From contig CALLVX010000072.1 in the NCBI GenBank assembly GCA_938010765.1, positions 1-64,000 of the forward strand: a stretch of DNA of 64,000 nucleotides, read 5' to 3'. Below the pieces are notes generated by a model that did no database searches, was not told where the DNA came from, and saw nothing but the letters and a program-made list of their open reading frames with translations. Positions within the stretch are counted from its first letter, which is position 1. Each line of letters opens with the position of its first letter. Shown here in pieces: positions 1 to 64,000 of the stretch. The translations under genes were made by a program, and so were the position numbers. Source of the DNA: an uncultured Flavobacteriaceae bacterium (lineage in GTDB: Bacteria; Bacteroidota; Bacteroidia; Flavobacteriales; Flavobacteriaceae).

Positions 1-98
1 ACACTGAACTTGCCACTCTCAAAATCAGAGACAATTCTCTTTTTGTAATCGTCCGAAAAATAACGGCGCTTGCTGATCTTTCTTAAATTTGCTTTCAT
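1..98 (-). CDS. IS3-family transposase OrfA-like N-terminus, partial (runs off window edge)
   Basis: Reverse complement from ATG at 98: MKANLRKISKRRYFSDDYKKRIVSDFESGKFSV, typical of the IS3 OrfA helix-turn-helix N-terminus. Confidence 0.6.
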   Translation of the reverse strand, partial: MKANLRKISKRRYFSDDYKKRIVSDFESGKFS

Positions 99-214
99 GG
101 TTTTCCATTAAATATGGTCAACCTATATCAGGGACGTACACAACTGCTTACTTCTGTTTACTCGATACTACTGACTTGCTAATTGAAAACCTCCTACGTC
201 TTTTTCAAAAATAT

Positions 215-949
215 TCAAGAAGCTACTTCCGAAACCAATAACTCCCTTGCCTTATTGATCAATATTTTATTCTCTTCAAAGCTGGGTTTCGACATTCCCT
301 CAGATTCTGTGACAATTTCATTTAACAACTCCAGTGCCTTTTCTTTTTTTGTATTCCGAATGTAGAATTCGGCCAGTTCCAACCGTTCCCGGTAGCGGCT
401 GAAGGGAGCATCGAATTGAGAGAGATAGTGTTCCGCCTCGGCAATTTCCCCTTCTTTCTCAAGAGCCAGCGCATATAGAAAAGCTACTTCCGATTTTCTA
501 AACTTTGTATGGTCTTTGATACGCTCGGCACATGCTATGGCATGATCATAATCCGTTGAAAAATAATAGGCCTTGGCCAGTTTCGAAGTCACATAAAAGT
601 CATTTTGAAAAGTACCTTTGAGACAGGTCTTATAATCGGAAATCGCCTCTTCATACATCCCCGCTTCCAAGTACGCATCGGCTAGGTTCGAACGGTTTTC
701 GAACGTATCTGAAAAGCGAAGTTTCTCTTCGAGACTCCTAATTTTTTTCCCAGGATTCAATACTGCGGTCAGTCGCTCTTCTATCTGCTCCACATCGCTC
801 TTTCGAATCACTTTCCTTAAAAAATATATAATGCACCCTATAAAAGGAATAAAGAAAATGACAAACATCCATTGGTACGAATTTTTATGGGTATAACAAT
901 GGTACACGCAATAAACTTGTAGCCCAATTACAAGGTATAAATACATCAT
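215..949 (-). CDS. TPR-repeat membrane-anchored protein
   Basis: ORF 244 aa; N-terminal hydrophobic segments followed by TPR-like repeats (NLADAYLEAGMYEEAISDYKTCL, AKAYYFSTDYDHAIACAERI). Confidence 0.75.
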   Translation of the reverse strand: MMYLYLVIGLQVYCVYHCYTHKNSYQWMFVIFFIPFIGCIIYFLRKVIRKSDVEQIEERLTAVLNPGKKIRSLEEKLRFSDTFENRSNLADAYLEAGMYEEAISDYKTCLKGTFQNDFYVTSKLAKAYYFSTDYDHAIACAERIKDHTKFRKSEVAFLYALALEKEGEIAEAEHYLSQFDAPFSRYRERLELAEFYIRNTKKEKALELLNEIVTESEGMSKPSFEENKILINKARELLVSEVAS

Positions 950-1019
950 ACCTCTAAATTAAAAACTATAATGGAAGTTCCTTCCTTGGATACTAGCAAA
1001 TCGATTAAATCACGATTCA

Positions 1020-3566
1020 CTAGGCTGAATTTCGACTTGCATTGATATTGCCATACAACGATCTAGTCACAATTTTCTCGTACTCTTCTTTAAAGCTTGA
1101 TCCCTGTCCTATTTTTTGCAAGGCGTATTGTTGAATAACCAAGAGTGGCAAAACAATGTTCTCCCGTATTTTGATCGATTCGCGAGAAACAGCTTCATTT
1201 TCCATTAATATTTTGGAACCTGATATGAGCAACAGCATTTCTTTAGACAACTGATATTCTTCATATAAAATATGCCAGAACTCCCCGTACTCCTCATTTT
1301 CTTTCATATAGCTGGTCAGCTCAAAATAACATTTTGAGAGAGACATCATACTATTGAGCATCAAAGCCTTGAAAAGGGGCACTTCTTTATAGAGTTTTTT
1401 AATGTCTTTTAATTTCCCTGCGTCTTTTAAGGTTTTTATGGCGGTTCCGATTCCGAAATATCCAGGTACATTTTGCTTCAATTGGCTCCATGAGCCTACA
1501 AAAGAAATCGCTCGGAGATCTGTTAATTCCAGCTTTTTCTTATTTCCTCTTTTTCCGGGCCTACTACCAATATTAGCCTTTGTATAGTACTTTAGGGTGC
1601 TCATATTTTCCAAATACGGCATAAATTTTTCATGGTGCTTCAGGGCATCGTACTTGGCAAAACTCAAATCGGAAAGTTGTTCGAGCAATTGTCTCGAAGC
1701 AGCAGGGATGACATTTTCTTTCCCGAAGAGGTTGTTCGAAAGACCGGCCGTTAGCAATTGTTCACTGTTATGCATGAACTGCTCTTTTGTACCATAGGTA
1801 CTGGTAATCGTTTGGCCTTGAATCGTAAGTTGAATTTCGTGATTGGCAACATCCTTTGTTTGTGCGGCATAAAAACGGTGGGTTTTTCCCCCACCACGCG
1901 CTGGCGGGCCTCCACGACCGTCAAAGAAAATAGCACTCACATCGTTCTTACCACATACCTTTGAAAGCTTTTCCTTGGTCTTAAAAATAGACCAGTTCGC
2001 CTTTACATAGCCTCCATCTTTGGTGCCATCGGAGAATCCTAACATGATCGTATGTTTTTGGTCTCTCTGCGCCAAATGGGCATTGTACTCAGGAAGTTCG
2101 AAGAGTTGCTGCATGGTCGCCTCAGAGGTTTCCATCCCCTTCATTGTTTCAAAAAGCGGTACGATATCGAAGGTAATCTCATCTGCCTTCCACCCGCACC
2201 AGCGGAAAAGGCCGAATACAAAGAGTACCGAAAAGACATCTTCTGAATTACTAATGATATATCGATTGCAGCCTTCCTCCCCATTTTTTTCTTGAATGCC
2301 TTTTAGTTGAAGTATATTCTCAATGGTATCTTTGACAATGTCTTCCTCAAAATTTGAGGCATCTAGTTTAAAGTTTTTGTGTAGTAACAAATCTACTAGT
2401 TCCTTCTCAGACAGTTCTTCCAAACTTTCTTTTATGAGCTTTTTACGCTTAAGAATAGCGGTTACAACTTTTATATGAACGCTGTGGTCTTGGCGTATAT
2501 CCAGAGTGGCGAAATGGGTCTTGAAAATTTTCACCTTGTCGATCAAATGATCTAAGTCCTTTAAATAAAGCCCATGGTATTTCTCTACCAACAATTCTCG
2601 AATATCAAGCAATAAGTCAATAATATCTGAATAACCAATATGTTTGCTTGGGTCAAACATTGCCTTGTAGAGGTTGTTCCGTAAATTTCTCAATGGCTCC
2701 TGCAACGCTTTGAAGGTCAATTTTTTCTGTAATGCTTTTAAGTCATTATAGTAACACTTCATAAGGTTTACACGCAACTCATCAGAAACGTTCTTCGTAA
2801 TAGCGGCTGTAACAAACGGATTCCCGTCCCGGTCGCCACCTGGCCAAAAGCCGAGTTTCATAATATTATGATTCTCAAACTCGTTATTACGAATGTTCTC
2901 TTTGATATAGGCATAGAGATCCCCCACCGCATCGTAATATACATTTCGAAGAATATAAATAATGTTCTTCGCCTCATCTAAAGGAGTGGGCTTTTTGGCG
3001 TTCATTAAGGATGTAAGCCCTAATTGTTGAAGTACCACGTCGATTTCATCTATTTTATCTTCTAATATAAGCGATCGTAAATCTTCTATAATATCAAGGA
3101 CGGCTGGCGTATAAAATTGCGTAGGATGTGCCGTAAGCACAATACGGGCACTAAATGTCGATAATTTCTTGGCAACCTTGTCCCAACTCTTATTTTTGTC
3201 GACCAACTGAAAGTAATCACGAATCGAAAGCACTGTACTATGTTCATGTAGCTTCGGAAAAGCAGCATCCTCAACACTATCATAGAGTACCACTTGCCGC
3301 TCTACATATTGTATGATGCGGAACATAAAATCGATTCGATCCTCCTCCGAAACCAAATGTGCATAGTTTTCAAAAAATGCTTCTAAAATTTCCTGTGGAT
3401 TTCGTCCAGATTGTAGCCCTTTTTGACACTGATCCAACAACAAAGGTATCAACATACCTACATTTTCTATATTTCTATAGGGCAGGTTTAAAAACAAGCT
3501 GTTGTATACGTTGAACTTGTTATTGACCGACTTCTTGAACTCTTTTAATCTTTCTAAATTCTGCAT
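1020..3566 (-). CDS. ppc: phosphoenolpyruvate carboxylase
   Basis: 848 aa ORF with PEPC motifs TAHPTQ, GFWPGGDRDGNPFVT, FFDGRGGPPARGGG, GSRPGKR. Confidence 0.95.
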   Translation of the reverse strand: MQNLERLKEFKKSVNNKFNVYNSLFLNLPYRNIENVGMLIPLLLDQCQKGLQSGRNPQEILEAFFENYAHLVSEEDRIDFMFRIIQYVERQVVLYDSVEDAAFPKLHEHSTVLSIRDYFQLVDKNKSWDKVAKKLSTFSARIVLTAHPTQFYTPAVLDIIEDLRSLILEDKIDEIDVVLQQLGLTSLMNAKKPTPLDEAKNIIYILRNVYYDAVGDLYAYIKENIRNNEFENHNIMKLGFWPGGDRDGNPFVTAAITKNVSDELRVNLMKCYYNDLKALQKKLTFKALQEPLRNLRNNLYKAMFDPSKHIGYSDIIDLLLDIRELLVEKYHGLYLKDLDHLIDKVKIFKTHFATLDIRQDHSVHIKVVTAILKRKKLIKESLEELSEKELVDLLLHKNFKLDASNFEEDIVKDTIENILQLKGIQEKNGEEGCNRYIISNSEDVFSVLFVFGLFRWCGWKADEITFDIVPLFETMKGMETSEATMQQLFELPEYNAHLAQRDQKHTIMLGFSDGTKDGGYVKANWSIFKTKEKLSKVCGKNDVSAIFFDGRGGPPARGGGKTHRFYAAQTKDVANHEIQLTIQGQTITSTYGTKEQFMHNSEQLLTAGLSNNLFGKENVIPAASRQLLEQLSDLSFAKYDALKHHEKFMPYLENMSTLKYYTKANIGSRPGKRGNKKKLELTDLRAISFVGSWSQLKQNVPGYFGIGTAIKTLKDAGKLKDIKKLYKEVPLFKALMLNSMMSLSKCYFELTSYMKENEEYGEFWHILYEEYQLSKEMLLLISGSKILMENEAVSRESIKIRENIVLPLLVIQQYALQKIGQGSSFKEEYEKIVTRSLYGNINASRNSA

Positions 3567-3810
3567 AAAATATCAACTTCCTATTACTATAAAATTCACA
3601 TAGCCCCCTATGAGGGAAACCAAACCCTAAATATCGCCATAATTCGAGAATACGACCTATTGTTTGTATCCTAAATAACAAAAATCACTAGCGACACCAC
3701 AAAACCAACAGCCTTCACAACAATAATTTCACAAATCACTACTGAGATGCTACATTTACCTTGTAATAATTCAGATAGTAAATTTTTTCATTTTCATATA
3801 GTGTTCTCGT

Positions 3811-3846
3811 AAAAGAGTCCTAACAGCAATGTTAGGACTCTTTTTA
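3811..3846. terminator. Rho-independent terminator hairpin
   Basis: Perfect stem GAGTCCTAACA-GCAA-TGTTAGGACTC flanked by A- and T-tracts. Confidence 0.85.
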
Positions 3847-3866
3847 GTTGGTATAAACTGTAAGGG

Positions 3867-4562
3867 TTAAAAGAATGGTCTGTACTGCAGCACCCTGAAG
3901 TCTAAGGTTGTAAACGCCGGATTTTCATCCTTCCTTTTTTTATATGCCTCTAAACTGCCTACAGCTCTATTGGCAGCTCCTGAAGGAGCAGTCAAAGAAA
4001 CGGTACGCACGGTGCGCGGTTCTAAATTGCCTACCATCGGCATCTCAAAACTATGTACCCGAGGCACTTTGCTAGAAACAACATTTAATGCTATATCATG
4101 AAGCTTCAGGTGTTTTCGAAAGAAGTATTCTGGTCCGTTTTTGCTATTCCCACCGGTAAAAAGCAAGGTATCGACCCTTTTATACTTCGCCAGGTAACCC
4201 ACTATGTTTCGCAATTGAATATTTTCCATTCCCAAATCAGATGCATCGATTTTTGAACGCTCTGCTCTCGCAACAATATCACAAACCCCTATACCCCGTT
4301 CTTTTAAAAATGACTTGCGCTGTGAGATAGCCTCTTTGGTATTTTCGAACTTAAGATCCAAATCGAAAATACGGTTTAAAATTGGCCACAATTGGCCATC
4401 CCGACTTCCATAGCAAAAATTTACATCGCCTTCCTTGAGTTCGCCTATGGTAAATCTTGGAGGCGGCAGTGTACCAACAATTAATTTGGTCGCTTCTGGA
4501 AACAGGTAGGGTTCGTAAGGGTGTACGTGTTGAAACAAGGTATTGTATGAATTTGAGTTCAA
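3867..4562 (-). CDS. uracil-DNA glycosylase family protein
   Basis: 231 aa ORF; IVGTLPPP...FCYGSRDGQLWPIL and GVCDIV motifs as in Mug/UDG-like family proteins. Confidence 0.65.
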   Translation of the reverse strand: MNSNSYNTLFQHVHPYEPYLFPEATKLIVGTLPPPRFTIGELKEGDVNFCYGSRDGQLWPILNRIFDLDLKFENTKEAISQRKSFLKERGIGVCDIVARAERSKIDASDLGMENIQLRNIVGYLAKYKRVDTLLFTGGNSKNGPEYFFRKHLKLHDIALNVVSSKVPRVHSFEMPMVGNLEPRTVRTVSLTAPSGAANRAVGSLEAYKKRKDENPAFTTLDFRVLQYRPFF

Positions 4563-4676
4563 AAATAACTCATTTCAAATTTTGGAGATCAAAAAACCAG
4601 TATCATTCTATAGAAATTACGCTTTGTATACTACCGTCTGTTTTCGTACTTTTAGATGAACACCAAAAAACACATA

Positions 4677-4781
4677 ATGGGAAAAGGCGATAAAAAAACT
4701 AAAAGAGGCAAGATTTTTAGCGGAACTTATGGTGCTCGCAGAAGACGCAAGGCCAAACGCAGTGCACAGAAGAAAAAATAA
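4677..4781 (+). CDS. 30S ribosomal protein THX (bTHX)
   Basis: 34 aa MGKGDKKTKRGKIFSGTYGARRRRKAKRSAQKKK; below the ORF-track size cutoff but clearly the Thx family. Confidence 0.88.
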   Translation: MGKGDKKTKRGKIFSGTYGARRRRKAKRSAQKKK

Positions 4782-4800
4782 CCACAACCGATAAGCCGTT

Positions 4801-5166
4801 TTACTCAACAATGAATTTCAGGGCTATCGTACCGCCTTCCTCAGCGGTTAACTCATAGGTGTAAAAACCGAGCCTTAGCGGGGTTTCGCCGACAAAATCT
4901 ATTATCTGTAAATCATACGACTGTTCGCCTGCCGTAATGGTAATGCTCGCAAACTGATAGGCCTGTTCATACACCAAATACTCAGAAGACTCCCCGGCGG
5001 CAACATTTTCGTAGAGTTCATCGGTACCACTAACCGCCACCGTGTCATAGGCAAAACTGTTATTATTCTTAATACGGATATTGATACCATTCAACTCATC
5101 ATCGCGATCGGTGCAACCTACCATAATTAGGAATGTGGCGAAAAGATAAAATGCTATTTTTTTCAT
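4801..5166 (-). CDS. hypothetical lipoprotein
   Basis: 121 aa ORF with lipobox-like MKKIAFYLFATFLIMVGC. Confidence 0.6.
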   Translation of the reverse strand: MKKIAFYLFATFLIMVGCTDRDDELNGINIRIKNNNSFAYDTVAVSGTDELYENVAAGESSEYLVYEQAYQFASITITAGEQSYDLQIIDFVGETPLRLGFYTYELTAEEGGTIALKFIVE

Positions 5167-5220
5167 GGTACCCTTATTTGAAATTGTATGTAGGGATAAA
5201 ACGAACGTAAAGCGAAGATA

Positions 5221-5982
5221 TTATCTCACGAAGACAGGTTCATTTTCTTTGACGGTATGGGACGGACTGAATTCATACTCATCTAAGTTGAACTGTTTTA
5301 AATCATCGAGGGTTTTTACTTCCGAATCTATGATGTAGCGCACCATAGAGCCTCTTGCCTTTTTGGCAAAAAAACTGATTACTTTGAGGTTATCGCCTTT
5401 CCAATCTTTAAAAATAGGAGTAATTATAGGCACTTTCAAGGTTTTAGGGTCCACCGCGCCGAAGTATTCATTGCTGGCAAGGTTTACGAAAAGTTCGTCC
5501 GTTTCCAATTCACTGTTCAATTGGGAGGTCAATTTCTTTTTCCAAAACTCATACAGGTTCTTATTCCTTCCAACTTTAAGTCGGGTTCCCATTTCGAGAC
5601 GATAGGGCTGTATTAAATCTAACGGTTTTAGCATTCCGTACAATCCTGATAATATTCGTAGGGTATCTTGTAGCACTTCCATTTTTTTTGTCGAAAGCGA
5701 GTATGCATCCAATCCCTGATACACGTCTCCATTGAAGGCGTAGACCGCCGGTCTGGCATTTTCAAATGTAAAGGGAAATGAAAAATTCTGATTCCTTTCC
5801 CAATTCAATTGAGCCAAATTATCGGAGATTCCCATCAGTTCCGAGAGTGCTTTTGGTTTCTTCTTGGCCAACACCTTGTTCAGTTTCGCCGCTTCCTCCA
5901 AAAAAAGGGGTTGACTTTGTTCAAATTTCGGATATTCTCTCTCAAAATCGAGCGACTTTGCCGGGGATACTACTATTTTCAT
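5221..5982 (-). CDS. yaaA: peroxide stress protein YaaA (UPF0246/DUF328)
   Basis: 253 aa ORF starting [54 protein letters not shown] motifs. Confidence 0.93.
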
Positions 5983-6087
5983 ACGATTGCTTTAATAACC
6001 TAAAAATAATAAGGAATTTCGGGATAGCCTATCCTCTTTAACAGTAGTTTTCAATAACGGTATCAATGAAGGCTATCAATGCTTTTT

Positions 6088-6712
6088 TTAGTGCATGGTT
6101 CTATTTTTTGAATAAACAGCGTCGGGGTCTAGATACCCGTTCTGAACCTCGCCATACCCTTCTCCCATCGCCATGTTGACCGAGTCACGAATCTCTAAAT
6201 ACAGATGTGTCGGGTACTGGCCATCGGCCGTACCGATAGTCCCTATTTGAAACCTTTTTTCACCCAAGTGCCCTCGGGAACCATTACCGAATCACAATGC
6301 GCATATATCGATTCAATATCTTTTCCGCTGGACAAGGTGTGTACCATACGAACTACCTTTCCACAGCCACCCCCCAAGTCTTCTGTAGCTACTACCTTGC
6401 CATGGGCGAGTTTATGCCCAAACCTGAATTGCCTCCGGTAACCGCGTTACAGTCATCTCCTAAATGATTGTTCTCCCCAAATGCCCGGGCATTGTAGTAC
6501 CATTTGGCATCAGGCTTTCCAACAGAAAAGTCAAAGGTATTGGCGATATGTTCTTTTGGGGTTGCTGAATGATTTGAAGAATCTGCAAAAGCCTCGGTGG
6601 TTTTAGAATCCATCGGGTGTTCTGCAGCCTGTTTACTTTTATTTTCATGCTGTTTACATCCACAAAAAAGGAAGTAAAGTCCCAAAAAAAGTAAAATAAA
6701 AAGCTTAGGCAT
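6088..6712 (-). pseudogene. M23-family peptidase-like lipoprotein, frameshifted at two places
   Basis: Three frames join: MPKLFILLFLGLYFLFCGC...FGENNHLGDDCNAVTGGNSGLG / GKVVATEDLGGGCGKVVRMVHTLSSGKDIESIYAHCDSVMVPEGTWVKKGF / IGTIGTADGQYPTHLYLEIRDSVNMAMGEGYGEVQNGYLDPDAVYSKNRTMH*. Confidence 0.8.
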
Positions 6713-6725
6713 CTCTCGGAGCAAG

Positions 6726-7751
6726 CTACTGACTATGCCTTGCATACTCTCGCCATTTTTGAATGCCTTGTTCCATATCTTCAGGAAGCTTCGAATCAAA
6801 ACGCATGCGTACTCCCGTTACAGGATGCTCAAACCCCAGCGTTTTTGCGTGCAAGGCTTGTCTCGGTAGTATTTTGAAGGCATTTTCTACGAATTGTTTG
6901 TATTTGGTAAAAGTCGTGCCTTTTAGAATCCGCTCGCCCCCGTATCGTTCGTCATTGAACAAGGTGTGACCAATGTACTTCATATGCACCCGAATCTGAT
7001 GTGTTCGCCCCGTTTCGAGCTTGCAAGCTACTAAGGTTACATATCCTAAACGCTCAATTACTTCATAGTGGGTAATCGCTTCTTTCCCCTCATCGCCTTC
7101 CGGGAAAACATGCATTTGCAAACGATTTTTGGGATTTCGAGCAATGTTACCCTCCACGGTACCTTTGTCATTTTCTACATCACCCCATACCAAGGCTATG
7201 TATTCACGTTCACTTGTCTTATTAAAAAATTGTTTGGCAAGATGGGTCATGGCCGTCTCGGTCTTGGCGACCACTAATAATCCAGAAGTATCCTTATCGA
7301 TTCGATGTACCAGACCCGGACGCTCATTGTTATTCACAGGAAGATCTTTGGTATGGTGTAAAAGCGCATTGATCAAGGTTCCCGTATAGTTTCCATGACC
7401 GGGATGTACCACCATACCCGCCGGTTTATTCACCACCAAGAGTACCTCGTCTTCATAAACAATATTTAAAGGAATGTCTTCGGGAACCAGCAGAAACTCG
7501 TGTGGTGGATGTTCGAACAATACCTTCACCTCATCCCCCGCCTTTACTTTGTAGTTCTGCTTTACGGCAACCCCATTGACCCAAATATTACCGCTCTTTG
7601 CAGATTGTTGGATCTTATTACGGGTCGCGTACTCGATAAAATTCATCAAAAACTTATCGACCCTTAACGGCTCTTGCCCCTTTGATGCAGTTACCTTGTG
7701 GTGTTCGTATAATTCGCCCCCGTTAGCATCGAGATTCTCTTGTGGCCCCAT
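6726..7751 (-). CDS. rluD: RluA/RluD family 23S rRNA pseudouridine synthase
   Basis: S4 domain plus GLVHRIDKDTSGLLVVAKT catalytic motif. Confidence 0.88.
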   Translation of the reverse strand: MGPQENLDANGGELYEHHKVTASKGQEPLRVDKFLMNFIEYATRNKIQQSAKSGNIWVNGVAVKQNYKVKAGDEVKVLFEHPPHEFLLVPEDIPLNIVYEDEVLLVVNKPAGMVVHPGHGNYTGTLINALLHHTKDLPVNNNERPGLVHRIDKDTSGLLVVAKTETAMTHLAKQFFNKTSEREYIALVWGDVENDKGTVEGNIARNPKNRLQMHVFPEGDEGKEAITHYEVIERLGYVTLVACKLETGRTHQIRVHMKYIGHTLFNDERYGGERILKGTTFTKYKQFVENAFKILPRQALHAKTLGFEHPVTGVRMRFDSKLPEDMEQGIQKWREYARHSQ

Positions 7752-7754
7752 AGG

Positions 7755-8381
7755 CTATTCCGAATTGGCCTTGATTTCTGCCCTTTGGGTAGTGCGCGCG
7801 CCATTACCGCAAACCAGCTCTACCTTTGAAGTTTTGGGAAGTTTGTCGCCAGGTTTAATACGCTTGCCTTTGTACTTCACATAATACACCATATCTTTTC
7901 CTAACTCATCGATATAGGTGGTACGCTGTACATCAAGGCCAACGGCCCTAAGCATCGAAGTGGCATTGCGTTTTGTTACCTGTTCAATCTTCGGAACTGT
8001 TACCTTTTTATAACCTGAGGGATTCACGGTAAAATAGATTTTTCTATTCTCTTTTACTTTATTCCCGGCAGGTGGGTTCTGGTCTATGATTGAAAAACGA
8101 GGGTAATCGGGATTAAAATTGGCCGAATCCAAGACTTCATATCGCAGACCCGCTTCCTCAACCGCGGTTCGCATATCGGGAACCGACATTTTCGAAAAAT
8201 CCGGTACTTCTACAAACTCACCATGATTGGTTGTGCCTTTGAGCCATTGAAGTGCTAAAAAAACAACAACGATGGTAACCAATAATGCCAAACCCAACTG
8301 AATCAGAAAGGTCTTGCTTTTTATAAAGTTTAAAAAATTTCGCATCTGATGTACATATTCTGTACAAATATAGGAAAACAA
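7755..8381 (-). CDS. PASTA domain-containing protein
   Basis: One TM helix then PASTA-like repeats (VPDFSKMSVPDMRTAVEEAGLRYEVLDS..., IDQNPPAGNKVKENRKIYFTVN). Confidence 0.85.
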   Translation of the reverse strand: MFSYICTEYVHQMRNFLNFIKSKTFLIQLGLALLVTIVVVFLALQWLKGTTNHGEFVEVPDFSKMSVPDMRTAVEEAGLRYEVLDSANFNPDYPRFSIIDQNPPAGNKVKENRKIYFTVNPSGYKKVTVPKIEQVTKRNATSMLRAVGLDVQRTTYIDELGKDMVYYVKYKGKRIKPGDKLPKTSKVELVCGNGARTTQRAEIKANSE

Positions 8382-8554
8382 GCCATTACAAATAAGGCTT
8401 CTATGGTCTAAATATTATAGGCATCAAAGAACACATCTTGAAAAGAGATAGCTGTTTTAAGATTCCAAAAAACAATAGCAGGCTTAAAAAAAAATGAATC
8501 GGAACCTATTTTTTTCTTTACTTTGAAACGATCAAAAACAGCTAAAACAATCTG

Positions 8555-9529
8555 ATGAAAAAAAATATTGCCATCATCATGGGCGGGCATTCAAGTGAAC
8601 TAGAAATTTCGTTAAAAAGCGGCAATGTGGTTTATCAGTATCTGAACAAGGAAAAGTTCGCCCCCTATCGAATTCATATTTTGAAGGAAAAGTGGGTATA
8701 TGTTGACGAGCAAGAGGATGAATATACCGTAGACAAGAACAATTTCTCAGTGAACGTAAAGGGAGAGACCCTTCGTTTTGATTGTGTTTTCAATGCGATT
8801 CACGGATCCCCTGGGGAAGATGGCCTTATGCAAGCTTATTTTGAACTTCTCGGACTTCCACAGACCTCATGCGATTATTACCAAGCGTCGCTCACCTTTA
8901 ACAAAAGAGACTTACTAAGTGTTTTGCGGCCCTATGGCATTCTATCTGCCCCATCTTATTATCTAAATTTAGGAGATGCGATAAACGAGGATGCTATTGT
9001 ATCAAAGGTTGGATTGCCCTGTTTTGTGAAGGCCAATAAAGCGGGAAGTAGCTTTGGGATTTCAAAAGTGTATGTAAAAGAGGAACTTGCGACCGCTATT
9101 ACCAATGCCTACAAAGAAGATGATGAAATAATTATAGAGGCTTTTCTAGACGGGGTCGAAGTTTCGGTGGGTGTCATAAAGTATAAGGGAGAAACCAAAG
9201 TACTGCCGATAACTGAAATAGTAAGTGAGAATGATTTTTTCGATTATGAGGCCAAATACCAAGGTAAATCTAAAGAAATTACACCCGCACGAATTACGAA
9301 AGAGCAAGAGTCCAGTGTCATTGAAATAGCAAAAAAGGCATATGATATCTTAAAAATGAAAGGGTATTCCCGAAGCGAATTCATCTTTGTTGATTCGACC
9401 CCTTATATGCTCGAAATGAATACCACTCCCGGATTGACCACAGAGAGCATTCTGCCCGAGCAGGCAAAGGTTGCCGGCATAACCCTGTCCGAATTATTTG
9501 AGAGCGCAATAACCGAGGCACTACCATAG
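8555..9529 (+). CDS. ddl: D-alanine--D-alanine ligase
   Basis: 324 aa; IIMGGHSSELEISLKSG, IHGSPGEDG, LEMNTTPGLT motifs. Confidence 0.94.
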   Translation: MKKNIAIIMGGHSSELEISLKSGNVVYQYLNKEKFAPYRIHILKEKWVYVDEQEDEYTVDKNNFSVNVKGETLRFDCVFNAIHGSPGEDGLMQAYFELLGLPQTSCDYYQASLTFNKRDLLSVLRPYGILSAPSYYLNLGDAINEDAIVSKVGLPCFVKANKAGSSFGISKVYVKEELATAITNAYKEDDEIIIEAFLDGVEVSVGVIKYKGETKVLPITEIVSENDFFDYEAKYQGKSKEITPARITKEQESSVIEIAKKAYDILKMKGYSRSEFIFVDSTPYMLEMNTTPGLTTESILPEQAKVAGITLSELFESAITEALP

Positions 9530-9567
9530 AAATTAGTACATTTACCAATAGCACAAAGTAGCTGACA

Positions 9568-10026
9568 ATGAAAAACCGCGCCATATTCCCAGGTTCCTTC
9601 GACCCTTTGACTCTTGGGCATTACGACATAATTCAAAGAGGTATTACGCTATTCGATGAGTTGGTGATCGCCATTGGAATCAATGCCGAAAAAAAATACA
9701 TGTTTAGCCTTGAAGAACGCACAGCATTTATTGAAGAAGCCTTTGCCCATGATCCTAAAATAAAAGTGACGACCTATGAAGGGCTTACCGTGGACTTTTG
9801 TCAAAAAATCGACGCTAACTTCATCTTACGGGGGCTGCGCAACCCTGGAGATTTTGAGTTCGAAAAGGCGATTGCCCACACCAACCGAAAGCTCTCCGAA
9901 ATAGAAACGGTTTTTTTATTGACCTCTTCGGGGAAATCGTTTATAAGCTCTTCCATCGTGCGTGATGTAATTCGAAACGGAGGGGATTATACCGGTTTGG
10001 TTCCTGAAACGGTTCGTGTTCCTTAG
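9568..10026 (+). CDS. coaD: pantetheine-phosphate adenylyltransferase
   Basis: 152 aa; FPGSFDPLTLGHYDII, RGLRNPGDFEFE, SSGKSFISSSIVRD. Confidence 0.95.
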   Translation: MKNRAIFPGSFDPLTLGHYDIIQRGITLFDELVIAIGINAEKKYMFSLEERTAFIEEAFAHDPKIKVTTYEGLTVDFCQKIDANFILRGLRNPGDFEFEKAIAHTNRKLSEIETVFLLTSSGKSFISSSIVRDVIRNGGDYTGLVPETVRVP

Positions 10027-10173
10027 AACCATGATCGACATGTAAGAATATTCTTTATTTTTGAAACATTTTCGCCATTCATTTAAGGTATAACACAACG
10101 TAAATACAGATATTCACAACAAATTTAAACATATGTAGAATATTCCTCTTAAATTAGTAGGAAAATAATACAA

Positions 10174-12024
10174 ATGCTAAAGGATCGCCACATTCGGACG
10201 ACCAGTTACCTTGTTAAACAACTACCGAAGGCCACTGCTTTTTTGAATAGCGAGTTGGAGGTTGCCCATGCTTCGGACAAGTGGATCGATTATTTCAACT
10301 TCGAAGATCGGAATGTTTTTGGCAGAAAAGTCGTTGATCTTTTTGGTGCTGCAGGAAAAGCGTGGCAAAAAACCTTTAAGGAATGCCTTAAAGGCATTAG
10401 CAGTGGTACTACAGTTGAACATTACACAAACACGGATCAAAAAGAATGTTGGTTCGAACAGACCATTATTCCTTGGTACGATGAGCAAGAGAATGTAATC
10501 GGCGTAATTTTCCAAATTGAGGACGTTACAGAAAGCGTGGTACACCAACTAGAGCTCGATAGGTTACACTTACTTTACAATGCAAAAACAGAAATTGCCA
10601 AAATAGGAAGCTGGAATTATGATCTTGCAGATCAAAAGCTTACTTGGAGCAAGATGACCAAACGAATTCACGAAGTAGCCGATGATTTTGTTCCCAACAT
10701 CGACACCAGTATCAATTTCTATAAGCAAGGGTATAGCCGAAATACGATTTCAATGGCCATGGAAAAAGCGATGCGAGAAGGCGTGCCATGGAACGTGAAA
10801 TTACAAATCGTTACCGCAAAAGGAAATGTAAAATGGGTAATTGCCGCCGGCAAACCCCTATTTAAAAATAATATTCTTGTAGGCATTCTAGGAACTTTCC
10901 AGGACATCAACGCCCAGGTTATCGCCGATTTAAAGACCAAGGAAAGTGAACGGCTTTTAAAAACTTTGATCGATGCCCTACCCCTGAACGTTTTCGTAAA
11001 GGACCTCAACTCTAACAAGATCCTTGTCAACAAGGCAGGATGTGAATACCTAGGTTTTAAAAACCCCAATTCGCTAATCGGCAAGAACGATTTTGATTTG
11101 TACCCCAAGGAAATAGCACAAGAATTTAGGGATGAGGACCTACAGGTAATGAACTCGCTCGAACCTATTTTGGGAAAAGAATGCATTACTATAAAGAAGG
11201 ATGGTAGTTCAACTACCCTACTAACTTCTAAAATTCCACTTGTAGGGAACGACGGTAAGGCAAGTGGACTAGTAGGCATAAGTCTAGATATTTCGGAACT
11301 AAAACAAAAAGAGGAAGAATTGCGAGATCTTATTAATGTAACCTCGTTGCAAAATAAAAAATTGGTGAATTTCGCCCACATCGTTTCGCATAACTTGCGT
11401 TCCCATTCTGCAAACTTTTCGATGCTGTTAGATTTTTTGGTAAATGAAGAGAATGGGGAAGAAAAAGAAAACATTACCAGAATGTTGGTCGAAGCCTCGG
11501 ACAATCTCTTGGAAACTTTGGAGAATTTAAATGAAGTGGTTGCGATCAACACAAATACCAATCTGGTCAAAAAACCAATTATGCTCAACGGTATGGTGAA
11601 AAAGGTTACTCAAAACCTTTCGGCTTTCCTTAAAAATAACCATGCCAAAATTATCAACGATGTATGTGAAAAAGTGGTAATTCCTGTAATACCGGCATAT
11701 CTTGAAAGTATTTTATTGAATTTTGTCACCAACGCAATCAAGTATAAAGAGCCTACACGAAATCCTATTATTCATCTTAACTGTTCTTTTGAAGAAAATT
11801 ATATGGTATTGGTCATCAAAGACAACGGTATGGGCATTGATCTAAAAAAATACGGAGACAAACTTTTCGGAATGTATAAAACCTTCCACAACAACAAAGA
11901 TGCAAGAGGTATTGGCCTTTATATTTCTAAAAATCAGATCGAGGCTATGGGCGGTAAAGTAACCGTCACCAGTAAGGTCGGGAAGGGGTCTACTTTCAAA
12001 TTATACTTCAATGAGAAAAATTAA
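10174..12024 (+). CDS. PAS-domain sensor histidine kinase
   Basis: Several PAS/PAC regions, HIVSHNLRSH H-box, DNGMGIDL and RGIGLYISK ATPase motifs. Confidence 0.9.
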   Translation: MLKDRHIRTTSYLVKQLPKATAFLNSELEVAHASDKWIDYFNFEDRNVFGRKVVDLFGAAGKAWQKTFKECLKGISSGTTVEHYTNTDQKECWFEQTIIPWYDEQENVIGVIFQIEDVTESVVHQLELDRLHLLYNAKTEIAKIGSWNYDLADQKLTWSKMTKRIHEVADDFVPNIDTSINFYKQGYSRNTISMAMEKAMREGVPWNVKLQIVTAKGNVKWVIAAGKPLFKNNILVGILGTFQDINAQVIADLKTKESERLLKTLIDALPLNVFVKDLNSNKILVNKAGCEYLGFKNPNSLIGKNDFDLYPKEIAQEFRDEDLQVMNSLEPILGKECITIKKDGSSTTLLTSKIPLVGNDGKASGLVGISLDISELKQKEEELRDLINVTSLQNKKLVNFAHIVSHNLRSHSANFSMLLDFLVNEENGEEKENITRMLVEASDNLLETLENLNEVVAINTNTNLVKKPIMLNGMVKKVTQNLSAFLKNNHAKIINDVCEKVVIPVIPAYLESILLNFVTNAIKYKEPTRNPIIHLNCSFEENYMVLVIKDNGMGIDLKKYGDKLFGMYKTFHNNKDARGIGLYISKNQIEAMGGKVTVTSKVGKGSTFKLYFNEKN

Positions 12025-12415
12025 CACCATATACATTATCGACGACGATCCTATTACCGTATTCGGCATTAAAAAGATACTGGGCACCGTAGTACAATGT
12101 GATACCTTGGCAACCTATGGCAACGGCAAGTTGGCACTAGAAGCTATTCAGGAACATTTGACCAACGAGTTGGCAATTCCCGATGTGATTTTTCTGGACA
12201 TTAATATGCCTATTATGGATGGATGGCAATTTTTGGAAGAATTCATATCGCTTCCCATAAATCATAAAGTTCGGGTCAATATTATCACCTCCTCGATCGA
12301 TACGGCCGATGTTGAAAACTGGGAACACTATCGTTCTCGTTCGCATCATTTGATTACTTTCAATAATAAACCTGTCAAAAAAGACAAGCTAGACCTGATT
12401 ACCAAACTCGCCTGA
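12011..12415 (+). CDS. single-domain response regulator (CheY-like)
   Basis: IYIIDDDPITVFGIK, VIFLDINMPIMDGWQFLEEF; overlaps the kinase gene by 14 bp. Confidence 0.9.
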   Translation: MRKINTIYIIDDDPITVFGIKKILGTVVQCDTLATYGNGKLALEAIQEHLTNELAIPDVIFLDINMPIMDGWQFLEEFISLPINHKVRVNIITSSIDTADVENWEHYRSRSHHLITFNNKPVKKDKLDLITKLA

Positions 12416-12469
12416 TGTCAAGAATTGTTTTTTCCTTAAATTTACAAGGCAATTAAAACAGCGAACCCC

Positions 12470-14218
12470 ATGAGGCTTTTTATCTTGCTAAGCATTTTCT
12501 TACTATTGGGCTGTGAAACCGAAACAGCCGACAAAGTAGCCGAATTCCCTACTCATTTCGAAAATTCAAAAGGTACCGAAACCGCTACCTATCTTCAAGT
12601 AGTCGATTTTTATATTCGGTTGGCCAAGAAATATCCTGAAATCAATTTTCAGACCATCGGAATGACCGATAGTGGCCACCCCCTGCATATTGTAACCTAT
12701 AACCCCGACGGAGATTTCAACTTCAATAAAATTAGTGAGGAAAAAACACTTATTCTCATTAACAATGGCATACATCCGGGAGAAAGTGATGGTATCGATG
12801 CCACCATGCTATTGTATCGGGATTTTGCTACCGGAAAATTAGACCCACCAAAAAATACGGTACTCGTTTCGATTCCTATCTACAATATAGGTGGAGCTTT
12901 AAATAGAAATTCGACCACCCGCACCAATCAAAATGGACCAATTTCGTATGGTTTTAGAGGCAATGCCAAAAACTACGACCTCAACAGGGATTTTATTAAA
13001 TCTGATACCGAAAATGCCAAATCGTTCGCTGAAATATTTCATTTGGTAAATCCTGATATTTTCATAGACAATCATGTAAGTAATGGTGCTGACTACCAGT
13101 ACACCCTTACTCATTTATTTACGCAACACAACAAATTAGGCGGGGAACTTGGAAGTTACCTGCATACAGAGATGATGCCGAAACTCGAAGATTCCCTTGC
13201 CCAAGCAAATTGGGATATTACGCCCTATGTGAACATTTTTAATCGGATACCGGAAACCGGGTTCTCCCAGTTTATTGATCATCCAAGGTATTCTACAGGT
13301 TATACCTCCCTTTGGAATACCTTGGGTATGATGGTAGAAACACATATGCTAAAGCCTTATGACAAAAGAGTAATGGGCACATACGAGTTGGTGTACCAAA
13401 TGATTGCGCTCGCCGAAACAGATGGTCCTCGAATTAAGGAACTACGAAAATCGGCAAGAAGTCGCCATGAAATATGGACCCACTATCCTACCCAATGGGC
13501 CATTGATACTACTCGTAGTAGTACCCTTAACTTTAAAGGATACGAAGCAGATACTTTAACAAGCGAAGTAACGGGGTTTCCTCGTTTAAAATACGACCGG
13601 GACAAACCCTTTACTAAAAAGGTTCGTTATCAAAATTATTTGATACCGACCGACTCCGTTGCCATTCCCGAAGCCTATATCTTGCGAAAGGGGTATAATC
13701 GAATCCTCGACCTTATGGAGCGTAATAAAATTGCATTCGAACCCTTGAAGCAAGATACTCTGTTGTTAGTTGAATCGTATCGAATTGACTCATATAAGAC
13801 CAGACGGCAGCCATATGAAGGGCACTACCCGCATTACAATACCAAAGTACTTTCGCGCAAAGAGAAAGTACTGTTCATAGAGGGGGATTACCTAATCCCG
13901 ACCGACCAACCTGGTATTCGATATTTATTGGAAACTTTAGAACCGGAGGCAACGGATTCTTTTTTTAACTGGAACTTCTTTGATGCTATTTTACAGGAAA
14001 AAGAAGGTTTTTCACCCTATGTTTTTGAGGATGAGGCAGCCAAACTACTTAAAGAGAATACCGTATTGAGAGATTCTTTTTTTAGTAAGAAAACCAATGA
14101 ACCCGAATTTGCAAAAAACTGGTACGCACAATTAGATTGGCTGTTCAAACACTCTCCCCATTATGAAAAGGCGCACCTGCAATATCCGGTCTATCGAATT
14201 CCTAGACTAGCCAAGTAG
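12470..14218 (+). CDS. M14 family metallopeptidase (zinc carboxypeptidase-like)
   Basis: Lipoprotein-like N-terminus; NNGIHPGESDG (HxxE), DNHVSNGADYQ. Confidence 0.85.
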   Translation: MRLFILLSIFLLLGCETETADKVAEFPTHFENSKGTETATYLQVVDFYIRLAKKYPEINFQTIGMTDSGHPLHIVTYNPDGDFNFNKISEEKTLILINNGIHPGESDGIDATMLLYRDFATGKLDPPKNTVLVSIPIYNIGGALNRNSTTRTNQNGPISYGFRGNAKNYDLNRDFIKSDTENAKSFAEIFHLVNPDIFIDNHVSNGADYQYTLTHLFTQHNKLGGELGSYLHTEMMPKLEDSLAQANWDITPYVNIFNRIPETGFSQFIDHPRYSTGYTSLWNTLGMMVETHMLKPYDKRVMGTYELVYQMIALAETDGPRIKELRKSARSRHEIWTHYPTQWAIDTTRSSTLNFKGYEADTLTSEVTGFPRLKYDRDKPFTKKVRYQNYLIPTDSVAIPEAYILRKGYNRILDLMERNKIAFEPLKQDTLLLVESYRIDSYKTRRQPYEGHYPHYNTKVLSRKEKVLFIEGDYLIPTDQPGIRYLLETLEPEATDSFFNWNFFDAILQEKEGFSPYVFEDEAAKLLKENTVLRDSFFSKKTNEPEFAKNWYAQLDWLFKHSPHYEKAHLQYPVYRIPRLAK

Positions 14219-14227
14219 TATCGTAGT

Positions 14228-14818
14228 TTATTCGTCTTCGAAGAGAATTTTAATATTGATATAGGAGTTTTCCAGTGCCTTTTTTATCTTAACGGGTCCT
14301 TTCCATTTCACCTTCTCTATTCCTTCGCTCTTTTGTCCCTCTAGTTTTCCTGCGAAGTTGGTGCGCATTGCGAACCAGTGCACTTCTTTCAATTTATAGA
14401 TACCATTTCTTTGAAAGATATGATAGGTTGTTTTAAGAAAATTCTCGATTTTTAGACCTTCTACCCCTGTTTCTTCCTCGACTTCACGAATAGCACATTC
14501 TTCAATAGTTTCTCCTTTATCTAACTTTCCTTTTGGCAAATCCCATTTATCATTTCTGTAGATGAACAATACTTTGCCTTTTTTATTAGTGACCACCCCG
14601 CCCGCTGCCGTTACCAATGGAATTTTTTTGCTGAACTTTTTTAAGATTTCCTCATGGTTCGGATGATAAATGTAGGCCGTTTCCAACTTATTCTTCTTAA
14701 GGGCTCTAATCGCTTCCTTTATAGAATCCGGATTCAGTGGAAAATATTCGCCGTTCACCGTTTCTGAAAGTTTATTTGTTAAAATCAGGGGCAATTCATT
14801 CACAAAAACTTTATACAT
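14228..14818 (-). CDS. NUDIX hydrolase
   Basis: Nudix box GKLDKGETIEECAIREVEEETGVEG; preferred start MYKVFVNELPL at 14818. Confidence 0.88.
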   Translation of the reverse strand: MYKVFVNELPLILTNKLSETVNGEYFPLNPDSIKEAIRALKKNKLETAYIYHPNHEEILKKFSKKIPLVTAAGGVVTNKKGKVLFIYRNDKWDLPKGKLDKGETIEECAIREVEEETGVEGLKIENFLKTTYHIFQRNGIYKLKEVHWFAMRTNFAGKLEGQKSEGIEKVKWKGPVKIKKALENSYINIKILFEDE

Positions 14819-14821
14819 TTG
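14814..14821 (+). promoter_or_regulatory. candidate -7 box (TACATTTG) for pyrE, lying over the NUDIX start codon
   Basis: Exact match to the Bacteroidota TAnnTTTG -7 consensus 4 bp before the pyrE ATG; no clear -33 TTTG seen. Confidence 0.4.
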
Positions 14822-14825
14822 CGCT

Positions 14826-15467
14826 ATGGTATTAGACAAGAATACAGCCAAAAAAACTGCTGAACTCCTTTTACAAATTAATGCAATAAAATTGAAACCC
14901 GAAAATCCATTTTCGTGGGCTTCTGGTTGGAAATCTCCTATCTACTGTGACAACAGAATCATACTTTCCTATCCCGCCATTCGCAACTATGTGCGCGAGG
15001 AAATGGCCAAATATGTTGAGTCGCTCTATGCCAAACCCGATGTAATCGCCGGCGTGGCTACCGGTGCCATTGGTGTTGGGGCCTTGGTAGCCGATTATAT
15101 GGGCCTTCCTTTTATTTACGTACGCCCCGAGCCAAAATCACATGGCAGGCAAAATCAGATAGAAGGTGTTTTAGAGGCCAACCAGACAGTGGTTGTAATC
15201 GAAGACCTTATCAGTACCGGAAAAAGCAGCCTAAATGCCGTTAATGCGCTTGAAGAAGCAGGTGCAAAAGTAAAAGGGATGATGGCTATTTTTTCGTATG
15301 GGTTCGCTGTGGCAGAAACCAATTTTGTTGAAAAAGAAGTAGAATTACATACGCTTAGCGACTACGAGCACTTGATTCAGCATGCCTCCGAAACCGATTA
15401 TATCAATGATGCGCAATTAAGTACTTTGATGGAGTGGCGCCAAAATCCATCCGAATGGAAAAAATAA
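14826..15467 (+). CDS. pyrE: orotate phosphoribosyltransferase
   Basis: FSWASGWKSPIYCDNR; VVVIEDLISTGKSS PRPP motif. Confidence 0.95.
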   Translation: MVLDKNTAKKTAELLLQINAIKLKPENPFSWASGWKSPIYCDNRIILSYPAIRNYVREEMAKYVESLYAKPDVIAGVATGAIGVGALVADYMGLPFIYVRPEPKSHGRQNQIEGVLEANQTVVVIEDLISTGKSSLNAVNALEEAGAKVKGMMAIFSYGFAVAETNFVEKEVELHTLSDYEHLIQHASETDYINDAQLSTLMEWRQNPSEWKK

Positions 15468-15471
15468 AAAA

Positions 15472-15864
15472 ATGCATATAGAAACTCCGAAAAAAACCGT
15501 TTCCAAAAGCCAAAAAGAAGTTTTTGAATTCCTGACCGATTTAAAAAACTTTGAACAACTAATGCCCGATTCGATCTCTAAATTCGAAGTATTGAACGAA
15601 GATCGCTTCTTATTTCAACTTTCTGGGATGCCAGAAATTGTTTTGGAACGCAAAGGGCAGTCTCCCGACCATCAAATCGTACTGGGAGCGGCAAGTGAGA
15701 AACTTCCATTTACACTCACGGCCGATATAAATTCGATGAATGACAATCAAAGCGAAGTGGCGCTTAGTTTTAGCGGTGAATTCAATGCAATGATGGCCAT
15801 GATGATTAAAAGTCCCATAACAAATTTTGTAAATACACTTATAGAGAACATGCATCGAATTTAG
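15472..15864 (+). CDS. SRPBCC-like (START/Bet v1 fold) protein
   Basis: 130 aa ORF; SQKEVFEFLTDLKNFEQLMPDSI..., typical SRPBCC pattern. Confidence 0.7.
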   Translation: MHIETPKKTVSKSQKEVFEFLTDLKNFEQLMPDSISKFEVLNEDRFLFQLSGMPEIVLERKGQSPDHQIVLGAASEKLPFTLTADINSMNDNQSEVALSFSGEFNAMMAMMIKSPITNFVNTLIENMHRI

Positions 15865-15889
15865 TTACGGCACCCTATCTTTTTAGGTC

Positions 15890-16618
15890 TTAGTAGAGCA
15901 TCTTGACTTCTTTAAGATCAAATTCCCTTGTTTCATTATTTTCCAACGAAACAAGTAATTTTCCTTCCAGGGAAACTCCTTTAACCATTCCCATAAAATT
16001 TTGGTTTTCAGCGGTAAAGACCATGGGTTTATCCTTGGCAAAAAGTACACTTTCGTACGCAACCTGCAAGGTTCGATCATCATTTGTGCCCAATTCCAAA
16101 AAACGTTCTTTCATATGACACAACAAAGAGTGCAATAGGCCCTCTAAAGGAATAGACTTGCCCAACAACAATTTCAACGAAGAAGCGTTTGGTAGGTTAA
16201 TGAAGTTGGTTTGATTCACATTAAGACCAATTCCGATGATAGTAGTTTCGATTTGGTGTCCTGAAAGCATGTTTTCGATAAGAATTCCACAAATTTTGGA
16301 AGTACCTGACAGAATGTCGTTAGGCCATTTGATTTGTAAATCAGGTACCCCAATTTTTTTTAAGGCATCATAAATGGCAAGCGACGTACACATGGTTAAC
16401 CGAAACTGATCTATGACAGGCAAAGGGGCGATTCTTTTTAAAACGCTAAACATAAGGTTTTTACCGGGTTCCGAATACCATTTAGCACCCATTTGACCCC
16501 GTCCTGATAGCTGCTCTTTGGCGACCACTACGGTAAAATCATCTAGTGGTCCCGAACGCAACAACCCTTTAAGGTGGGAGCTGGTAGAATCTATGGCATC
16601 AAGTTTGACTATTTTCAC
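15890..16618 (-). CDS. birA: biotin--[acetyl-CoA-carboxylase] ligase
   Basis: LDAIDSTSSHLK, SGRGQMGAKWYSEPGKNLMFSV, IKWPNDI, GIGLNVNQ. Confidence 0.93.
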   Translation of the reverse strand: MKIVKLDAIDSTSSHLKGLLRSGPLDDFTVVVAKEQLSGRGQMGAKWYSEPGKNLMFSVLKRIAPLPVIDQFRLTMCTSLAIYDALKKIGVPDLQIKWPNDILSGTSKICGILIENMLSGHQIETTIIGIGLNVNQTNFINLPNASSLKLLLGKSIPLEGLLHSLLCHMKERFLELGTNDDRTLQVAYESVLFAKDKPMVFTAENQNFMGMVKGVSLEGKLLVSLENNETREFDLKEVKMLY

Positions 16619-16685
16619 CTGAGAAAAGGTTAAGGAATCTTTAATCTATTATCAAAAAGGTAGGGCTAAAAGAACAAAAAAATAA

Positions 16686-16693
16686 TAACTTTG
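16686..16693 (+). promoter_or_regulatory. TAnnTTTG -7 box upstream of rsfS
   Basis: TAACTTTG, 20 bp before ATG. Confidence 0.45.
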
Positions 16694-16712
16694 TAAAAAT
16701 TAAAATTTTTGA

Positions 16713-17099
16713 ATGCAAAAAACGAGAGCGAGCGCAGATGAGCTAATTGCATTAATCTTAGAGGGAATCGAAGAAGTTAAAGGGCAACACATAAATTTAC
16801 TCGACCTTAGAGAAATAGAAAATACGGTATGTGACTACTTTATTATATGTAACGGAACTTCCAATACCCAAGTAAACGCGATAGTTGGGTCAATCCAAAA
16901 AACAGTTAGTAAGGCTATCAAAGACAAACCTTGGCATATTGAGGGTGAAGACAATGCCGAGTGGATTCTTATGGACTACGTCAACGTAGTGGTACATGTA
17001 TTCCAAAAACACATTAGAGAATTCTATGATATAGAGGGTCTTTGGGGTGACGCCAAGGTGACACGCATAGAAAGTGGTATAAATCAAACCTTGAAATAA
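16713..17099 (+). CDS. rsfS: ribosome silencing factor
   Basis: LLDLREIENTVCDYFIICNGTSNTQVNAI, EGEDNAEWILMDYVNVVVHVF. Confidence 0.93.
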   Translation: MQKTRASADELIALILEGIEEVKGQHINLLDLREIENTVCDYFIICNGTSNTQVNAIVGSIQKTVSKAIKDKPWHIEGEDNAEWILMDYVNVVVHVFQKHIREFYDIEGLWGDAKVTRIESGINQTLK

Positions 17100-17120
17100 T
17101 TTCTAGGTAAATAAAATATA

Positions 17121-19112
17121 ATGGCAAAAGAAAACAATTCAAATCCGAAAAAACCAAAATTTAGTTCATGGTGGATCTACGGATTGATCATCGTACTGAT
17201 ATTGGGCTTTCAATTATTGAACAGTGGTAATTTCGCAAGTACAAAGACCACTACCACTTCAGAATTACAAGAATTTTTGCGTAATGGTGATATCAGTAAG
17301 ATTTTAATCATCACCAATACCAACCAGGCCAAAGTATTCTTGACCGATGAAGCCTTGGCAAAAGACGTACATAAAGATGTATCTGAAAAATCCTTGTTAC
17401 CAACTACGGGAAATTTACCACAGTACATTTTGGATTTTGGGGATTTGCAAAATTTTGAAAAGCAAATTACCGACAGTAAAAAAGATAACAACCTAGATAC
17501 CGTGGTAGAATTCGACAAAGAGTCGAACCTACTTACAGATTTTCTGATCGGTATGCTTCCCTTTATTCTTATTTTCGGTATTTGGATCTACTTGATGCGA
17601 AGAATGTCCGGCGGTGGAGGCGGCGGTGCTGGAGGCCAAATTTTCAATATTGGTAAATCAAAAGCAAAACTTTTCGATGAGAAAACCGATACACGTACCT
17701 CGTTCAAAGATGTAGCAGGCCTAGAAGGCGCTAAAGAAGAAATCGAGGAAATCGTAGAATTTCTTAAACATCCTGATAAATATACTTCCCTTGGCGGTAA
17801 AATTCCTAAGGGTGCCTTATTGGTAGGCCCTCCTGGAACAGGAAAAACTTTATTGGCCAAAGCAGTTGCAGGAGAAGCGAAAGTTCCTTTCTTCTCGCTT
17901 TCTGGTTCTGATTTTGTTGAGATGTTCGTAGGGGTAGGTGCATCTAGAGTTCGTGATCTTTTCAAACAAGCCAAAGACAAATCACCGGCAATTATTTTCA
18001 TCGATGAAATTGATGCAATTGGTAGAGCCAGAGGCAAAAACAATTTTACCGGTTCAAACGACGAACGAGAAAACACCCTAAATCAATTACTGACCGAAAT
18101 GGACGGTTTTGGCACCAATACCAATGTTATCGTTCTTGCGGCTACAAACCGTGCCGACGTATTAGACAAGGCATTGATGCGAGCGGGAAGATTTGATCGT
18201 CAGATTTATGTAGACCTCCCGGATATTCGTGAGCGAAAAGAAATTTTCGAAGTTCATTTACGCCCGATCAAAACTGCTGAAACTTTAGACCTAGACTTTC
18301 TGGCAAGGCAAACTCCTGGATTTTCCGGAGCAGATATCGCCAATGTATGTAACGAAGCTGCGTTGATCGCCGCCCGAAAAGAGAAAAAGTCTGTCAACAA
18401 ACAAGATTTCCTTGATGCGGTCGACCGTATTGTGGGTGGACTTGAGAAAAAGAACAAGATAATTACTCCAGGAGAAAAGAAGACCATTGCCTATCACGAA
18501 GCAGGTCATGCCACTGTAAGTTGGATGTTAGAACATGCAGCGCCTTTGGTAAAGGTTACCATCGTACCCAGAGGACAATCATTGGGAGCAGCTTGGTATT
18601 TGCCCGAAGAACGTTTGATCGTGCGACCTGAACAGATGAAAGACGAAATGTGTGCTACCTTAGGAGGTAGAGCGGCAGAGAAGGTTATTTTCAATAAAAT
18701 TTCTACCGGAGCATTGAGTGATCTTGAAAAAGTAACCAAACAAGCAAGGGCCATGGTTACCGTATACGGTCTTAACGATGAAATAGGGAACCTTACGTAT
18801 TACGATTCATCTGGACAAAGTGATTATGGCTTCTCTAAACCTTACAGTGAAGATACAGCTCGAAAAATCGATGCGGAAATCTCTAAATTAATCGAAGAGC
18901 AATATGTTAGGGCGATTGAAGTACTTAATACCCACAAAGACAAATTGATTACTTTGGCAGAACGTCTTCTTGAAAAAGAAGTAATCTTCAAAGAAGATTT
19001 AGAGAAAATTTTCGGTAAAAGACCTTTTGAATCGGAAATTATCGAAGAGCCAGAAGCGCCGGTTTCTGAAACGCCCGATACCGCAAAGGAAATTAGTGAG
19101 GAAAATAAATAA
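17121..19112 (+). CDS. ftsH: ATP-dependent zinc metalloprotease FtsH
   Basis: [21 protein letters not shown]-type AGRFDRQ, HEAGH zinc motif. Confidence 0.97.
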
Positions 19113-19169
19113 CGGAATTTTCCGTTTTTATCTATTAATACAGAACATCGGTTTACATTTATAGCATCT

Positions 19170-19778
19170 ATGGGGCTATTGGATAAATTATTTGGAGGTG
19201 GCAAAAAAGTTTCCAAGGAAACGGCGGAAACTCGCGGGCAACATATGCCAGACCTCAACATTCCCGTTGATGAAAAATTTACCATCCATTTTAAAAAGAA
19301 CGGCGGTAAGTTTTTGTATTGCGATTCTTTTTCCGAAGTTTCACAGGCAATGACGAACATCCTATCTGAAAATGGATGGAATGAGCATCCGTTCTTTGTC
19401 TTGGACCCTAAGCTGAAAGACAGGTTCGGTAAGGAAAAAATAAGCTTCACCAGCAAGTCAAAGGAGAGCGAGGTTTTCTTTACCACATGTGAGCACCTAA
19501 TTGCCCAAAACGGCTCCATTTTGGTTTGTTCTAACCAGTTGATGGAAAAGAAACTGAACGAACTTCCCTCTAATATAATCGTGTTTGCAACTACAAGTCA
19601 GCTCGTCGAATCGATCGGGGAAGGCCTCAAAAAAATTAAAAAAAGATATGGTCATAGCATACCGGCCAATATTACAACTTTGAAGCATTTTCAAGCAAAC
19701 GAGGAAAATTCAGATGATTTCCTTACCTACGGTAGTAGTTCCAAAAATTTGTACCTTTTACTTTTGGAAGATCTATAA
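19170..19778 (+). CDS. LUD domain-containing protein
   Basis: 202 aa; weak LutB/LutC-like pattern and the common flavobacterial ftsH-LUD-cdsA order. Confidence 0.6.
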   Translation: MGLLDKLFGGGKKVSKETAETRGQHMPDLNIPVDEKFTIHFKKNGGKFLYCDSFSEVSQAMTNILSENGWNEHPFFVLDPKLKDRFGKEKISFTSKSKESEVFFTTCEHLIAQNGSILVCSNQLMEKKLNELPSNIIVFATTSQLVESIGEGLKKIKKRYGHSIPANITTLKHFQANEENSDDFLTYGSSSKNLYLLLLEDL

Positions 19779-19779
19779 T

Positions 19780-20589
19780 ATGAAGGAAGTCTTAAGACGC
19801 GCACTTACCGGGGCTGTTTTTATAGTATTTCTACTTTCTGCCATTTTCTTAAGTTCCGATGCATTCGATTTTCTTTTAATGATTTTCGGCCTTGCCTGTA
19901 TTTACGAGTACAAACGAATGGTAGGTCTTCGAGGGTACTATATTTTTCTAGCCTACCTTACGCTTTGGTGGGTTTTCATCTATCTGGTCAAAGAAAATGA
20001 TACCATACCGATCAATATTTTGATGGCGTTAACAATTATCGTAGATATTGCGCTACTTTACTATTTATTTTCAACAAACGGAAAGGAATTCAATACCTTC
20101 AAAAAATTCATAGCCGGGCTTTTTTATATCGGTGGTGGGTGTATATTCCTCACTATGATTCCGTACAAGAACAATGAGTTTGCCAAGTTCTTGATTATGG
20201 GTATTTTTATATTGATTTGGGTAAATGATTCATTTGCTTATCTCGTGGGGCGTACCATTGGACGCACCAAGCTATTCCCGGCCGTTTCCCCTAAAAAGAC
20301 CGTAGAAGGTGCGGTAGGCGGGTTGGTATTCGCGCTAGGAGCTGCCTATCTATTAGCACAATACGTGCCTACGATCAGTACTACACAGTGGTTGGCATTG
20401 GCATGTGTTATTGTTTTTGCCGGCAATCTAGGAGATCTGGTCGAGTCAAAACTAAAAAGAGTTGCGGGAGTAAAGGATAGTGGTGCCTTATTGCCCGGCC
20501 ATGGTGGAATGTTAGATCGTTTAGATAGTCTAGTATTCGCCGCCCCGTTTGCCTACTTAATTTTAAAAATATTTACGCATGTTTCATAG
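19780..20589 (+). CDS. cdsA: phosphatidate cytidylyltransferase
   Basis: GAVGGLVFALGAAY, VKDSGALLPGHGGMLDRLDSLVFAAP signature; start MKEVLRRALTG (ORF track extends it upstream). Confidence 0.94.
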   Translation: MKEVLRRALTGAVFIVFLLSAIFLSSDAFDFLLMIFGLACIYEYKRMVGLRGYYIFLAYLTLWWVFIYLVKENDTIPINILMALTIIVDIALLYYLFSTNGKEFNTFKKFIAGLFYIGGGCIFLTMIPYKNNEFAKFLIMGIFILIWVNDSFAYLVGRTIGRTKLFPAVSPKKTVEGAVGGLVFALGAAYLLAQYVPTISTTQWLALACVIVFAGNLGDLVESKLKRVAGVKDSGALLPGHGGMLDRLDSLVFAAPFAYLILKIFTHVS

Positions 20590-21259
20590 AGAGGGTCAAA
20601 AAATAATTCTGGGAACTTTTTTCTTAGTGGTCGCTATTGTCCTACTAGCCCAATTTTACATTCCAACTCCATGGATTCGGTTTATGATTCAAATCGTGGT
20701 CTTGGTCTTCTTGTTATTGATCCTGCAGTTCTTTCGCAATCCGAAGCGCACTGTACAACGTTCTTTTGATGAGATACTCGCACCCGTTGATGGCAAAGTA
20801 GTTGTTATTGAAGAGGTTGAGGAGACCGAATACTTTAAAGACCGTCGCAAGCAGGTATCTATTTTCATGTCGCCCACCAATGTGCATGTAACTCGGTATG
20901 CTGCAAGTGGCGAAATTAAATTTTCGAAGTACCATCCAGGAAGATATCTCGTGGCTTGGCACCCTAAATCTAGTACAGAGAACGAACGTACCACCGTGGT
21001 TATTCGCACTCCAAAATTTGGCGACATTCTGTACCGACAAATTGCAGGGGCCTTGGCACGCCGCATTATAAATTATGCCGAGGAAGGAGATAGTGTTCAA
21101 CAGGGAGATGACGCCGGTTTTATAAAGTTTGGTTCAAGGGTAGATTTGTTCTTACCTTTAGATTGCGCCATTACCGTAAAGCTCAATCAAACCGTGACCG
21201 GGGCCAAAACATGTATCGCGGCAGTGGTTCAAAAAGATGAAGAACGAGAAATTACATAA
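20579..21259 (+). CDS. psd: phosphatidylserine decarboxylase family protein
   Basis: LAPVDGKVVVIEEVEE, FMSPTNVHVTR, IKFGSRVDLFLP (GS self-cleavage site). Confidence 0.92.
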   Translation: MFHREGQKIILGTFFLVVAIVLLAQFYIPTPWIRFMIQIVVLVFLLLILQFFRNPKRTVQRSFDEILAPVDGKVVVIEEVEETEYFKDRRKQVSIFMSPTNVHVTRYAASGEIKFSKYHPGRYLVAWHPKSSTENERTTVVIRTPKFGDILYRQIAGALARRIINYAEEGDSVQQGDDAGFIKFGSRVDLFLPLDCAITVKLNQTVTGAKTCIAAVVQKDEEREIT

Positions 21260-21500
21260 GCGCTTCAATGAAGCCGTAGACTTTGTCAATAGCTACAAGG
21301 AACCCCTACCTGCCGATATTCTATTAACGTTGTATGCATATTACAAAATTGCAAACGAAAACAAGAATCACCCTGGTAGCAAGACACCTTTAATCAATGC
21401 ATTTAAAGCAAATGCCTTGATACAGGCAAAAGATATGACTCCCAAAACTGCTATGGCCGCCTATATAAAATTGGCGAAGAATCTCAAACAAAATCAGTAA
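21237..21500 (+). CDS. acyl-CoA-binding protein
   Basis: 87 aa ACBP-like: FNEAVDFVNSYKEPLPADILLTLYAYYKIA...NAFKANALIQAKDMTPKTAMAAYI. Confidence 0.8.
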   Translation: MKNEKLHKRFNEAVDFVNSYKEPLPADILLTLYAYYKIANENKNHPGSKTPLINAFKANALIQAKDMTPKTAMAAYIKLAKNLKQNQ

Positions 21501-21521
21501 ATGCTTCTGGCCCTAGTCCTT

Positions 21522-22283
21522 TTATTCGTATAAATTTTCTAAATCCGCGGCACAAATATCACAAAAAAGCGAACCCATTTTAGCGCTCACATCTTGGAAG
21601 AACCGTTCTCCTTTTTCTTCGGTAGCCTTATGCGGGTTACCAACACCAGTATCCGCACTAATTTTAGACCATTTTCTTTCTGCCCAGGCCCATCCTTCGG
21701 AAAACGCCTTTATCTTATATTTCCTTCCAATACCATCTCCCCAATTTTCTCGAGGAAGCACCAAATCGGGTCGTAGATACAACATCAAACTTGTTTCCAT
21801 TTCATCGGCGTGATCTCCTTCTTCCTCAAAATAGGTAGTCTTATCAAATGCCTGCGGGAAAAAACAAAAGCTGATGAACATCTTTGGAAACTTAAGGCCC
21901 AGTTCTCGAACCAGCGGCTTAAAACTGTTTCCTCCATGACCATTGAACAATAAGAGCTTGTAAACACCTTGCCTATTCAACACCGTAACAATATCTGTTA
22001 GTATTGCCAGTTGGGTAGATGGGTTAAGGTTAATATCCAAATAAATATCTGGTTGGCCTGTATTTACACCAAAGGGAATCGTAGGAAGCACGATTACTTT
22101 TGCACCGCGGTCCCATGCTTGTTTGGCAGCTTCCGCTGTAATATGCTCTGCTTGAATGTTATCCGTGGCATAAGGTAAGTGGTAGTTGTGCGCTTCGGTA
22201 GCTCCCCATGGCAAGATTGCCATTTCAAAACTGCTATCTTTCAAGGCTTCCCAATTGGTTTCTGATAAAATATAGGGTCTCAT
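21522..22283 (-). CDS. creatininase family protein
   Basis: LPWGATEAHNYHLPYATDNIQAEHI, LLFNGHGGNSF, EEEGDHADEMETSLML. Confidence 0.88.
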   Translation of the reverse strand: MRPYILSETNWEALKDSSFEMAILPWGATEAHNYHLPYATDNIQAEHITAEAAKQAWDRGAKVIVLPTIPFGVNTGQPDIYLDINLNPSTQLAILTDIVTVLNRQGVYKLLLFNGHGGNSFKPLVRELGLKFPKMFISFCFFPQAFDKTTYFEEEGDHADEMETSLMLYLRPDLVLPRENWGDGIGRKYKIKAFSEGWAWAERKWSKISADTGVGNPHKATEEKGERFFQDVSAKMGSLFCDICAADLENLYE

Positions 22284-22299
22284 AATTGTATTGTTTGCT

Positions 22300-22752
22300 A
22301 TACAAACTTACTAAGTAGACCGCTAAACCAGCACCGCTGGTCAAAAATATTTAAGTAATATACACAGGTATATTGACCGGAAAGATCTTCTTGTTCCTTT
22401 AAGCGCCAATATTTTCGGTTGCCCGTCTTTCGAAAAGTGTAACTCAAAAGACCTCAATACTCCTTAGTAAAAATATAAATGTCCATCAAACGTAAATTTC
22501 CGGGCATCTGTTACGGTAAGTGTGCCAATTATACTAAGGTATTCTTCCTTGTTATTTGAATACTGCCCTTCTGCTATTCGCAATTTCCCTTTTACTTCCG
22601 TTATCGTAGCGATACCATATCCATCCCAAGTAAACTGAACACCAAACTGATGACTTCCCAACGGCCCCTGTTCGTCTTTAAATAGCTGTGCTTGTAAGAA
22701 GGTGCCTCAAAAAAAAGAATAAACAATCAAAAAAAATTTCATACACATTACC
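22300..22752 (-). pseudogene. degraded small secreted protein of unknown family
   Basis: Minus strand reads MKFFLIVYSFF*GTFLQAQLFKDEQGPLGSHQFGVQFTWDGYGIATITEVKGKLRIAEGQYSNN...HLYFY*, with further coding-like sequence after the second stop (KYWRLKEQEDLSGQYTCVYYLN) in another frame. Confidence 0.5.
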
Positions 22753-22763
22753 TTACCATAAAT

Positions 22764-23360
22764 TTACTCGATTTCGACTACTTTGGTCCCTGAAAACTTA
22801 TCATGCCAGCCAGTAGTTTCCGAACCGATAAAAGAAAGAGCATTAAAAGGAATATGTCGACATAAAGAACGAAGGAAAATAGCTTTAAAACCAGGACGTG
22901 TCCCTTCTTCTGTCACTACTTTGGTCTTAGTAAAAAATTTACCTAACGACCTACCTGTAAAACCTTCAAAAAAACTATAGTAAAACATCGCTATCACAAA
23001 ACCGAGCAAGTAGTCAAGCACTTTGTTTTCTTCATCTAGGATATATTCATAATCAGGGAAAACATATACTAAAAGAAGCCCGATCGCTACCCCCACGAAC
23101 AATGCACAACCAAGCAAAAATACTTGATCAATGAGGTAATTGGCAAAACGTTTCCCTTGACTTGCCGCCTTCACCTCCAACGCTCTCTCGGATGCTTTCG
23201 CATCTACCTTCGCTACAAGTTGTTTGTCTACTGCCTGGGAGTCGCAATGACCCTCAAAATCTGCTATACGGCCGCTAAGCCCACAAACGATTCCAAGCGA
23301 AAAGTCTTTTTTATGGTGCGTACAAACTTTACAAAATTTTAAATAAGCTTCACGTGTCAT
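22764..23360 (-). CDS. RDD family membrane protein with N-terminal Cys-rich segment
   Basis: RFANYLIDQVFLLG...GRSLGKFFTKTKVV RDD pattern; N-terminal FCKVCTHHKKDFSLGIVCGLSGRIADFEGHC. Confidence 0.82.
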   Translation of the reverse strand: MTREAYLKFCKVCTHHKKDFSLGIVCGLSGRIADFEGHCDSQAVDKQLVAKVDAKASERALEVKAASQGKRFANYLIDQVFLLGCALFVGVAIGLLLVYVFPDYEYILDEENKVLDYLLGFVIAMFYYSFFEGFTGRSLGKFFTKTKVVTEEGTRPGFKAIFLRSLCRHIPFNALSFIGSETTGWHDKFSGTKVVEIE

Positions 23361-23495
23361 AGGAGATTGTTGGGGAATACCTATTTATAACGCAAAAGAC
23401 AAAACCAAACCCAGGTTTTTTCGACCAACGGGGAAAAAATCGTTGTACCGCAAAATAATGGTCATTTCATCGAAAAAAGAACCTTTCAATACTTG

Positions 23496-24187
23496 TTATT
23501 CCTCATATTTCGCAAAGATACCGGTGTCAAAGGCCGTCCATAAACACGCTTTTTGGCCTGAGGCCTTTAAACTGGTATTTGCCCAAGTATTGCAAGTCTT
23601 AAGCATGCTATAACGCCCATTGGCTTCATAAAATGCATCGGTATCGTTATAGTTGGCCGTGGTTTGTATAGGAAGAAAATCCCCGGCCGAATCTTGCTGA
23701 AAACTGGCTTTGATATGCTCAACAAGACGAGTATACTGCTCCTTGCTGATCATGATTTTCCTGCACACCTCGCTTTCTTTTATTGTTTGATAATAGGTAG
23801 TATGCATCGCCGTAGTGCTTAAACCTGTAGCTGCTTTAAATGCAACCGAAAATTTTAAGTCACTCCAAGTCGGGGTCTCCAAATAAACCCCTTATCACCC
23901 CAGCCCATAGCAATAAAGGCATGGGTAGTGTCCGCTGCTTTGGTATGTGTATAACGCAGTTGGCGGCTCCAATCTATTTCGGGCGTCTTTACCGGAAGTA
24001 CTATATCGGTATGCACACCATTGGTTAAGATGTAAACGGCTATCTCATCTGGCGCATCCGGTTCTTCGGCAATGGTAATACCGGCTAAACAGTACCCGAC
24101 CAAAAGGTATAGCCCAATAAAAGCAAGAAGTCCCAAAATAAACTTACCAAAAAATTTAAGGGCTTTCTTAAAAAAAGACTTCCTCAT
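23496..24187 (-). pseudogene. DUF2459/TIGR02117-like protein with one frameshift
   Basis: Two overlapping ORFs (24187-23855 and 23882-23496) join as ...FIAMGWGDKGF/(Y)LETPTWSDLKFSVAFKAATGLSTTAMH...; a single T missing in a T-run near 23885 explains the break. Confidence 0.75.
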
Positions 24188-24220
24188 AAAAAAAAGTATA
24201 AAACAGTTTTGCGAAATTGG

Positions 24221-25492
24221 TTATCTCAAAATTTCCGATTGGGTAGTTACATCCTCGGCCAGATAGGTAAAATAGATACCTCCGGCAATGGTTATTAGAA
24301 AATAAAATGCAACCACTAAGCTTCCAAAAGAAACATATGTACCTATTCCGAACCAATCGCCATTAAAGCCTATCATAAACAGCCCCGCAAGTCCGCGGGC
24401 AACTTCGATCCAAACCGCGAACCTGCTTCTATCCATGACGCTTGTGTACCCATAAATACCTACGAAAATAAACGCCCCAAATAACAACAGGCCTGGAAAG
24501 CCGATTACGCTGTAATTATAGAACATAAAAAGTAGCAACAAGAGGCTAAAAAGCATCTGAAAGATAGCATACCCTTTCAACGCTGTGGTCGCAGGCGTCT
24601 CGTATCGAGTAAAGCCATAGACATCTTCAACGATTGCAATCGGATACTTCTCTTTTACATCGGCCGGGCGCCACCCTGTTGGCATGAACCAAATACGAAT
24701 TTTATCCCAATACCCTTTCGTTCGCCAAGCATCTTTCATTAATCGCCATAAATGCTGAAAATTAATTAATACGGGATTCCAGGTGCTTGCCGGTTTCAAT
24801 ACGCCGTATTGCGGTGGCACTGTTGGTAATTCTTCCTGAAAAGTACCGAAAAAACGATCCCAAATACTTAAAATCTGCCCTAAGTTTTTATCAATATACT
24901 CTGGGTTGATTGCATGATGTACCCGGTGCTGCGACGGGGTTACGATAATATACTCTAACCAACCCATTTTACCAATATGTTGGGTATGGTACCAAAACTG
25001 CCCGAACAAATGAATCGGCCCCAAAATGGCAATCACTTTATAAGGAACACCGACCAAGGCTGCCGGAATCAACAATAATGGAAAATAGCCTATCAGATTC
25101 GAAATTGACTGACGCAGGGCACAGGTCAAATTGAATTCCTCACTGCTATGGTGAATAACATGTTGGTTCCAAAAAAAATTTATTTTATGACTCAGACGGT
25201 GGTTCCAATAGCCGGCAAAATCAACAGCAATAAAGGCCACTAACCATACAAGCCATGTTGCTTTGATTTCGGTAAGCGCCAAATGTTCTAACAGATAAGG
25301 GTAGGAAACCAGTATAAACCCAAGGCCTAGTGAATCCTTTACAATGTTGGTAAAGCCAGAACTGATACTCGATACGGTATCCATTACCTTGTGCTTTTGG
25401 TTCTTTACCAAATAGCCATATCCTATTTCAAATGCCAAAAGCAGAATAAAAAAGGGAATCGCATATAATAAAGCCGTAGCATAGGTTTCCAT
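24221..25492 (-). CDS. sterol desaturase / fatty acid hydroxylase family protein
   Basis: Histidine boxes NHRLSHKINFFWNQHVIHHSSEEFN and SQHRVHHAINPEYIDKN. Confidence 0.9.
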   Translation of the reverse strand: METYATALLYAIPFFILLLAFEIGYGYLVKNQKHKVMDTVSSISSGFTNIVKDSLGLGFILVSYPYLLEHLALTEIKATWLVWLVAFIAVDFAGYWNHRLSHKINFFWNQHVIHHSSEEFNLTCALRQSISNLIGYFPLLLIPAALVGVPYKVIAILGPIHLFGQFWYHTQHIGKMGWLEYIIVTPSQHRVHHAINPEYIDKNLGQILSIWDRFFGTFQEELPTVPPQYGVLKPASTWNPVLINFQHLWRLMKDAWRTKGYWDKIRIWFMPTGWRPADVKEKYPIAIVEDVYGFTRYETPATTALKGYAIFQMLFSLLLLLFMFYNYSVIGFPGLLLFGAFIFVGIYGYTSVMDRSRFAVWIEVARGLAGLFMIGFNGDWFGIGTYVSFGSLVVAFYFLITIAGGIYFTYLAEDVTTQSEILR

Positions 25493-25496
25493 GGGC

Positions 25497-26129
25497 TTAT
25501 TTGTTTGGTTTTTTTACGCCAGCCCTTACGAAAACCTCCAGATTGTTCTCTGCCGGAGGAATGGGACAAGAATAGTCTTTGTTGTAAGCGCAATACGGAT
25601 TATAGGCTTTATTAAAGTCGATTACTAGCATATCTCCTTCGGGAATTTCAAGATCAATAAAGCGCCCACCTCTATACGACTCTTCGCCGTTGGTCAAATC
25701 TGTAAAAGGAAGGAATAGGTAATTCTTATACTCCTCGGTCTCACGAAGTTGGTGATTTTGATAAACACTTAAACGAAACTCTTTACCGTAGAGTGTAAAT
25801 TGGGCCTCTCCATATTTCTCGTACGTAGGTCTTCTACTCGTAGTTGTTTTCATTTGAAATGGAAGTGCATTCAAGGACCTTACAAAATGAGCCTCCACGC
25901 GAAGGGCGGTGTCGACTTCAAAAAAAACATGGCCTTTAAAATGTTTTGCTTTCCCTTTTAAGGGCGATTCTTCTGGGTCACTATATTGATCATTGAGTTC
26001 TTTCCGAAATTCTAGTGCCGTTTGGCCATCGTCTTGGGCATGTAAGCTGACCGCAATGCCTAGTAGCAACATACTTGCCAATACAATGTAAAAAATGCTT
26101 TTCATGTTGTGATTGCTGAAACTTCCCAA
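25497..26129 (-). CDS. DUF1684 domain-containing protein
   Basis: LFLPFTDLTNGEESYRGGRFIDLEIP...DFNKAYNPYCAYNKDYSCPIPPAENNL signature. Confidence 0.88.
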   Translation of the reverse strand: MGSFSNHNMKSIFYIVLASMLLLGIAVSLHAQDDGQTALEFRKELNDQYSDPEESPLKGKAKHFKGHVFFEVDTALRVEAHFVRSLNALPFQMKTTTSRRPTYEKYGEAQFTLYGKEFRLSVYQNHQLRETEEYKNYLFLPFTDLTNGEESYRGGRFIDLEIPEGDMLVIDFNKAYNPYCAYNKDYSCPIPPAENNLEVFVRAGVKKPNK

Positions 26130-26214
26130 AAATAGAAAAATCTAACGATTTAAGTCGGCCGCATCGGTTAACCTAAAAAAAACCAGTTAAAAACCTTCAC
26201 AAGCACAAAAGTAT

Positions 26215-26762
26215 TTAGACTTCCAATTCAAAAAGGCATACATCGGCATCATGATAATGGACCGGCAGCGCTTCGGAATAGGGCATTTTTTCCATCCCTA
26301 AAAAGTTAAATCCATTGGAGATATAGAGATTGATAAGTCTGGTGTTATTCCCGCAGGTATCCAAACGGATGTATTTTCTGTTCGCTGCTTTCGCATATGT
26401 CTTGGCCCAAGCAACAATATGACCTACCCAATTATAGCCTTTAAAATCGGGGTTGGTGGCGATTCTATGAATGTGCAGGGAAGGGTCTTTGTCTTTTGCG
26501 CCACATATTGCTGCATCTCTGTATGTAATAGCCAAAACGCAGACGAGTTTTGCCCATCGACAACAAGTTTGAGCTGCTGCTTGTCTTTGATCTCTGATGC
26601 GACCATGTCCCGGTCAAATTCTGGCCAAACGTTTTCCAGAAACTTACTTTCTTGAAAATCGGTCGCTATTCGGTACAATCGAAAAATTTCATCAATATCT
26701 GGCGGAACACTGTTATGAATTTCTGGATTCAACATGGTTTTTTTATAGTTGCATGGGCGCAT
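26215..26762 (-). pseudogene. GNAT-family acetyltransferase, frameshifted
   Basis: ORFs 26762-26424 and 26535-26215 join as ...LKLVVDGQNSS/VCVLAITYRDAAICGAKDKDPSLHIHRIATNPDFKGYNWVGHIVAWAKTYAKAANRKYIRLDTCGNN...LYISNGFNFLG. Confidence 0.75.
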
Positions 26763-27006
26763 TCTCTAGAAGCGCCTTTACTTTTACCGCTTTTTCAAAA
26801 TGGTCTAAACGATGGGTTTTGATCCACCATTCGGCAACAGCCATTAATAGTTCGGGATTGTCATTCTTATTGGCAAAAAAGGCATAGAAAGAAAGTCCTA
26901 CATTTGGGCCTTTCGCCTTTACTTTCGCCTCACAGACCGCAATCATTTTTTTGATAAGCCGTTCTGTCATATACGATGTTCTTGTCTTGTGGTCATTGAA
27001 TTCCAA
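26743..27006 (-). CDS. small conserved protein (DUF6500-like)
   Basis: 87 aa; NVGLSFYAFFANKNDNPELLMAVAEWWIKTHRLDHFEKAVKVK; family assignment from memory. Confidence 0.55.
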   Translation of the reverse strand: MEFNDHKTRTSYMTERLIKKMIAVCEAKVKAKGPNVGLSFYAFFANKNDNPELLMAVAEWWIKTHRLDHFEKAVKVKALLENAPMQL

Positions 27007-27925
27007 AGTCCTTTAAAATCGCAGCAATACCTTCTTGATAGCTCGTCACTTTAAAATCTGGAAAACGTTGCTTGAATTTCTCGGATTCAAAAATATTATC
27101 AATTTCGTAGCGCGGCAGTAACTCCAAGGTTTCTTTTGCGTTGCTATCGAACAATGAGGCGACCTGTATTAAGAATTTGGGTACTATCTTATGATCGATC
27201 TTTCGCCCCAACTGCTTGGAGATTTCCTGAATAAAACCATTGTAGGTCAACCGATTATCATTACAGGGCAAATGCCAGGTTTGCCCATAGACGTTCGGCG
27301 TATTTCCGATCAATGCCATTGCTTTGCTCGCATCGGGTGTATAAATGAGCGTACGTTGCATATCGTCCTTTAAAAATACCTTGAGAGGCTTTCCTTTTCG
27401 AAGGTTTTCAAAAATTAGGGTATTGGTAATTCCTTTTGTTTTTCCGGGGCCGTAAAACTCGGGAGCCCTGCAAATAACGCCTTCAATTTCTTCCTTTGCC
27501 ATGGCATTCAACAAGAGTTCTGCAGCTATTTTCTTGCCTTTTCCTTTCTTGCCATCGGAATTCAAAGGTGTTGTTTCCAACTGACGTGTAACACTTTGGG
27601 AGTAGCCATAGGTATTGTCAAAATACACTAGTTTGCACTCTTGAACCCTGCACGCCACAATGACATTTCGAAGAATTATTGGCCAAGTTTTTAGCCATAT
27701 GCCCGATTTGTAAGGAAGACCTACTGTTAAATAGGTGATATCGGTATCTTCCAAAGCATTTACAACACTAGCGGCATCCAAAAGGTCCGCTTTCACCAAT
27801 TCGTCTTCCACATGTACCTTTTGAGGGTTTCTCCCAACCAAACGAATCGCCCCGGTATACTCAGAACGCAATGCTTTCGCAAGTTCCTCCCCAATAATGC
27901 CATTGGCTCCTAAAACCGTATGCAT
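26993..27925 (-). CDS. NAD-dependent epimerase/dehydratase family protein
   Basis: N-terminal VLGANGIIGEELAKAL Rossmann motif; extended SDR pattern. Confidence 0.82.
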   Translation of the reverse strand: MHTVLGANGIIGEELAKALRSEYTGAIRLVGRNPQKVHVEDELVKADLLDAASVVNALEDTDITYLTVGLPYKSGIWLKTWPIILRNVIVACRVQECKLVYFDNTYGYSQSVTRQLETTPLNSDGKKGKGKKIAAELLLNAMAKEEIEGVICRAPEFYGPGKTKGITNTLIFENLRKGKPLKVFLKDDMQRTLIYTPDASKAMALIGNTPNVYGQTWHLPCNDNRLTYNGFIQEISKQLGRKIDHKIVPKFLIQVASLFDSNAKETLELLPRYEIDNIFESEKFKQRFPDFKVTSYQEGIAAILKDFGIQ

Positions 27926-28110
27926 ATTACTTCAATTAGAACTCTAAGATACGGATAAACAAAAATCAATCGCCCTGCACTTTCCCGGTAGTTTGTTAAA
28001 TTCCCTGAAAATGGGGATGCTTGCATTTCGCCATAACACTACTTTTATCCTCAACAAAAAGGTCTTGATCCAAACCATGACCAAACCTGTGAACAACAAA
28101 CTAAAAAACT

Positions 28111-28977
28111 ATGATTTTCTTTTTCGGCACCCGCGCTTCAAAAATAAAAGAGCGGCAACTACGAAACATCAGTTGCCCTTACTGCAACACGGCAAATTCT
28201 TTTACGGTTTCAACCTATAGTAGGTATTTTCATTTTTTTTGGATTCCTATTGTTCCCCTTTTTAAAAGTAGCATTGCGGAATGTGGGCATTGCAAAAAAA
28301 GCTACGCGGTCGCCAATTTTAGCCCCGAAATGAAACGCAGTTTTGAGCAAGAAAACCAAAGAGACCCTGCCAAACGTCCACTTTGGCAGGGACTTGGGTG
28401 CATGGCATTGCTAGCCCTTTTTGCTGTGGTCTTCAGTATTTCACTCTATGGTACTTTTTTTGGACCGAAAGATGCCAATAAATCATCCAAGGCCCAGGAT
28501 CCGCGACGTATGGCGCTGCAGGAGGATATACGAAACATCGGCCCTGTTTTCAGCGAGGAAAAAGCGCCGCTTACCTATGCGTTGAAGGAGTGTATCAACT
28601 ATGAACTTGTAAGCGGGATCGATCCAACAAAAATCGAATACTTTACCCAAATAAAAGAGGATCGTTTCCTCATACTATTAAAGGTGCGAGATATGAAAAA
28701 GGTCGAAGTATCGAGCCGAAAAATATTGATAGATATTATAGAGGATTGCCTCTACGCCATGGAAGGTTTAAATGGTGTAAATGACTTCTACATCGGAATC
28801 GAGGGCAAATGGAACACCGTACTCGTAAAGACACCGCTGGAGGAAGACTTGGAAGGTCGGTTTGCCGATAAATACAAGTTATTGCCTTTTTATGGTGAAG
28901 CGCCGGTAAGAAATCCCAGAGAAGTTGATTCGAGTTCTGCACGAATCACCAGTGATTCTCTGGAATTAGTCAAATAG
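28111..28977 (+). CDS. zinc-ribbon domain-containing membrane protein
   Basis: CPYCNTANSF...AECGHCKKSY followed by a TM segment. Confidence 0.75.
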   Translation: MIFFFGTRASKIKERQLRNISCPYCNTANSFTVSTYSRYFHFFWIPIVPLFKSSIAECGHCKKSYAVANFSPEMKRSFEQENQRDPAKRPLWQGLGCMALLALFAVVFSISLYGTFFGPKDANKSSKAQDPRRMALQEDIRNIGPVFSEEKAPLTYALKECINYELVSGIDPTKIEYFTQIKEDRFLILLKVRDMKKVEVSSRKILIDIIEDCLYAMEGLNGVNDFYIGIEGKWNTVLVKTPLEEDLEGRFADKYKLLPFYGEAPVRNPREVDSSSARITSDSLELVK

Positions 28978-28984
28978 AACGCAA

Positions 28985-29899
28985 TCAACTAATTTTCGGG
29001 GCTTTTTCTGTACGTTTTCCAAGTTGCCACATTAGAATGCCACCTGTAAGGAACATCCAAATAGAATAGGCTCCCGTCGGAATCCCCATTTCTATATTGT
29101 TCAAGACGGTAGTGGCAATTACGAAAGCAAGCGTACCATTTTGTATTCCACTTTCTATGGTAATCGAGACGGCACTTTTAAAATCGAGTTTAAACAAACG
29201 GGCACTTAGATATCCAAATCCCATTGTACCAATATTAAGTAATAAGGTAACCATCCCCACTCGTTTCATAGCAGTACCCAATAAATTAAAATTAGCCGCG
29301 ACAACAGCTATAAAAATCACTACAAAAATAACAGTTGAAGCAACTCGCATAGGACCTTCCATTCGTGCAGCGAAATCGGGGCTATACCCACGAAGTAACA
29401 TTCCTATTGAAACCGGAACCACCGTAATAACCATAATTTGTAAAATAGTTGCTACAATAGGAAGTTCTATTGCAACACCTGCATCCGAACCAAAATAGTT
29501 TAATGCAAATGACAGGACAAAAGGAATAGTAAGGATACTCACAAAACTGGCGATGGCCGTAAGCGTAACCGAGAGGGCAATATTTCCTCGGCAAACTTGA
29601 GTAATCAAATTGCTAGTAGGGCCACCCGGAGAAACGGCCAATATTATAATACCAACGGCCATTGTCAGCTCCAAATCAAAAACAATCGCTAGTAAAAAAC
29701 CTATTGCTGGCAAAAAAATAAGCTGGTTCGTAAGCCCTATCAAAATCGCTTTCGGGTATTTCACTACACGAGTGAAATCATTTGGGACCAAAGTCATCCC
29801 CATTCCCAACATAATAATAGCCAATGATAGGGGTAAAAAAAACTTGCTTAGAAGAGTGGCCAGCATTGATAGGTATCGAGGTTGAATCGGCATCTTCAA
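28985..29899 (-). CDS. bile acid:sodium symporter family protein
   Basis: GMGMTLVPNDF, AVSPGGPTSNLITQVCRGNIALSVTLTAIAS, IESGIQNGTLA. Confidence 0.88.
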   Translation of the reverse strand: MKMPIQPRYLSMLATLLSKFFLPLSLAIIMLGMGMTLVPNDFTRVVKYPKAILIGLTNQLIFLPAIGFLLAIVFDLELTMAVGIIILAVSPGGPTSNLITQVCRGNIALSVTLTAIASFVSILTIPFVLSFALNYFGSDAGVAIELPIVATILQIMVITVVPVSIGMLLRGYSPDFAARMEGPMRVASTVIFVVIFIAVVAANFNLLGTAMKRVGMVTLLLNIGTMGFGYLSARLFKLDFKSAVSITIESGIQNGTLAFVIATTVLNNIEMGIPTGAYSIWMFLTGGILMWQLGKRTEKAPKIS

Positions 29900-30260
29900 T
29901 TATATAAAAGATGCTGGCAAGTAACTAAATAGCTTGCTATGGAAAGATAGCGAAATCTCTTGGATTTTATGGTATTTCGACTCAAAGGAGTATTACTTTT
30001 AAACAAATTGGTCGCTATGGGAAAAATCTACAATCTGTAAGGAAAAACATCCATTTCAGCATGCCCCATATCATCGCATCTTTGCCCTGTAATTAACAAC
30101 CAAGATATCATGAACACAATGCACACAACCATTTTAAACTAAGTGAATCAGTAGGCAGACCCGCTAAAAAGGTTCATATGAAAAATATCGCCACCACCAA
30201 TTTTGAAACCCAATACCACCACGATTTTTATTATGAAATCGGACATATGTAAAACGAGCG

Positions 30261-30410
30261 AAGTAAACTACCTCTGGAGGAGCCCACGAGGTATTAAAAG
30301 GAATTAACATTGATTTCGACGCAAGCCAGGCTGAATACTCGTCATGCAGGCCTGTCTGAACACTCGTCGGGCGGGTATCGGAGCATGTAGATCTAGATTA
30401 TCGAGTAAAA
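30261..30410 (+). repeat. dispersed structured repeat, copy 1
   Basis: CCTC..GAGG hairpin, GGTATTAAAAGGAATTAACATTGATTTCGACGCAAG..., GTCGGGCGGGTATCGGAGCATGTAGATCTAGATTATCGAGTAAAA; shared with copies at 31929-31978 and 58076-58206. Confidence 0.8.
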
Positions 30411-30464
30411 TTAAATATAAATCAAGATTCCTTTTAAATAGGAATCGATTAAATCCAATAGATT

Positions 30465-31013
30465 ATGAGCACATTTAATATACCGACAAGAGAAGAAGTA
30501 AGTACCAATAATCAGGCAATTTTTGACAACTTGGAAAAAGCGTTGGGATTTGTACCCAATTTATTCGCCACCTACGCCTACTCAGAAAATGCCTTGAAAA
30601 ACTACCTTGACTTTTCGAACGCGAAAACATCCTTAAAGGCCAAAGAGAAAGAAGTAATCAACCTAGCGGTAAGCCAGGTGAACAATTGTGACTATTGTTT
30701 GGCCGCACACACTGCCATCGGAAAAATGAACGGTTTTAACGATACTCAAATTCTTGAGCTGCGAAGGGGGCGTGCCCCTTTTGACACAAAGCTTGATGCC
30801 TTGGCCCGTTTGGCTAGAAATATTACAGAAAATCGGGGCACTACCGACAACGAAGTACTTGAAAATTATTTTAATGCCGGGTGGACCAAAGAAAACCTGA
30901 TAGACACCATTGCCTTGGTCGGTGATAAGACCATCTCAAATTACTTGAACAATACAACCAAGATTCCGGTGGATTTCCCCGCCGTACCATCTTTAGAAGA
31001 AGTGTTTGTGTAG
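30465..31013 (+). CDS. carboxymuconolactone decarboxylase / AhpD-like family protein
   Basis: EVINLAVSQVNNCDYCLAAHTAIGKMNG CxxC motif. Confidence 0.88.
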   Translation: MSTFNIPTREEVSTNNQAIFDNLEKALGFVPNLFATYAYSENALKNYLDFSNAKTSLKAKEKEVINLAVSQVNNCDYCLAAHTAIGKMNGFNDTQILELRRGRAPFDTKLDALARLARNITENRGTTDNEVLENYFNAGWTKENLIDTIALVGDKTISNYLNNTTKIPVDFPAVPSLEEVFV

Positions 31014-31060
31014 TTCCCCGTATTCAGATACCTACGCTTGAAAAGTTCTGGCAATTATTG

Positions 31061-31912
31061 TCAGGGCTTTTTTTGGTTTTGGGCAAGATCTTTTTTAAAA
31101 GTAGCTGGTGGCGACCCTACCTGATTTTTAAAGAATTTTGAAAAATGTGCCGCTTCATTAAATCCCAATTCATATCCTATTTCCTCAGCTGTCTTGTCTG
31201 AATAAAAAAGCAATCGTTTTGCTTCGAGTATGATGCGGTCATTGATAATCTTTAAAGGAGAGGCGTCACCCGCTTTTTTAAATAGGTTCGAAAGCGTCTT
31301 GGGCGATTTAAAAAGAAGTTCGGCATACTCGGCCACTGCATGTTTTTCCTTAAAATGTTGTTCCACCAAAAGGTGGTATTGGCGTACGAGATCAAATTGA
31401 GGTTTGGGCATATCGGCTTCTGGGTAGGTATCCTTGATCAAACGGCTGGCTTTTATCAAGAGTCTTTTTAAGAGTACCCGTAGCATTTCCCCTTGTATGT
31501 GATCTTTGGTTTCAAACTCTTCCTGAAACATTAGAAACATGGCCTCAAAACTGCGTATGTCTTTCTCACATAAGGTAATGACAGGTGGTAAGGAAGAACC
31601 AAAAAATAAGAACCCGTTACAGGAAACTTCGGCATCGTGATCTCGAATACAATAAAATTCCCGGTTGAACACGATGGCGATCATCCCGGCATCTTTCTTC
31701 ATTTCAATAACATTGAGTGGTGTACAAAAGATCGCCTGATTCTTTTTCACTGTCATACGATAGCCGTCTACTACAATCATAGTAGTCTCATTTCTGGCCC
31801 ATAAAATTTTATACAACCCTTTCCGATCCAGTAGTTGCATCGAAGGGCCGCAACTGAAGTTGGTAAGTGTAAACGTACTCTCCTCTTTTAAACTGTTATA
31901 AGTAAGTTTCAT
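31061..31912 (-). CDS. AraC family transcriptional regulator
   Basis: C-terminal HTH: KTAEEIGYELGFNEAAHFSKFFKNQVGSPPATFKK. Confidence 0.87.
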   Translation of the reverse strand: MKLTYNSLKEESTFTLTNFSCGPSMQLLDRKGLYKILWARNETTMIVVDGYRMTVKKNQAIFCTPLNVIEMKKDAGMIAIVFNREFYCIRDHDAEVSCNGFLFFGSSLPPVITLCEKDIRSFEAMFLMFQEEFETKDHIQGEMLRVLLKRLLIKASRLIKDTYPEADMPKPQFDLVRQYHLLVEQHFKEKHAVAEYAELLFKSPKTLSNLFKKAGDASPLKIINDRIILEAKRLLFYSDKTAEEIGYELGFNEAAHFSKFFKNQVGSPPATFKKDLAQNQKKP

Positions 31913-31928
31913 CTGTTTCTTTTTTTTT

Positions 31929-31978
31929 CGATACCCGAGATCTACATGCTCCGATACCCGCCCGACAAGTGCTCAGGA
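31929..31978 (-). repeat. dispersed structured repeat, copy 2 (partial, inverted relative to copy 1)
   Basis: Reverse complement TGAGCACTTGTCGGGCGGGTATCGGAGCATGTAGATCT differs from copy 1 at two positions over 38 bp. Confidence 0.8.
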
Positions 31979-31984
31979 ATGATT

Positions 31985-32375
31985 GGGTCTAAATCGAATG
32001 TTAAACGTAGGTTCGATGCCTCAAGGGTGTTCACGAAACAGCGCATATTTGCCATTTTCTTTACTGAGATTTGTAATTTTATCTACAAACAAATCGGTTA
32101 AGGGTTTTCGCAGTGGGTGCTTACTAGCAAGGCAGTCTTCCCCGGCAGCGTCAAAGACGCTGATACAGGTAAAATAATCCGACCTAGTCGGTACCATCTG
32201 TAATCACGGTAAACAGCTCATCCCCTTCCAACAGCTTTAGTTCTTCCCAAACCATGCGATTAATATTGTCTTGGTATTTTCCCGGTTGTTTTTTACTCCA
32301 TTTGCCATAATTCTCATACAGCGCCCGGGTACCATCCAAGGCTGAATATATTTTATAAAATCGGAGTTCATTCAC
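31985..32375 (-). pseudogene. unknown conserved-looking protein, frameshifted
   Basis: MNELRFYKIYSALDGTRALYENYG...LLEGDELFTVITDGTD* continues in the next frame as YFTCISVFDAAGEDCLASKHPLRKPLTDLFVDKITNLSKENGKYALFREHP. Confidence 0.5.
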
Positions 32376-32400
32376 CTGAACTGTCGCGTCCTAAAATACG

Positions 32401-32570
32401 GCTACAGATTAATACTTGTTTTTAAGCGGCGTATTGGTGCACGTAATTGGGTGTTCTGAAAGGGCACGTATTATGCTATTTAAAGGCTTTGCAGAAAAAC
32501 AATTTAAAAAATTTAGCCAGTTCTGTTTTAGGAAGCCTAAAGTCTTATTGTTATATAGCTTGTTGTATTC
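32401..32570. repeat. candidate cassette-boundary element downstream of the 32576-33160 gene
   Basis: Minus strand GAATACAACAAGCTATATAACAATA... resembles the element start at 37028 (GCCACAACAACGATGCTATAAGCAATAGC); contains AGGCTT..AAGCCT pairing; other end GCTACAG. Confidence 0.35.
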
Positions 32571-32575
32571 TATTT

Positions 32576-33160
32576 TTACTTATTCTTTTCTCCTAGTTTT
32601 TCAATTTTCATTAACCATTTTTCACGAAATTCTTCTTTTGAAAGTCGCAAAGGTCCGATTGATGTTATTTTAACAGATTTTACACCGATAAAATTCATTG
32701 TTAGTTTCTTCATCGCGGTATGAGATGGACTTCTATTTATCAATCTATAATACCAGGTTGGTTGGTCCATTGTGCAAATCAACCGAGCTGTTTTTCCTGT
32801 AAAATGTTTATCCCACCAGACAGAGTCTTCTCTTTTTTCGAAAGCAAAACCAGGCAAAAAAACTCTATCCAAAAAACCTTTCATAATTGCCGGTACCGAA
32901 CCCCACCAGACGGGATAGACCCAAACGATATGTTCGGCCCATTTTAATTTTTCTTGGGCATCTACTAAGTCGGGTTCGAGTTCAGTTCGTTTTCTGTATC
33001 CAAATTGAAGATTAGGATTGAAGTTTAGTGCTCTAATGCTAATTTCTTTTATTTCGGCATTCGACTTTTCAGCACCTTTCTTATAAGCATCTGAAAGTCC
33101 AAAGTTGAAACTCTCTTTGTCAGGATGTCCATTTATGATGAGAACTTTGTTTTTATTCAT
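32576..33160 (-). CDS. NAD(P)H-dependent oxidoreductase (flavodoxin-like / KefF-like)
   Basis: VLIINGHPDKESFN, HIVWVYPVWWGSVPAIMKGFLDRVFLPGFAF. Confidence 0.9.
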   Translation of the reverse strand: MNKNKVLIINGHPDKESFNFGLSDAYKKGAEKSNAEIKEISIRALNFNPNLQFGYRKRTELEPDLVDAQEKLKWAEHIVWVYPVWWGSVPAIMKGFLDRVFLPGFAFEKREDSVWWDKHFTGKTARLICTMDQPTWYYRLINRSPSHTAMKKLTMNFIGVKSVKITSIGPLRLSKEEFREKWLMKIEKLGEKNK

Positions 33161-33193
33161 ATGTTTTATCCAATGTTATGACCTAACGGTCTC

Positions 33194-35082
33194 GTAGTCG
33201 AGTGGACAAGGGGAATTTCACCCCAAGCCTCTCACAGAACCGTACGTGATAGTCTCCCATCATACGGCTCTTGTTATACAAATCTACATTAACGTTTTCA
33301 CTTTGTATATCCCATTTTCCAATGGTGGAATAGATTAGGAAACTGTTCCTGAATTCTAAAGAACCATTTGTAAGCACGTTTTATACTGGTTTTATAACGT
33401 TTATACCTTTTTCTTGCCCATTTCACTAAACGATTGTTCAATAGTTTGAAGACTCCGTGGAGCATAGACTTCCTGAATTTCCCATAGTAGTTTACCCACC
33501 CCCTAATCATTGGATTAAGAATTTTGGCAATGCCTACGATACTATTAGAAGTCATTCTATGCACTTTAAGTTCTGCTAACTTAGCCGCAGTGCGCTTTTT
33601 CGAACTTATACTAATGCTACAATCGAAACCGAGAAATAGCCCGCTTCGCTTTTTAGATTTGGAAGTTCTAGGTTGAAAAGAATAGCCTAGAAAATCAAAC
33701 TTGACGTTGTGGTAATTTCCTTTTCTTCAATAATCCTTGCAGTGCACAATTTTGGTTTTCCTTGGATGTAGTTCCAAACCTATTTGTGTCATTCTGTTTT
33801 GGATAGCTATCAGCGTTTGTTCTACATGTTTTTGACTTTTACAGTTTACGATAACATCGTCGACATAACGTGTGTAACTTACTGTTCTGTCAGTCTGTTC
33901 TAACCATCTGTCAAACTCGTAATGCAGAAAGAGATTCGCTAATAGGGGGCTTATAACACCACCCTGCGGAGTTCCTTTTCCTTGTTTTACGATTAACTTC
34001 CCAGATTTGGTCATTACTGGACATGCCAGCCAACGTGCTATATAGAGTCTGACCCATTTTTCGGGTACATGCCTCTCTATAGCGAGCATCAATTTGTGGT
34101 GGTCAATGTTATCAAAGAACCCTTTAATGTCCTGATCGATCACCCAGTCTGTTTTCCAGCAGTTTTTCCTGACCTGTTCAAGTGCTTGATGCGCACTCTT
34201 TTTAGGTCTATAACCAAATGAATTTTGACTGAATTCTTTTTCTAAACGAGGTTCTAGGTAGATATTGACCACCATTTGCCCAATTCGGTCACTTATAGTA
34301 GGTATTCCCAGTTTTCGGACTTTTCCGTCCTTTTTGGGAATTTCCACTTCTTTGACCGGAGGGGGAAAATAGCTTCCCGATGCCATACGATTCCAAAGCT
34401 TATACAGGTTTCCAGATAGGTCGGTATCGAATTGTTCGATACTGACCAAGTCTATGCCTGCGCTTCCTTTGTTGGCTCGCACTCTCTTATAAGCTTGCCA
34501 TATGATGGCTTTGCCTATAGGTATTGATTTTGTTTCATTCCATAAAGTCATCCTCAAATAGTGAGTTGTTAAATGGAATGCAACTGTATAACCTAACCCC
34601 TTTGCTCCATTCCCATTACAGAGACTTCAACGCTACTACGGGTTAGTCCGTCCCTGAAAATAACATTGGTATTCTACCTCTAGGTTGATCCTATTGTGTA
34701 TTTCCCTTAGCATTTATAGTCAGGTTCCCGAGTTCCGTAACTAAGCCTAGATAAAATTCATGCCCCCTGAATGACGCCTGTCGCATAGCCAATAAATAGG
34801 TGGTCGCTATACTGTTTAACTCCGTATCATACTTCGTAGCTTTTGACAGGGTGTACCTACTTCTCGACACCTCAAAAGGGGTTCACTTTCGTTCATCTCT
34901 TTTATCCATACCCGACTAATTCTTGATTAGTCGTTTCCCAAACGCTCAATACCATTGCTCTTTACAACAACACCTTTAGGTGGTTTAACGCCCTCTCCTA
35001 TAAAACGACGTTGGTGGGTGGGTTCCACCATCTTAATTACAGTTCACAACGAATATTGCCGTTCGTTGCTTGCTCGGCACAC
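33194..35082 (-). mobile_element. group II intron (3' end well supported, 5' end tentative)
   Basis: Domain V-like GAGCCGTATGATGGGAGACTATCACGTACGGTTC and domain VI to ...CGACTAC on the minus strand; domain I-like GATGAACGAAAGTGAACC upstream of the RT ORF; best GUGYG 5' end is GTGTGCCG at 35082. Confidence 0.7.
33298..34557 (-). pseudogene. ltrA: group II intron reverse transcriptase/maturase with one in-frame TGA
   Basis: RT motifs (GKGTPQGGVISPLLANLFLHYEFD, YTRYVDDVIV) then TGA at 33727-33729; same frame stays open (RKGNYHNVKFDFLGYSFQPR...) into the maturase domain RGWVNYYGKF. Confidence 0.88.
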
Positions 35083-35202
35083 TATGAATAGTAGCGGATT
35101 ATGTAGCACGAACCTTTCCGTTTAGAACCGACTGTAAATATAAAAAAGCGACTTCGATTAAAAACTGAAACCGCTATTATTTTTTAGCATTGTTGTAGCA
35201 CG
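35083..35202. repeat. candidate cassette-boundary element, part upstream of the intron insertion (remainder at 33174-33193)
   Basis: Minus strand CGTGCTACAACAATGCTAAAAAATAATAGCGG... matches the start of the element at 36902-37028; across the intron it ends ACCGTTAGGTCATAAC. Confidence 0.45.
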
Positions 35203-35241
35203 TTTTTTTTAAAATCACAGTAATACTTTTTAATTCCAATA

Positions 35242-35979
35242 CTATAAGGCTTTCCCTAAAATCAAGGTTGCACTACTTAATGCTTTATCTCTTATTGGAT
35301 ACAATTCCAACATTCTTGGGTCGGATGCCATTTTTTGAACACCATCCATATTGTCAAAGTAGAAGAGGTGAACTTTACTTGGCTTTTCTAAATTTCCTTT
35401 AACCAAAGTTGGAATTAAGAATTTTTCAAAATGAGCTCCAAACTCAGGCATAATTGTGCAAGACTTACTTAAATATTCTTCAAAGTTATCTTTGTGATGC
35501 TGACCTTCATTATAAGTCAAAAGAGTTATTGCATAGAATTTTGAATTATCACCTATTTCTTGAGGTACAATAGATTGAGCATCTATGGAAATAATTACAA
35601 TCATACTATCTAAAGCAGGAGTTCTATAAGATTCTACTAGATTAACATAATCAACATCTTTTCCTGTAGCTTGAAAATGTTCTTCATTTTCAAATATTCC
35701 AAAATGTATTTCATCAGGTAAAGCCATATTACCTTTTACCAGTTTGATAGGTTTAATTACTTTATCTACTGAGCCATTATTTTTTTCGAAAATTTCTCCA
35801 ACTTTCGATTTATATTCTTCAAACTTTTCACGACCGTCTTTTTTTAAATAATATAAAGCTGTTACATACACCTTTTCATTATTTGTTTGATTTGTTGTTT
35901 CAACCATTTTCTTATTTTGTTTATTAGTACAGGAAGAAAAGAGTATTCCTATTAAAAGTGAATAGATTAAATATTTCAT
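35242..35979 (-). CDS. lipoprotein with two tandem related domains (DUF1330/dimeric alpha-beta barrel-like)
   Basis: Lipobox FSSC; two repeats ending VKGNMALPDEIHFGIFENEEHFQ and VKGNLEKPSKVHLFYFDNMDGVQ. Confidence 0.65.
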   Translation of the reverse strand: MKYLIYSLLIGILFSSCTNKQNKKMVETTNQTNNEKVYVTALYYLKKDGREKFEEYKSKVGEIFEKNNGSVDKVIKPIKLVKGNMALPDEIHFGIFENEEHFQATGKDVDYVNLVESYRTPALDSMIVIISIDAQSIVPQEIGDNSKFYAITLLTYNEGQHHKDNFEEYLSKSCTIMPEFGAHFEKFLIPTLVKGNLEKPSKVHLFYFDNMDGVQKMASDPRMLELYPIRDKALSSATLILGKAL

Positions 35980-36039
35980 TTGTTTTTATACAAATTTAAA
36001 ACACTTCGTAGAGGTGAAAACGTCAATTTATGTCAATAT

Positions 36040-36873
36040 TCAGCCATTTTGACTCAAACGATAATTAGATGGTGTTTGCTTAAACTGAAGTTTGAAAAGC
36101 CGATTAAATGACCTTACGGATTCAAAACCACAATTAAAAGCAATCTCATTAATCTGTAATTCACTAGACTTTAATAACGTTACAGATTTTTCTAATTTTT
36201 TCATTTTAATGTAGTGTGATGGATTGTCTTGATAAAGTTCTTTAAACTTCCGGTTGAAAGTAGCAAGACTTACATTACATAAAGTTGCTAATTCATTTAG
36301 GGTTAAAGAAGAAATGCAATTATGTTCTATGATTTGCATAAAGTTGTATTGCTGTGGAGAAAAAAGAGCAGAGATGAAATTATCAAAATCATCTGATTCA
36401 CTAGACTGAAAAAGTAAGAGTATTAATTCCTTTATTTTTAACAATTGAATATCTTCATTAAATACTTGAATATTGTTGAGATAATAGATAAGACTGTCTT
36501 TATATTGTTCTAAACCTTCATCTATTTGTATTTTGAGAATAATTTTCTGATTGGATTTAACAGGATTGATAGAAAATAATTTTGCTATTATTGAGGGATG
36601 AAAATATACTGCAACCGCTTCTACAATTTCAGCAGATGCATCATCTTGATGAATATCTTCGAGAAAGTATTCACCACATTTTGATAGAAATCCTTCATTT
36701 CTTGATATTAATATTGACGCAATAGGAGTACGTACTTCCAACTTTCCCTGCAGTATAAACATATAACAAGCTTCATCAGAAAGTATTTTTTCAAATCGGC
36801 CTTCATTTTTTATGATGATTTTTTCGAAAACCTTTTTTCCTTCAAGTTCTATATAGCTATAATCTAATATCAA
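36040..36873 (-). CDS. AraC family transcriptional regulator
   Basis: LTLNELATLCNVSLATFNRKFKELYQDNPSHYIKMKKLEK and INEIAFNCGFESVRSFNRLFKLQFKQTPSNYR. Confidence 0.9.
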   Translation of the reverse strand: MILDYSYIELEGKKVFEKIIIKNEGRFEKILSDEACYMFILQGKLEVRTPIASILISRNEGFLSKCGEYFLEDIHQDDASAEIVEAVAVYFHPSIIAKLFSINPVKSNQKIILKIQIDEGLEQYKDSLIYYLNNIQVFNEDIQLLKIKELILLLFQSSESDDFDNFISALFSPQQYNFMQIIEHNCISSLTLNELATLCNVSLATFNRKFKELYQDNPSHYIKMKKLEKSVTLLKSSELQINEIAFNCGFESVRSFNRLFKLQFKQTPSNYRLSQNG

Positions 36874-36901
36874 TTGTTATTTTTTGTGCTGGATTCAATC
36901 T

Positions 36902-37028
36902 GCTACAACGGTTTGGGCATGAGCAGTAGCTCTCCCCCAATGATGATTTTATTTTAATTGTTTGTTTTTACTTTGACTTTCGTTGTGTTAAGAATTGAAG
37001 CTATTGCTTATAGCATCGTTGTTGTGGC
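36902..37028. repeat. candidate cassette-boundary element (attC-like architecture)
   Basis: 127 bp bounded by GCTACAAC (36902) and GTTGTGGC (37021-37028); internal GAGCTACTGCTC and GCTATAAGCAATAGC hairpins. Confidence 0.45.
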
Positions 37029-37433
37029 TGGTTTTTTTCTATTAATTCTTAATACAACTTTTCCAATTATAAATGTAATTATTGCTAACATTAGAGCATA
37101 AATACCCCCTGTAATTAATGAGAAATTTCTACCAACATCACTTACTACTTTCTGCATTGCAACCTCCTGTCCAGGCGTAATTTCATTTCCGCTAAAGAAC
37201 CCGTCCTGATTTAAGTCATAGCTATTAAGTTCGATTTGATAATAAATTGTGAGAAATGCTGACAACCCAACTTTTAAAAGATAGAAAGAAAAAAAAACAG
37301 TCACGCTGATCCAGAACCATCTTCTTTTGTTTTCTTGAAACAACACTTTTCTCCTTATTCCAATAATCACTAGCAATATCAAAGAAATAAAACATGGTAT
37401 TATTAGATGATATGGAATATTTACTGTGTTCAT
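37008..37433 (-). CDS. hypothetical membrane protein
   Basis: 141 aa with several hydrophobic stretches; C-terminal KPATTTML is encoded by the adjoining boundary element. Confidence 0.6.
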   Translation of the reverse strand: MNTVNIPYHLIIPCFISLILLVIIGIRRKVLFQENKRRWFWISVTVFFSFYLLKVGLSAFLTIYYQIELNSYDLNQDGFFSGNEITPGQEVAMQKVVSDVGRNFSLITGGIYALMLAIITFIIGKVVLRINRKKPATTTML

Positions 37434-37528
37434 TATTTAATTAGCCACAACAATTGAACAAACGCACCTAGGTACGTTTACGTCTATTTAATAAAAACCA
37501 TAGCATCCAAAAAAAAGCGACGAATATG

Positions 37529-40159
37529 CTACGACAAACTAGCCAAACTTTTCTCCAAGGTCTCGATCTTGGCTTCCGCGTCCGCTTGTTTTTTACGTTC
37601 TAGGGCGATTACCTTTTCAGGGGCGTTCTGCACAAAACGTTCGTTGCTCAGTTTCTTTTGAACCGATTGTAAAAAGCCCTTTGTATACTTCAGCTCTTCC
37701 TGTATTTTTTCCAACTCGGCGGCCACATCTATTGTACCGCTGATCGGGATAAAATATTCATTACTCTTTACCCGAAAGCTTAAGGCCCCATCTATAGGGG
37801 CATCAACATAAGAGATTTCAGATACATTGGTGAGTTTGCCAATGACCGTATCCCAAGTGGTCGCTGCTTTTTCTTCGTTTAAGACCGATACCGAAATGGC
37901 ATCTTTCATAGCGATCTGCTTTTCCTTGCGAATGGTACGGATACCAGTAATGACACCATCTGCAAAGTCAAAGCCGGCGATCAAATCATTATTGACCTCA
38001 CCCATTGCAGGCCATTGAGAAACGATCAAGGCTTCTTCGCGCGTGCGCTCGCTCATATGCTGCCAAACCTCTTCACTTAAGAAGGGCATAAACGGGTGCA
38101 ACAGTTTTAGGTTCTCTTCGAACAACTGCACTACGGCCTCTAAGGTAAACTGATCAATGGGTTGTTGGTAGGCGGGTTTTACAATTTCTAACAACCACGA
38201 ACAGAAGTCGTCCCATACCAATTTGTAGATGGCCATTAGGGCATCGGAGATTCGGTATTTACTAAAGTGGTCTTCGATCTCGGCCAAGGTTTGGTTAAAT
38301 TTCGAACGGTACCACTCGATTCCCAATTGTGCCGCTTCAGGTTGCGGCAGATCGGCAACCTCCCAGCCTTTTACCAAACGAAAGGCGTTCCAAATCTTGT
38401 TCGCAAAATTCTTGCCCTGCTGGCATAGGTCTTCATCGAACATAAGGTCGTTCCCAGCGGCAGCACTTAATAAAAGCCCTACGCGCACACCATCGGCCCC
38501 GTACTCCTCGATCAATTTAAGCGCATCGGGCGAATTACCCAATTGCTTCGACATTTTTCGCCGCTGCTTATCGCGTACCAAGCCCGTAAAATACACATTC
38601 TCAAACGGTCGCTTGTCTCGATATTCGTAGCCAGAAATAATCATACGGGCCACCCAGAAAAAGATGATATCTGGCCCGGTCACCAGATCATTGGTCGGAT
38701 AATAGTAGTTCACCTCCTCATTACCCGGCTCCAAAATACCACCAAAAACGCTGATAGGCCATAACCAAGAGGAAAACCAGGTATCGAGCACATCTTCGTC
38801 TTGGCGAAGATCCGCTGCCGTAAGACTTACATTCTGCGACTTGGCCTTTGCGGCAGTCAAGGCTTCTTCCTTGCTTTCGGCCACAACGAAATCATTTTGC
38901 CCATCACCAAAGTAGTAGGCCGGTATTTGCTGGCCCCACCATAGCTGGCGCGATATATTCCAATCGCGAATATTTTCCATCCAGTGGCGGTAGGTATTTT
39001 CAAACTTTTTAGGGAAAAACTTCACCTCTTCGGTTTCCAAGACTGCCGCAATGGCAGGTTTTACCAAATCTTCCATCTTAAGGAACCATTGATCGCTCAA
39101 ACGCGGTTCAATAACCGCCTTGGTACGTTCGGAAGTCCCTACCTTGTTCAGGTGCTGCTCTGTCTTCACCAAAAAGCCCTGTTCCTCCAACTCCTTAGAT
39201 ATGGCCTTGCGAACTGCAAAACGATCTTGCCCTTCATAATGCAATCCGTATGAATTCAAGGTAGCGTTGGCATTAAAAATGTCTATTACTTCCAAATCGT
39301 GTTTTTCGCCCAATGCCTTGTCATTGATATCATGGGCGGGGGTTACCTTTAGACAACCGGTACCGAACTCCACATCTACATAATCGTCCTCAATAATAGG
39401 GATAGCACGGTTACAAATAGGTACAATGGCCCTTTTGCCCGTTAAATGACGGTAACGCTCATCATTGGGGTTGATACAGATAGCAGTATCGCCCAAAATG
39501 GTCTCGGGGCGCGTGGTCGCTATCGTAACGGTCTCGTTCGAATCTTCGATTTTATAGGCCAAATAGTATAAAAGGCCTTGTTTTTCCTCATATATCACCT
39601 CCTCATCAGACAAGGTAGTCAATGCCTCAGGATCCCAATTCACCATTCGATAACCCCGATAGATAAGTCCTTTATTGAACAGATCAACAAATACTTTGAT
39701 GACCGAGGCATACATATCATCGTCTAAAGTGAACTTGGTACGGTCCCAATCACAGGAACAACCCAATTTCTTCAACTGCTCCAAAATAACGCCCCCGTAC
39801 TCATCTGTCCAATCCCACGCATGTTTGAGGAAGGCTTCCCGTGTTAAATCTGCCTTTTCAATCCCTTCAGATTTTAATTTGGCCACTACTTTTGCTTCAG
39901 TGGCAATCGAGGCATGATCCATTCCCGGTACCCAACAGGCATTTTTACCCATTAAACGGGCCCTTCGTATCAATACATCTTGAATAGTATTGTTCAACAT
40001 ATGCCCCATATGTAGTATTCCAGTTACATTTGGAGGCGGAATTACAATAGAATATGCCTCTTTTTCATTCGGGGTAGAATGAAAATACTTGTGCTGCATC
40101 CAGTATGCGTACCAGTGGTTCTCGACTTTCTGGGACTCATATTTCGAAGGGATTTCCAT
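37529..40159 (-). CDS. valS: valyl-tRNA synthetase
   Basis: PPPNVTGILHMGHMLNNTIQD (HIGH), RKMSKQLGNSPD (KMSKS), 876 aa. Confidence 0.97.
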   Translation of the reverse strand: MEIPSKYESQKVENHWYAYWMQHKYFHSTPNEKEAYSIVIPPPNVTGILHMGHMLNNTIQDVLIRRARLMGKNACWVPGMDHASIATEAKVVAKLKSEGIEKADLTREAFLKHAWDWTDEYGGVILEQLKKLGCSCDWDRTKFTLDDDMYASVIKVFVDLFNKGLIYRGYRMVNWDPEALTTLSDEEVIYEEKQGLLYYLAYKIEDSNETVTIATTRPETILGDTAICINPNDERYRHLTGKRAIVPICNRAIPIIEDDYVDVEFGTGCLKVTPAHDINDKALGEKHDLEVIDIFNANATLNSYGLHYEGQDRFAVRKAISKELEEQGFLVKTEQHLNKVGTSERTKAVIEPRLSDQWFLKMEDLVKPAIAAVLETEEVKFFPKKFENTYRHWMENIRDWNISRQLWWGQQIPAYYFGDGQNDFVVAESKEEALTAAKAKSQNVSLTAADLRQDEDVLDTWFSSWLWPISVFGGILEPGNEEVNYYYPTNDLVTGPDIIFFWVARMIISGYEYRDKRPFENVYFTGLVRDKQRRKMSKQLGNSPDALKLIEEYGADGVRVGLLLSAAAGNDLMFDEDLCQQGKNFANKIWNAFRLVKGWEVADLPQPEAAQLGIEWYRSKFNQTLAEIEDHFSKYRISDALMAIYKLVWDDFCSWLLEIVKPAYQQPIDQFTLEAVVQLFEENLKLLHPFMPFLSEEVWQHMSERTREEALIVSQWPAMGEVNNDLIAGFDFADGVITGIRTIRKEKQIAMKDAISVSVLNEEKAATTWDTVIGKLTNVSEISYVDAPIDGALSFRVKSNEYFIPISGTIDVAAELEKIQEELKYTKGFLQSVQKKLSNERFVQNAPEKVIALERKKQADAEAKIETLEKSLASLS

Positions 40160-40358
40160 ATTTTGGTACGGTATTTGTTTTTATGCTACCGGATGCGTTA
40201 AATAGCACCGAAAACAGATGTTAAATGTTGGTAAATAATAACTTTTTCACCTAGGGTGAAATACGAAACAAAAATAAGTAACGTTAATAGATAACAAAAG
40301 AATTTTGGAGGTTCATCTCAAAAGATTTACTTTTGAAATTCACCCAAAACTAAAAATT

Positions 40359-40745
40359 ATGAAGAAATTAGTACTCGTATTATTTGTAGGAATGCTAGGA
40401 CTTAGCCTCACCGCGCAAGATAAAGCGGCGAAAATCGAATTTAAGGCCGAGACGGTCGATTACGGTGAAATCGAAAAAGGTTCAGACGGCGTTCGCGTAT
40501 TCGAATTTACAAATACAGGAGATGCGCCATTGATAATCAGCAAAGTAAGCTCTAGTTGTGGATGTACGATTCCGAAGAAACCTGAAGATCCAGTTTTACC
40601 GGGTAAAACAGGAGAGATCCAAGTGAAGTATGACACTAACAGAGTTGGGCCGATCAGAAAAGCGATTACCGTTATTTCGAATGCGGACACTCCTACAAAA
40701 ATCTTAAAAATTAAAGGCGAAATTAAAGCGCCGGAAGGAAAATAA
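40359..40745 (+). CDS. DUF1573 domain-containing protein
   Basis: VDYGEIEKGSDGVRVFEFTNTGDAPLIISKVSSSCGCTIPKKPEDPVLPGKTGEIQVKYDT; start MKKLVLVLF. Confidence 0.92.
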   Translation: MKKLVLVLFVGMLGLSLTAQDKAAKIEFKAETVDYGEIEKGSDGVRVFEFTNTGDAPLIISKVSSSCGCTIPKKPEDPVLPGKTGEIQVKYDTNRVGPIRKAITVISNADTPTKILKIKGEIKAPEGK

Positions 40746-40768
40746 AATAGTTCCTTCTTAAAAGTAAG

Positions 40769-40803
40769 AACCCTGATTTTGGAAACGGAATCAGGGTTTT
40801 TCT
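40769..40803. terminator. bidirectional terminator between convergent genes
   Basis: AACCCTGATT-TTGGAAACGG-AATCAGGGTTTTT; the minus-strand gene's TGA stop lies in the stem. Confidence 0.8.
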
Positions 40804-42134
40804 TTGAACATATTCTCAAGCACGAAACTAAAAAGTAGTTCAGAGTCATAACGCTCGATCAACACCTTGATCCGTTTGCCTTCTTTTTCATTGAGCAATT
40901 GCATTACCTCTTGCAGTTTATAGGTATGTACACTCTTGCCATTTACCGCCAAAACCACATCTCCTTCACGCAACCCGACCGATTCTGCCGTACTGCCTGC
41001 ACGTATACCGGAAACAATAATCTCTGGCACTACGCTTAATCGGGTTCGATTTTGAAATAGTAATTGTACATTCCCGAATGCACTATCATTTTCATCGTTG
41101 CGCACTACCCCATTGCGATCGGCGATGCGTTCAGAAACATATCGCAACCCATCGTGCTGTAACTGAATACCACTCATATTGTATTGAAAAGGGCTATTGA
41201 AGTTGCGATTCTTTCGAAGACCGATAGTCCCTCCGCGATAGTCGAAAATGATATTGAACCGCTTCAGCACTTCGCCCCCCATACTGCCATTGCGGTCGCC
41301 CAAATTCTTGATGGCGCTGAACGATTTGGCATTGGGGAAAGCTGCCTTTGCATCTTCCAATATGAAGCTACCTATTTTAAGACCCTTTACCATTGTGCGT
41401 TTTCCAAAAATATCCCCGTTTAGACCTTTGCCCAAAAAGTCTTCGTAGTGTTTCTCGGGAATATTGATATACTCGTTCTCAAAAAGCCAAAAGGCATCAC
41501 TACTGCCCGAATCTATTAAGAGTTTCACCGGAATATCCTCTTTATTGTTCATATACACCTCCCCATCTACATAGACTTTCTTCTTCACTATGGTAATAGG
41601 CAATTTTTCGTATTTTTTGCTTTTTTTATAGCGATGGGTTTTGGGGTCATGGAACCGAATTGTCTTGCTCCCATAATTAATATCGACCACGAAATCACGA
41701 AAAAGATCATACCCGATAATACCGTGAATGGGAATCCCCAAGTTTGGGGAAAAATTCAAATCCTTGTCGAGCACTACATATAATTGCTGGTTGTAATTTT
41801 TAATTCCTCCGAGTTTAAAGCGATTGCTCTTAGAGCTAAGCGCTTTAATGGGATCACCGTCCCCCAAGCCACGAATGGCTATTTCGGACACGTTATTGAT
41901 CTGTACAGAATCTTGATCAAAAAGGTTGAAAAGAATGGGTTTGCTTACCCCTGAATCAAGGATAAAGGAAAGTTGGCTCCCATTCACCTCCATAGGGATT
42001 ACAATGAGATTATTGATCAATTGAAATTTTACCCTTTGCGATTTTTGCCCTTCCGGCAACTTAAATCCCTGGGCACTTCCCAAAAAAGGAAGGCACAACA
42101 GAAAAACCGAAAAATGGGCCAGAAAGCGTTTCAA
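40791..42134 (-). CDS. retropepsin-like aspartyl protease with C-terminal PDZ domain
   Basis: FILDSGVSKPIL and LLIDSGSSDAFW active-site motifs; SGIRAGSTAESVGLREGDVVLAVNGKSVH PDZ. Confidence 0.87.
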   Translation of the reverse strand: MKRFLAHFSVFLLCLPFLGSAQGFKLPEGQKSQRVKFQLINNLIVIPMEVNGSQLSFILDSGVSKPILFNLFDQDSVQINNVSEIAIRGLGDGDPIKALSSKSNRFKLGGIKNYNQQLYVVLDKDLNFSPNLGIPIHGIIGYDLFRDFVVDINYGSKTIRFHDPKTHRYKKSKKYEKLPITIVKKKVYVDGEVYMNNKEDIPVKLLIDSGSSDAFWLFENEYINIPEKHYEDFLGKGLNGDIFGKRTMVKGLKIGSFILEDAKAAFPNAKSFSAIKNLGDRNGSMGGEVLKRFNIIFDYRGGTIGLRKNRNFNSPFQYNMSGIQLQHDGLRYVSERIADRNGVVRNDENDSAFGNVQLLFQNRTRLSVVPEIIVSGIRAGSTAESVGLREGDVVLAVNGKSVHTYKLQEVMQLLNEKEGKRIKVLIERYDSELLFSFVLENMFKEKP

Positions 42135-42285
42135 TTTGCGATGTATGAGGGTTTGTTCCTTTTAAAGTTAATCAATTTTAATGAAAGGTGCTGTTAATTA
42201 ACATATTACGCCCATCATAAATAATAGCGAATGCTGTTGCCTAGTCCGCAATGATTTCCCATTTTTGTGGGAAATTTACTTGCAA

Positions 42286-43476
42286 ATGCCACATGTTTCC
42301 CAGAAGGGGCTAGCAATGCCCTCTTCACCTATTCGTAAACTAGTTCCCTATGCCGAAGCGGCAAAAAAGAAAGGGGCCCAGGTTATTCATCTCAATATTG
42401 GTCAGCCCGATATAAAAACCCCGAAAATCGCTTTAGACGCGGTCAAGAACAATACCATAGAGGTCCTTGAATACAGTAGAACAGAAGGTTCGGAGACCTA
42501 TAGGGAGAAATTGGCGGCCTACTATGCCAAGAACGACATTCACGTAGGTGCCAGTGATATTATTGTTACTACCGGCGGTTCGGAAGCACTTGCGTTTGTA
42601 ATGGGCAGTATTGCCGACAATCAGGACGAAGTCATTATTCCTGAGCCCTTTTACGCCAACTATAATGGTTTTGCCACCGCTAGTAATGTAAAGGTGGTAC
42701 CTGTAGTTTCTGATATCGATAGCAATTTTGCATTGCCTGCTATAGCAGAATTCGAAAAATTGATTACCCCTAAGACGAAGGCTATTCTTATCTGTAACCC
42801 AGGCAACCCAACAGGCTATCTTTATAGTAAGGAAGAAATTCAACAACTGGCGGCAATTGTTAAGAAGCACGATTTGTTCTTTATAGCAGACGAAGTATAC
42901 CGAGAATTTACGTATGACGGCAGGGAACACTATTCAATTTTACAAGAAACGGATCTGGAAGCCCACGCGATCATTGTAGATTCGGTCTCTAAACGTTACA
43001 GTATGTGCGGTGCACGCGTGGGTTGCATGGTATCTAAAAACCAAGAAGTAATCCAAACCGCTATGAAATTCGCCCAGGCGCGACTTTCACCACCCACCTA
43101 CGCACAACTTGCAAGTGAGGCCGCCCTAGAGACCCCACAAAGTTATTTTGATGACGTAAAGGAAGAGTATTTAGCCAGAAGGGATTTACTGATTTCTGAG
43201 TTAAAAAAAATTAAAGACGTAAAAGTTGCAAGGCCCCAAGGAGCTTTTTACTGCATCGCAGAACTACCTATTTCAGATGCCGATGACTTTGCACAGTGGT
43301 TATTAGAAGACTTTCGTTTAGACAATGAAACGGTTATGGTAGCCCCTGCCGCAGGTTTTTATGCTACTCCGGGGCTTGGCAAGAACCAGATTCGTATCGC
43401 CTACGTGCTTGATCAGGATCGTTTGAAAAGAGCTGTCAACATACTTAAAGAAGCCTTGAAAAGTTATATCGGCTAA
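42286..43476 (+). CDS. pyridoxal phosphate-dependent aminotransferase
   Basis: HLNIGQPDIKTP, CNPGNPTGYLYSKEE, SVSKRYSMCGARVG PLP lysine. Confidence 0.93.
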   Translation: MPHVSQKGLAMPSSPIRKLVPYAEAAKKKGAQVIHLNIGQPDIKTPKIALDAVKNNTIEVLEYSRTEGSETYREKLAAYYAKNDIHVGASDIIVTTGGSEALAFVMGSIADNQDEVIIPEPFYANYNGFATASNVKVVPVVSDIDSNFALPAIAEFEKLITPKTKAILICNPGNPTGYLYSKEEIQQLAAIVKKHDLFFIADEVYREFTYDGREHYSILQETDLEAHAIIVDSVSKRYSMCGARVGCMVSKNQEVIQTAMKFAQARLSPPTYAQLASEAALETPQSYFDDVKEEYLARRDLLISELKKIKDVKVARPQGAFYCIAELPISDADDFAQWLLEDFRLDNETVMVAPAAGFYATPGLGKNQIRIAYVLDQDRLKRAVNILKEALKSYIG

Positions 43477-44498
43477 TGCAGATACAAGAGAACTATTCGC
43501 TAAAAAACTACAACACCTTTGGTATTGACGCCAAGGCCCGCTACTTTGTTGAAATTAGCTCGGTCGCTGCGCTACATGCCATATTACAGTTAGATAGGGG
43601 TTATCCTGCTAAGTTTGTGCTTAGCGGAGGTAGTAATATGCTGCTTACGGGCGACTTGGACGCCTTGGTCCTATTTATCAATATAAAGGGAATAGAAATC
43701 GTATCTGAAACAGATGAGTATGTTCGCCTAAAGGTTATGGCAGGGGAAAACTGGCACGAAATGGTTCAATGGACCTTGGAGCAGAACTACGGCGGACTCG
43801 AGAACATGTCATTGATACCAGGTAATACGGGCACTGCACCTATTCAGAATATTGGCGCCTACGGCGTAGAACTCAAAGATCGTTTTGTACAATGCGAGGC
43901 AATGGCTATCGCTTCCCAGGAAATTCGTAGCTTTAACAAAGAGGATTGCCAGTTCGGCTACCGAGACTCTTACTTTAAGAACGCGGGCAAAGGAAAGTAC
44001 ATTATTACCTCGGTAACCCTTCAACTAACCAAAAAAGGCCATGTATTGAATACGTCTTACGGTGCCATTGAAACCGAATTAAAAACAGCGCGCGTAGAGC
44101 CACCCACCATTCAAGCTATTTCGAGGGCCGTAATCGCAATTCGTAAAAGCAAACTACCAGACCCGAAGGTATTAGGTAATAGTGGGAGTTTCTTTAAGAA
44201 CCCCGTAATTAACAAGGAAGCCTTTAAAATTTTTAACAGTACCCATCCCGAAGCACCTTTTTATAAGGTATCCGAGCAAACCTATAAAATACCCGCCGGT
44301 TGGCTGATCGAACAATGTGGCTTCAAAGGGAAGCGTTATGGCGATGCAGGGGTACATACAAAACAGGCTTTGGTACTTGTAAATTATGGGAATGCCACCG
44401 GGGCAGAAATCTTGGCGCTCGCAAAGCATATTATTGATGCGGTGGCGACAAAATTTGATATTGCCATTCAACCAGAAGTAAATATCATTGGAAATTAG
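43476..44498 (+). CDS. murB: UDP-N-acetylmuramate dehydrogenase
   Basis: SLKNYNTFGIDAKARYFVE, LSGGSNMLLT, GSFFKNPVI, IPAGWLIEQCGFKG. Confidence 0.95.
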   Translation: MQIQENYSLKNYNTFGIDAKARYFVEISSVAALHAILQLDRGYPAKFVLSGGSNMLLTGDLDALVLFINIKGIEIVSETDEYVRLKVMAGENWHEMVQWTLEQNYGGLENMSLIPGNTGTAPIQNIGAYGVELKDRFVQCEAMAIASQEIRSFNKEDCQFGYRDSYFKNAGKGKYIITSVTLQLTKKGHVLNTSYGAIETELKTARVEPPTIQAISRAVIAIRKSKLPDPKVLGNSGSFFKNPVINKEAFKIFNSTHPEAPFYKVSEQTYKIPAGWLIEQCGFKGKRYGDAGVHTKQALVLVNYGNATGAEILALAKHIIDAVATKFDIAIQPEVNIIGN

Positions 44499-44754
44499 TT
44501 ACAACTTTATAAGTTAAGCAATGATCATCGTAGAAGATCTAAATAAAATAACCCCCGAGAAAAGATTCCCAGGGGTTATACCAAACCAAACTAACCAAAA
44601 ACTAAATGTACAATTACCAGTTGCACATTTATAATTAAAATTTTGAGATAACGCCGCTTTACAATCAATTTTATAATTTAGCGTTTCCCTATATACGGAC
44701 GAATCACGTTGTTTGGATTTCCAAATCAAAAAAAAAATAAAAACCCACATACGA

Positions 44755-45324
44755 ATGAGTACACTTCTTGAAAAGCATATTGTAGAATTGCTTCAAGAGC
44801 GAAATGAAAAAGCCATTTCCCTTTTGTATGAAAATTACGGGGATACATTATTCGGGGTAGCCAATAAGGTGGTTCGCAATGAGGAACTGGCACAAGATGT
44901 ACTACAGGAAAGCTTCGTGAAAATCTGGAAAAAATCAGACTCCTATGATCCTTCCAAAGCAAAGTTGTTTACATGGCTTTTTCGTATTACAAGAAATACC
45001 GCAATCGATAAATTAAGGAGTGCGAATACAAAAACCGACAAAGAAATCCAAATTGATGTTTCTGACGTATATACGTTGGGTGTCGATAGTATTAGACCCG
45101 AGTTAATAGATGTTCGAGAGAACCTCGGTAAAATAGAGGATAAATACCAAATTGTATTGGAAGCCCTCTTTTTTCAAGGAATGACGCAACAAGAAGCGAG
45201 CGATGAGCTCGATATTCCTTTGGGAACCATTAAATCCAGATTAAAAATCGGACTAAGGGAACTCAGGAAAATATACGATCCAGCCAAAGTGTTATGCCTA
45301 CTCATAGCGCTAAATTTGATATAA
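44755..45324 (+). CDS. RNA polymerase sigma factor, sigma-70/ECF family
   Basis: QDVLQESFVKIWKKSDSYDPSKAKLFTWLFRITRNTAIDKLR; GMTQQEASDELDIPLGTIKSRLKIGLRELR. Confidence 0.92.
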   Translation: MSTLLEKHIVELLQERNEKAISLLYENYGDTLFGVANKVVRNEELAQDVLQESFVKIWKKSDSYDPSKAKLFTWLFRITRNTAIDKLRSANTKTDKEIQIDVSDVYTLGVDSIRPELIDVRENLGKIEDKYQIVLEALFFQGMTQQEASDELDIPLGTIKSRLKIGLRELRKIYDPAKVLCLLIALNLI

Positions 45325-45395
45325 TAAAAAGTAGAGGAATTTATCCCAATATATGAAGGGAAAAAAGTAGGTCCTCTAAAACAAATGATTTAGTC

Positions 45396-46157
45396 ATGGT
45401 TAAAGATAAAATTAAAATGTTCCTTGATTCAGATCTTCTAGAGAAGTATCTAATCGGCTCTACCACAGACCAGGAAAACTTGCAAGTGGAGCGTTATATA
45501 GCAATGTACCCTAAGGTAAGGGAAACGTATGACGAACTTCAGGAAAACCTAGAGGCTTTTGCCAAAATGCATTCCTTAAAGACACCAGAAGGCCTAAAAG
45601 AACGTATTCTTTCGAAAATTAGATCGGAACATATGGGCAAAAGACGTTTTGCACGATATGCAATGGCAGCTAGTGTAGCTACAATTCTATTTGCCGGGGC
45701 ATCGTACTTCTTCTGGAGTGAAAATCAAAGTTTACAGCAAGAAAATCAAATTGTAAACAATAAGATAGAGGATTTGGAAGCTGATATGCGTGAGCAATTA
45801 GCCGACGTTCGAAACCAGTTTATCGTACTTCAAAATCCGCAGACAAAAAGGTTCAACATCAACGGAAACAAAAAAGCGAAAGAGCTTAAAGCAGTCGCCT
45901 ACGTAAACCCGGTAAAAAAGCTGTCATATATCAACGTAAGTAAATTGCCGAATTTACCTGAAAATCAATGTTTCCAGATGTGGGCAGAGGTAGACGGTAA
46001 GATGCTTAACTTAGGGGTCATCCAAGAAACGTCTAACAAAGACAAATTAGTGGCTTTACCCTATGCCGATGAGGCAGTTGGTTATATAACTATAGGACCC
46101 AAAGGTGGCAACGAAACCCCAACGGTCGAAAACATTGTTGCGAATATCACGTATTAG
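45396..46157 (+). CDS. anti-sigma factor (RskA-like)
   Basis: LEKYLIGSTTDQENLQVERYIAMYP; one TM; C-terminal NQCFQMWAEVDGKMLNLGVI typical of RskA. Confidence 0.88.
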   Translation: MVKDKIKMFLDSDLLEKYLIGSTTDQENLQVERYIAMYPKVRETYDELQENLEAFAKMHSLKTPEGLKERILSKIRSEHMGKRRFARYAMAASVATILFAGASYFFWSENQSLQQENQIVNNKIEDLEADMREQLADVRNQFIVLQNPQTKRFNINGNKKAKELKAVAYVNPVKKLSYINVSKLPNLPENQCFQMWAEVDGKMLNLGVIQETSNKDKLVALPYADEAVGYITIGPKGGNETPTVENIVANITY

Positions 46158-46179
46158 TCCTTCGCGACATCCTATATTT

Positions 46180-46212
46180 TAAAGCCTCGCCATTCTTGTC
46201 GGGGCTTTATTT
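46180..46212 (+). terminator. terminator hairpin after anti-sigma gene
   Basis: AAAGCCTCG-CCATTCTTGT-CGGGGCTTTATTTTTG. Confidence 0.65.
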
Positions 46213-46215
46213 TTG

Positions 46216-46223
46216 TACCTTTG
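46216..46223 (+). promoter_or_regulatory. TAnnTTTG -7 box
   Basis: TACCTTTG, 17 bp before the ATG at 46240. Confidence 0.45.
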
Positions 46224-46239
46224 TAAAAACTTTGAAGAC

Positions 46240-46443
46240 ATGAAGCTTTTGTTTCTTACCATAGGCATATTGGCCCTTGCAGTAGCTGGTATCGCCATCA
46301 AAATTTGGTCTAAAAAAGACGGTGAATTTGCAGGCACTTGTGCTAGTCAGAATCCGTTCCTGAACAAAGATGGACAAGCGTGTGGTATGTGCGGTAAATT
46401 GCCCAGTGAGCAAGACTGTGGCAATGAAACAGCCGCATTGTAA
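46240..46443 (+). CDS. small Cys-rich membrane/secreted protein
   Basis: MKLLFLTIGILALAVAGIAIKIW...GTCASQNPFLNKDGQACGMCGKLPSEQDC. Confidence 0.75.
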   Translation: MKLLFLTIGILALAVAGIAIKIWSKKDGEFAGTCASQNPFLNKDGQACGMCGKLPSEQDCGNETAAL

Positions 46444-47044
46444 GGTTTCGCTTATTTCATTATTTTCTAACGTATTTTTTTTGGAAAAACCCAAGGACAC
46501 ACTAGAAGGAATCATTCAAAAGGCGAAAATGGGAAACCAAATTGCCTTTAGTACCTTGTTAGACCGTTTTTGGAACGAAGTATACGGTTTTCAACTAAAG
46601 CGTACCCAGAATGAAAACGATGCTGAGGACATTAGCATACGTACCTTTTCAAAAGCTTTCGATAAGATAACTTCCTATAATGATTCGTATGGCTTCAATA
46701 CTTGGTTAATTGCCATCTCCAAGAACATTCATATTGATCTGGTTCGAAAAAGAAAACGCGATTTTCTAGAAACGAACAGAGGAAGCAACGATGCGGTCAA
46801 AAAGGTATTGGACGACGCCCCGACAGCCGAAGATCGTTTAATCATCGAACAAAACCTGGCAACCCTTCTCCAATATATCAAAAAACTAAAACCACATTAC
46901 CAAGAGGTCATCAATCTGCGTTATTTTCAAGAACTAAGTTACGCTGATATCGCCGCACAGCTAAACGAACCTATAAACAATGTAAAGGTGAAGTTATTGC
47001 GCGCCAAAAAACTACTGGCAGAAGTAATTAAAAGCAGGTCATAG
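46424..47044 (+). CDS. RNA polymerase sigma factor, sigma-70/ECF family (start uncertain)
   Basis: FNTWLIAISKNIHIDLVRKRKRD; LRYFQELSYADIAAQLNEPINNVKVKLLRAKKLL; a TTG start at LEKPKDTLEG is also plausible. Confidence 0.87.
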   Translation: MKQPHCKVSLISLFSNVFFLEKPKDTLEGIIQKAKMGNQIAFSTLLDRFWNEVYGFQLKRTQNENDAEDISIRTFSKAFDKITSYNDSYGFNTWLIAISKNIHIDLVRKRKRDFLETNRGSNDAVKKVLDDAPTAEDRLIIEQNLATLLQYIKKLKPHYQEVINLRYFQELSYADIAAQLNEPINNVKVKLLRAKKLLAEVIKSRS

Positions 47045-47157
47045 CGGTCGCCATTCCCTGCAACCTTTCGAACGAGGTCATCACTCGACCCAAGAACCCC
47101 GAACACAATGTACAGCCCCCAAATAGTTCGTATATTTGTTGAGATAAAATCTGAACT

Positions 47158-48033
47158 ATGAGCAACGAATCGATCGCAAGTGTTGCACCACCAAAAGGGA
47201 AACCAAAATGGCTTCGTGTAAAACTGCCTACAGGGAAGAAATATACCCAATTGCGAGGCCTTGTAGAAAAATACGACTTGCATACGATTTGCACATCGGG
47301 CAGCTGCCCAAATATGGGTGAATGCTGGGGTGAAGGTACCGCAACCTTTATGATTCTTGGGAATGTATGCACCCGTTCTTGCGGCTTTTGTGGGGTAAAA
47401 ACAGGAAGACCTGAAGATGTTGATTGGGCAGAACCTGAAAAAGTGGCACGCTCGATCAAGATTATGGGTATCAAGCATGCCGTGGTTACCTCAGTAGATC
47501 GAGACGATCTAAAGGATATGGGCTCTATTATCTGGGCTGAAACGGTGAAAGCAATTCGAAGAATGAACCCAACCACCACCTTGGAAACCTTGATTCCCGA
47601 TTTCCAGGGAATCGAAAGACACCTAGATCGTATTATCAAAGTGTCGCCAGAGGTGGTTTCCCACAATATGGAAACCGTACGACGACTTACGCGCGAAGTG
47701 CGCATACAGGCTAAGTATGACCGTAGCTTAGAGGTTTTGCGCTATTTGAGGGCAAATGGGGTCAACAGAACCAAGTCGGGCATCATGTTGGGATTAGGAG
47801 AGCTAGAAGAGGAAGTAATCGAGACGATGAAAGACCTTAGAAACGCCAATGTAGACGTGGTAACCATTGGGCAATACCTACAACCTTCTAAAAAACATCT
47901 GCCAGTAAAAGAGTTTATACTGCCCGAGCAATTCAAAAAATACGAAGAAATAGGATTGGAAATGGGTTTTCGACACGTAGAAAGCGGTGCTCTGGTACGA
48001 TCTTCCTATAAGGCGCATAAACATATCAACTAA
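47158..48033 (+). CDS. lipA: lipoyl synthase
   Basis: [36 protein letters not shown] radical-SAM motifs. Confidence 0.97.
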
Positions 48034-48131
48034 GAACGGCAATACATACCCAAGAGAATCAACAGGAAGAGGACAAGCACTTGTGTTACAAGTATACCCA
48101 GAAATTCCTTCCATAAAACACCTAACTTTCA

Positions 48132-49142
48132 TTGAAAACCATCAACATAGGTATTAACGGGTTTGGCAGAATTGGTAGAACCTTATTTCGCCTATTGAAC
48201 AAACAACCGCATCTTCGGGTAGTCGCCATTAACGATCTTGCCGACAGCAGAACGCTTTCCCATCTGCTGAAATATGATAGTATACACGGCGTTTTTCACA
48301 AAGAAATCGGTTATAATGAAAAGCATATTTTGGTCGAGGAGGAAGCCATACGGCTTTTGAATGCCGATAGGCCCGAGAACATTGACTGGGCATCGCAAAA
48401 AGTAGATATTGTAGTAGAAGCTACCGGAAAATTCAAGACCTCAGCGGCCTTAAGGCCTCATTTGGAAAATGGGGCAAAAAAGGTGATTTTATCGGTTCCA
48501 CCAGCGGATGACGGTATCAAAATGATTGTTTTTGGCATTAATGAGGAAATAGTAACAAAAGAGGATGACATCTTATCAAATGCTTCTTGTACCACCAACA
48601 ACGCAGCACCTATGATTCAGGTGATTAACGAGTTATGCGGAATTGAACAGGCTTATATTACAACCATTCATTCGTATACCACCGATCAAAGTTTGCATGA
48701 TCAACCGCATCACGATTTGCGGAGGGCGAGGGCAGCTTCACAGTCAATCGTTCCCACTACCACAGGGGCAGCAAAGGCCCTTACACGCATTTTCCCAGAG
48801 CTTTCCGAAGTAATTGGTGGCTGCGGAATACGGGTGCCGGTACCTAATGGGTCTTTGACCGATATCACTTTTAACGTAAAAAGAGCTACTTCGATTGAAG
48901 AAATAAATAGTACTTTTAAAAGAATTTCACATAACGAGCTGAAAAACATACTTTTATATACCGAAGACCCCATTGTTTCTATCGACATAAACAATAGTTG
49001 TTATTCTTGTACGTTTGACTCACAGATGACTTCCGTAATCGGCACCATGGTCAAGATCATAGGCTGGTACGATAATGAAACGGGATACAGCAGTCGAATT
49101 GTAGATCTAATGAATCTATTGGTCGATAAAAAGTTTATTTGA
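48132..49142 (+). CDS. gap: glyceraldehyde-3-phosphate dehydrogenase
   Basis: INIGINGFGRIGRTLFR, SNASCTTNNAAP, HSYTTDQ; TTG start. Confidence 0.93.
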   Translation: MKTINIGINGFGRIGRTLFRLLNKQPHLRVVAINDLADSRTLSHLLKYDSIHGVFHKEIGYNEKHILVEEEAIRLLNADRPENIDWASQKVDIVVEATGKFKTSAALRPHLENGAKKVILSVPPADDGIKMIVFGINEEIVTKEDDILSNASCTTNNAAPMIQVINELCGIEQAYITTIHSYTTDQSLHDQPHHDLRRARAASQSIVPTTTGAAKALTRIFPELSEVIGGCGIRVPVPNGSLTDITFNVKRATSIEEINSTFKRISHNELKNILLYTEDPIVSIDINNSCYSCTFDSQMTSVIGTMVKIIGWYDNETGYSSRIVDLMNLLVDKKFI

Positions 49143-51370
49143 AAACGAACTACCTACATATACGTCGTTTACTATGCTGCCTTTTGTTGGTCTACTTCGG
49201 TATGGGTACAATTCTCCAAGCCCAAGAAGCGCAGGATACGGTACCGACGAAAAGTGTAGCCGCCTACTTCGAAGAAGCAAGAACCTTTCGGCATCAAAAC
49301 AAAATGGATATGGCCCTGTCGGCCTTAGAGAATGCGGCCAAGGTAGCAGAGAAGAATGACAACATGAAATCGGTCATCGATGCATGGCACAAGTTCTCTA
49401 TTATTTACCTAGAACTTGGTAAGAAAAGTAACTCTGAAGTCTATTGGGACCGTGCGAATGTGCAATTGAAGGAAATGGAGTATCCTTTTGGTGATGCCAT
49501 GGACAAATATATAGGCGCCCTTTATATGTTCGGGGAGAAAAATAACTTTCAGGCCATTGTCGAATTAAATGATGCCCGCCAATTCAGTAATGATCGAAAC
49601 CTTGTCAACAACATATTGCTGGCAGAAGGGAATATTTTTTTAGGTCTTGAAAAGTACGACGTAGCTACGAAGAATTTTAATTCGTTAATCATCAATACCG
49701 ACCCTTACGAACAAGAATATCTATCTACCAAAGCCAGTTTGGGACTTGCCAAATTGTATTTGGCAACCGAGGAATTGGAAGAGAGCGCTTACAATGCTGA
49801 AAATGCCTTAAAAATGGCAAAAGAGCATCAGTTTTTTGTTGAAAGTGTCACTGCTAATGAGTTATTGTCAAAAATTTATGCCCGTATGGGGAGCTACAAT
49901 CATGCATGGCAAAACGAACGCAATCTTAATACCATCAAAGACTCGCTCTTTACCCTAGCCAAATTGAAGAATGAATCAAAGGCTGCAGAAAAAATACAAT
50001 ACAATTTCTTCGTTGATGAAATTGCGCGACTAGAACAGAAAAATGAAGAGTTGAGCCAAGAAGCTCGAAGTTCTGAGTTGACGGCTATCTTAACCTCAGC
50101 ATTTTTGACCATTATTTCATTGTTGGCCGTTTCCCTGTACCGAAACAATCAAATAAAACTAAAGACAAACGATCTGTTACAAACCAAGAATAATGAATTG
50201 CAGTCGGCCAGAGATGCTGCCGTACAGGCCATGGAAGCCAAAACCAATTTTCTTTCTACCGTAAGCCACGAACTACGAACACCGCTCTATGCTGTAACCG
50301 GGCTTACCCATTTGCTGCTTGAGGAGAACCCTAGTAAAAATCAAAAAGAGCATTTAAAAGCTCTAAAATTCTCCGGTGACTACTTACTGAATTTCATCAA
50401 CGACATTTTGCATATTAATAAGATCGACGCGGACAAGCTTGAACCTTTGGCCATTGAATTCAATTTAAAGAAGGTGCTTAAAGAAGTAATCGACTCTTTG
50501 CAACAAAGTGCCAAGGAGAATAAGACACAAATTGTCTTGGAATATGATGATACTATCCCATCCTATTTGATGAGCGACCCATTAAAATTATCACAAGTGT
50601 TTATGAACCTCGTTGGGAATGCCCTAAAGTTCACCAAGAACGGAGAGGTGAAAGTCATTGCCAAGTTGATGAAGAAATTCGAAGAAGATGTTACTCTTTA
50701 TTTTGAGGTTGTTGACAATGGCATCGGTATTTCCAAAGACCAGCAAGAAAGTATTTTTGATGGTTTTGAACAAGGTTCTATACAAATCAATAGAGAATAT
50801 GGCGGTACCGGTCTCGGGCTCACTATCGTAAAGAGCCTTTTGGGCTTATTCGGAAGTAAAATTCAATTAGAAAGTGAACTTGGACAGGGAAGTTCGTTCT
50901 TTTTTGAATTAAAACTAAAAAGTAAAGACAGTGTTGTTGATGATGTTCCATTTGAGATTACCGAGAAGAACTATGTTTTCAAGGGGCTCCACATCCTTAT
51001 TGTTGAAGACAACAAGATAAATCAAGTGATTACCAAAAAGATGCTTTCTAAGAAAGAAATCACGAGCGCTATTGCTAGCAACGGCACCGACGCTGTTGAG
51101 ATGGCCAAGGAAAATAGCTATGATGCCATCCTAATGGATATTCATATGCCCGGTATTAGCGGGGAAGAGGCCACCATCGAAATCAGAAAATTTGATACTA
51201 CTATTCCCATCATCGCCTTGACCGCAATTTCTTTGGATGATAGTTTGGAAAGTTTCTATGCAGCGGGTTGTGATGACGTAGTGACCAAACCGTTTAAACC
51301 AGAAGTATTCTATCAAAAAATAGGTGAGAATATTTTTGACAAAAAAAGAATTAAGAATACCGCTTCATAA
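49139..51370 (+). CDS. TPR-containing hybrid sensor histidine kinase/response regulator
   Basis: N-terminal TPR region, FLSTVSHELRTPLYAVTGL H-box, HATPase, C-terminal receiver HILIVEDNKINQ...AILMDIHMPGISG. Confidence 0.92.
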   Translation: MKTNYLHIRRLLCCLLLVYFGMGTILQAQEAQDTVPTKSVAAYFEEARTFRHQNKMDMALSALENAAKVAEKNDNMKSVIDAWHKFSIIYLELGKKSNSEVYWDRANVQLKEMEYPFGDAMDKYIGALYMFGEKNNFQAIVELNDARQFSNDRNLVNNILLAEGNIFLGLEKYDVATKNFNSLIINTDPYEQEYLSTKASLGLAKLYLATEELEESAYNAENALKMAKEHQFFVESVTANELLSKIYARMGSYNHAWQNERNLNTIKDSLFTLAKLKNESKAAEKIQYNFFVDEIARLEQKNEELSQEARSSELTAILTSAFLTIISLLAVSLYRNNQIKLKTNDLLQTKNNELQSARDAAVQAMEAKTNFLSTVSHELRTPLYAVTGLTHLLLEENPSKNQKEHLKALKFSGDYLLNFINDILHINKIDADKLEPLAIEFNLKKVLKEVIDSLQQSAKENKTQIVLEYDDTIPSYLMSDPLKLSQVFMNLVGNALKFTKNGEVKVIAKLMKKFEEDVTLYFEVVDNGIGISKDQQESIFDGFEQGSIQINREYGGTGLGLTIVKSLLGLFGSKIQLESELGQGSSFFFELKLKSKDSVVDDVPFEITEKNYVFKGLHILIVEDNKINQVITKKMLSKKEITSAIASNGTDAVEMAKENSYDAILMDIHMPGISGEEATIEIRKFDTTIPIIALTAISLDDSLESFYAAGCDDVVTKPFKPEVFYQKIGENIFDKKRIKNTAS

Positions 51371-52415
51371 AACGGTGGATTTCTGCTACTAAAAATGTCC
51401 CTTGCTCCTCAAAAAATCGATGTCGTATCGGTAGATAATATAGGTTTTTCACCTTGCCCGCAAGACGAACATAATCTTTTTCGGTAGTAATAATTTTTGC
51501 TTTCCCGTTCAATTTTCGCAACTCCTTTTCGGTAAAAAAATGGTGATCGGAAAATTGCAAGTGCTCATAAACGAGCTGCTGATCATTTAGGTATCGAAGA
51601 AGTGGTTTCGGATTCGCTATCCCGGTAACCAAGGTGATATTTTCCTTAAAAAAAGAAAGCGGTCGTAGACCTTCTGGTCCTGTCAGCTCCTCTGCATAGG
51701 CTAAATAGGAGAACAGCACATCTTGGTATGTTTTCGGTTTAAGGCGTTTGCGAATGCGTTCACGGTCTTCCAACGATAAATCTAGCGGGCATTTAGTTAC
51801 AACAATCAAATGTGCTCTTTGTGCTTCTTGTCGACTATCTCGCAAATCTCCCGTGGGTAGATACTGATCATCAACATAAAGTTTTTCGTAGGCTGTTAGT
51901 AAAATATACAATCCGGCCTTCACTTTCCGATGTTGGTAGGCATCATCTAGCAATACCATTCCCGGCGCTACCGTATCTTCGAGCCGTGCAATCCCATTTT
52001 GCCTATCGGCATCTACCGCAACGGTCACCCCTGGAAACTTTCGATATATCTGAAAAGGTTCATCACCTAAATCGGCAACAGTGCTTTTTTTGTTTGCCAA
52101 TACAAAACCTGTCGACTTTCTTTTATAACCTCGACTTAAAACAGCAAGCTTGTAAGAGTCTTGCAATGCATCGATCAAGAATTCGATCATCGGGGTTTTT
52201 CCGGTTCCTCCCACACTTAAATTGCCCACACAAATAGTGGGAGTTTCAAAAGTTTTGGAACGAAACCATTCTTGATCGAACGCATAATTTCGAAGGCGAA
52301 CGACCATGCCATAGATCCAAGAAATCGGAAATGCTATTTTGCGAAGTATTTGCACAGCAACGAAAATATATATTTTTGAACTGACTGCAACCTTTTCTTT
52401 TACCGGTCTTTTCAT
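51351..52415 (-). CDS. lpxK: tetraacyldisaccharide 4'-kinase
   Basis: TICVGNLSVGGTGKTPMIEFLI; LLDDAYQHRKVKAG. Confidence 0.94.
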   Translation of the reverse strand: MKRPVKEKVAVSSKIYIFVAVQILRKIAFPISWIYGMVVRLRNYAFDQEWFRSKTFETPTICVGNLSVGGTGKTPMIEFLIDALQDSYKLAVLSRGYKRKSTGFVLANKKSTVADLGDEPFQIYRKFPGVTVAVDADRQNGIARLEDTVAPGMVLLDDAYQHRKVKAGLYILLTAYEKLYVDDQYLPTGDLRDSRQEAQRAHLIVVTKCPLDLSLEDRERIRKRLKPKTYQDVLFSYLAYAEELTGPEGLRPLSFFKENITLVTGIANPKPLLRYLNDQQLVYEHLQFSDHHFFTEKELRKLNGKAKIITTEKDYVRLAGKVKNLYYLPIRHRFFEEQGTFLVAEIHRFMKRYS

Positions 52416-52498
52416 TGTTTCAAATGTAAACGCCTTCGTTTATAGCAATTGAAGCCCCACCCGGGATCAATTCAAAGTAGAATGTCAAAATCAGTTCC

Positions 52499-52506
52499 TA
52501 TCTTTG
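52499..52506 (+). promoter_or_regulatory. TAnnTTTG -7 box
   Basis: TATCTTTG, 20 bp before the ATG at 52526. Confidence 0.45.
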
Positions 52507-52525
52507 AGACACTTAGTAAAACAAA

Positions 52526-53620
52526 ATGATTGTAAAAGATGTGACCACGCTGCTCGAAGAACTGGCCCCTTTGGCCCAAGCAGAGGATTTTGATAATGTA
52601 GGACTGTTGGTAGGTAGCTACGAGACCAAAGTTTCCGGGGTACTGGTAACGCTAGATACTTTGGAAAATGTGATCGATGAGGCCATAGCCAAAAAATGCA
52701 ACCTGATCGTGAGTTTTCATCCTATCATTTTTGGGGGCTTAAAAAAACTCAATGGCACGAATTACGTTGAACGTGTGGTTATCAAGGCAATTCGAAATCA
52801 CATTGCTATTTATAGTATGCATACGGCCTTGGACAATTCGCCCCAAGGCGTTAATGCAAAAATCTGCGAGGTGCTCGGTATCCAAAACCCAAAAATTTTA
52901 ATCCCCAAACAAGCGACCGTTAAAAAATTGACCACCTATGTTCCCAAAGATACGGCAACAGCCCTGAAAAAGGCGCTATTTACCGCAGGGGCTGGGAATA
53001 TGGGCAATTACAGTCATTGTAGTTTTACCACAGAAGGTGTTGGCAGTTATCGGGCTGGCGAAGCCGCAAAACCCACAAAAGGAGAAATCGGAAAAACACA
53101 TTATGAAGAAGAAATGCGAATCAATATGATCTTCGCGCCAACCAAAGAAAGAGCAGTGCTTGCCGCACTCTTTAAAAACCACCCGTACGAAGAGGTTGCT
53201 TATGAAGTGTTGACCTTAGAGAACAAAGACGGCAGTATTGGCATGGGAATGATCGGTGATTTAAAAGTACCCTTAAAGGGGCTTGCCTTTTTACAGGATT
53301 TGAAAACTCGCATGAAAGCGAACGGAATACGATATTCGGGGAATGCGAACAGGCAGGTAGCACGTATCGCTGTTTTAGGAGGTAGCGGTGCCTTTGCCAT
53401 CGAAGCCGCCAAAGCAGCAGGAGCCGATGTTCTGGTCACAGCCGATATCAAATACCACGAATACTATCAAGAGGAAGGTAAAATGTTGATAACCGATATC
53501 GGACACTATGAAACTGAGCAGTTTACAAAAAATCTTTTAGTTGATTATCTTACGAAAAAAATGCCTAATTTTGCAGTCCGTTTATCGGAAAGCAAAACGA
53601 ATCCAATCAATTATTTATAA
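52526..53620 (+). CDS. Nif3-like dinuclear metal center protein
   Basis: AEDFDNVGLLVG, SFHPIIFGGLKKL, YSMHTALDN, DIGHYETEQF. Confidence 0.93.
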   Translation: MIVKDVTTLLEELAPLAQAEDFDNVGLLVGSYETKVSGVLVTLDTLENVIDEAIAKKCNLIVSFHPIIFGGLKKLNGTNYVERVVIKAIRNHIAIYSMHTALDNSPQGVNAKICEVLGIQNPKILIPKQATVKKLTTYVPKDTATALKKALFTAGAGNMGNYSHCSFTTEGVGSYRAGEAAKPTKGEIGKTHYEEEMRINMIFAPTKERAVLAALFKNHPYEEVAYEVLTLENKDGSIGMGMIGDLKVPLKGLAFLQDLKTRMKANGIRYSGNANRQVARIAVLGGSGAFAIEAAKAAGADVLVTADIKYHEYYQEEGKMLITDIGHYETEQFTKNLLVDYLTKKMPNFAVRLSESKTNPINYL

Positions 53621-53622
53621 GT

Positions 53623-54402
53623 ATGGCAAAAAAAGCAGAAGCAACGGTAGAAGAAAAGTTAAGGGCATTGTATGATTTGCAATTAATCGATTCTAGAGTT
53701 GATGAGATTCGCAATGTACGCGGAGAGCTTCCTTTGGAAGTCGAAGATCTTGAAGATGAAGTATTGGGCCTTAAGACCAGGATGGATAAGTTAAAGACCG
53801 ATGTGGAAACGATCAACTATGAGATTGGTGCTAAAAAGAATCTGATCGAAGAGGCGAAAGTATTAATTAAAAAATACGCCGAACAACAGAAGAATGTCCG
53901 TAACAGTAGGGAGTTCAACTCGATCAGCAAGGAATTGGAATTTCAAGAATTGGAAATTCAACTGGCCGAAAAGAATATCAAGGAATTCAAAGTACAGATA
54001 GAACAGAAAAAAATAGTAGTTAGCGAAACCAAGGAAAAGTTAGGAGAGCGTGATAGCCACTTAAAACACAAGAAAAGTGAACTTGATGCTATCTTGGCAG
54101 AAACCGAGAAAGAGGAAAAAGCGCTTTTGTTGAAATCAGAAAAATTCCAACAAGATATTGAGGAGCGTTTAGTGAAGGCATATGCTCGTATCAGAAGAAA
54201 CGTTAAGAACGGTCTTGCAGTGGTACCGATCGAAAGAGGCGCTTCGGGCGGTTCTTTCTTTACCATTCCACCACAGGTGCAGGTAGAGATTGCTTCCAGA
54301 AAGAAAATAATTACTGACGAGCATAGTGGTCGTATCTTGGTCGATCCGGTTTTAGCCGAAGAAGAGCAAATAAAAATGCAAAAGATGTTCTCAAGTCTGT
54401 AA
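53623..54402 (+). CDS. coiled-coil protein of the C4-type zinc-ribbon (CT398-like) family, ribbon cysteines absent
   Basis: Long coiled coil; C-terminal GASGGSFFTIPPQVQVEIASRKKIITDEHSGRILV aligns to the usual CxxC...CxxCGRIL ribbon without cysteines. Confidence 0.8.
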   Translation: MAKKAEATVEEKLRALYDLQLIDSRVDEIRNVRGELPLEVEDLEDEVLGLKTRMDKLKTDVETINYEIGAKKNLIEEAKVLIKKYAEQQKNVRNSREFNSISKELEFQELEIQLAEKNIKEFKVQIEQKKIVVSETKEKLGERDSHLKHKKSELDAILAETEKEEKALLLKSEKFQQDIEERLVKAYARIRRNVKNGLAVVPIERGASGGSFFTIPPQVQVEIASRKKIITDEHSGRILVDPVLAEEEQIKMQKMFSSL

Positions 54403-54423
54403 CGACTTTATTCAATAAATACC

Positions 54424-54457
54424 AAGCCATCCTGAATTCTCAAGATGGCTTTTTTTG
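54424..54457 (+). terminator. terminator hairpin
   Basis: AAGCCATC-CTGAATTCTCAA-GATGGCTTTTTTT. Confidence 0.75.
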
Positions 54458-54469
54458 TACCTTAAATTT

Positions 54470-54829
54470 ATGAAACCAAAATTCACTTTTATTGAAATTG
54501 TATTTCTTGCCCTAGCATTCTTAGGCATATGCACTACTTGGTACTATAACATTTTGTTTTATTTAGAGGTAGGTGACACCTCTATTGGTAACTTCTTTGC
54601 CCTTACCAAGACCACCTTACCGGCAAAATCGATCAATGCCGATATTGCAGTAGTAGCCATTGCCTTTGTAGTATGGATCGTGTATGAGGCAAGGAAATTG
54701 AGGATGAAACATTGGTGGATTTTTATTCCACTTACTTTTTTGGTAGCGCTAGCATGTAGTTTTCCGTTATTTCTGTTTTTTCGAGAACGTAGGATTCGCA
54801 GAGCGCACAATTTATCAAAGCAACCCTAG
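54470..54829 (+). CDS. DUF2834 domain-containing membrane protein
   Basis: FLALAFLGICTTWYYNILFYLE...DIAVVAIAFVVWIVYEARKLRMKHWWIFIPLTFLVALACSFPLFLFFRER. Confidence 0.82.
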   Translation: MKPKFTFIEIVFLALAFLGICTTWYYNILFYLEVGDTSIGNFFALTKTTLPAKSINADIAVVAIAFVVWIVYEARKLRMKHWWIFIPLTFLVALACSFPLFLFFRERRIRRAHNLSKQP

Positions 54830-56155
54830 TATTTTCTTCTCTATAACCTCACTATCCCATTGCTCCTCAATATTGGGGAGTTGCATTATTTGCTGCATAA
54901 TCGCCTCTTGGGCATCGCCAATCGCCAAAGCTTCTGTGTAGGGACGTGCTGAAAAAGTAACTCTCGAGTAGACCGGTATCCACTTATCAGGATATTTGGT
55001 CGCAAAACGTTTTTCGATTTTCTTTTGAAGCAAGAACCTCGGATCGGCAGTTTTACTGCTCATTTCTACAAAATTTCGATAACTAAGCTCTGCTATGGCA
55101 TCTGCATTTGGCTTACGCATACGTTGGTACTCCCTAAAAATGCCTTCCCAATCATCACCTAGCTTTGCTATGATTTCATTCAAAACAAAAATATCCTCGA
55201 AACCGGCATTCATTCCCTGCCCATAAAAAGGTACCACGGCATGTGCAGAATCCCCAACCAGGGCAACCTTGTCCCAATACGTCCATGGGTGGCATTTCAT
55301 GGTAACCATAGCACTTGTCGGGTTATTGAAAAAGTCTTCCAAAAGATCATCCATCACCTGCATGACGTTTGGAAAATGTTTGGAAAAAAAAGTCTTTGCC
55401 TGCGCTATGGTTTGCAGTTTTTCAAAGGAGATTTCTCCTTCAAAAGGCATGAACAAAGTACATGTAAAGCTACCATCGATATTAGGCATGGCTATTAACA
55501 TGAACTTGCCCCGAGGCCAGATATGAAACGAATGTTTATCGAGTTTGTGGCTACCATCTTCATTTGGTGGTATTCGAAGCTCTTTATACCCCACATCTAT
55601 AAAATCTTGGGAATAATCAAAACGACTTCGTCGTTGCATTTTATGTCGCACCCTCGAAAAAGCACCATCGCAACCAAACACCATATCATATTGGTACTCT
55701 TCCCACTTTCCCTTTTCGCTATTGCCGGTATATATTTTGGCTTCCGGAAGGTTAATATCCCATACTTTTTCCTCAAACCGAAACGCAACTCCGGCGATTT
55801 CCGCCAAATCGATCATCTTACGGTTGAGTACTCCTCTGGAAATAGACCAAATTGCTTCTCCCTCCTTTCCATAAGGCTGAAAGTATTGCTCTTGGCCGAC
55901 AACATGCATCGCCCTTTTATCCAACGGAATGGCAATTGTCTTAATTTGATCTTCAATCCCTACTGCTTGTAGGGCATTCCAACCGCGATTACTCATGGCC
56001 AAATTGATCGATCGCCCTGAAAATTGAACATTTCGAATATCTGGCCTGCGATCGAATACGGTAATTGTATGCCCTAACTTCTTAAGGTATAATGCCAACA
56101 AAGACCCCACGAGCCCTGAACCAATTATCGCAATGTTTTTGGGAGTTTGTTTCAT
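54815..56155 (-). CDS. kmo: kynurenine 3-monooxygenase (FAD-dependent)
   Basis: IIGSGLVGSLLALYLKKLGHTITVFDRRPDIR, SINLAMSNRGWNAL, GDSAHAVVPFYGQGMNAGFED. Confidence 0.93.
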   Translation of the reverse strand: MKQTPKNIAIIGSGLVGSLLALYLKKLGHTITVFDRRPDIRNVQFSGRSINLAMSNRGWNALQAVGIEDQIKTIAIPLDKRAMHVVGQEQYFQPYGKEGEAIWSISRGVLNRKMIDLAEIAGVAFRFEEKVWDINLPEAKIYTGNSEKGKWEEYQYDMVFGCDGAFSRVRHKMQRRSRFDYSQDFIDVGYKELRIPPNEDGSHKLDKHSFHIWPRGKFMLIAMPNIDGSFTCTLFMPFEGEISFEKLQTIAQAKTFFSKHFPNVMQVMDDLLEDFFNNPTSAMVTMKCHPWTYWDKVALVGDSAHAVVPFYGQGMNAGFEDIFVLNEIIAKLGDDWEGIFREYQRMRKPNADAIAELSYRNFVEMSSKTADPRFLLQKKIEKRFATKYPDKWIPVYSRVTFSARPYTEALAIGDAQEAIMQQIMQLPNIEEQWDSEVIEKKILGLL

Positions 56156-56348
56156 AACCTTATACTATCATCTATCCTATAAACGCTAAAGATAACAAAA
56201 TACCCAGGGTTTGATACACCCCTTTTTACCGTCACTCAACATAGCGTAAAAGCTTCATATCCATTTTTTTAACAGGCAGGAAAAATCCAACTTCGTCTTT
56301 CATACGTATATAAAGTGAACTTCCCGCTTCGGCGCCTATATATATCCA

Positions 56349-56387
56349 AAAAAAAGTCCTTCACAGAGTATTTGCGAAGGACTTTTT
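56349..56387 (-). terminator. terminator of clpP-like gene
   Basis: AAAAAGTCCTTC-ACAGAGTATTTGC-GAAGGACTTTTT. Confidence 0.85.
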
Positions 56388-56426
56388 CATTTTAAGATAC
56401 TCTTAAAATCAAGGAGGTATTATTTT

Positions 56427-56975
56427 CTATTCTAGAATACCATCAACAATACCATAGTCGACAGACTCCTGAGCGTTCATCCAATAGTCTCTATCAAAAT
56501 CTTTTAGCACTTTTTCAAATTTTTGACCACAGTTATCTGCCAAAATTTGTGCACTCAACTCTTTCGTTTTAATTATCTCTTTTGCTTGAATCTCTATATT
56601 ACTCGCTTGCCCTCTCGCACCACCACTAGGTTGATGTATCATTACCTGTGCATGTGGTTGAATAAAACGTCTTCCCTTTTTCCCAACTGATAACAAAATA
56701 GACCCCATAGAAGCCGCCAAGCCGGTACAAATGGTCGAAACCGGACTTTTAAGAGATTTAATGGTATCGTACATTGCAAAGCCAGAAGTAACATACCCAC
56801 CCGGACTATTGATATACAGTTGAATTTCCTTATTGTTTTGCATATCTAGGTAGAGTAAACGATCAATGACATGCTTTGCGGAGTCATCATCGACCTGCCC
56901 CCAAAGAAACACCTTACGTTCCTCCAACATCTTTTCATCTATCGCTTCCTGTATTTTTCCTTTTTTAGAACTCAT
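56427..56975 (-). CDS. clpP: ClpP-family serine protease
   Basis: INSPGGYVTSGFAMYDTI, GLAASMGSILL, MIHQPSGGARGQASNIEI. Confidence 0.92.
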   Translation of the reverse strand: MSSKKGKIQEAIDEKMLEERKVFLWGQVDDDSAKHVIDRLLYLDMQNNKEIQLYINSPGGYVTSGFAMYDTIKSLKSPVSTICTGLAASMGSILLSVGKKGRRFIQPHAQVMIHQPSGGARGQASNIEIQAKEIIKTKELSAQILADNCGQKFEKVLKDFDRDYWMNAQESVDYGIVDGILE

Positions 56976-57068
56976 TCTTTAATTTTTATCAGCTCAAAAA
57001 TACTCATTTTATCGTGAAAACCGATGCCTATAAATCGTTCGATTTTCAAATCATAGCCAAAAAGCTTT

Positions 57069-57076
57069 TATCTTTG
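57069..57076 (+). promoter_or_regulatory. TAnnTTTG -7 box
   Basis: TATCTTTG, 16 bp before the ATG at 57092. Confidence 0.4.
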
Positions 57077-57091
57077 GACAAAACATTGAAA

Positions 57092-57754
57092 ATGAAGAAC
57101 TATCTAGTAACCCTGACGGTGATCGGAATGCTCTCAACAGGATTTACGTTGGTTGATCTAGAGGACACCCAAGAAACCAATATCCTCGAAAAAGTGGCTA
57201 ATGCCAATGGTTTTGAAAACTGGGAAAAAGTAGAAGAACTTACTTTCACTTTCAATGTAGATCGAGATACCACCCATTTTGAGCGCAGCTGGGTCTGGAA
57301 ACCTAAAACGAACGATATTACCGCCATTACCGCCCAAAGTACCTTGGAGTACAATTGGGCCGATATGGATAGTATCGCCAATAAAACAAATGGAGGCTTT
57401 ATCAATGACAAATATTGGCTATTGGCACCATTTCAACTGGTATGGGACAGTGATAATATTACTCATTCACTTACAATGGATGCCCAAGCTCCCATTAGCA
57501 AAAAACCAATGCAGAAACTCACCATTGTTTATGGGAACGAAGGCGGGTATACACCAGGAGATGCTTATGACTTCTATTTTGGAGACGATTTGATGGTTCA
57601 GGAATGGGTGTTTCGAAAATCAAATCAAGAGGAACCTTCTATGATGACCACTTGGGAAGACTATGAGGATATAAATGGATTAAAAGTTGCCAAAATGCAT
57701 CAGATGCCCGCTAGTAATTTCAAACTCTATTTTACTGGCGTTTCTGTTAAATGA
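57092..57754 (+). CDS. conserved hypothetical exported protein
   Basis: Signal-peptide-like MKNYLVTLTVIGMLSTGFTLV; intact ORF. Confidence 0.65.
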   Translation: MKNYLVTLTVIGMLSTGFTLVDLEDTQETNILEKVANANGFENWEKVEELTFTFNVDRDTTHFERSWVWKPKTNDITAITAQSTLEYNWADMDSIANKTNGGFINDKYWLLAPFQLVWDSDNITHSLTMDAQAPISKKPMQKLTIVYGNEGGYTPGDAYDFYFGDDLMVQEWVFRKSNQEEPSMMTTWEDYEDINGLKVAKMHQMPASNFKLYFTGVSVK

Positions 57755-59045
57755 GCAACCGAAATTTTGTTTTAAGCTTCTTTAGTTTTGCCAGCTGTTT
57801 ATGCGCCGCCCAAAATAGCTTTGAAGGTCCACGATACGATTTAGAAGAAAAAGAACCGATTGAATTTGTTGCGGTTTACAAAAGTAAGGATCATACCATG
57901 AGCAATGCAAATGGCCGCTATGAGTTCACCTCTTCGTTAGACACCGTCTCATTCTACCGCCTGGGATATAAAAAAATAACTAAATCGTTCGCAGCATTGA
58001 CCGATACGTTTTACTTGGAAAAAGCCCCTTATGAACTTGAAGAGGTCATCGTCGTCAATGCCAAAACCCTATGGTAATAAGTATACTGGCTCGGGGCAAG
58101 CCCAAGAGACATTAAAAGGAAATTTAACATTGATTTCGACGCAGGCCTGTCCGAACACTTGTCGTAAGGGCGTCGGAGCATTATTAATCTCGATTATCGA
58201 GTAAAAGATTCTATTACCAATAACTACCTCTTCGCCCTTTTTAAGGAAAAGTTCTTTCTTCGGGCATTGCTTAAAAATAACGGCACGCTTGTACGTTTGC
58301 AGGATTTCGAAGAAAAGTTGGCTAGAAAAACGCTACTCTACAATCCAAAAATGGAATTGACACCAAAAGATTACACTTTTGAATTCAACAACTTGCGCAA
58401 AACGGGAGTTGTCAGGGGCGAATATAAGGTTTACTATAGATTCCCGACCCTATATGGGTTATTTAGCAGTTTTATTCGACTCAATGTCACAGGAGATGAT
58501 TTCACCCTTACTGAAAAACCTTTCAAGAAAAACGAAAAAGTGCGGTATGAGTTTGAATCGAAGCCAAACCACCCGGTGTCTATACCTACGGGTATTATGT
58601 AATTAACACAGCTAATAATGCCATTCAGGAATACCATCAAATATCGATACCCAAATACCCGCCATATAGCGAACCTAAGTATGTTAAATTCAGAACCAAG
58701 CGTTATGAATTGACCGTGCTTTTCGAAAAAGACCCTTTGAAAAACAAATATTACATGAAGACCGCAAAACGAAATACGGTGGTTGAGATTTTGAACAAGA
58801 AAAATACTTTTGCCGAAGTATACGACAGCAGTTTTATCCTAGCCACTTCTAATAGTTTTATTACGGATCCGGTAAAGAAAAATGTGAGCGCCGTCAAAGA
58901 TATCTTTAGGCTAAAATTCCCTTACGACCTCAACTATTGAAACGTTCAAAACAAATTGTTGCTCACCGATGAAATGGAAGTTTTCATTCAAAATATAGGC
59001 AAAGACAATACGGAATTTAAGGTGTCATCCAATATAAAGAACTAA
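57751..59045 (+). pseudogene. secreted protein with carboxypeptidase-regulatory-like N-terminus, interrupted by repeat copy 3 plus a frameshift and a stop
   Basis: ...EVIVVNAKTLW* [repeat] KDSITNNYLFALFKEKFFLRALLKNNG...ESKPNHPVSIPTG/YYVINTANNAIQEYHQ...FPYDLNY*NVQNKLLLTDEMEVFIQNIGKDNTEFKVSSNIKN*. Confidence 0.82.
58076..58206 (+). repeat. dispersed structured repeat, copy 3 (inside a coding sequence)
   Basis: ATTAAAAGGAAATTTAACATTGATTTCGACGCAGGCCTGTCCGAACACTTGTCG...GTCGGAGCATTATTAATCTCGATTATCGAGTAAAA; shared blocks with copy 1 in the same order. Confidence 0.82.
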
Positions 59046-60193
59046 TGCCCGTCTTTCTTCTTCATTATAAAAGAAGACCCTAACACAAGGCCTGCACAAC
59101 ATAGAAGAATCGCAAAACAAACAATCAACGAAGTACTTTTAGCTACAAAGCCCAAGAATGGGGGTGCTACTAGGAAACCCATATATCCCATACCTGCAAT
59201 AAAGGATACCCCTTGCGACGATTCTACCCCTTTAATGGTTCCCCCAATGCGAAAAAGTTCGGGTACCATCACCGAAAAACCAAGTCCGCTCAAAGCAAAA
59301 CCGGCGATAGCCAAATAAGTATTGGTCGTCAAAACCAGCGCATAACCAGCAATGGCAACCAATGCTCCCAAAGACACTATTTTAACAGAGCCCCATTTTT
59401 CGCTTATCCTATCACCTAAAAAGCGTCCCAAAGTCATCGTAACCTGAAAACCTAGAAAACCTGCACCCCATAAAGCTTCAGGTGCGATGCTAATTTCCTT
59501 TAAATAGAGCCCGCTCCAATCAACGATAGCGCCCTCACTCCCCATTGCCATAAAAGATACCAGACCGATTACTAGCAAAGGTTTGAAAAGTTTAAAACTA
59601 AAGGGTTCTTTTTCTATTGGAGCTGCCTTAATATAGATATACCGCTTCATAAAAAAGAAATTTACTCCCAAAACCAGCACCACAGCACCCAACATGTGCA
59701 ATGACGGGTTCCCCAGCGGTCCGATCAAAAAACTACCCATTCCGGCCAAGACACCGCCAAGACTAAAAAAGCCATGTGCCGCCGACATGAATTTCGCTTT
59801 ATCTTCCTTTTCCAATTCAGTAACCAAGGTATTCATAGAAATATCGGTAAACCCATTGCAACTGCCAAAGAGAAACAAAGCCGCCATCAACGTATAAAGG
59901 CTTGGTGCCATTAAAGGCAAAAGTCCGGTTAGACAAATCAAAAACACTCCTAGTGCGGTAGCCTTTCCTACCCCCATTTTGTTAATAATCTTAGAAGCAA
60001 TGGGAAACACTATAAAAACCCCCATTGAAAGAAAGAAGATTGCCAATCCCAACTGTGATTTATCGATTGCCAGATTTTCTTTTACCGTAGGGATATAGAT
60101 TGCCCAAGTGCCAAAAAGAATGTTAAGGCTTGCAAAGACCCATGCGGGTCCAAAATACCGGGGGTTCGAAAGAATAAGAAACAATGATTTCAT
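59042..60193 (-). CDS. MFS transporter
   Basis: 383 aa, about 12 hydrophobic segments; FGTWAIYIPTVKENLAIDKSQLGLAIF. Confidence 0.88.
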   Translation of the reverse strand: MKSLFLILSNPRYFGPAWVFASLNILFGTWAIYIPTVKENLAIDKSQLGLAIFFLSMGVFIVFPIASKIINKMGVGKATALGVFLICLTGLLPLMAPSLYTLMAALFLFGSCNGFTDISMNTLVTELEKEDKAKFMSAAHGFFSLGGVLAGMGSFLIGPLGNPSLHMLGAVVLVLGVNFFFMKRYIYIKAAPIEKEPFSFKLFKPLLVIGLVSFMAMGSEGAIVDWSGLYLKEISIAPEALWGAGFLGFQVTMTLGRFLGDRISEKWGSVKIVSLGALVAIAGYALVLTTNTYLAIAGFALSGLGFSVMVPELFRIGGTIKGVESSQGVSFIAGMGYMGFLVAPPFLGFVAKSTSLIVCFAILLCCAGLVLGSSFIMKKKDGH

Positions 60194-60382
60194 TCAAAGG
60201 AATATAGGTGAATATAGTCTACAAAGTACTCTTAATGAAAAGAAAACCAATAGGTTTAACTATTCTAACTTTAAAACAAAATATACACACATATCGATTT
60301 TTATGAATGAAAATGATAATTTTGACTTAGTATGGAAGTCTTTATACCTGCCAAAAACAATTGAACCCTAAAAGTGTTATAA

Positions 60383-61234
60383 ATGAAACCGATGTATGAA
60401 AATATAGATGTGGCCGTGGGCACCTCCTTAAAAATACAAACCTTCACCCATACCGATAGTTGTGAGCTTACTAATTGGCACATTCATCCCGAATACGAAA
60501 TCGTTTATGTTAAAAATGGTTCTGGAAGCTTACGAATCGATTCTAAAACAATACCCTATGATGATGGAGCCTTACTAATGATCGGCCCTAACATCCCTCA
60601 CTCTGATTTTGGCAATAAAGATAAAAACAACAATCTGGAAGTAGTAGTGCAATTTGGTAGAGAGTTTTTAGAAGATAAACTTTCCGTTTTTCCCGAGTTC
60701 GCTAAGGTCAGAAAGCTGATTTTAGAATCGAAAAAAGGAATTATTTTCGATCAAAGTGTAAAAGAGCATGTTTCTACCGATTTTGAGACCATAGGTCATG
60801 AAAACCCACTGCGACGATTAGTTGTTTTCATGGGTATTTTAGATCAATTGAGTTCAACGAAAGCCTGTCGCACCCTTCTTAACCAAGTTCCTTTGAACTC
60901 GAACAGCCTTGTTGACTTACATCGCTTGGAAACTGTGTTTCAGTATGTCAATAATCACTTTGCAGAATCTATTTCAACACAATTGATCGCTTCCCTTTTA
61001 GGGCTCACCACCAACTCGTATTGCCGATTTTTTAAAAAGATGACCGGGCAATCTTTCATTTATTTTCTGAACGATTTCAGAACCAGAAAGGCAGTAGAAC
61101 TATTAGATCAACGTAAATTTTCGGTTTCTGAGGTCATGTATTATTGTGGGTACAACGACCCCTCGTACTTTACCAAACAATTTAAAAGGCATCAAGGAAC
61201 CACTCCTTCGGTCTATGGGGCCCTAACGGCATAG
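60383..61234 (+). CDS. AraC family transcriptional regulator (cupin + HTH)
   Basis: WHIHPEYEIVYVKNGSGSLRID; VSEVMYYCGYNDPSYFTKQFKRHQGTTPSVYG. Confidence 0.92.
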   Translation: MKPMYENIDVAVGTSLKIQTFTHTDSCELTNWHIHPEYEIVYVKNGSGSLRIDSKTIPYDDGALLMIGPNIPHSDFGNKDKNNNLEVVVQFGREFLEDKLSVFPEFAKVRKLILESKKGIIFDQSVKEHVSTDFETIGHENPLRRLVVFMGILDQLSSTKACRTLLNQVPLNSNSLVDLHRLETVFQYVNNHFAESISTQLIASLLGLTTNSYCRFFKKMTGQSFIYFLNDFRTRKAVELLDQRKFSVSEVMYYCGYNDPSYFTKQFKRHQGTTPSVYGALTA

Positions 61235-61251
61235 GTTGTATAGAAAAGTGA

Positions 61252-62520
61252 TTAATTACCTTGGATTCCCTTCTTTAAAATTTGACCAAAATGGTACATA
61301 TCTTCATATGAACAGTAGAACGGTGCCGGGGCCAAGCGTATAACATTTGGCTCACGCCAATCAGTTACCACCCCATTTTTCATCAAATAATCGAATAAGG
61401 GCCTTCCTTGGCCGTGTAAAAAGACCGAAAGCTGACAACCGCGATCTTTGGGAGTAATAATTTCAAAGGTACTTTCTACTTCCTTGTCAATTTCTCTAAG
61501 AATAAATTCCAAGTAAGCCACAATTTGATTTCGCTTTTCTATCAAGGCAGACATGCCTACTTCTTCGAACAACTCAAGAGAAGCCAAGTAAGGGGCTGTG
61601 GAGAGTATAGAGGCGTTGCTTATTTGCCATGCATCCGCATTTTCCATTGGTTCAAACTCAGGTTTCATAAGAAACCTAGTTTCCTTTTTAGTTCCCCACC
61701 ATCCTTCAAAACGAGGAATATCATTGCGATTCAGGTACTGTTCATTGATATAAATTCCCGAAGCATTTCCTGGGCCGCTATTCATGTATTTATAGCTACA
61801 CCAAGCGGCAAAATCAACGCCCCACTCATGCAATTTTAGTTCAATATTACCGGCTCCATGGGCTAAATCCCACCCGACATAAGCCCCAGCGGCCTTCCCG
61901 GTCTTGGTAATGGTTTCCATATCGAAAACCTGTCCGTTGTAATAGTTAACTCCCCCGATTAAAACAAGTGCCAATTCATCTCCTACCTCCCTAATTTTGG
62001 CAAGGATATCATTGGTACGCCAATGATGTTCGCCTTCTCGTTTCTTTACTTCGACAATTGTTTCCTTAGGATCAAGCCCATGAACCTTTACCTGGCTCTG
62101 GAACATATATTGATCAGACGGAAAGGCTTTTTCCTCACAAATAATCTTGTATCTTTTTTTGGTAGGTCTATAAAATGAAACCAATAACAAATGTAGATTT
62201 ACGGTAAGTGTATTCATCACTGAAACTTCCTCCGTTTTGGCACCGACCACTTTTGCCAAGGGCGCCGCCAACCGTTCGTGATAATCCCACCATGGTTTTT
62301 CTGCATAAAAGTGACCTTCAACTGCTAGTTCTTTCCAGTCGGTCATCACTTCATTCACAAACTGCGCACTGCGTTTGGGCTGTAAACCCAACGAGTTACC
62401 CGTAAAATAAATTACTTGCGTGCCGTTGACTTTTGGAAAGTAAAATTCATCCCGGTATTTGCCCAAGGGGTCTTTATGATCCAAAGATTTTGCAAATGCT
62501 AAGGTATTTTGAAATTGCAT
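61252..62520 (-). CDS. kynU: kynureninase
   Basis: YFTGNSLGLQPK, GWDLAHGAGNIELKLHEWGVDFAAWCSYKYMNSGPG. Confidence 0.95.
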   Translation of the reverse strand: MQFQNTLAFAKSLDHKDPLGKYRDEFYFPKVNGTQVIYFTGNSLGLQPKRSAQFVNEVMTDWKELAVEGHFYAEKPWWDYHERLAAPLAKVVGAKTEEVSVMNTLTVNLHLLLVSFYRPTKKRYKIICEEKAFPSDQYMFQSQVKVHGLDPKETIVEVKKREGEHHWRTNDILAKIREVGDELALVLIGGVNYYNGQVFDMETITKTGKAAGAYVGWDLAHGAGNIELKLHEWGVDFAAWCSYKYMNSGPGNASGIYINEQYLNRNDIPRFEGWWGTKKETRFLMKPEFEPMENADAWQISNASILSTAPYLASLELFEEVGMSALIEKRNQIVAYLEFILREIDKEVESTFEIITPKDRGCQLSVFLHGQGRPLFDYLMKNGVVTDWREPNVIRLAPAPFYCSYEDMYHFGQILKKGIQGN

Positions 62521-62567
62521 TTCAATGTTTTGTTCAAAAATACGACTTCAACAGCGAAAAGCATTTA

Positions 62568-63032
62568 TTAAAATGGTAGGCGCATTTCTACCAAATGTTT
62601 TTTAAACCCATTCTTTTCATACGCACGAATTGCCCCTACATTTTCGTCATATACTGTTAAGCGAATCTCAGACAGACCTTGTTTCGCCGCCCACTGCCGT
62701 AATTCTTTTATAATTGACATATTTAGGCCCTTTCCTCGAAAATCGGGATCGGTATACATAAAACCTAAATAGGCGTAAAGTTCGTGATCTAAAAACGTTT
62801 GCGCTTTCTTGATAACGGCAGACCCAGAAGCAAGCAACCTTCCTTCCATTTCAGCCACTATGACTTCAGCTTCTGCCGATTCTATTAGTTCCCTTAAATC
62901 GTAATAACTTATAGAACCTGAACGAAGCGTAGGATCAAAAGGCCGCTCTGCCTTCACGATTTCCTGTTCAAATTTCAATAGTGTGGAAAGATCTTTGATG
63001 GTCGCCTTTCGTATCTTGATATTGTTCTTCAT
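62568..63032 (-). CDS. GNAT family N-acetyltransferase
   Basis: LGFMYTDPDFRGKGLNMSIIKELRQWA...NVGAIRAYEKNGFKKH. Confidence 0.9.
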   Translation of the reverse strand: MKNNIKIRKATIKDLSTLLKFEQEIVKAERPFDPTLRSGSISYYDLRELIESAEAEVIVAEMEGRLLASGSAVIKKAQTFLDHELYAYLGFMYTDPDFRGKGLNMSIIKELRQWAAKQGLSEIRLTVYDENVGAIRAYEKNGFKKHLVEMRLPF

Positions 63033-63095
63033 TTACAATCGTATTACAGTTTTCAAGGTAGTAAATTTAATAGCTATTTTTGTCAAAAACCAAGC

Positions 63096-63737
63096 ATGCA
63101 TTTTCTATCGCCTACATTGGAATCCTATATTTGTGACAATTCAGAAGACGAACCAAAATTACTTCAGGAACTTACCAGGGAAACCCATCTCAAAGTGCTT
63201 AGACCCCGCATGCTCACCGGCCATTTTCAAGGCAGGGTATTGAGCCTTCTTTCAAAAATTATACATCCGAAAAACATCTTGGAAATTGGCACCTACACCG
63301 GTTATTCTGCCTTGTGTTTGGCAGAGGGAATACAAAAAGATGGTCAGTTACATACAATTGATGTGAATGAAGAACTCCTGGAGATTCAGCGTACCTATTT
63401 CGACAAAAGCGGTTTTGGAAATCAGATGGTACAACACTTAGGGAATGCCCTAGAAATTATACCAAAACTAGCCCTTACATTCGATTTGGTGTTTATTGAT
63501 GCTGAAAAAAAGGAGTATTCCCAATACTTCGAAGCCGTCATACAAAAAATGCGCCCTGGCGGTGTTATTCTATCCGACAACGTATTATGGACCGGTAAAG
63601 TAGTAGAGACCTTAGACCCAAAAGATAAAGCTACTAAAGCACTTTTAGAATATAATCAAATGCTAAAAGAGCATCCAAAAGTGGAAACGGTTCTTTTACC
63701 TATTCGAGATGGCCTTACGCTTAGCAGGGTACTTTAA
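63096..63737 (+). CDS. O-methyltransferase
   Basis: ILEIGTYTGYSALCLAEG; DLVFIDAEKKEYSQYFEAVIQKMRPGGVILSDNVLWTGKV. Confidence 0.93.
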   Translation: MHFLSPTLESYICDNSEDEPKLLQELTRETHLKVLRPRMLTGHFQGRVLSLLSKIIHPKNILEIGTYTGYSALCLAEGIQKDGQLHTIDVNEELLEIQRTYFDKSGFGNQMVQHLGNALEIIPKLALTFDLVFIDAEKKEYSQYFEAVIQKMRPGGVILSDNVLWTGKVVETLDPKDKATKALLEYNQMLKEHPKVETVLLPIRDGLTLSRVL

Positions 63738-63779
63738 AGGAAACAATTAGCAATCACACTTATTCCTATACTACTACCC

Positions 63780-64000
63780 TTAATAACTTGGATCAAGTTT
63801 GCGATGCACCTTATAAAAAAACAGTGCAAAAGAAGCACCGACCAATGCGCCGACCAAAATATCGAGCGGATAATGTACTCCAAGATAAATACGGCTATAC
63901 GAAAACAATAAGGGCCATATAAGAATTATCGATATCCATTTATAGCGACTTCTTAATAGCAATAAGGCCATCACCGCGACACTAAAAGAAAAAGCCGCAT
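63780..64000 (-). CDS. phosphatase PAP2 family protein, C-terminal part (runs off window edge)
   Basis: SYSRIYLGVHYPLDILVGALVGASFA PAP2 motif; frame open to the window end. Confidence 0.85.
   Translation of the reverse strand, partial: AAFSFSVAVMALLLLRSRYKWISIILIWPLLFSYSRIYLGVHYPLDILVGALVGASFALFFYKVHRKLDPSY

Follow-up and report, generated by a model that had tools for sequence, protein, structure and literature searches.

The window, i.e. the whole 64-kb stretch of DNA analysed here (from a genome assembly that is 87% complete), carries downstream of valS a series of features all lying on the minus strand: an attI-like site, cassette 1, att element 1, cassette 2, an att element 2 split by an intron, and a damaged cassette 3 (Table 1). 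The attI-like site lies 50–77 nt downstream of the valS stop codon and the GTT of the cassette boundary then follows at 37451. The 141-aa product of cassette 1 matched no family in the Pfam search. The GC content is 31%, 29% and 35% for cassettes 1, 2 and 3 respectively, against 40% for the whole window, which bears out the AT-richness put forward in an earlier, sequence-only reading of the locus.

Table 1. Features found at and downstream of valS, in window coordinates
Feature	Position	Strand	Basis
valS, chromosomal gene beside the platform	37529..40159	-	synteny in relatives
attI-like site: palindrome AAACGTACCTAGGTGCGTTT (37479-37460) and GTTCAATT	37452..37479	-	layout shared with sites after array recombinases
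Cassette 1 gene, 141-aa protein with predicted membrane segments	37008..37433	-	no Pfam family
attC-like element 1, R'' GCCACAAC ... CCGTTGTAGC R'	36898..37032	-	model R1, 30.4 bits, E 3e-5
Cassette 2 gene a, AraC-family regulator (HTH_18, ExsA_N)	36040..36873	-	domain search
Cassette 2 gene b, 245-aa lipoprotein-like, DUF1330-related	35242..35979	-	27.3 bits, cut-off 23
attC-like element 2, upstream part (R'' GCTACAAC, L'', most of L')	35083..35203	-	model R1, 33 bits, E 7.6e-6
Group II intron in the L' arm of element 2; 5' GTGTG, 3' CTCGAC	33197..35082	-	RF01999 1.8e-18, RF00029 4.7e-11
Intron reverse transcriptase gene	33298..34557	-	RVT_1 1.9e-38
attC-like element 2, downstream part TACGAGACC|GTTAGGTCAT, R' opening cassette 3	33176..33196	-	motif comparison
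Cassette 3 gene, Flavodoxin_2 family NAD(P)H oxidoreductase	32576..33160	-	domain match 6.9e-38
R''-like remnant GAATACAACA	32561..32573	-	no model match, tag mismatch

The sequence-only reading had described units bounded by three related elements, of which two are real. The motifs it had listed on the minus strand are indeed there: GTTGTGGC at 37451-37444, GCCACAAC at 37028-37021, GTTGTAGC at 36909-36902, GCTACAAC at 35199-35192 and GTTAGGTCAT from 33187. The third element, near 32568, did not stand: it gives no match to our model (see below), and its tag GTTGTATTC differs from the cassette start GTTAGGTCA. No closing tag for cassette 3 was found within 5 kb downstream, and the end of this cassette is not intact, or lost. 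The palindromic attI-like site directly before 37451 had been missed.

The same reading had supposed a variant cassette system common in flavobacteria, to be checked by a covariance model, by the nature and orientation of the genes between elements, by linkage to a recombinase and by changes of whole units; on each of these points our data support it. A single short motif (GCYACAACAA...) searched in the own genome did no better than the control, so we used composite patterns and a covariance model, R1, built from 29 elements of four other genomes, all of them relatives. In the window, R1 gives exactly two matches, on the minus strand at 37032-36898 (element 1, also found by the composite pattern search) and 35203-35039 (element 2). 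Since a model built only from relatives matches exactly the two predicted places in 64 kb, these elements are beyond chance. Model matches (E<=0.01) are present in 107 of 121 Flavobacteriaceae genomes and in the own genome, where isolated copies lie on contigs C36, C76 and C138; in genus g128 of the same family, none of twelve genomes has a match. An Rfam search returned nothing for the elements, only the intron. Between the arms of the hairpins there is covariation (0/500 shuffles), R''/R' and L''/L' pair in 93% of cells, and the bottom strand folds better than shuffled sequence (mean z -3.9, as compared with -0.3 for cassette bodies); element 1 of the window by itself folds weakly (z -1.2).

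Elsewhere the elements form one-strand arrays, the longest of ~70 kb, which follow a tyrosine recombinase and in which unrelated genes of a single orientation lie between elements (251 ORFs share the strand of the elements, 6 do not). After the recombinase, arrays start at a palindromic attI-like site ending in |GTT, mostly 27–130 nt downstream of the recombinase in about 30 loci, and the layout at valS is identical. Each cassette has its own tag: the 7 nt that follow GTT at its start recur in inverted form at its end. Of 209 cassettes, 165 show a perfect match and 203 a match over at least 5 of 7 nt, while shuffling gives a mean of 2.5 perfect matches and pairing within an element gives 5. 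This start/end identity therefore places the boundary inside GTT, as in integrons. That the ends pair within the cassette and not within the element had escaped the sequence-only reading. The first cassette's tag is also present at the attI-like palindrome, and most of 37 loci show no mismatch there. The window has two scorable sites only: the start and inverted end of both intact cassettes, 1 and 2, agree over at least 9 nt (the tag of element 2, GTTGTAGCA, is the start of cassette 2), and cassette 3 violates the rule.

Changes of whole units are seen in relatives. Three congeneric genomes lose homology downstream of valS at the same GTT; in two congeners, G306 and G304, the valS motif is at the same place with other DNA behind. 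One relative carries an identical 531-bp cassette twice, with the junctions inside ACCGTTGTA. We found no empty site among congeners, whose valS neighbourhoods are too diverged, and no closing tag for the first unit of G304.

As for the recombinase, the 20 best hits were picked on recombinase score alone: all 14 with at least 0.8 kb of downstream sequence have elements directly behind on the same strand, and the other 6 meet a contig end within 0.6 kb. These enzymes are mostly co-directional with their array, and by sequence and fold their closest solved structures are 5hxy and 4a8e (XerA-like). Homologs occur in the named phages Ingeline and Freya, where no convincing array was found. No recombinase occurs in the window, the valS array having none beside it; the own genome has a recombinase with an array on another contig, C35. 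The C35 recombinase may not serve the valS site, because the attI sequence of its sub-lineage is a different one. The type found after valS is that of the site following a congeneric recombinase, in G303.

An observation missing from the sequence-only reading is the 1.9-kb group II intron that splits element 2, whose halves are now 2 kb apart. Its reverse transcriptase is broken by one in-frame stop (33727-33729), leaving ORFs 33727-34557 and 33298-33564 in the same frame. Related introns occupy this very position in further elements of the type, in the L' arm (..YATA|GTGTG, 8–9 nt before GTT) and in gene orientation; the element hairpin may serve as their landing site. This recalls the group IIC-attC introns, also a group II family landing in the hairpin of cassette recombination sites. 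For the latter, however, the entry point is TTGT/T in R'' on the bottom strand, and they run against the genes (PMC7923331), whereas the introns described here are in L' and in gene orientation.

Altogether, what lies after valS is very probably a short array of cassettes belonging to an integron-like system of Bacteroidota type, its base being an attI-like site without adjacent recombinase. Judging from the sequences, the recombinase would excise cassettes as circles, which would then integrate at attI through an exchange inside GTT that involves a single folded strand. Thanks to its tag, a cassette in circular form could fold its whole site with the R box fully paired, whereas adjacent cassettes of an array would mismatch at this box. 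At valS the recombinase might act in trans, or might have been lost since.

A CALIN is defined as two or more attC sites lying within 4 kb without an integrase nearby; the two sites of the window are 1.7 kb apart with no recombinase beside them, and are not attC by consensus. That they form such a canonical cluster moved by an ordinary IntI is very unlikely. The layout is certainly alike (R''-L''-L'-R' hairpins, one-stranded single-gene cassettes, a GTT boundary, attI near a recombinase), but GTTRRRY fits 19 of 253 R' boxes (7.5%) and RYYYAAC 14 of 231 R'' boxes (6.1%). The integron integrase HMM matches every Y-recombinase weakly and was thus of use for ranking only; no recombinase of 201 genomes reached the TIGR02249 cut-off. 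The spacing from KGxKDR to HxLRH is 58–59 in the Flavobacteriaceae array recombinases against 100–101 in IntI, the alignment with IntI4 breaks at the IntI insertion, and IntI forms a separate branch of the recombinase tree; we rejected a canonical IntI as the mover on this absent insertion and on the tree. Dispersed REP/MITE-like repeats or transcription terminators merely lying between genes would also be palindromic, intergenic and multicopy, with lone copies like those on C36, C76 and C138. We give this hardly any credence: such repeats would not predict the cassette-wise pairing of tags, the recombinase linkage, a defined array start or the doubling of an entire gene unit whose ends are bounded by elements.

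The XerA-like enzyme and the clean palindrome of attI, as for a dimeric double-strand site, would fit a Xer-like system acting on double-stranded sites by conventional two-strand exchange, with no folded single strand. This remains improbable, as partner sites differing in their 7-nt tag miss the overlap identity normally needed, as direct exchange between inverted tag copies would invert rather than excise the cassette, and as the hairpin arms covary. The point on which we are nearly undecided, leaning slightly against it, is that the valS cassettes are a dead relic whose recombinase is lost and whose exchange has ended, which is compatible with our explanation and differs from it on activity. 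The missing recombinase, the broken intron reverse transcriptase, the degenerate cassette 3 and the stops in main-lineage recombinases of congeners G303, G306 and G018 point in this direction; on the other hand, different DNA follows the same GTT in three congeners, and neither cassette 1 nor cassette 2 has a damaged tag copy.

If the locus does belong to an integron-like system, the window would be a short integrase-less outpost of a Bacteroidota gene-capture system having its own recombinase and its own sites, widespread and apparently undescribed: a literature search, mostly of journal papers, found no description of it. Bacteroidetes are considered almost devoid of integrons: the 2022 IntegronFinder survey reported for them only integrases without attC and one Salinibacter integron (PMC9024848); standard integron surveys would pass over the system because recombinase and sites differ. 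Most Flavobacteriaceae genomes would then carry an overlooked cassette-capture system, with accessory-gene arrays of tens of kilobases. We see a somewhat better than even chance that all this forms a second, independently evolved integron lineage in Bacteroidota and phages, with a XerA-type recombinase lacking the IntI domain and a private 7-nt tag that pairs only in the circle. To this lineage would belong, as branches, the rAID clusters, the micro-cassette arrays of phages and the surroundings of tet(X3) on Acinetobacter plasmids. Circle-only pairing could favour capture over loss. One could also ask whether recombination at folded sites requires the extra domain of IntI, how cassettes form, a private tag marking both ends of each, and whether it was as cassettes that resistance genes like tet(X3) moved out of Bacteroidota.

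With integrons, CALINs included, the system shares a recombinase gene, a primary site and large one-stranded arrays of single-gene cassettes, with four-box hairpin sites and a boundary in GTT; the one-orientation array running from attI beside the recombinase is seen in relatives and on C35, the valS locus having no recombinase. As read from sequence it is nevertheless not a canonical integron, because the insertion specific to IntI is absent from the recombinase (which often has an additional N-terminal domain) and the sites are not GTTRRRY: the R box is of ~12 nt, with the cassette-specific tag and an invariant A/C mismatch. Moreover attI is palindromic here and the recombinase mostly points the same way as its array. 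Among described systems, the closest relative is the rAID cluster (recombinase-associated acquired interbacterial defence) of Bacteroidales (PMC12247911). There too, as in the relatives and on C35, a tyrosine recombinase precedes co-oriented short genes with conserved intergenic motifs; that of a Parabacteroides distasonis plasmid is of the same kind (50.6% identity over residues 120-375), and the tag rule can be read in this plasmid as well (TTACCGAT / ATCGGTAA). The plasmid sites, however, are of ~60 bp instead of ~143 bp, and its cargo consists of T6SS immunity genes whereas cargo here is general: in place of orphan T6SS immunity genes, the cargo in the window is an unknown membrane protein, an AraC regulator, a DUF1330-like lipoprotein and a flavodoxin-like oxidoreductase. 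Finally, the enzymes resemble XerA/XerC-D recombinases in their nearest structures, but they are tied to cassette arrays and not to dif resolution, and most carry an N-terminal extension of ~100 residues.

In the window, the ends that match each other belong to one unit and not to one element, which is how the ends of integron cassettes are expected to be arranged. The motifs on which the sequence-only reading had built its variant integron-like array were all located where it had placed them.

Cassette ends and intron bounds in the window
Feature	Motif	Position	Strand
Unit 1 start	GTTGTGGCTAAT	37451	minus
Unit 1 end	inverse of GTTGTGGCTGGT	37032-37021	minus
Unit 2 start	GTTGTAGCAGAT	36909	minus
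Unit 2 end	inverse of GTTGTAGCACGT	35203-35192	minus
Intron bound	GTGTG	35082	minus
Intron bound	CTCGAC	33197	minus

A sample of 23 loci comprised 261 elements and 238 units, with both GTT boxes present in 209 units; the boxes were placed without use of the tags, i.e. the 7 nt after GTT. The start tag is the inverse of the end tag over all 7 nt in 165 of these 209 units, against a mean of 2.5 and a maximum of 8 in the shuffled control. Perfect agreement between the two boxes that neighbouring cassettes bring to one element occurred only 5 times, and 111 distinct tags were counted. The mismatch beside the tag is fixed: the opening box has A in 209/209 units, its partner requiring G in 206/209. 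Median sizes are 0.65 kb for the unit between elements and 143 bp for the element, and ORFs of at least 80 aa lie on the element strand (251 vs 6 opposite). At one locus (L041) a 531-bp unit is present twice, and identity stops within ACCGTTGTA at both sides.

Four other genomes of the family were found by a composite pattern to hold such an element, in long same-strand arrays, one of which (L044) fills a 20-kb contig. A covariance model of 29 elements from these four genomes, none from the window, gave two matches in the window, at 35203-35039 and 37032-36898, and no others; the third element claimed there was not upheld. The model, whose E-values are rough, matches 107/121 Flavobacteriaceae genomes, often more than 20 times each, and under a stricter limit 74/297 genomes phylum-wide, other classes included. 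The element stems are conserved and covarying, and bottom-strand folding was stronger than in shuffled DNA, with a mean z of -3.9 in 60 elements vs -0.3 in cassette bodies.

Element 2 of the window is interrupted by a group II intron (Rfam), whose reverse transcriptase carries one in-frame stop (in the region 33196-33727). Its relatives with readable ends, in eight further genomes, mostly start after ..YATA or a similar L'-arm end and are mostly followed by 8-9 nt, then CGTT; element-model matches surround several of them, and two copies (L314, L315) have one end each that does not fit. Judged by this shared insertion position, attC-like elements appear to be the target of this intron family, which enters them in gene orientation, in the L' arm; the IIC-attC introns (PMC7923331) differ in this respect. 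When element 2 is read across the intron, its L' arm pairs incompletely with its L'', so that the two halves may derive from different sites.

To assess linkage to a recombinase we took the best 20 previously unexamined matches from 200 genomes, ranked by recombinase score alone, with their flanks. Elements lie directly behind the recombinase, on the same strand, in 14/14 loci whose downstream sequence reaches 0.8 kb or more; in the remaining 6/20 the contig ends within 0.6 kb. Outside this sample, at L109 and L110, two arrays are divergent. The same layout occurs, among others, in Algibacter onchidii, Zunongwangia mangrovi DSM 24499, Seonamhaeicola aphaedonensis and Winogradskyella ursingii. 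In the window's genome (assembly 87% complete) a recombinase of this kind lies on contig C35 (from 18313), with two elements behind it. One cassette of the array on this contig (L095:9443-11660), tag GTTGGGCGTA, holds an AAA_15 ATPase together with a DUF4435 protein, possibly a defence pair.

The array recombinase is closest to XerA. Its KGxKDR-HxLRH stretch counts 58-59 residues in Flavobacteriaceae, 57-63 in a wider Bacteroidota set and mostly 53 in viral relatives, against 62-66 in XerC/D and 100-101 in IntI; being far shorter than that of IntI, it lacks the IntI-specific insertion. In the tree the IntI sequences group on a separate branch (99) to which the array recombinases do not belong, deep support being modest and only three IntI included. 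Among the reference sequences of this comparison (IntI1, IntI4, and XerC and XerD of E. coli), IntI1 matches plasmid records at 100%, and parts of IntI4 and XerD are consistent with printed PDB alignments. The predicted structure of one enzyme (L179, mean pLDDT 84) includes an extra N-terminal beta-rich domain of ~72 residues. A ~125-aa treble-clef-like protein (C..C...GR.DKKFC motif, weak DUF2116 match) lies divergently 20-220 nt upstream of the recombinase, e.g. L095:5810-6217, in 22/82 loci by strict motif and several more by eye; it is a possible partner or regulator.

Behind the recombinase stop come a palindrome, a few bases, GTT and the tag of the first cassette, the latter with zero mismatches in most of 37 loci; the site usually lies 27-130 nt from the stop. 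Inverted-repeat scores of this attI-like site are mostly 7-12, vs a random mean of 3.3. The same motif, AAACGTACCTAGGTGCGTTTGTTCAATT followed by GTT, stands after valS in the window and is shared there by the congeners G306 and G304, with different sequence behind GTT; in the congener G303 the recombinase is followed by AATAAACGTAATATTACGTTTAGCCAATT, then GTT. The motif therefore identifies the valS site as attI-like, with its recombinase missing. Stop codons in the main-lineage recombinases of the congeners G303, G306 and G018 are consistent with decay.

Related arrays were met elsewhere. In predicted phage contigs of IMG/VR (L229-L308) the same element type is arrayed beside a short (~265 aa) recombinase relative, e.g. 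L276:1626-6750; these contigs have 172 model matches, every one of them opposite in strand to the recombinase, and the small ORFs of L276 (50-115 aa) are oriented against element polarity. The tag rule holds there (25/49 perfect, 36/49 with at least 6 of 7). On an Acinetobacter indicus plasmid (L346, NZ_CP041297.1 18376-27071), at 4043-6300, a truncated array-type recombinase is followed by an attI-like palindrome, ATATACGCCATTTGGCGTATAGCCACTT adjoining GTTATGTGCC, then tet(X3) and a cut-off R''/L''-like sequence; tet(X3) has the appearance of a captured cassette, with only 4/7 tag positions matching. In plasmid 2 of Parabacteroides distasonis (L350, 5686-12774) a related recombinase precedes T6SS-immunity genes with ~60-bp hairpin intergenics, and visual inspection allows cassette tags to be matched (TTATCAACC, TTACCGAT, TTACCCACGTA). 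These matches link to the same tag rule the rAID clusters, whose definition (PMC12247911) names a tyrosine recombinase, short genes in one orientation and conserved motifs between the genes.

Around the observed units, boundaries, tags, hairpins, recombinase linkage and start site, a mechanism may be proposed. The linked recombinase would exchange inside GTT on the folded strand and cassettes would form circles, the tag helping to fold the circle's site. As neighbouring tags are not alike, the folded R box in the array would pair chiefly at AAC/GTT; in the circle it would pair over ~10 bp, so that circles would be better substrates than array sites.

IntegronFinder 2.0 reported nothing in Bacteroidetes beyond In0 elements and a single Salinibacter integron (PMC9024848), so some array recombinases may have been tallied there as In0. 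Our literature search, with preprints and subscription papers largely outside its scope, found no description of the system, and priority is not certain. Two tested defining features of integrons, the IntI domain and GTTRRRY, are absent here; the flavobacterial system would nevertheless work like an integron, and has its layout in common with the rAID clusters.
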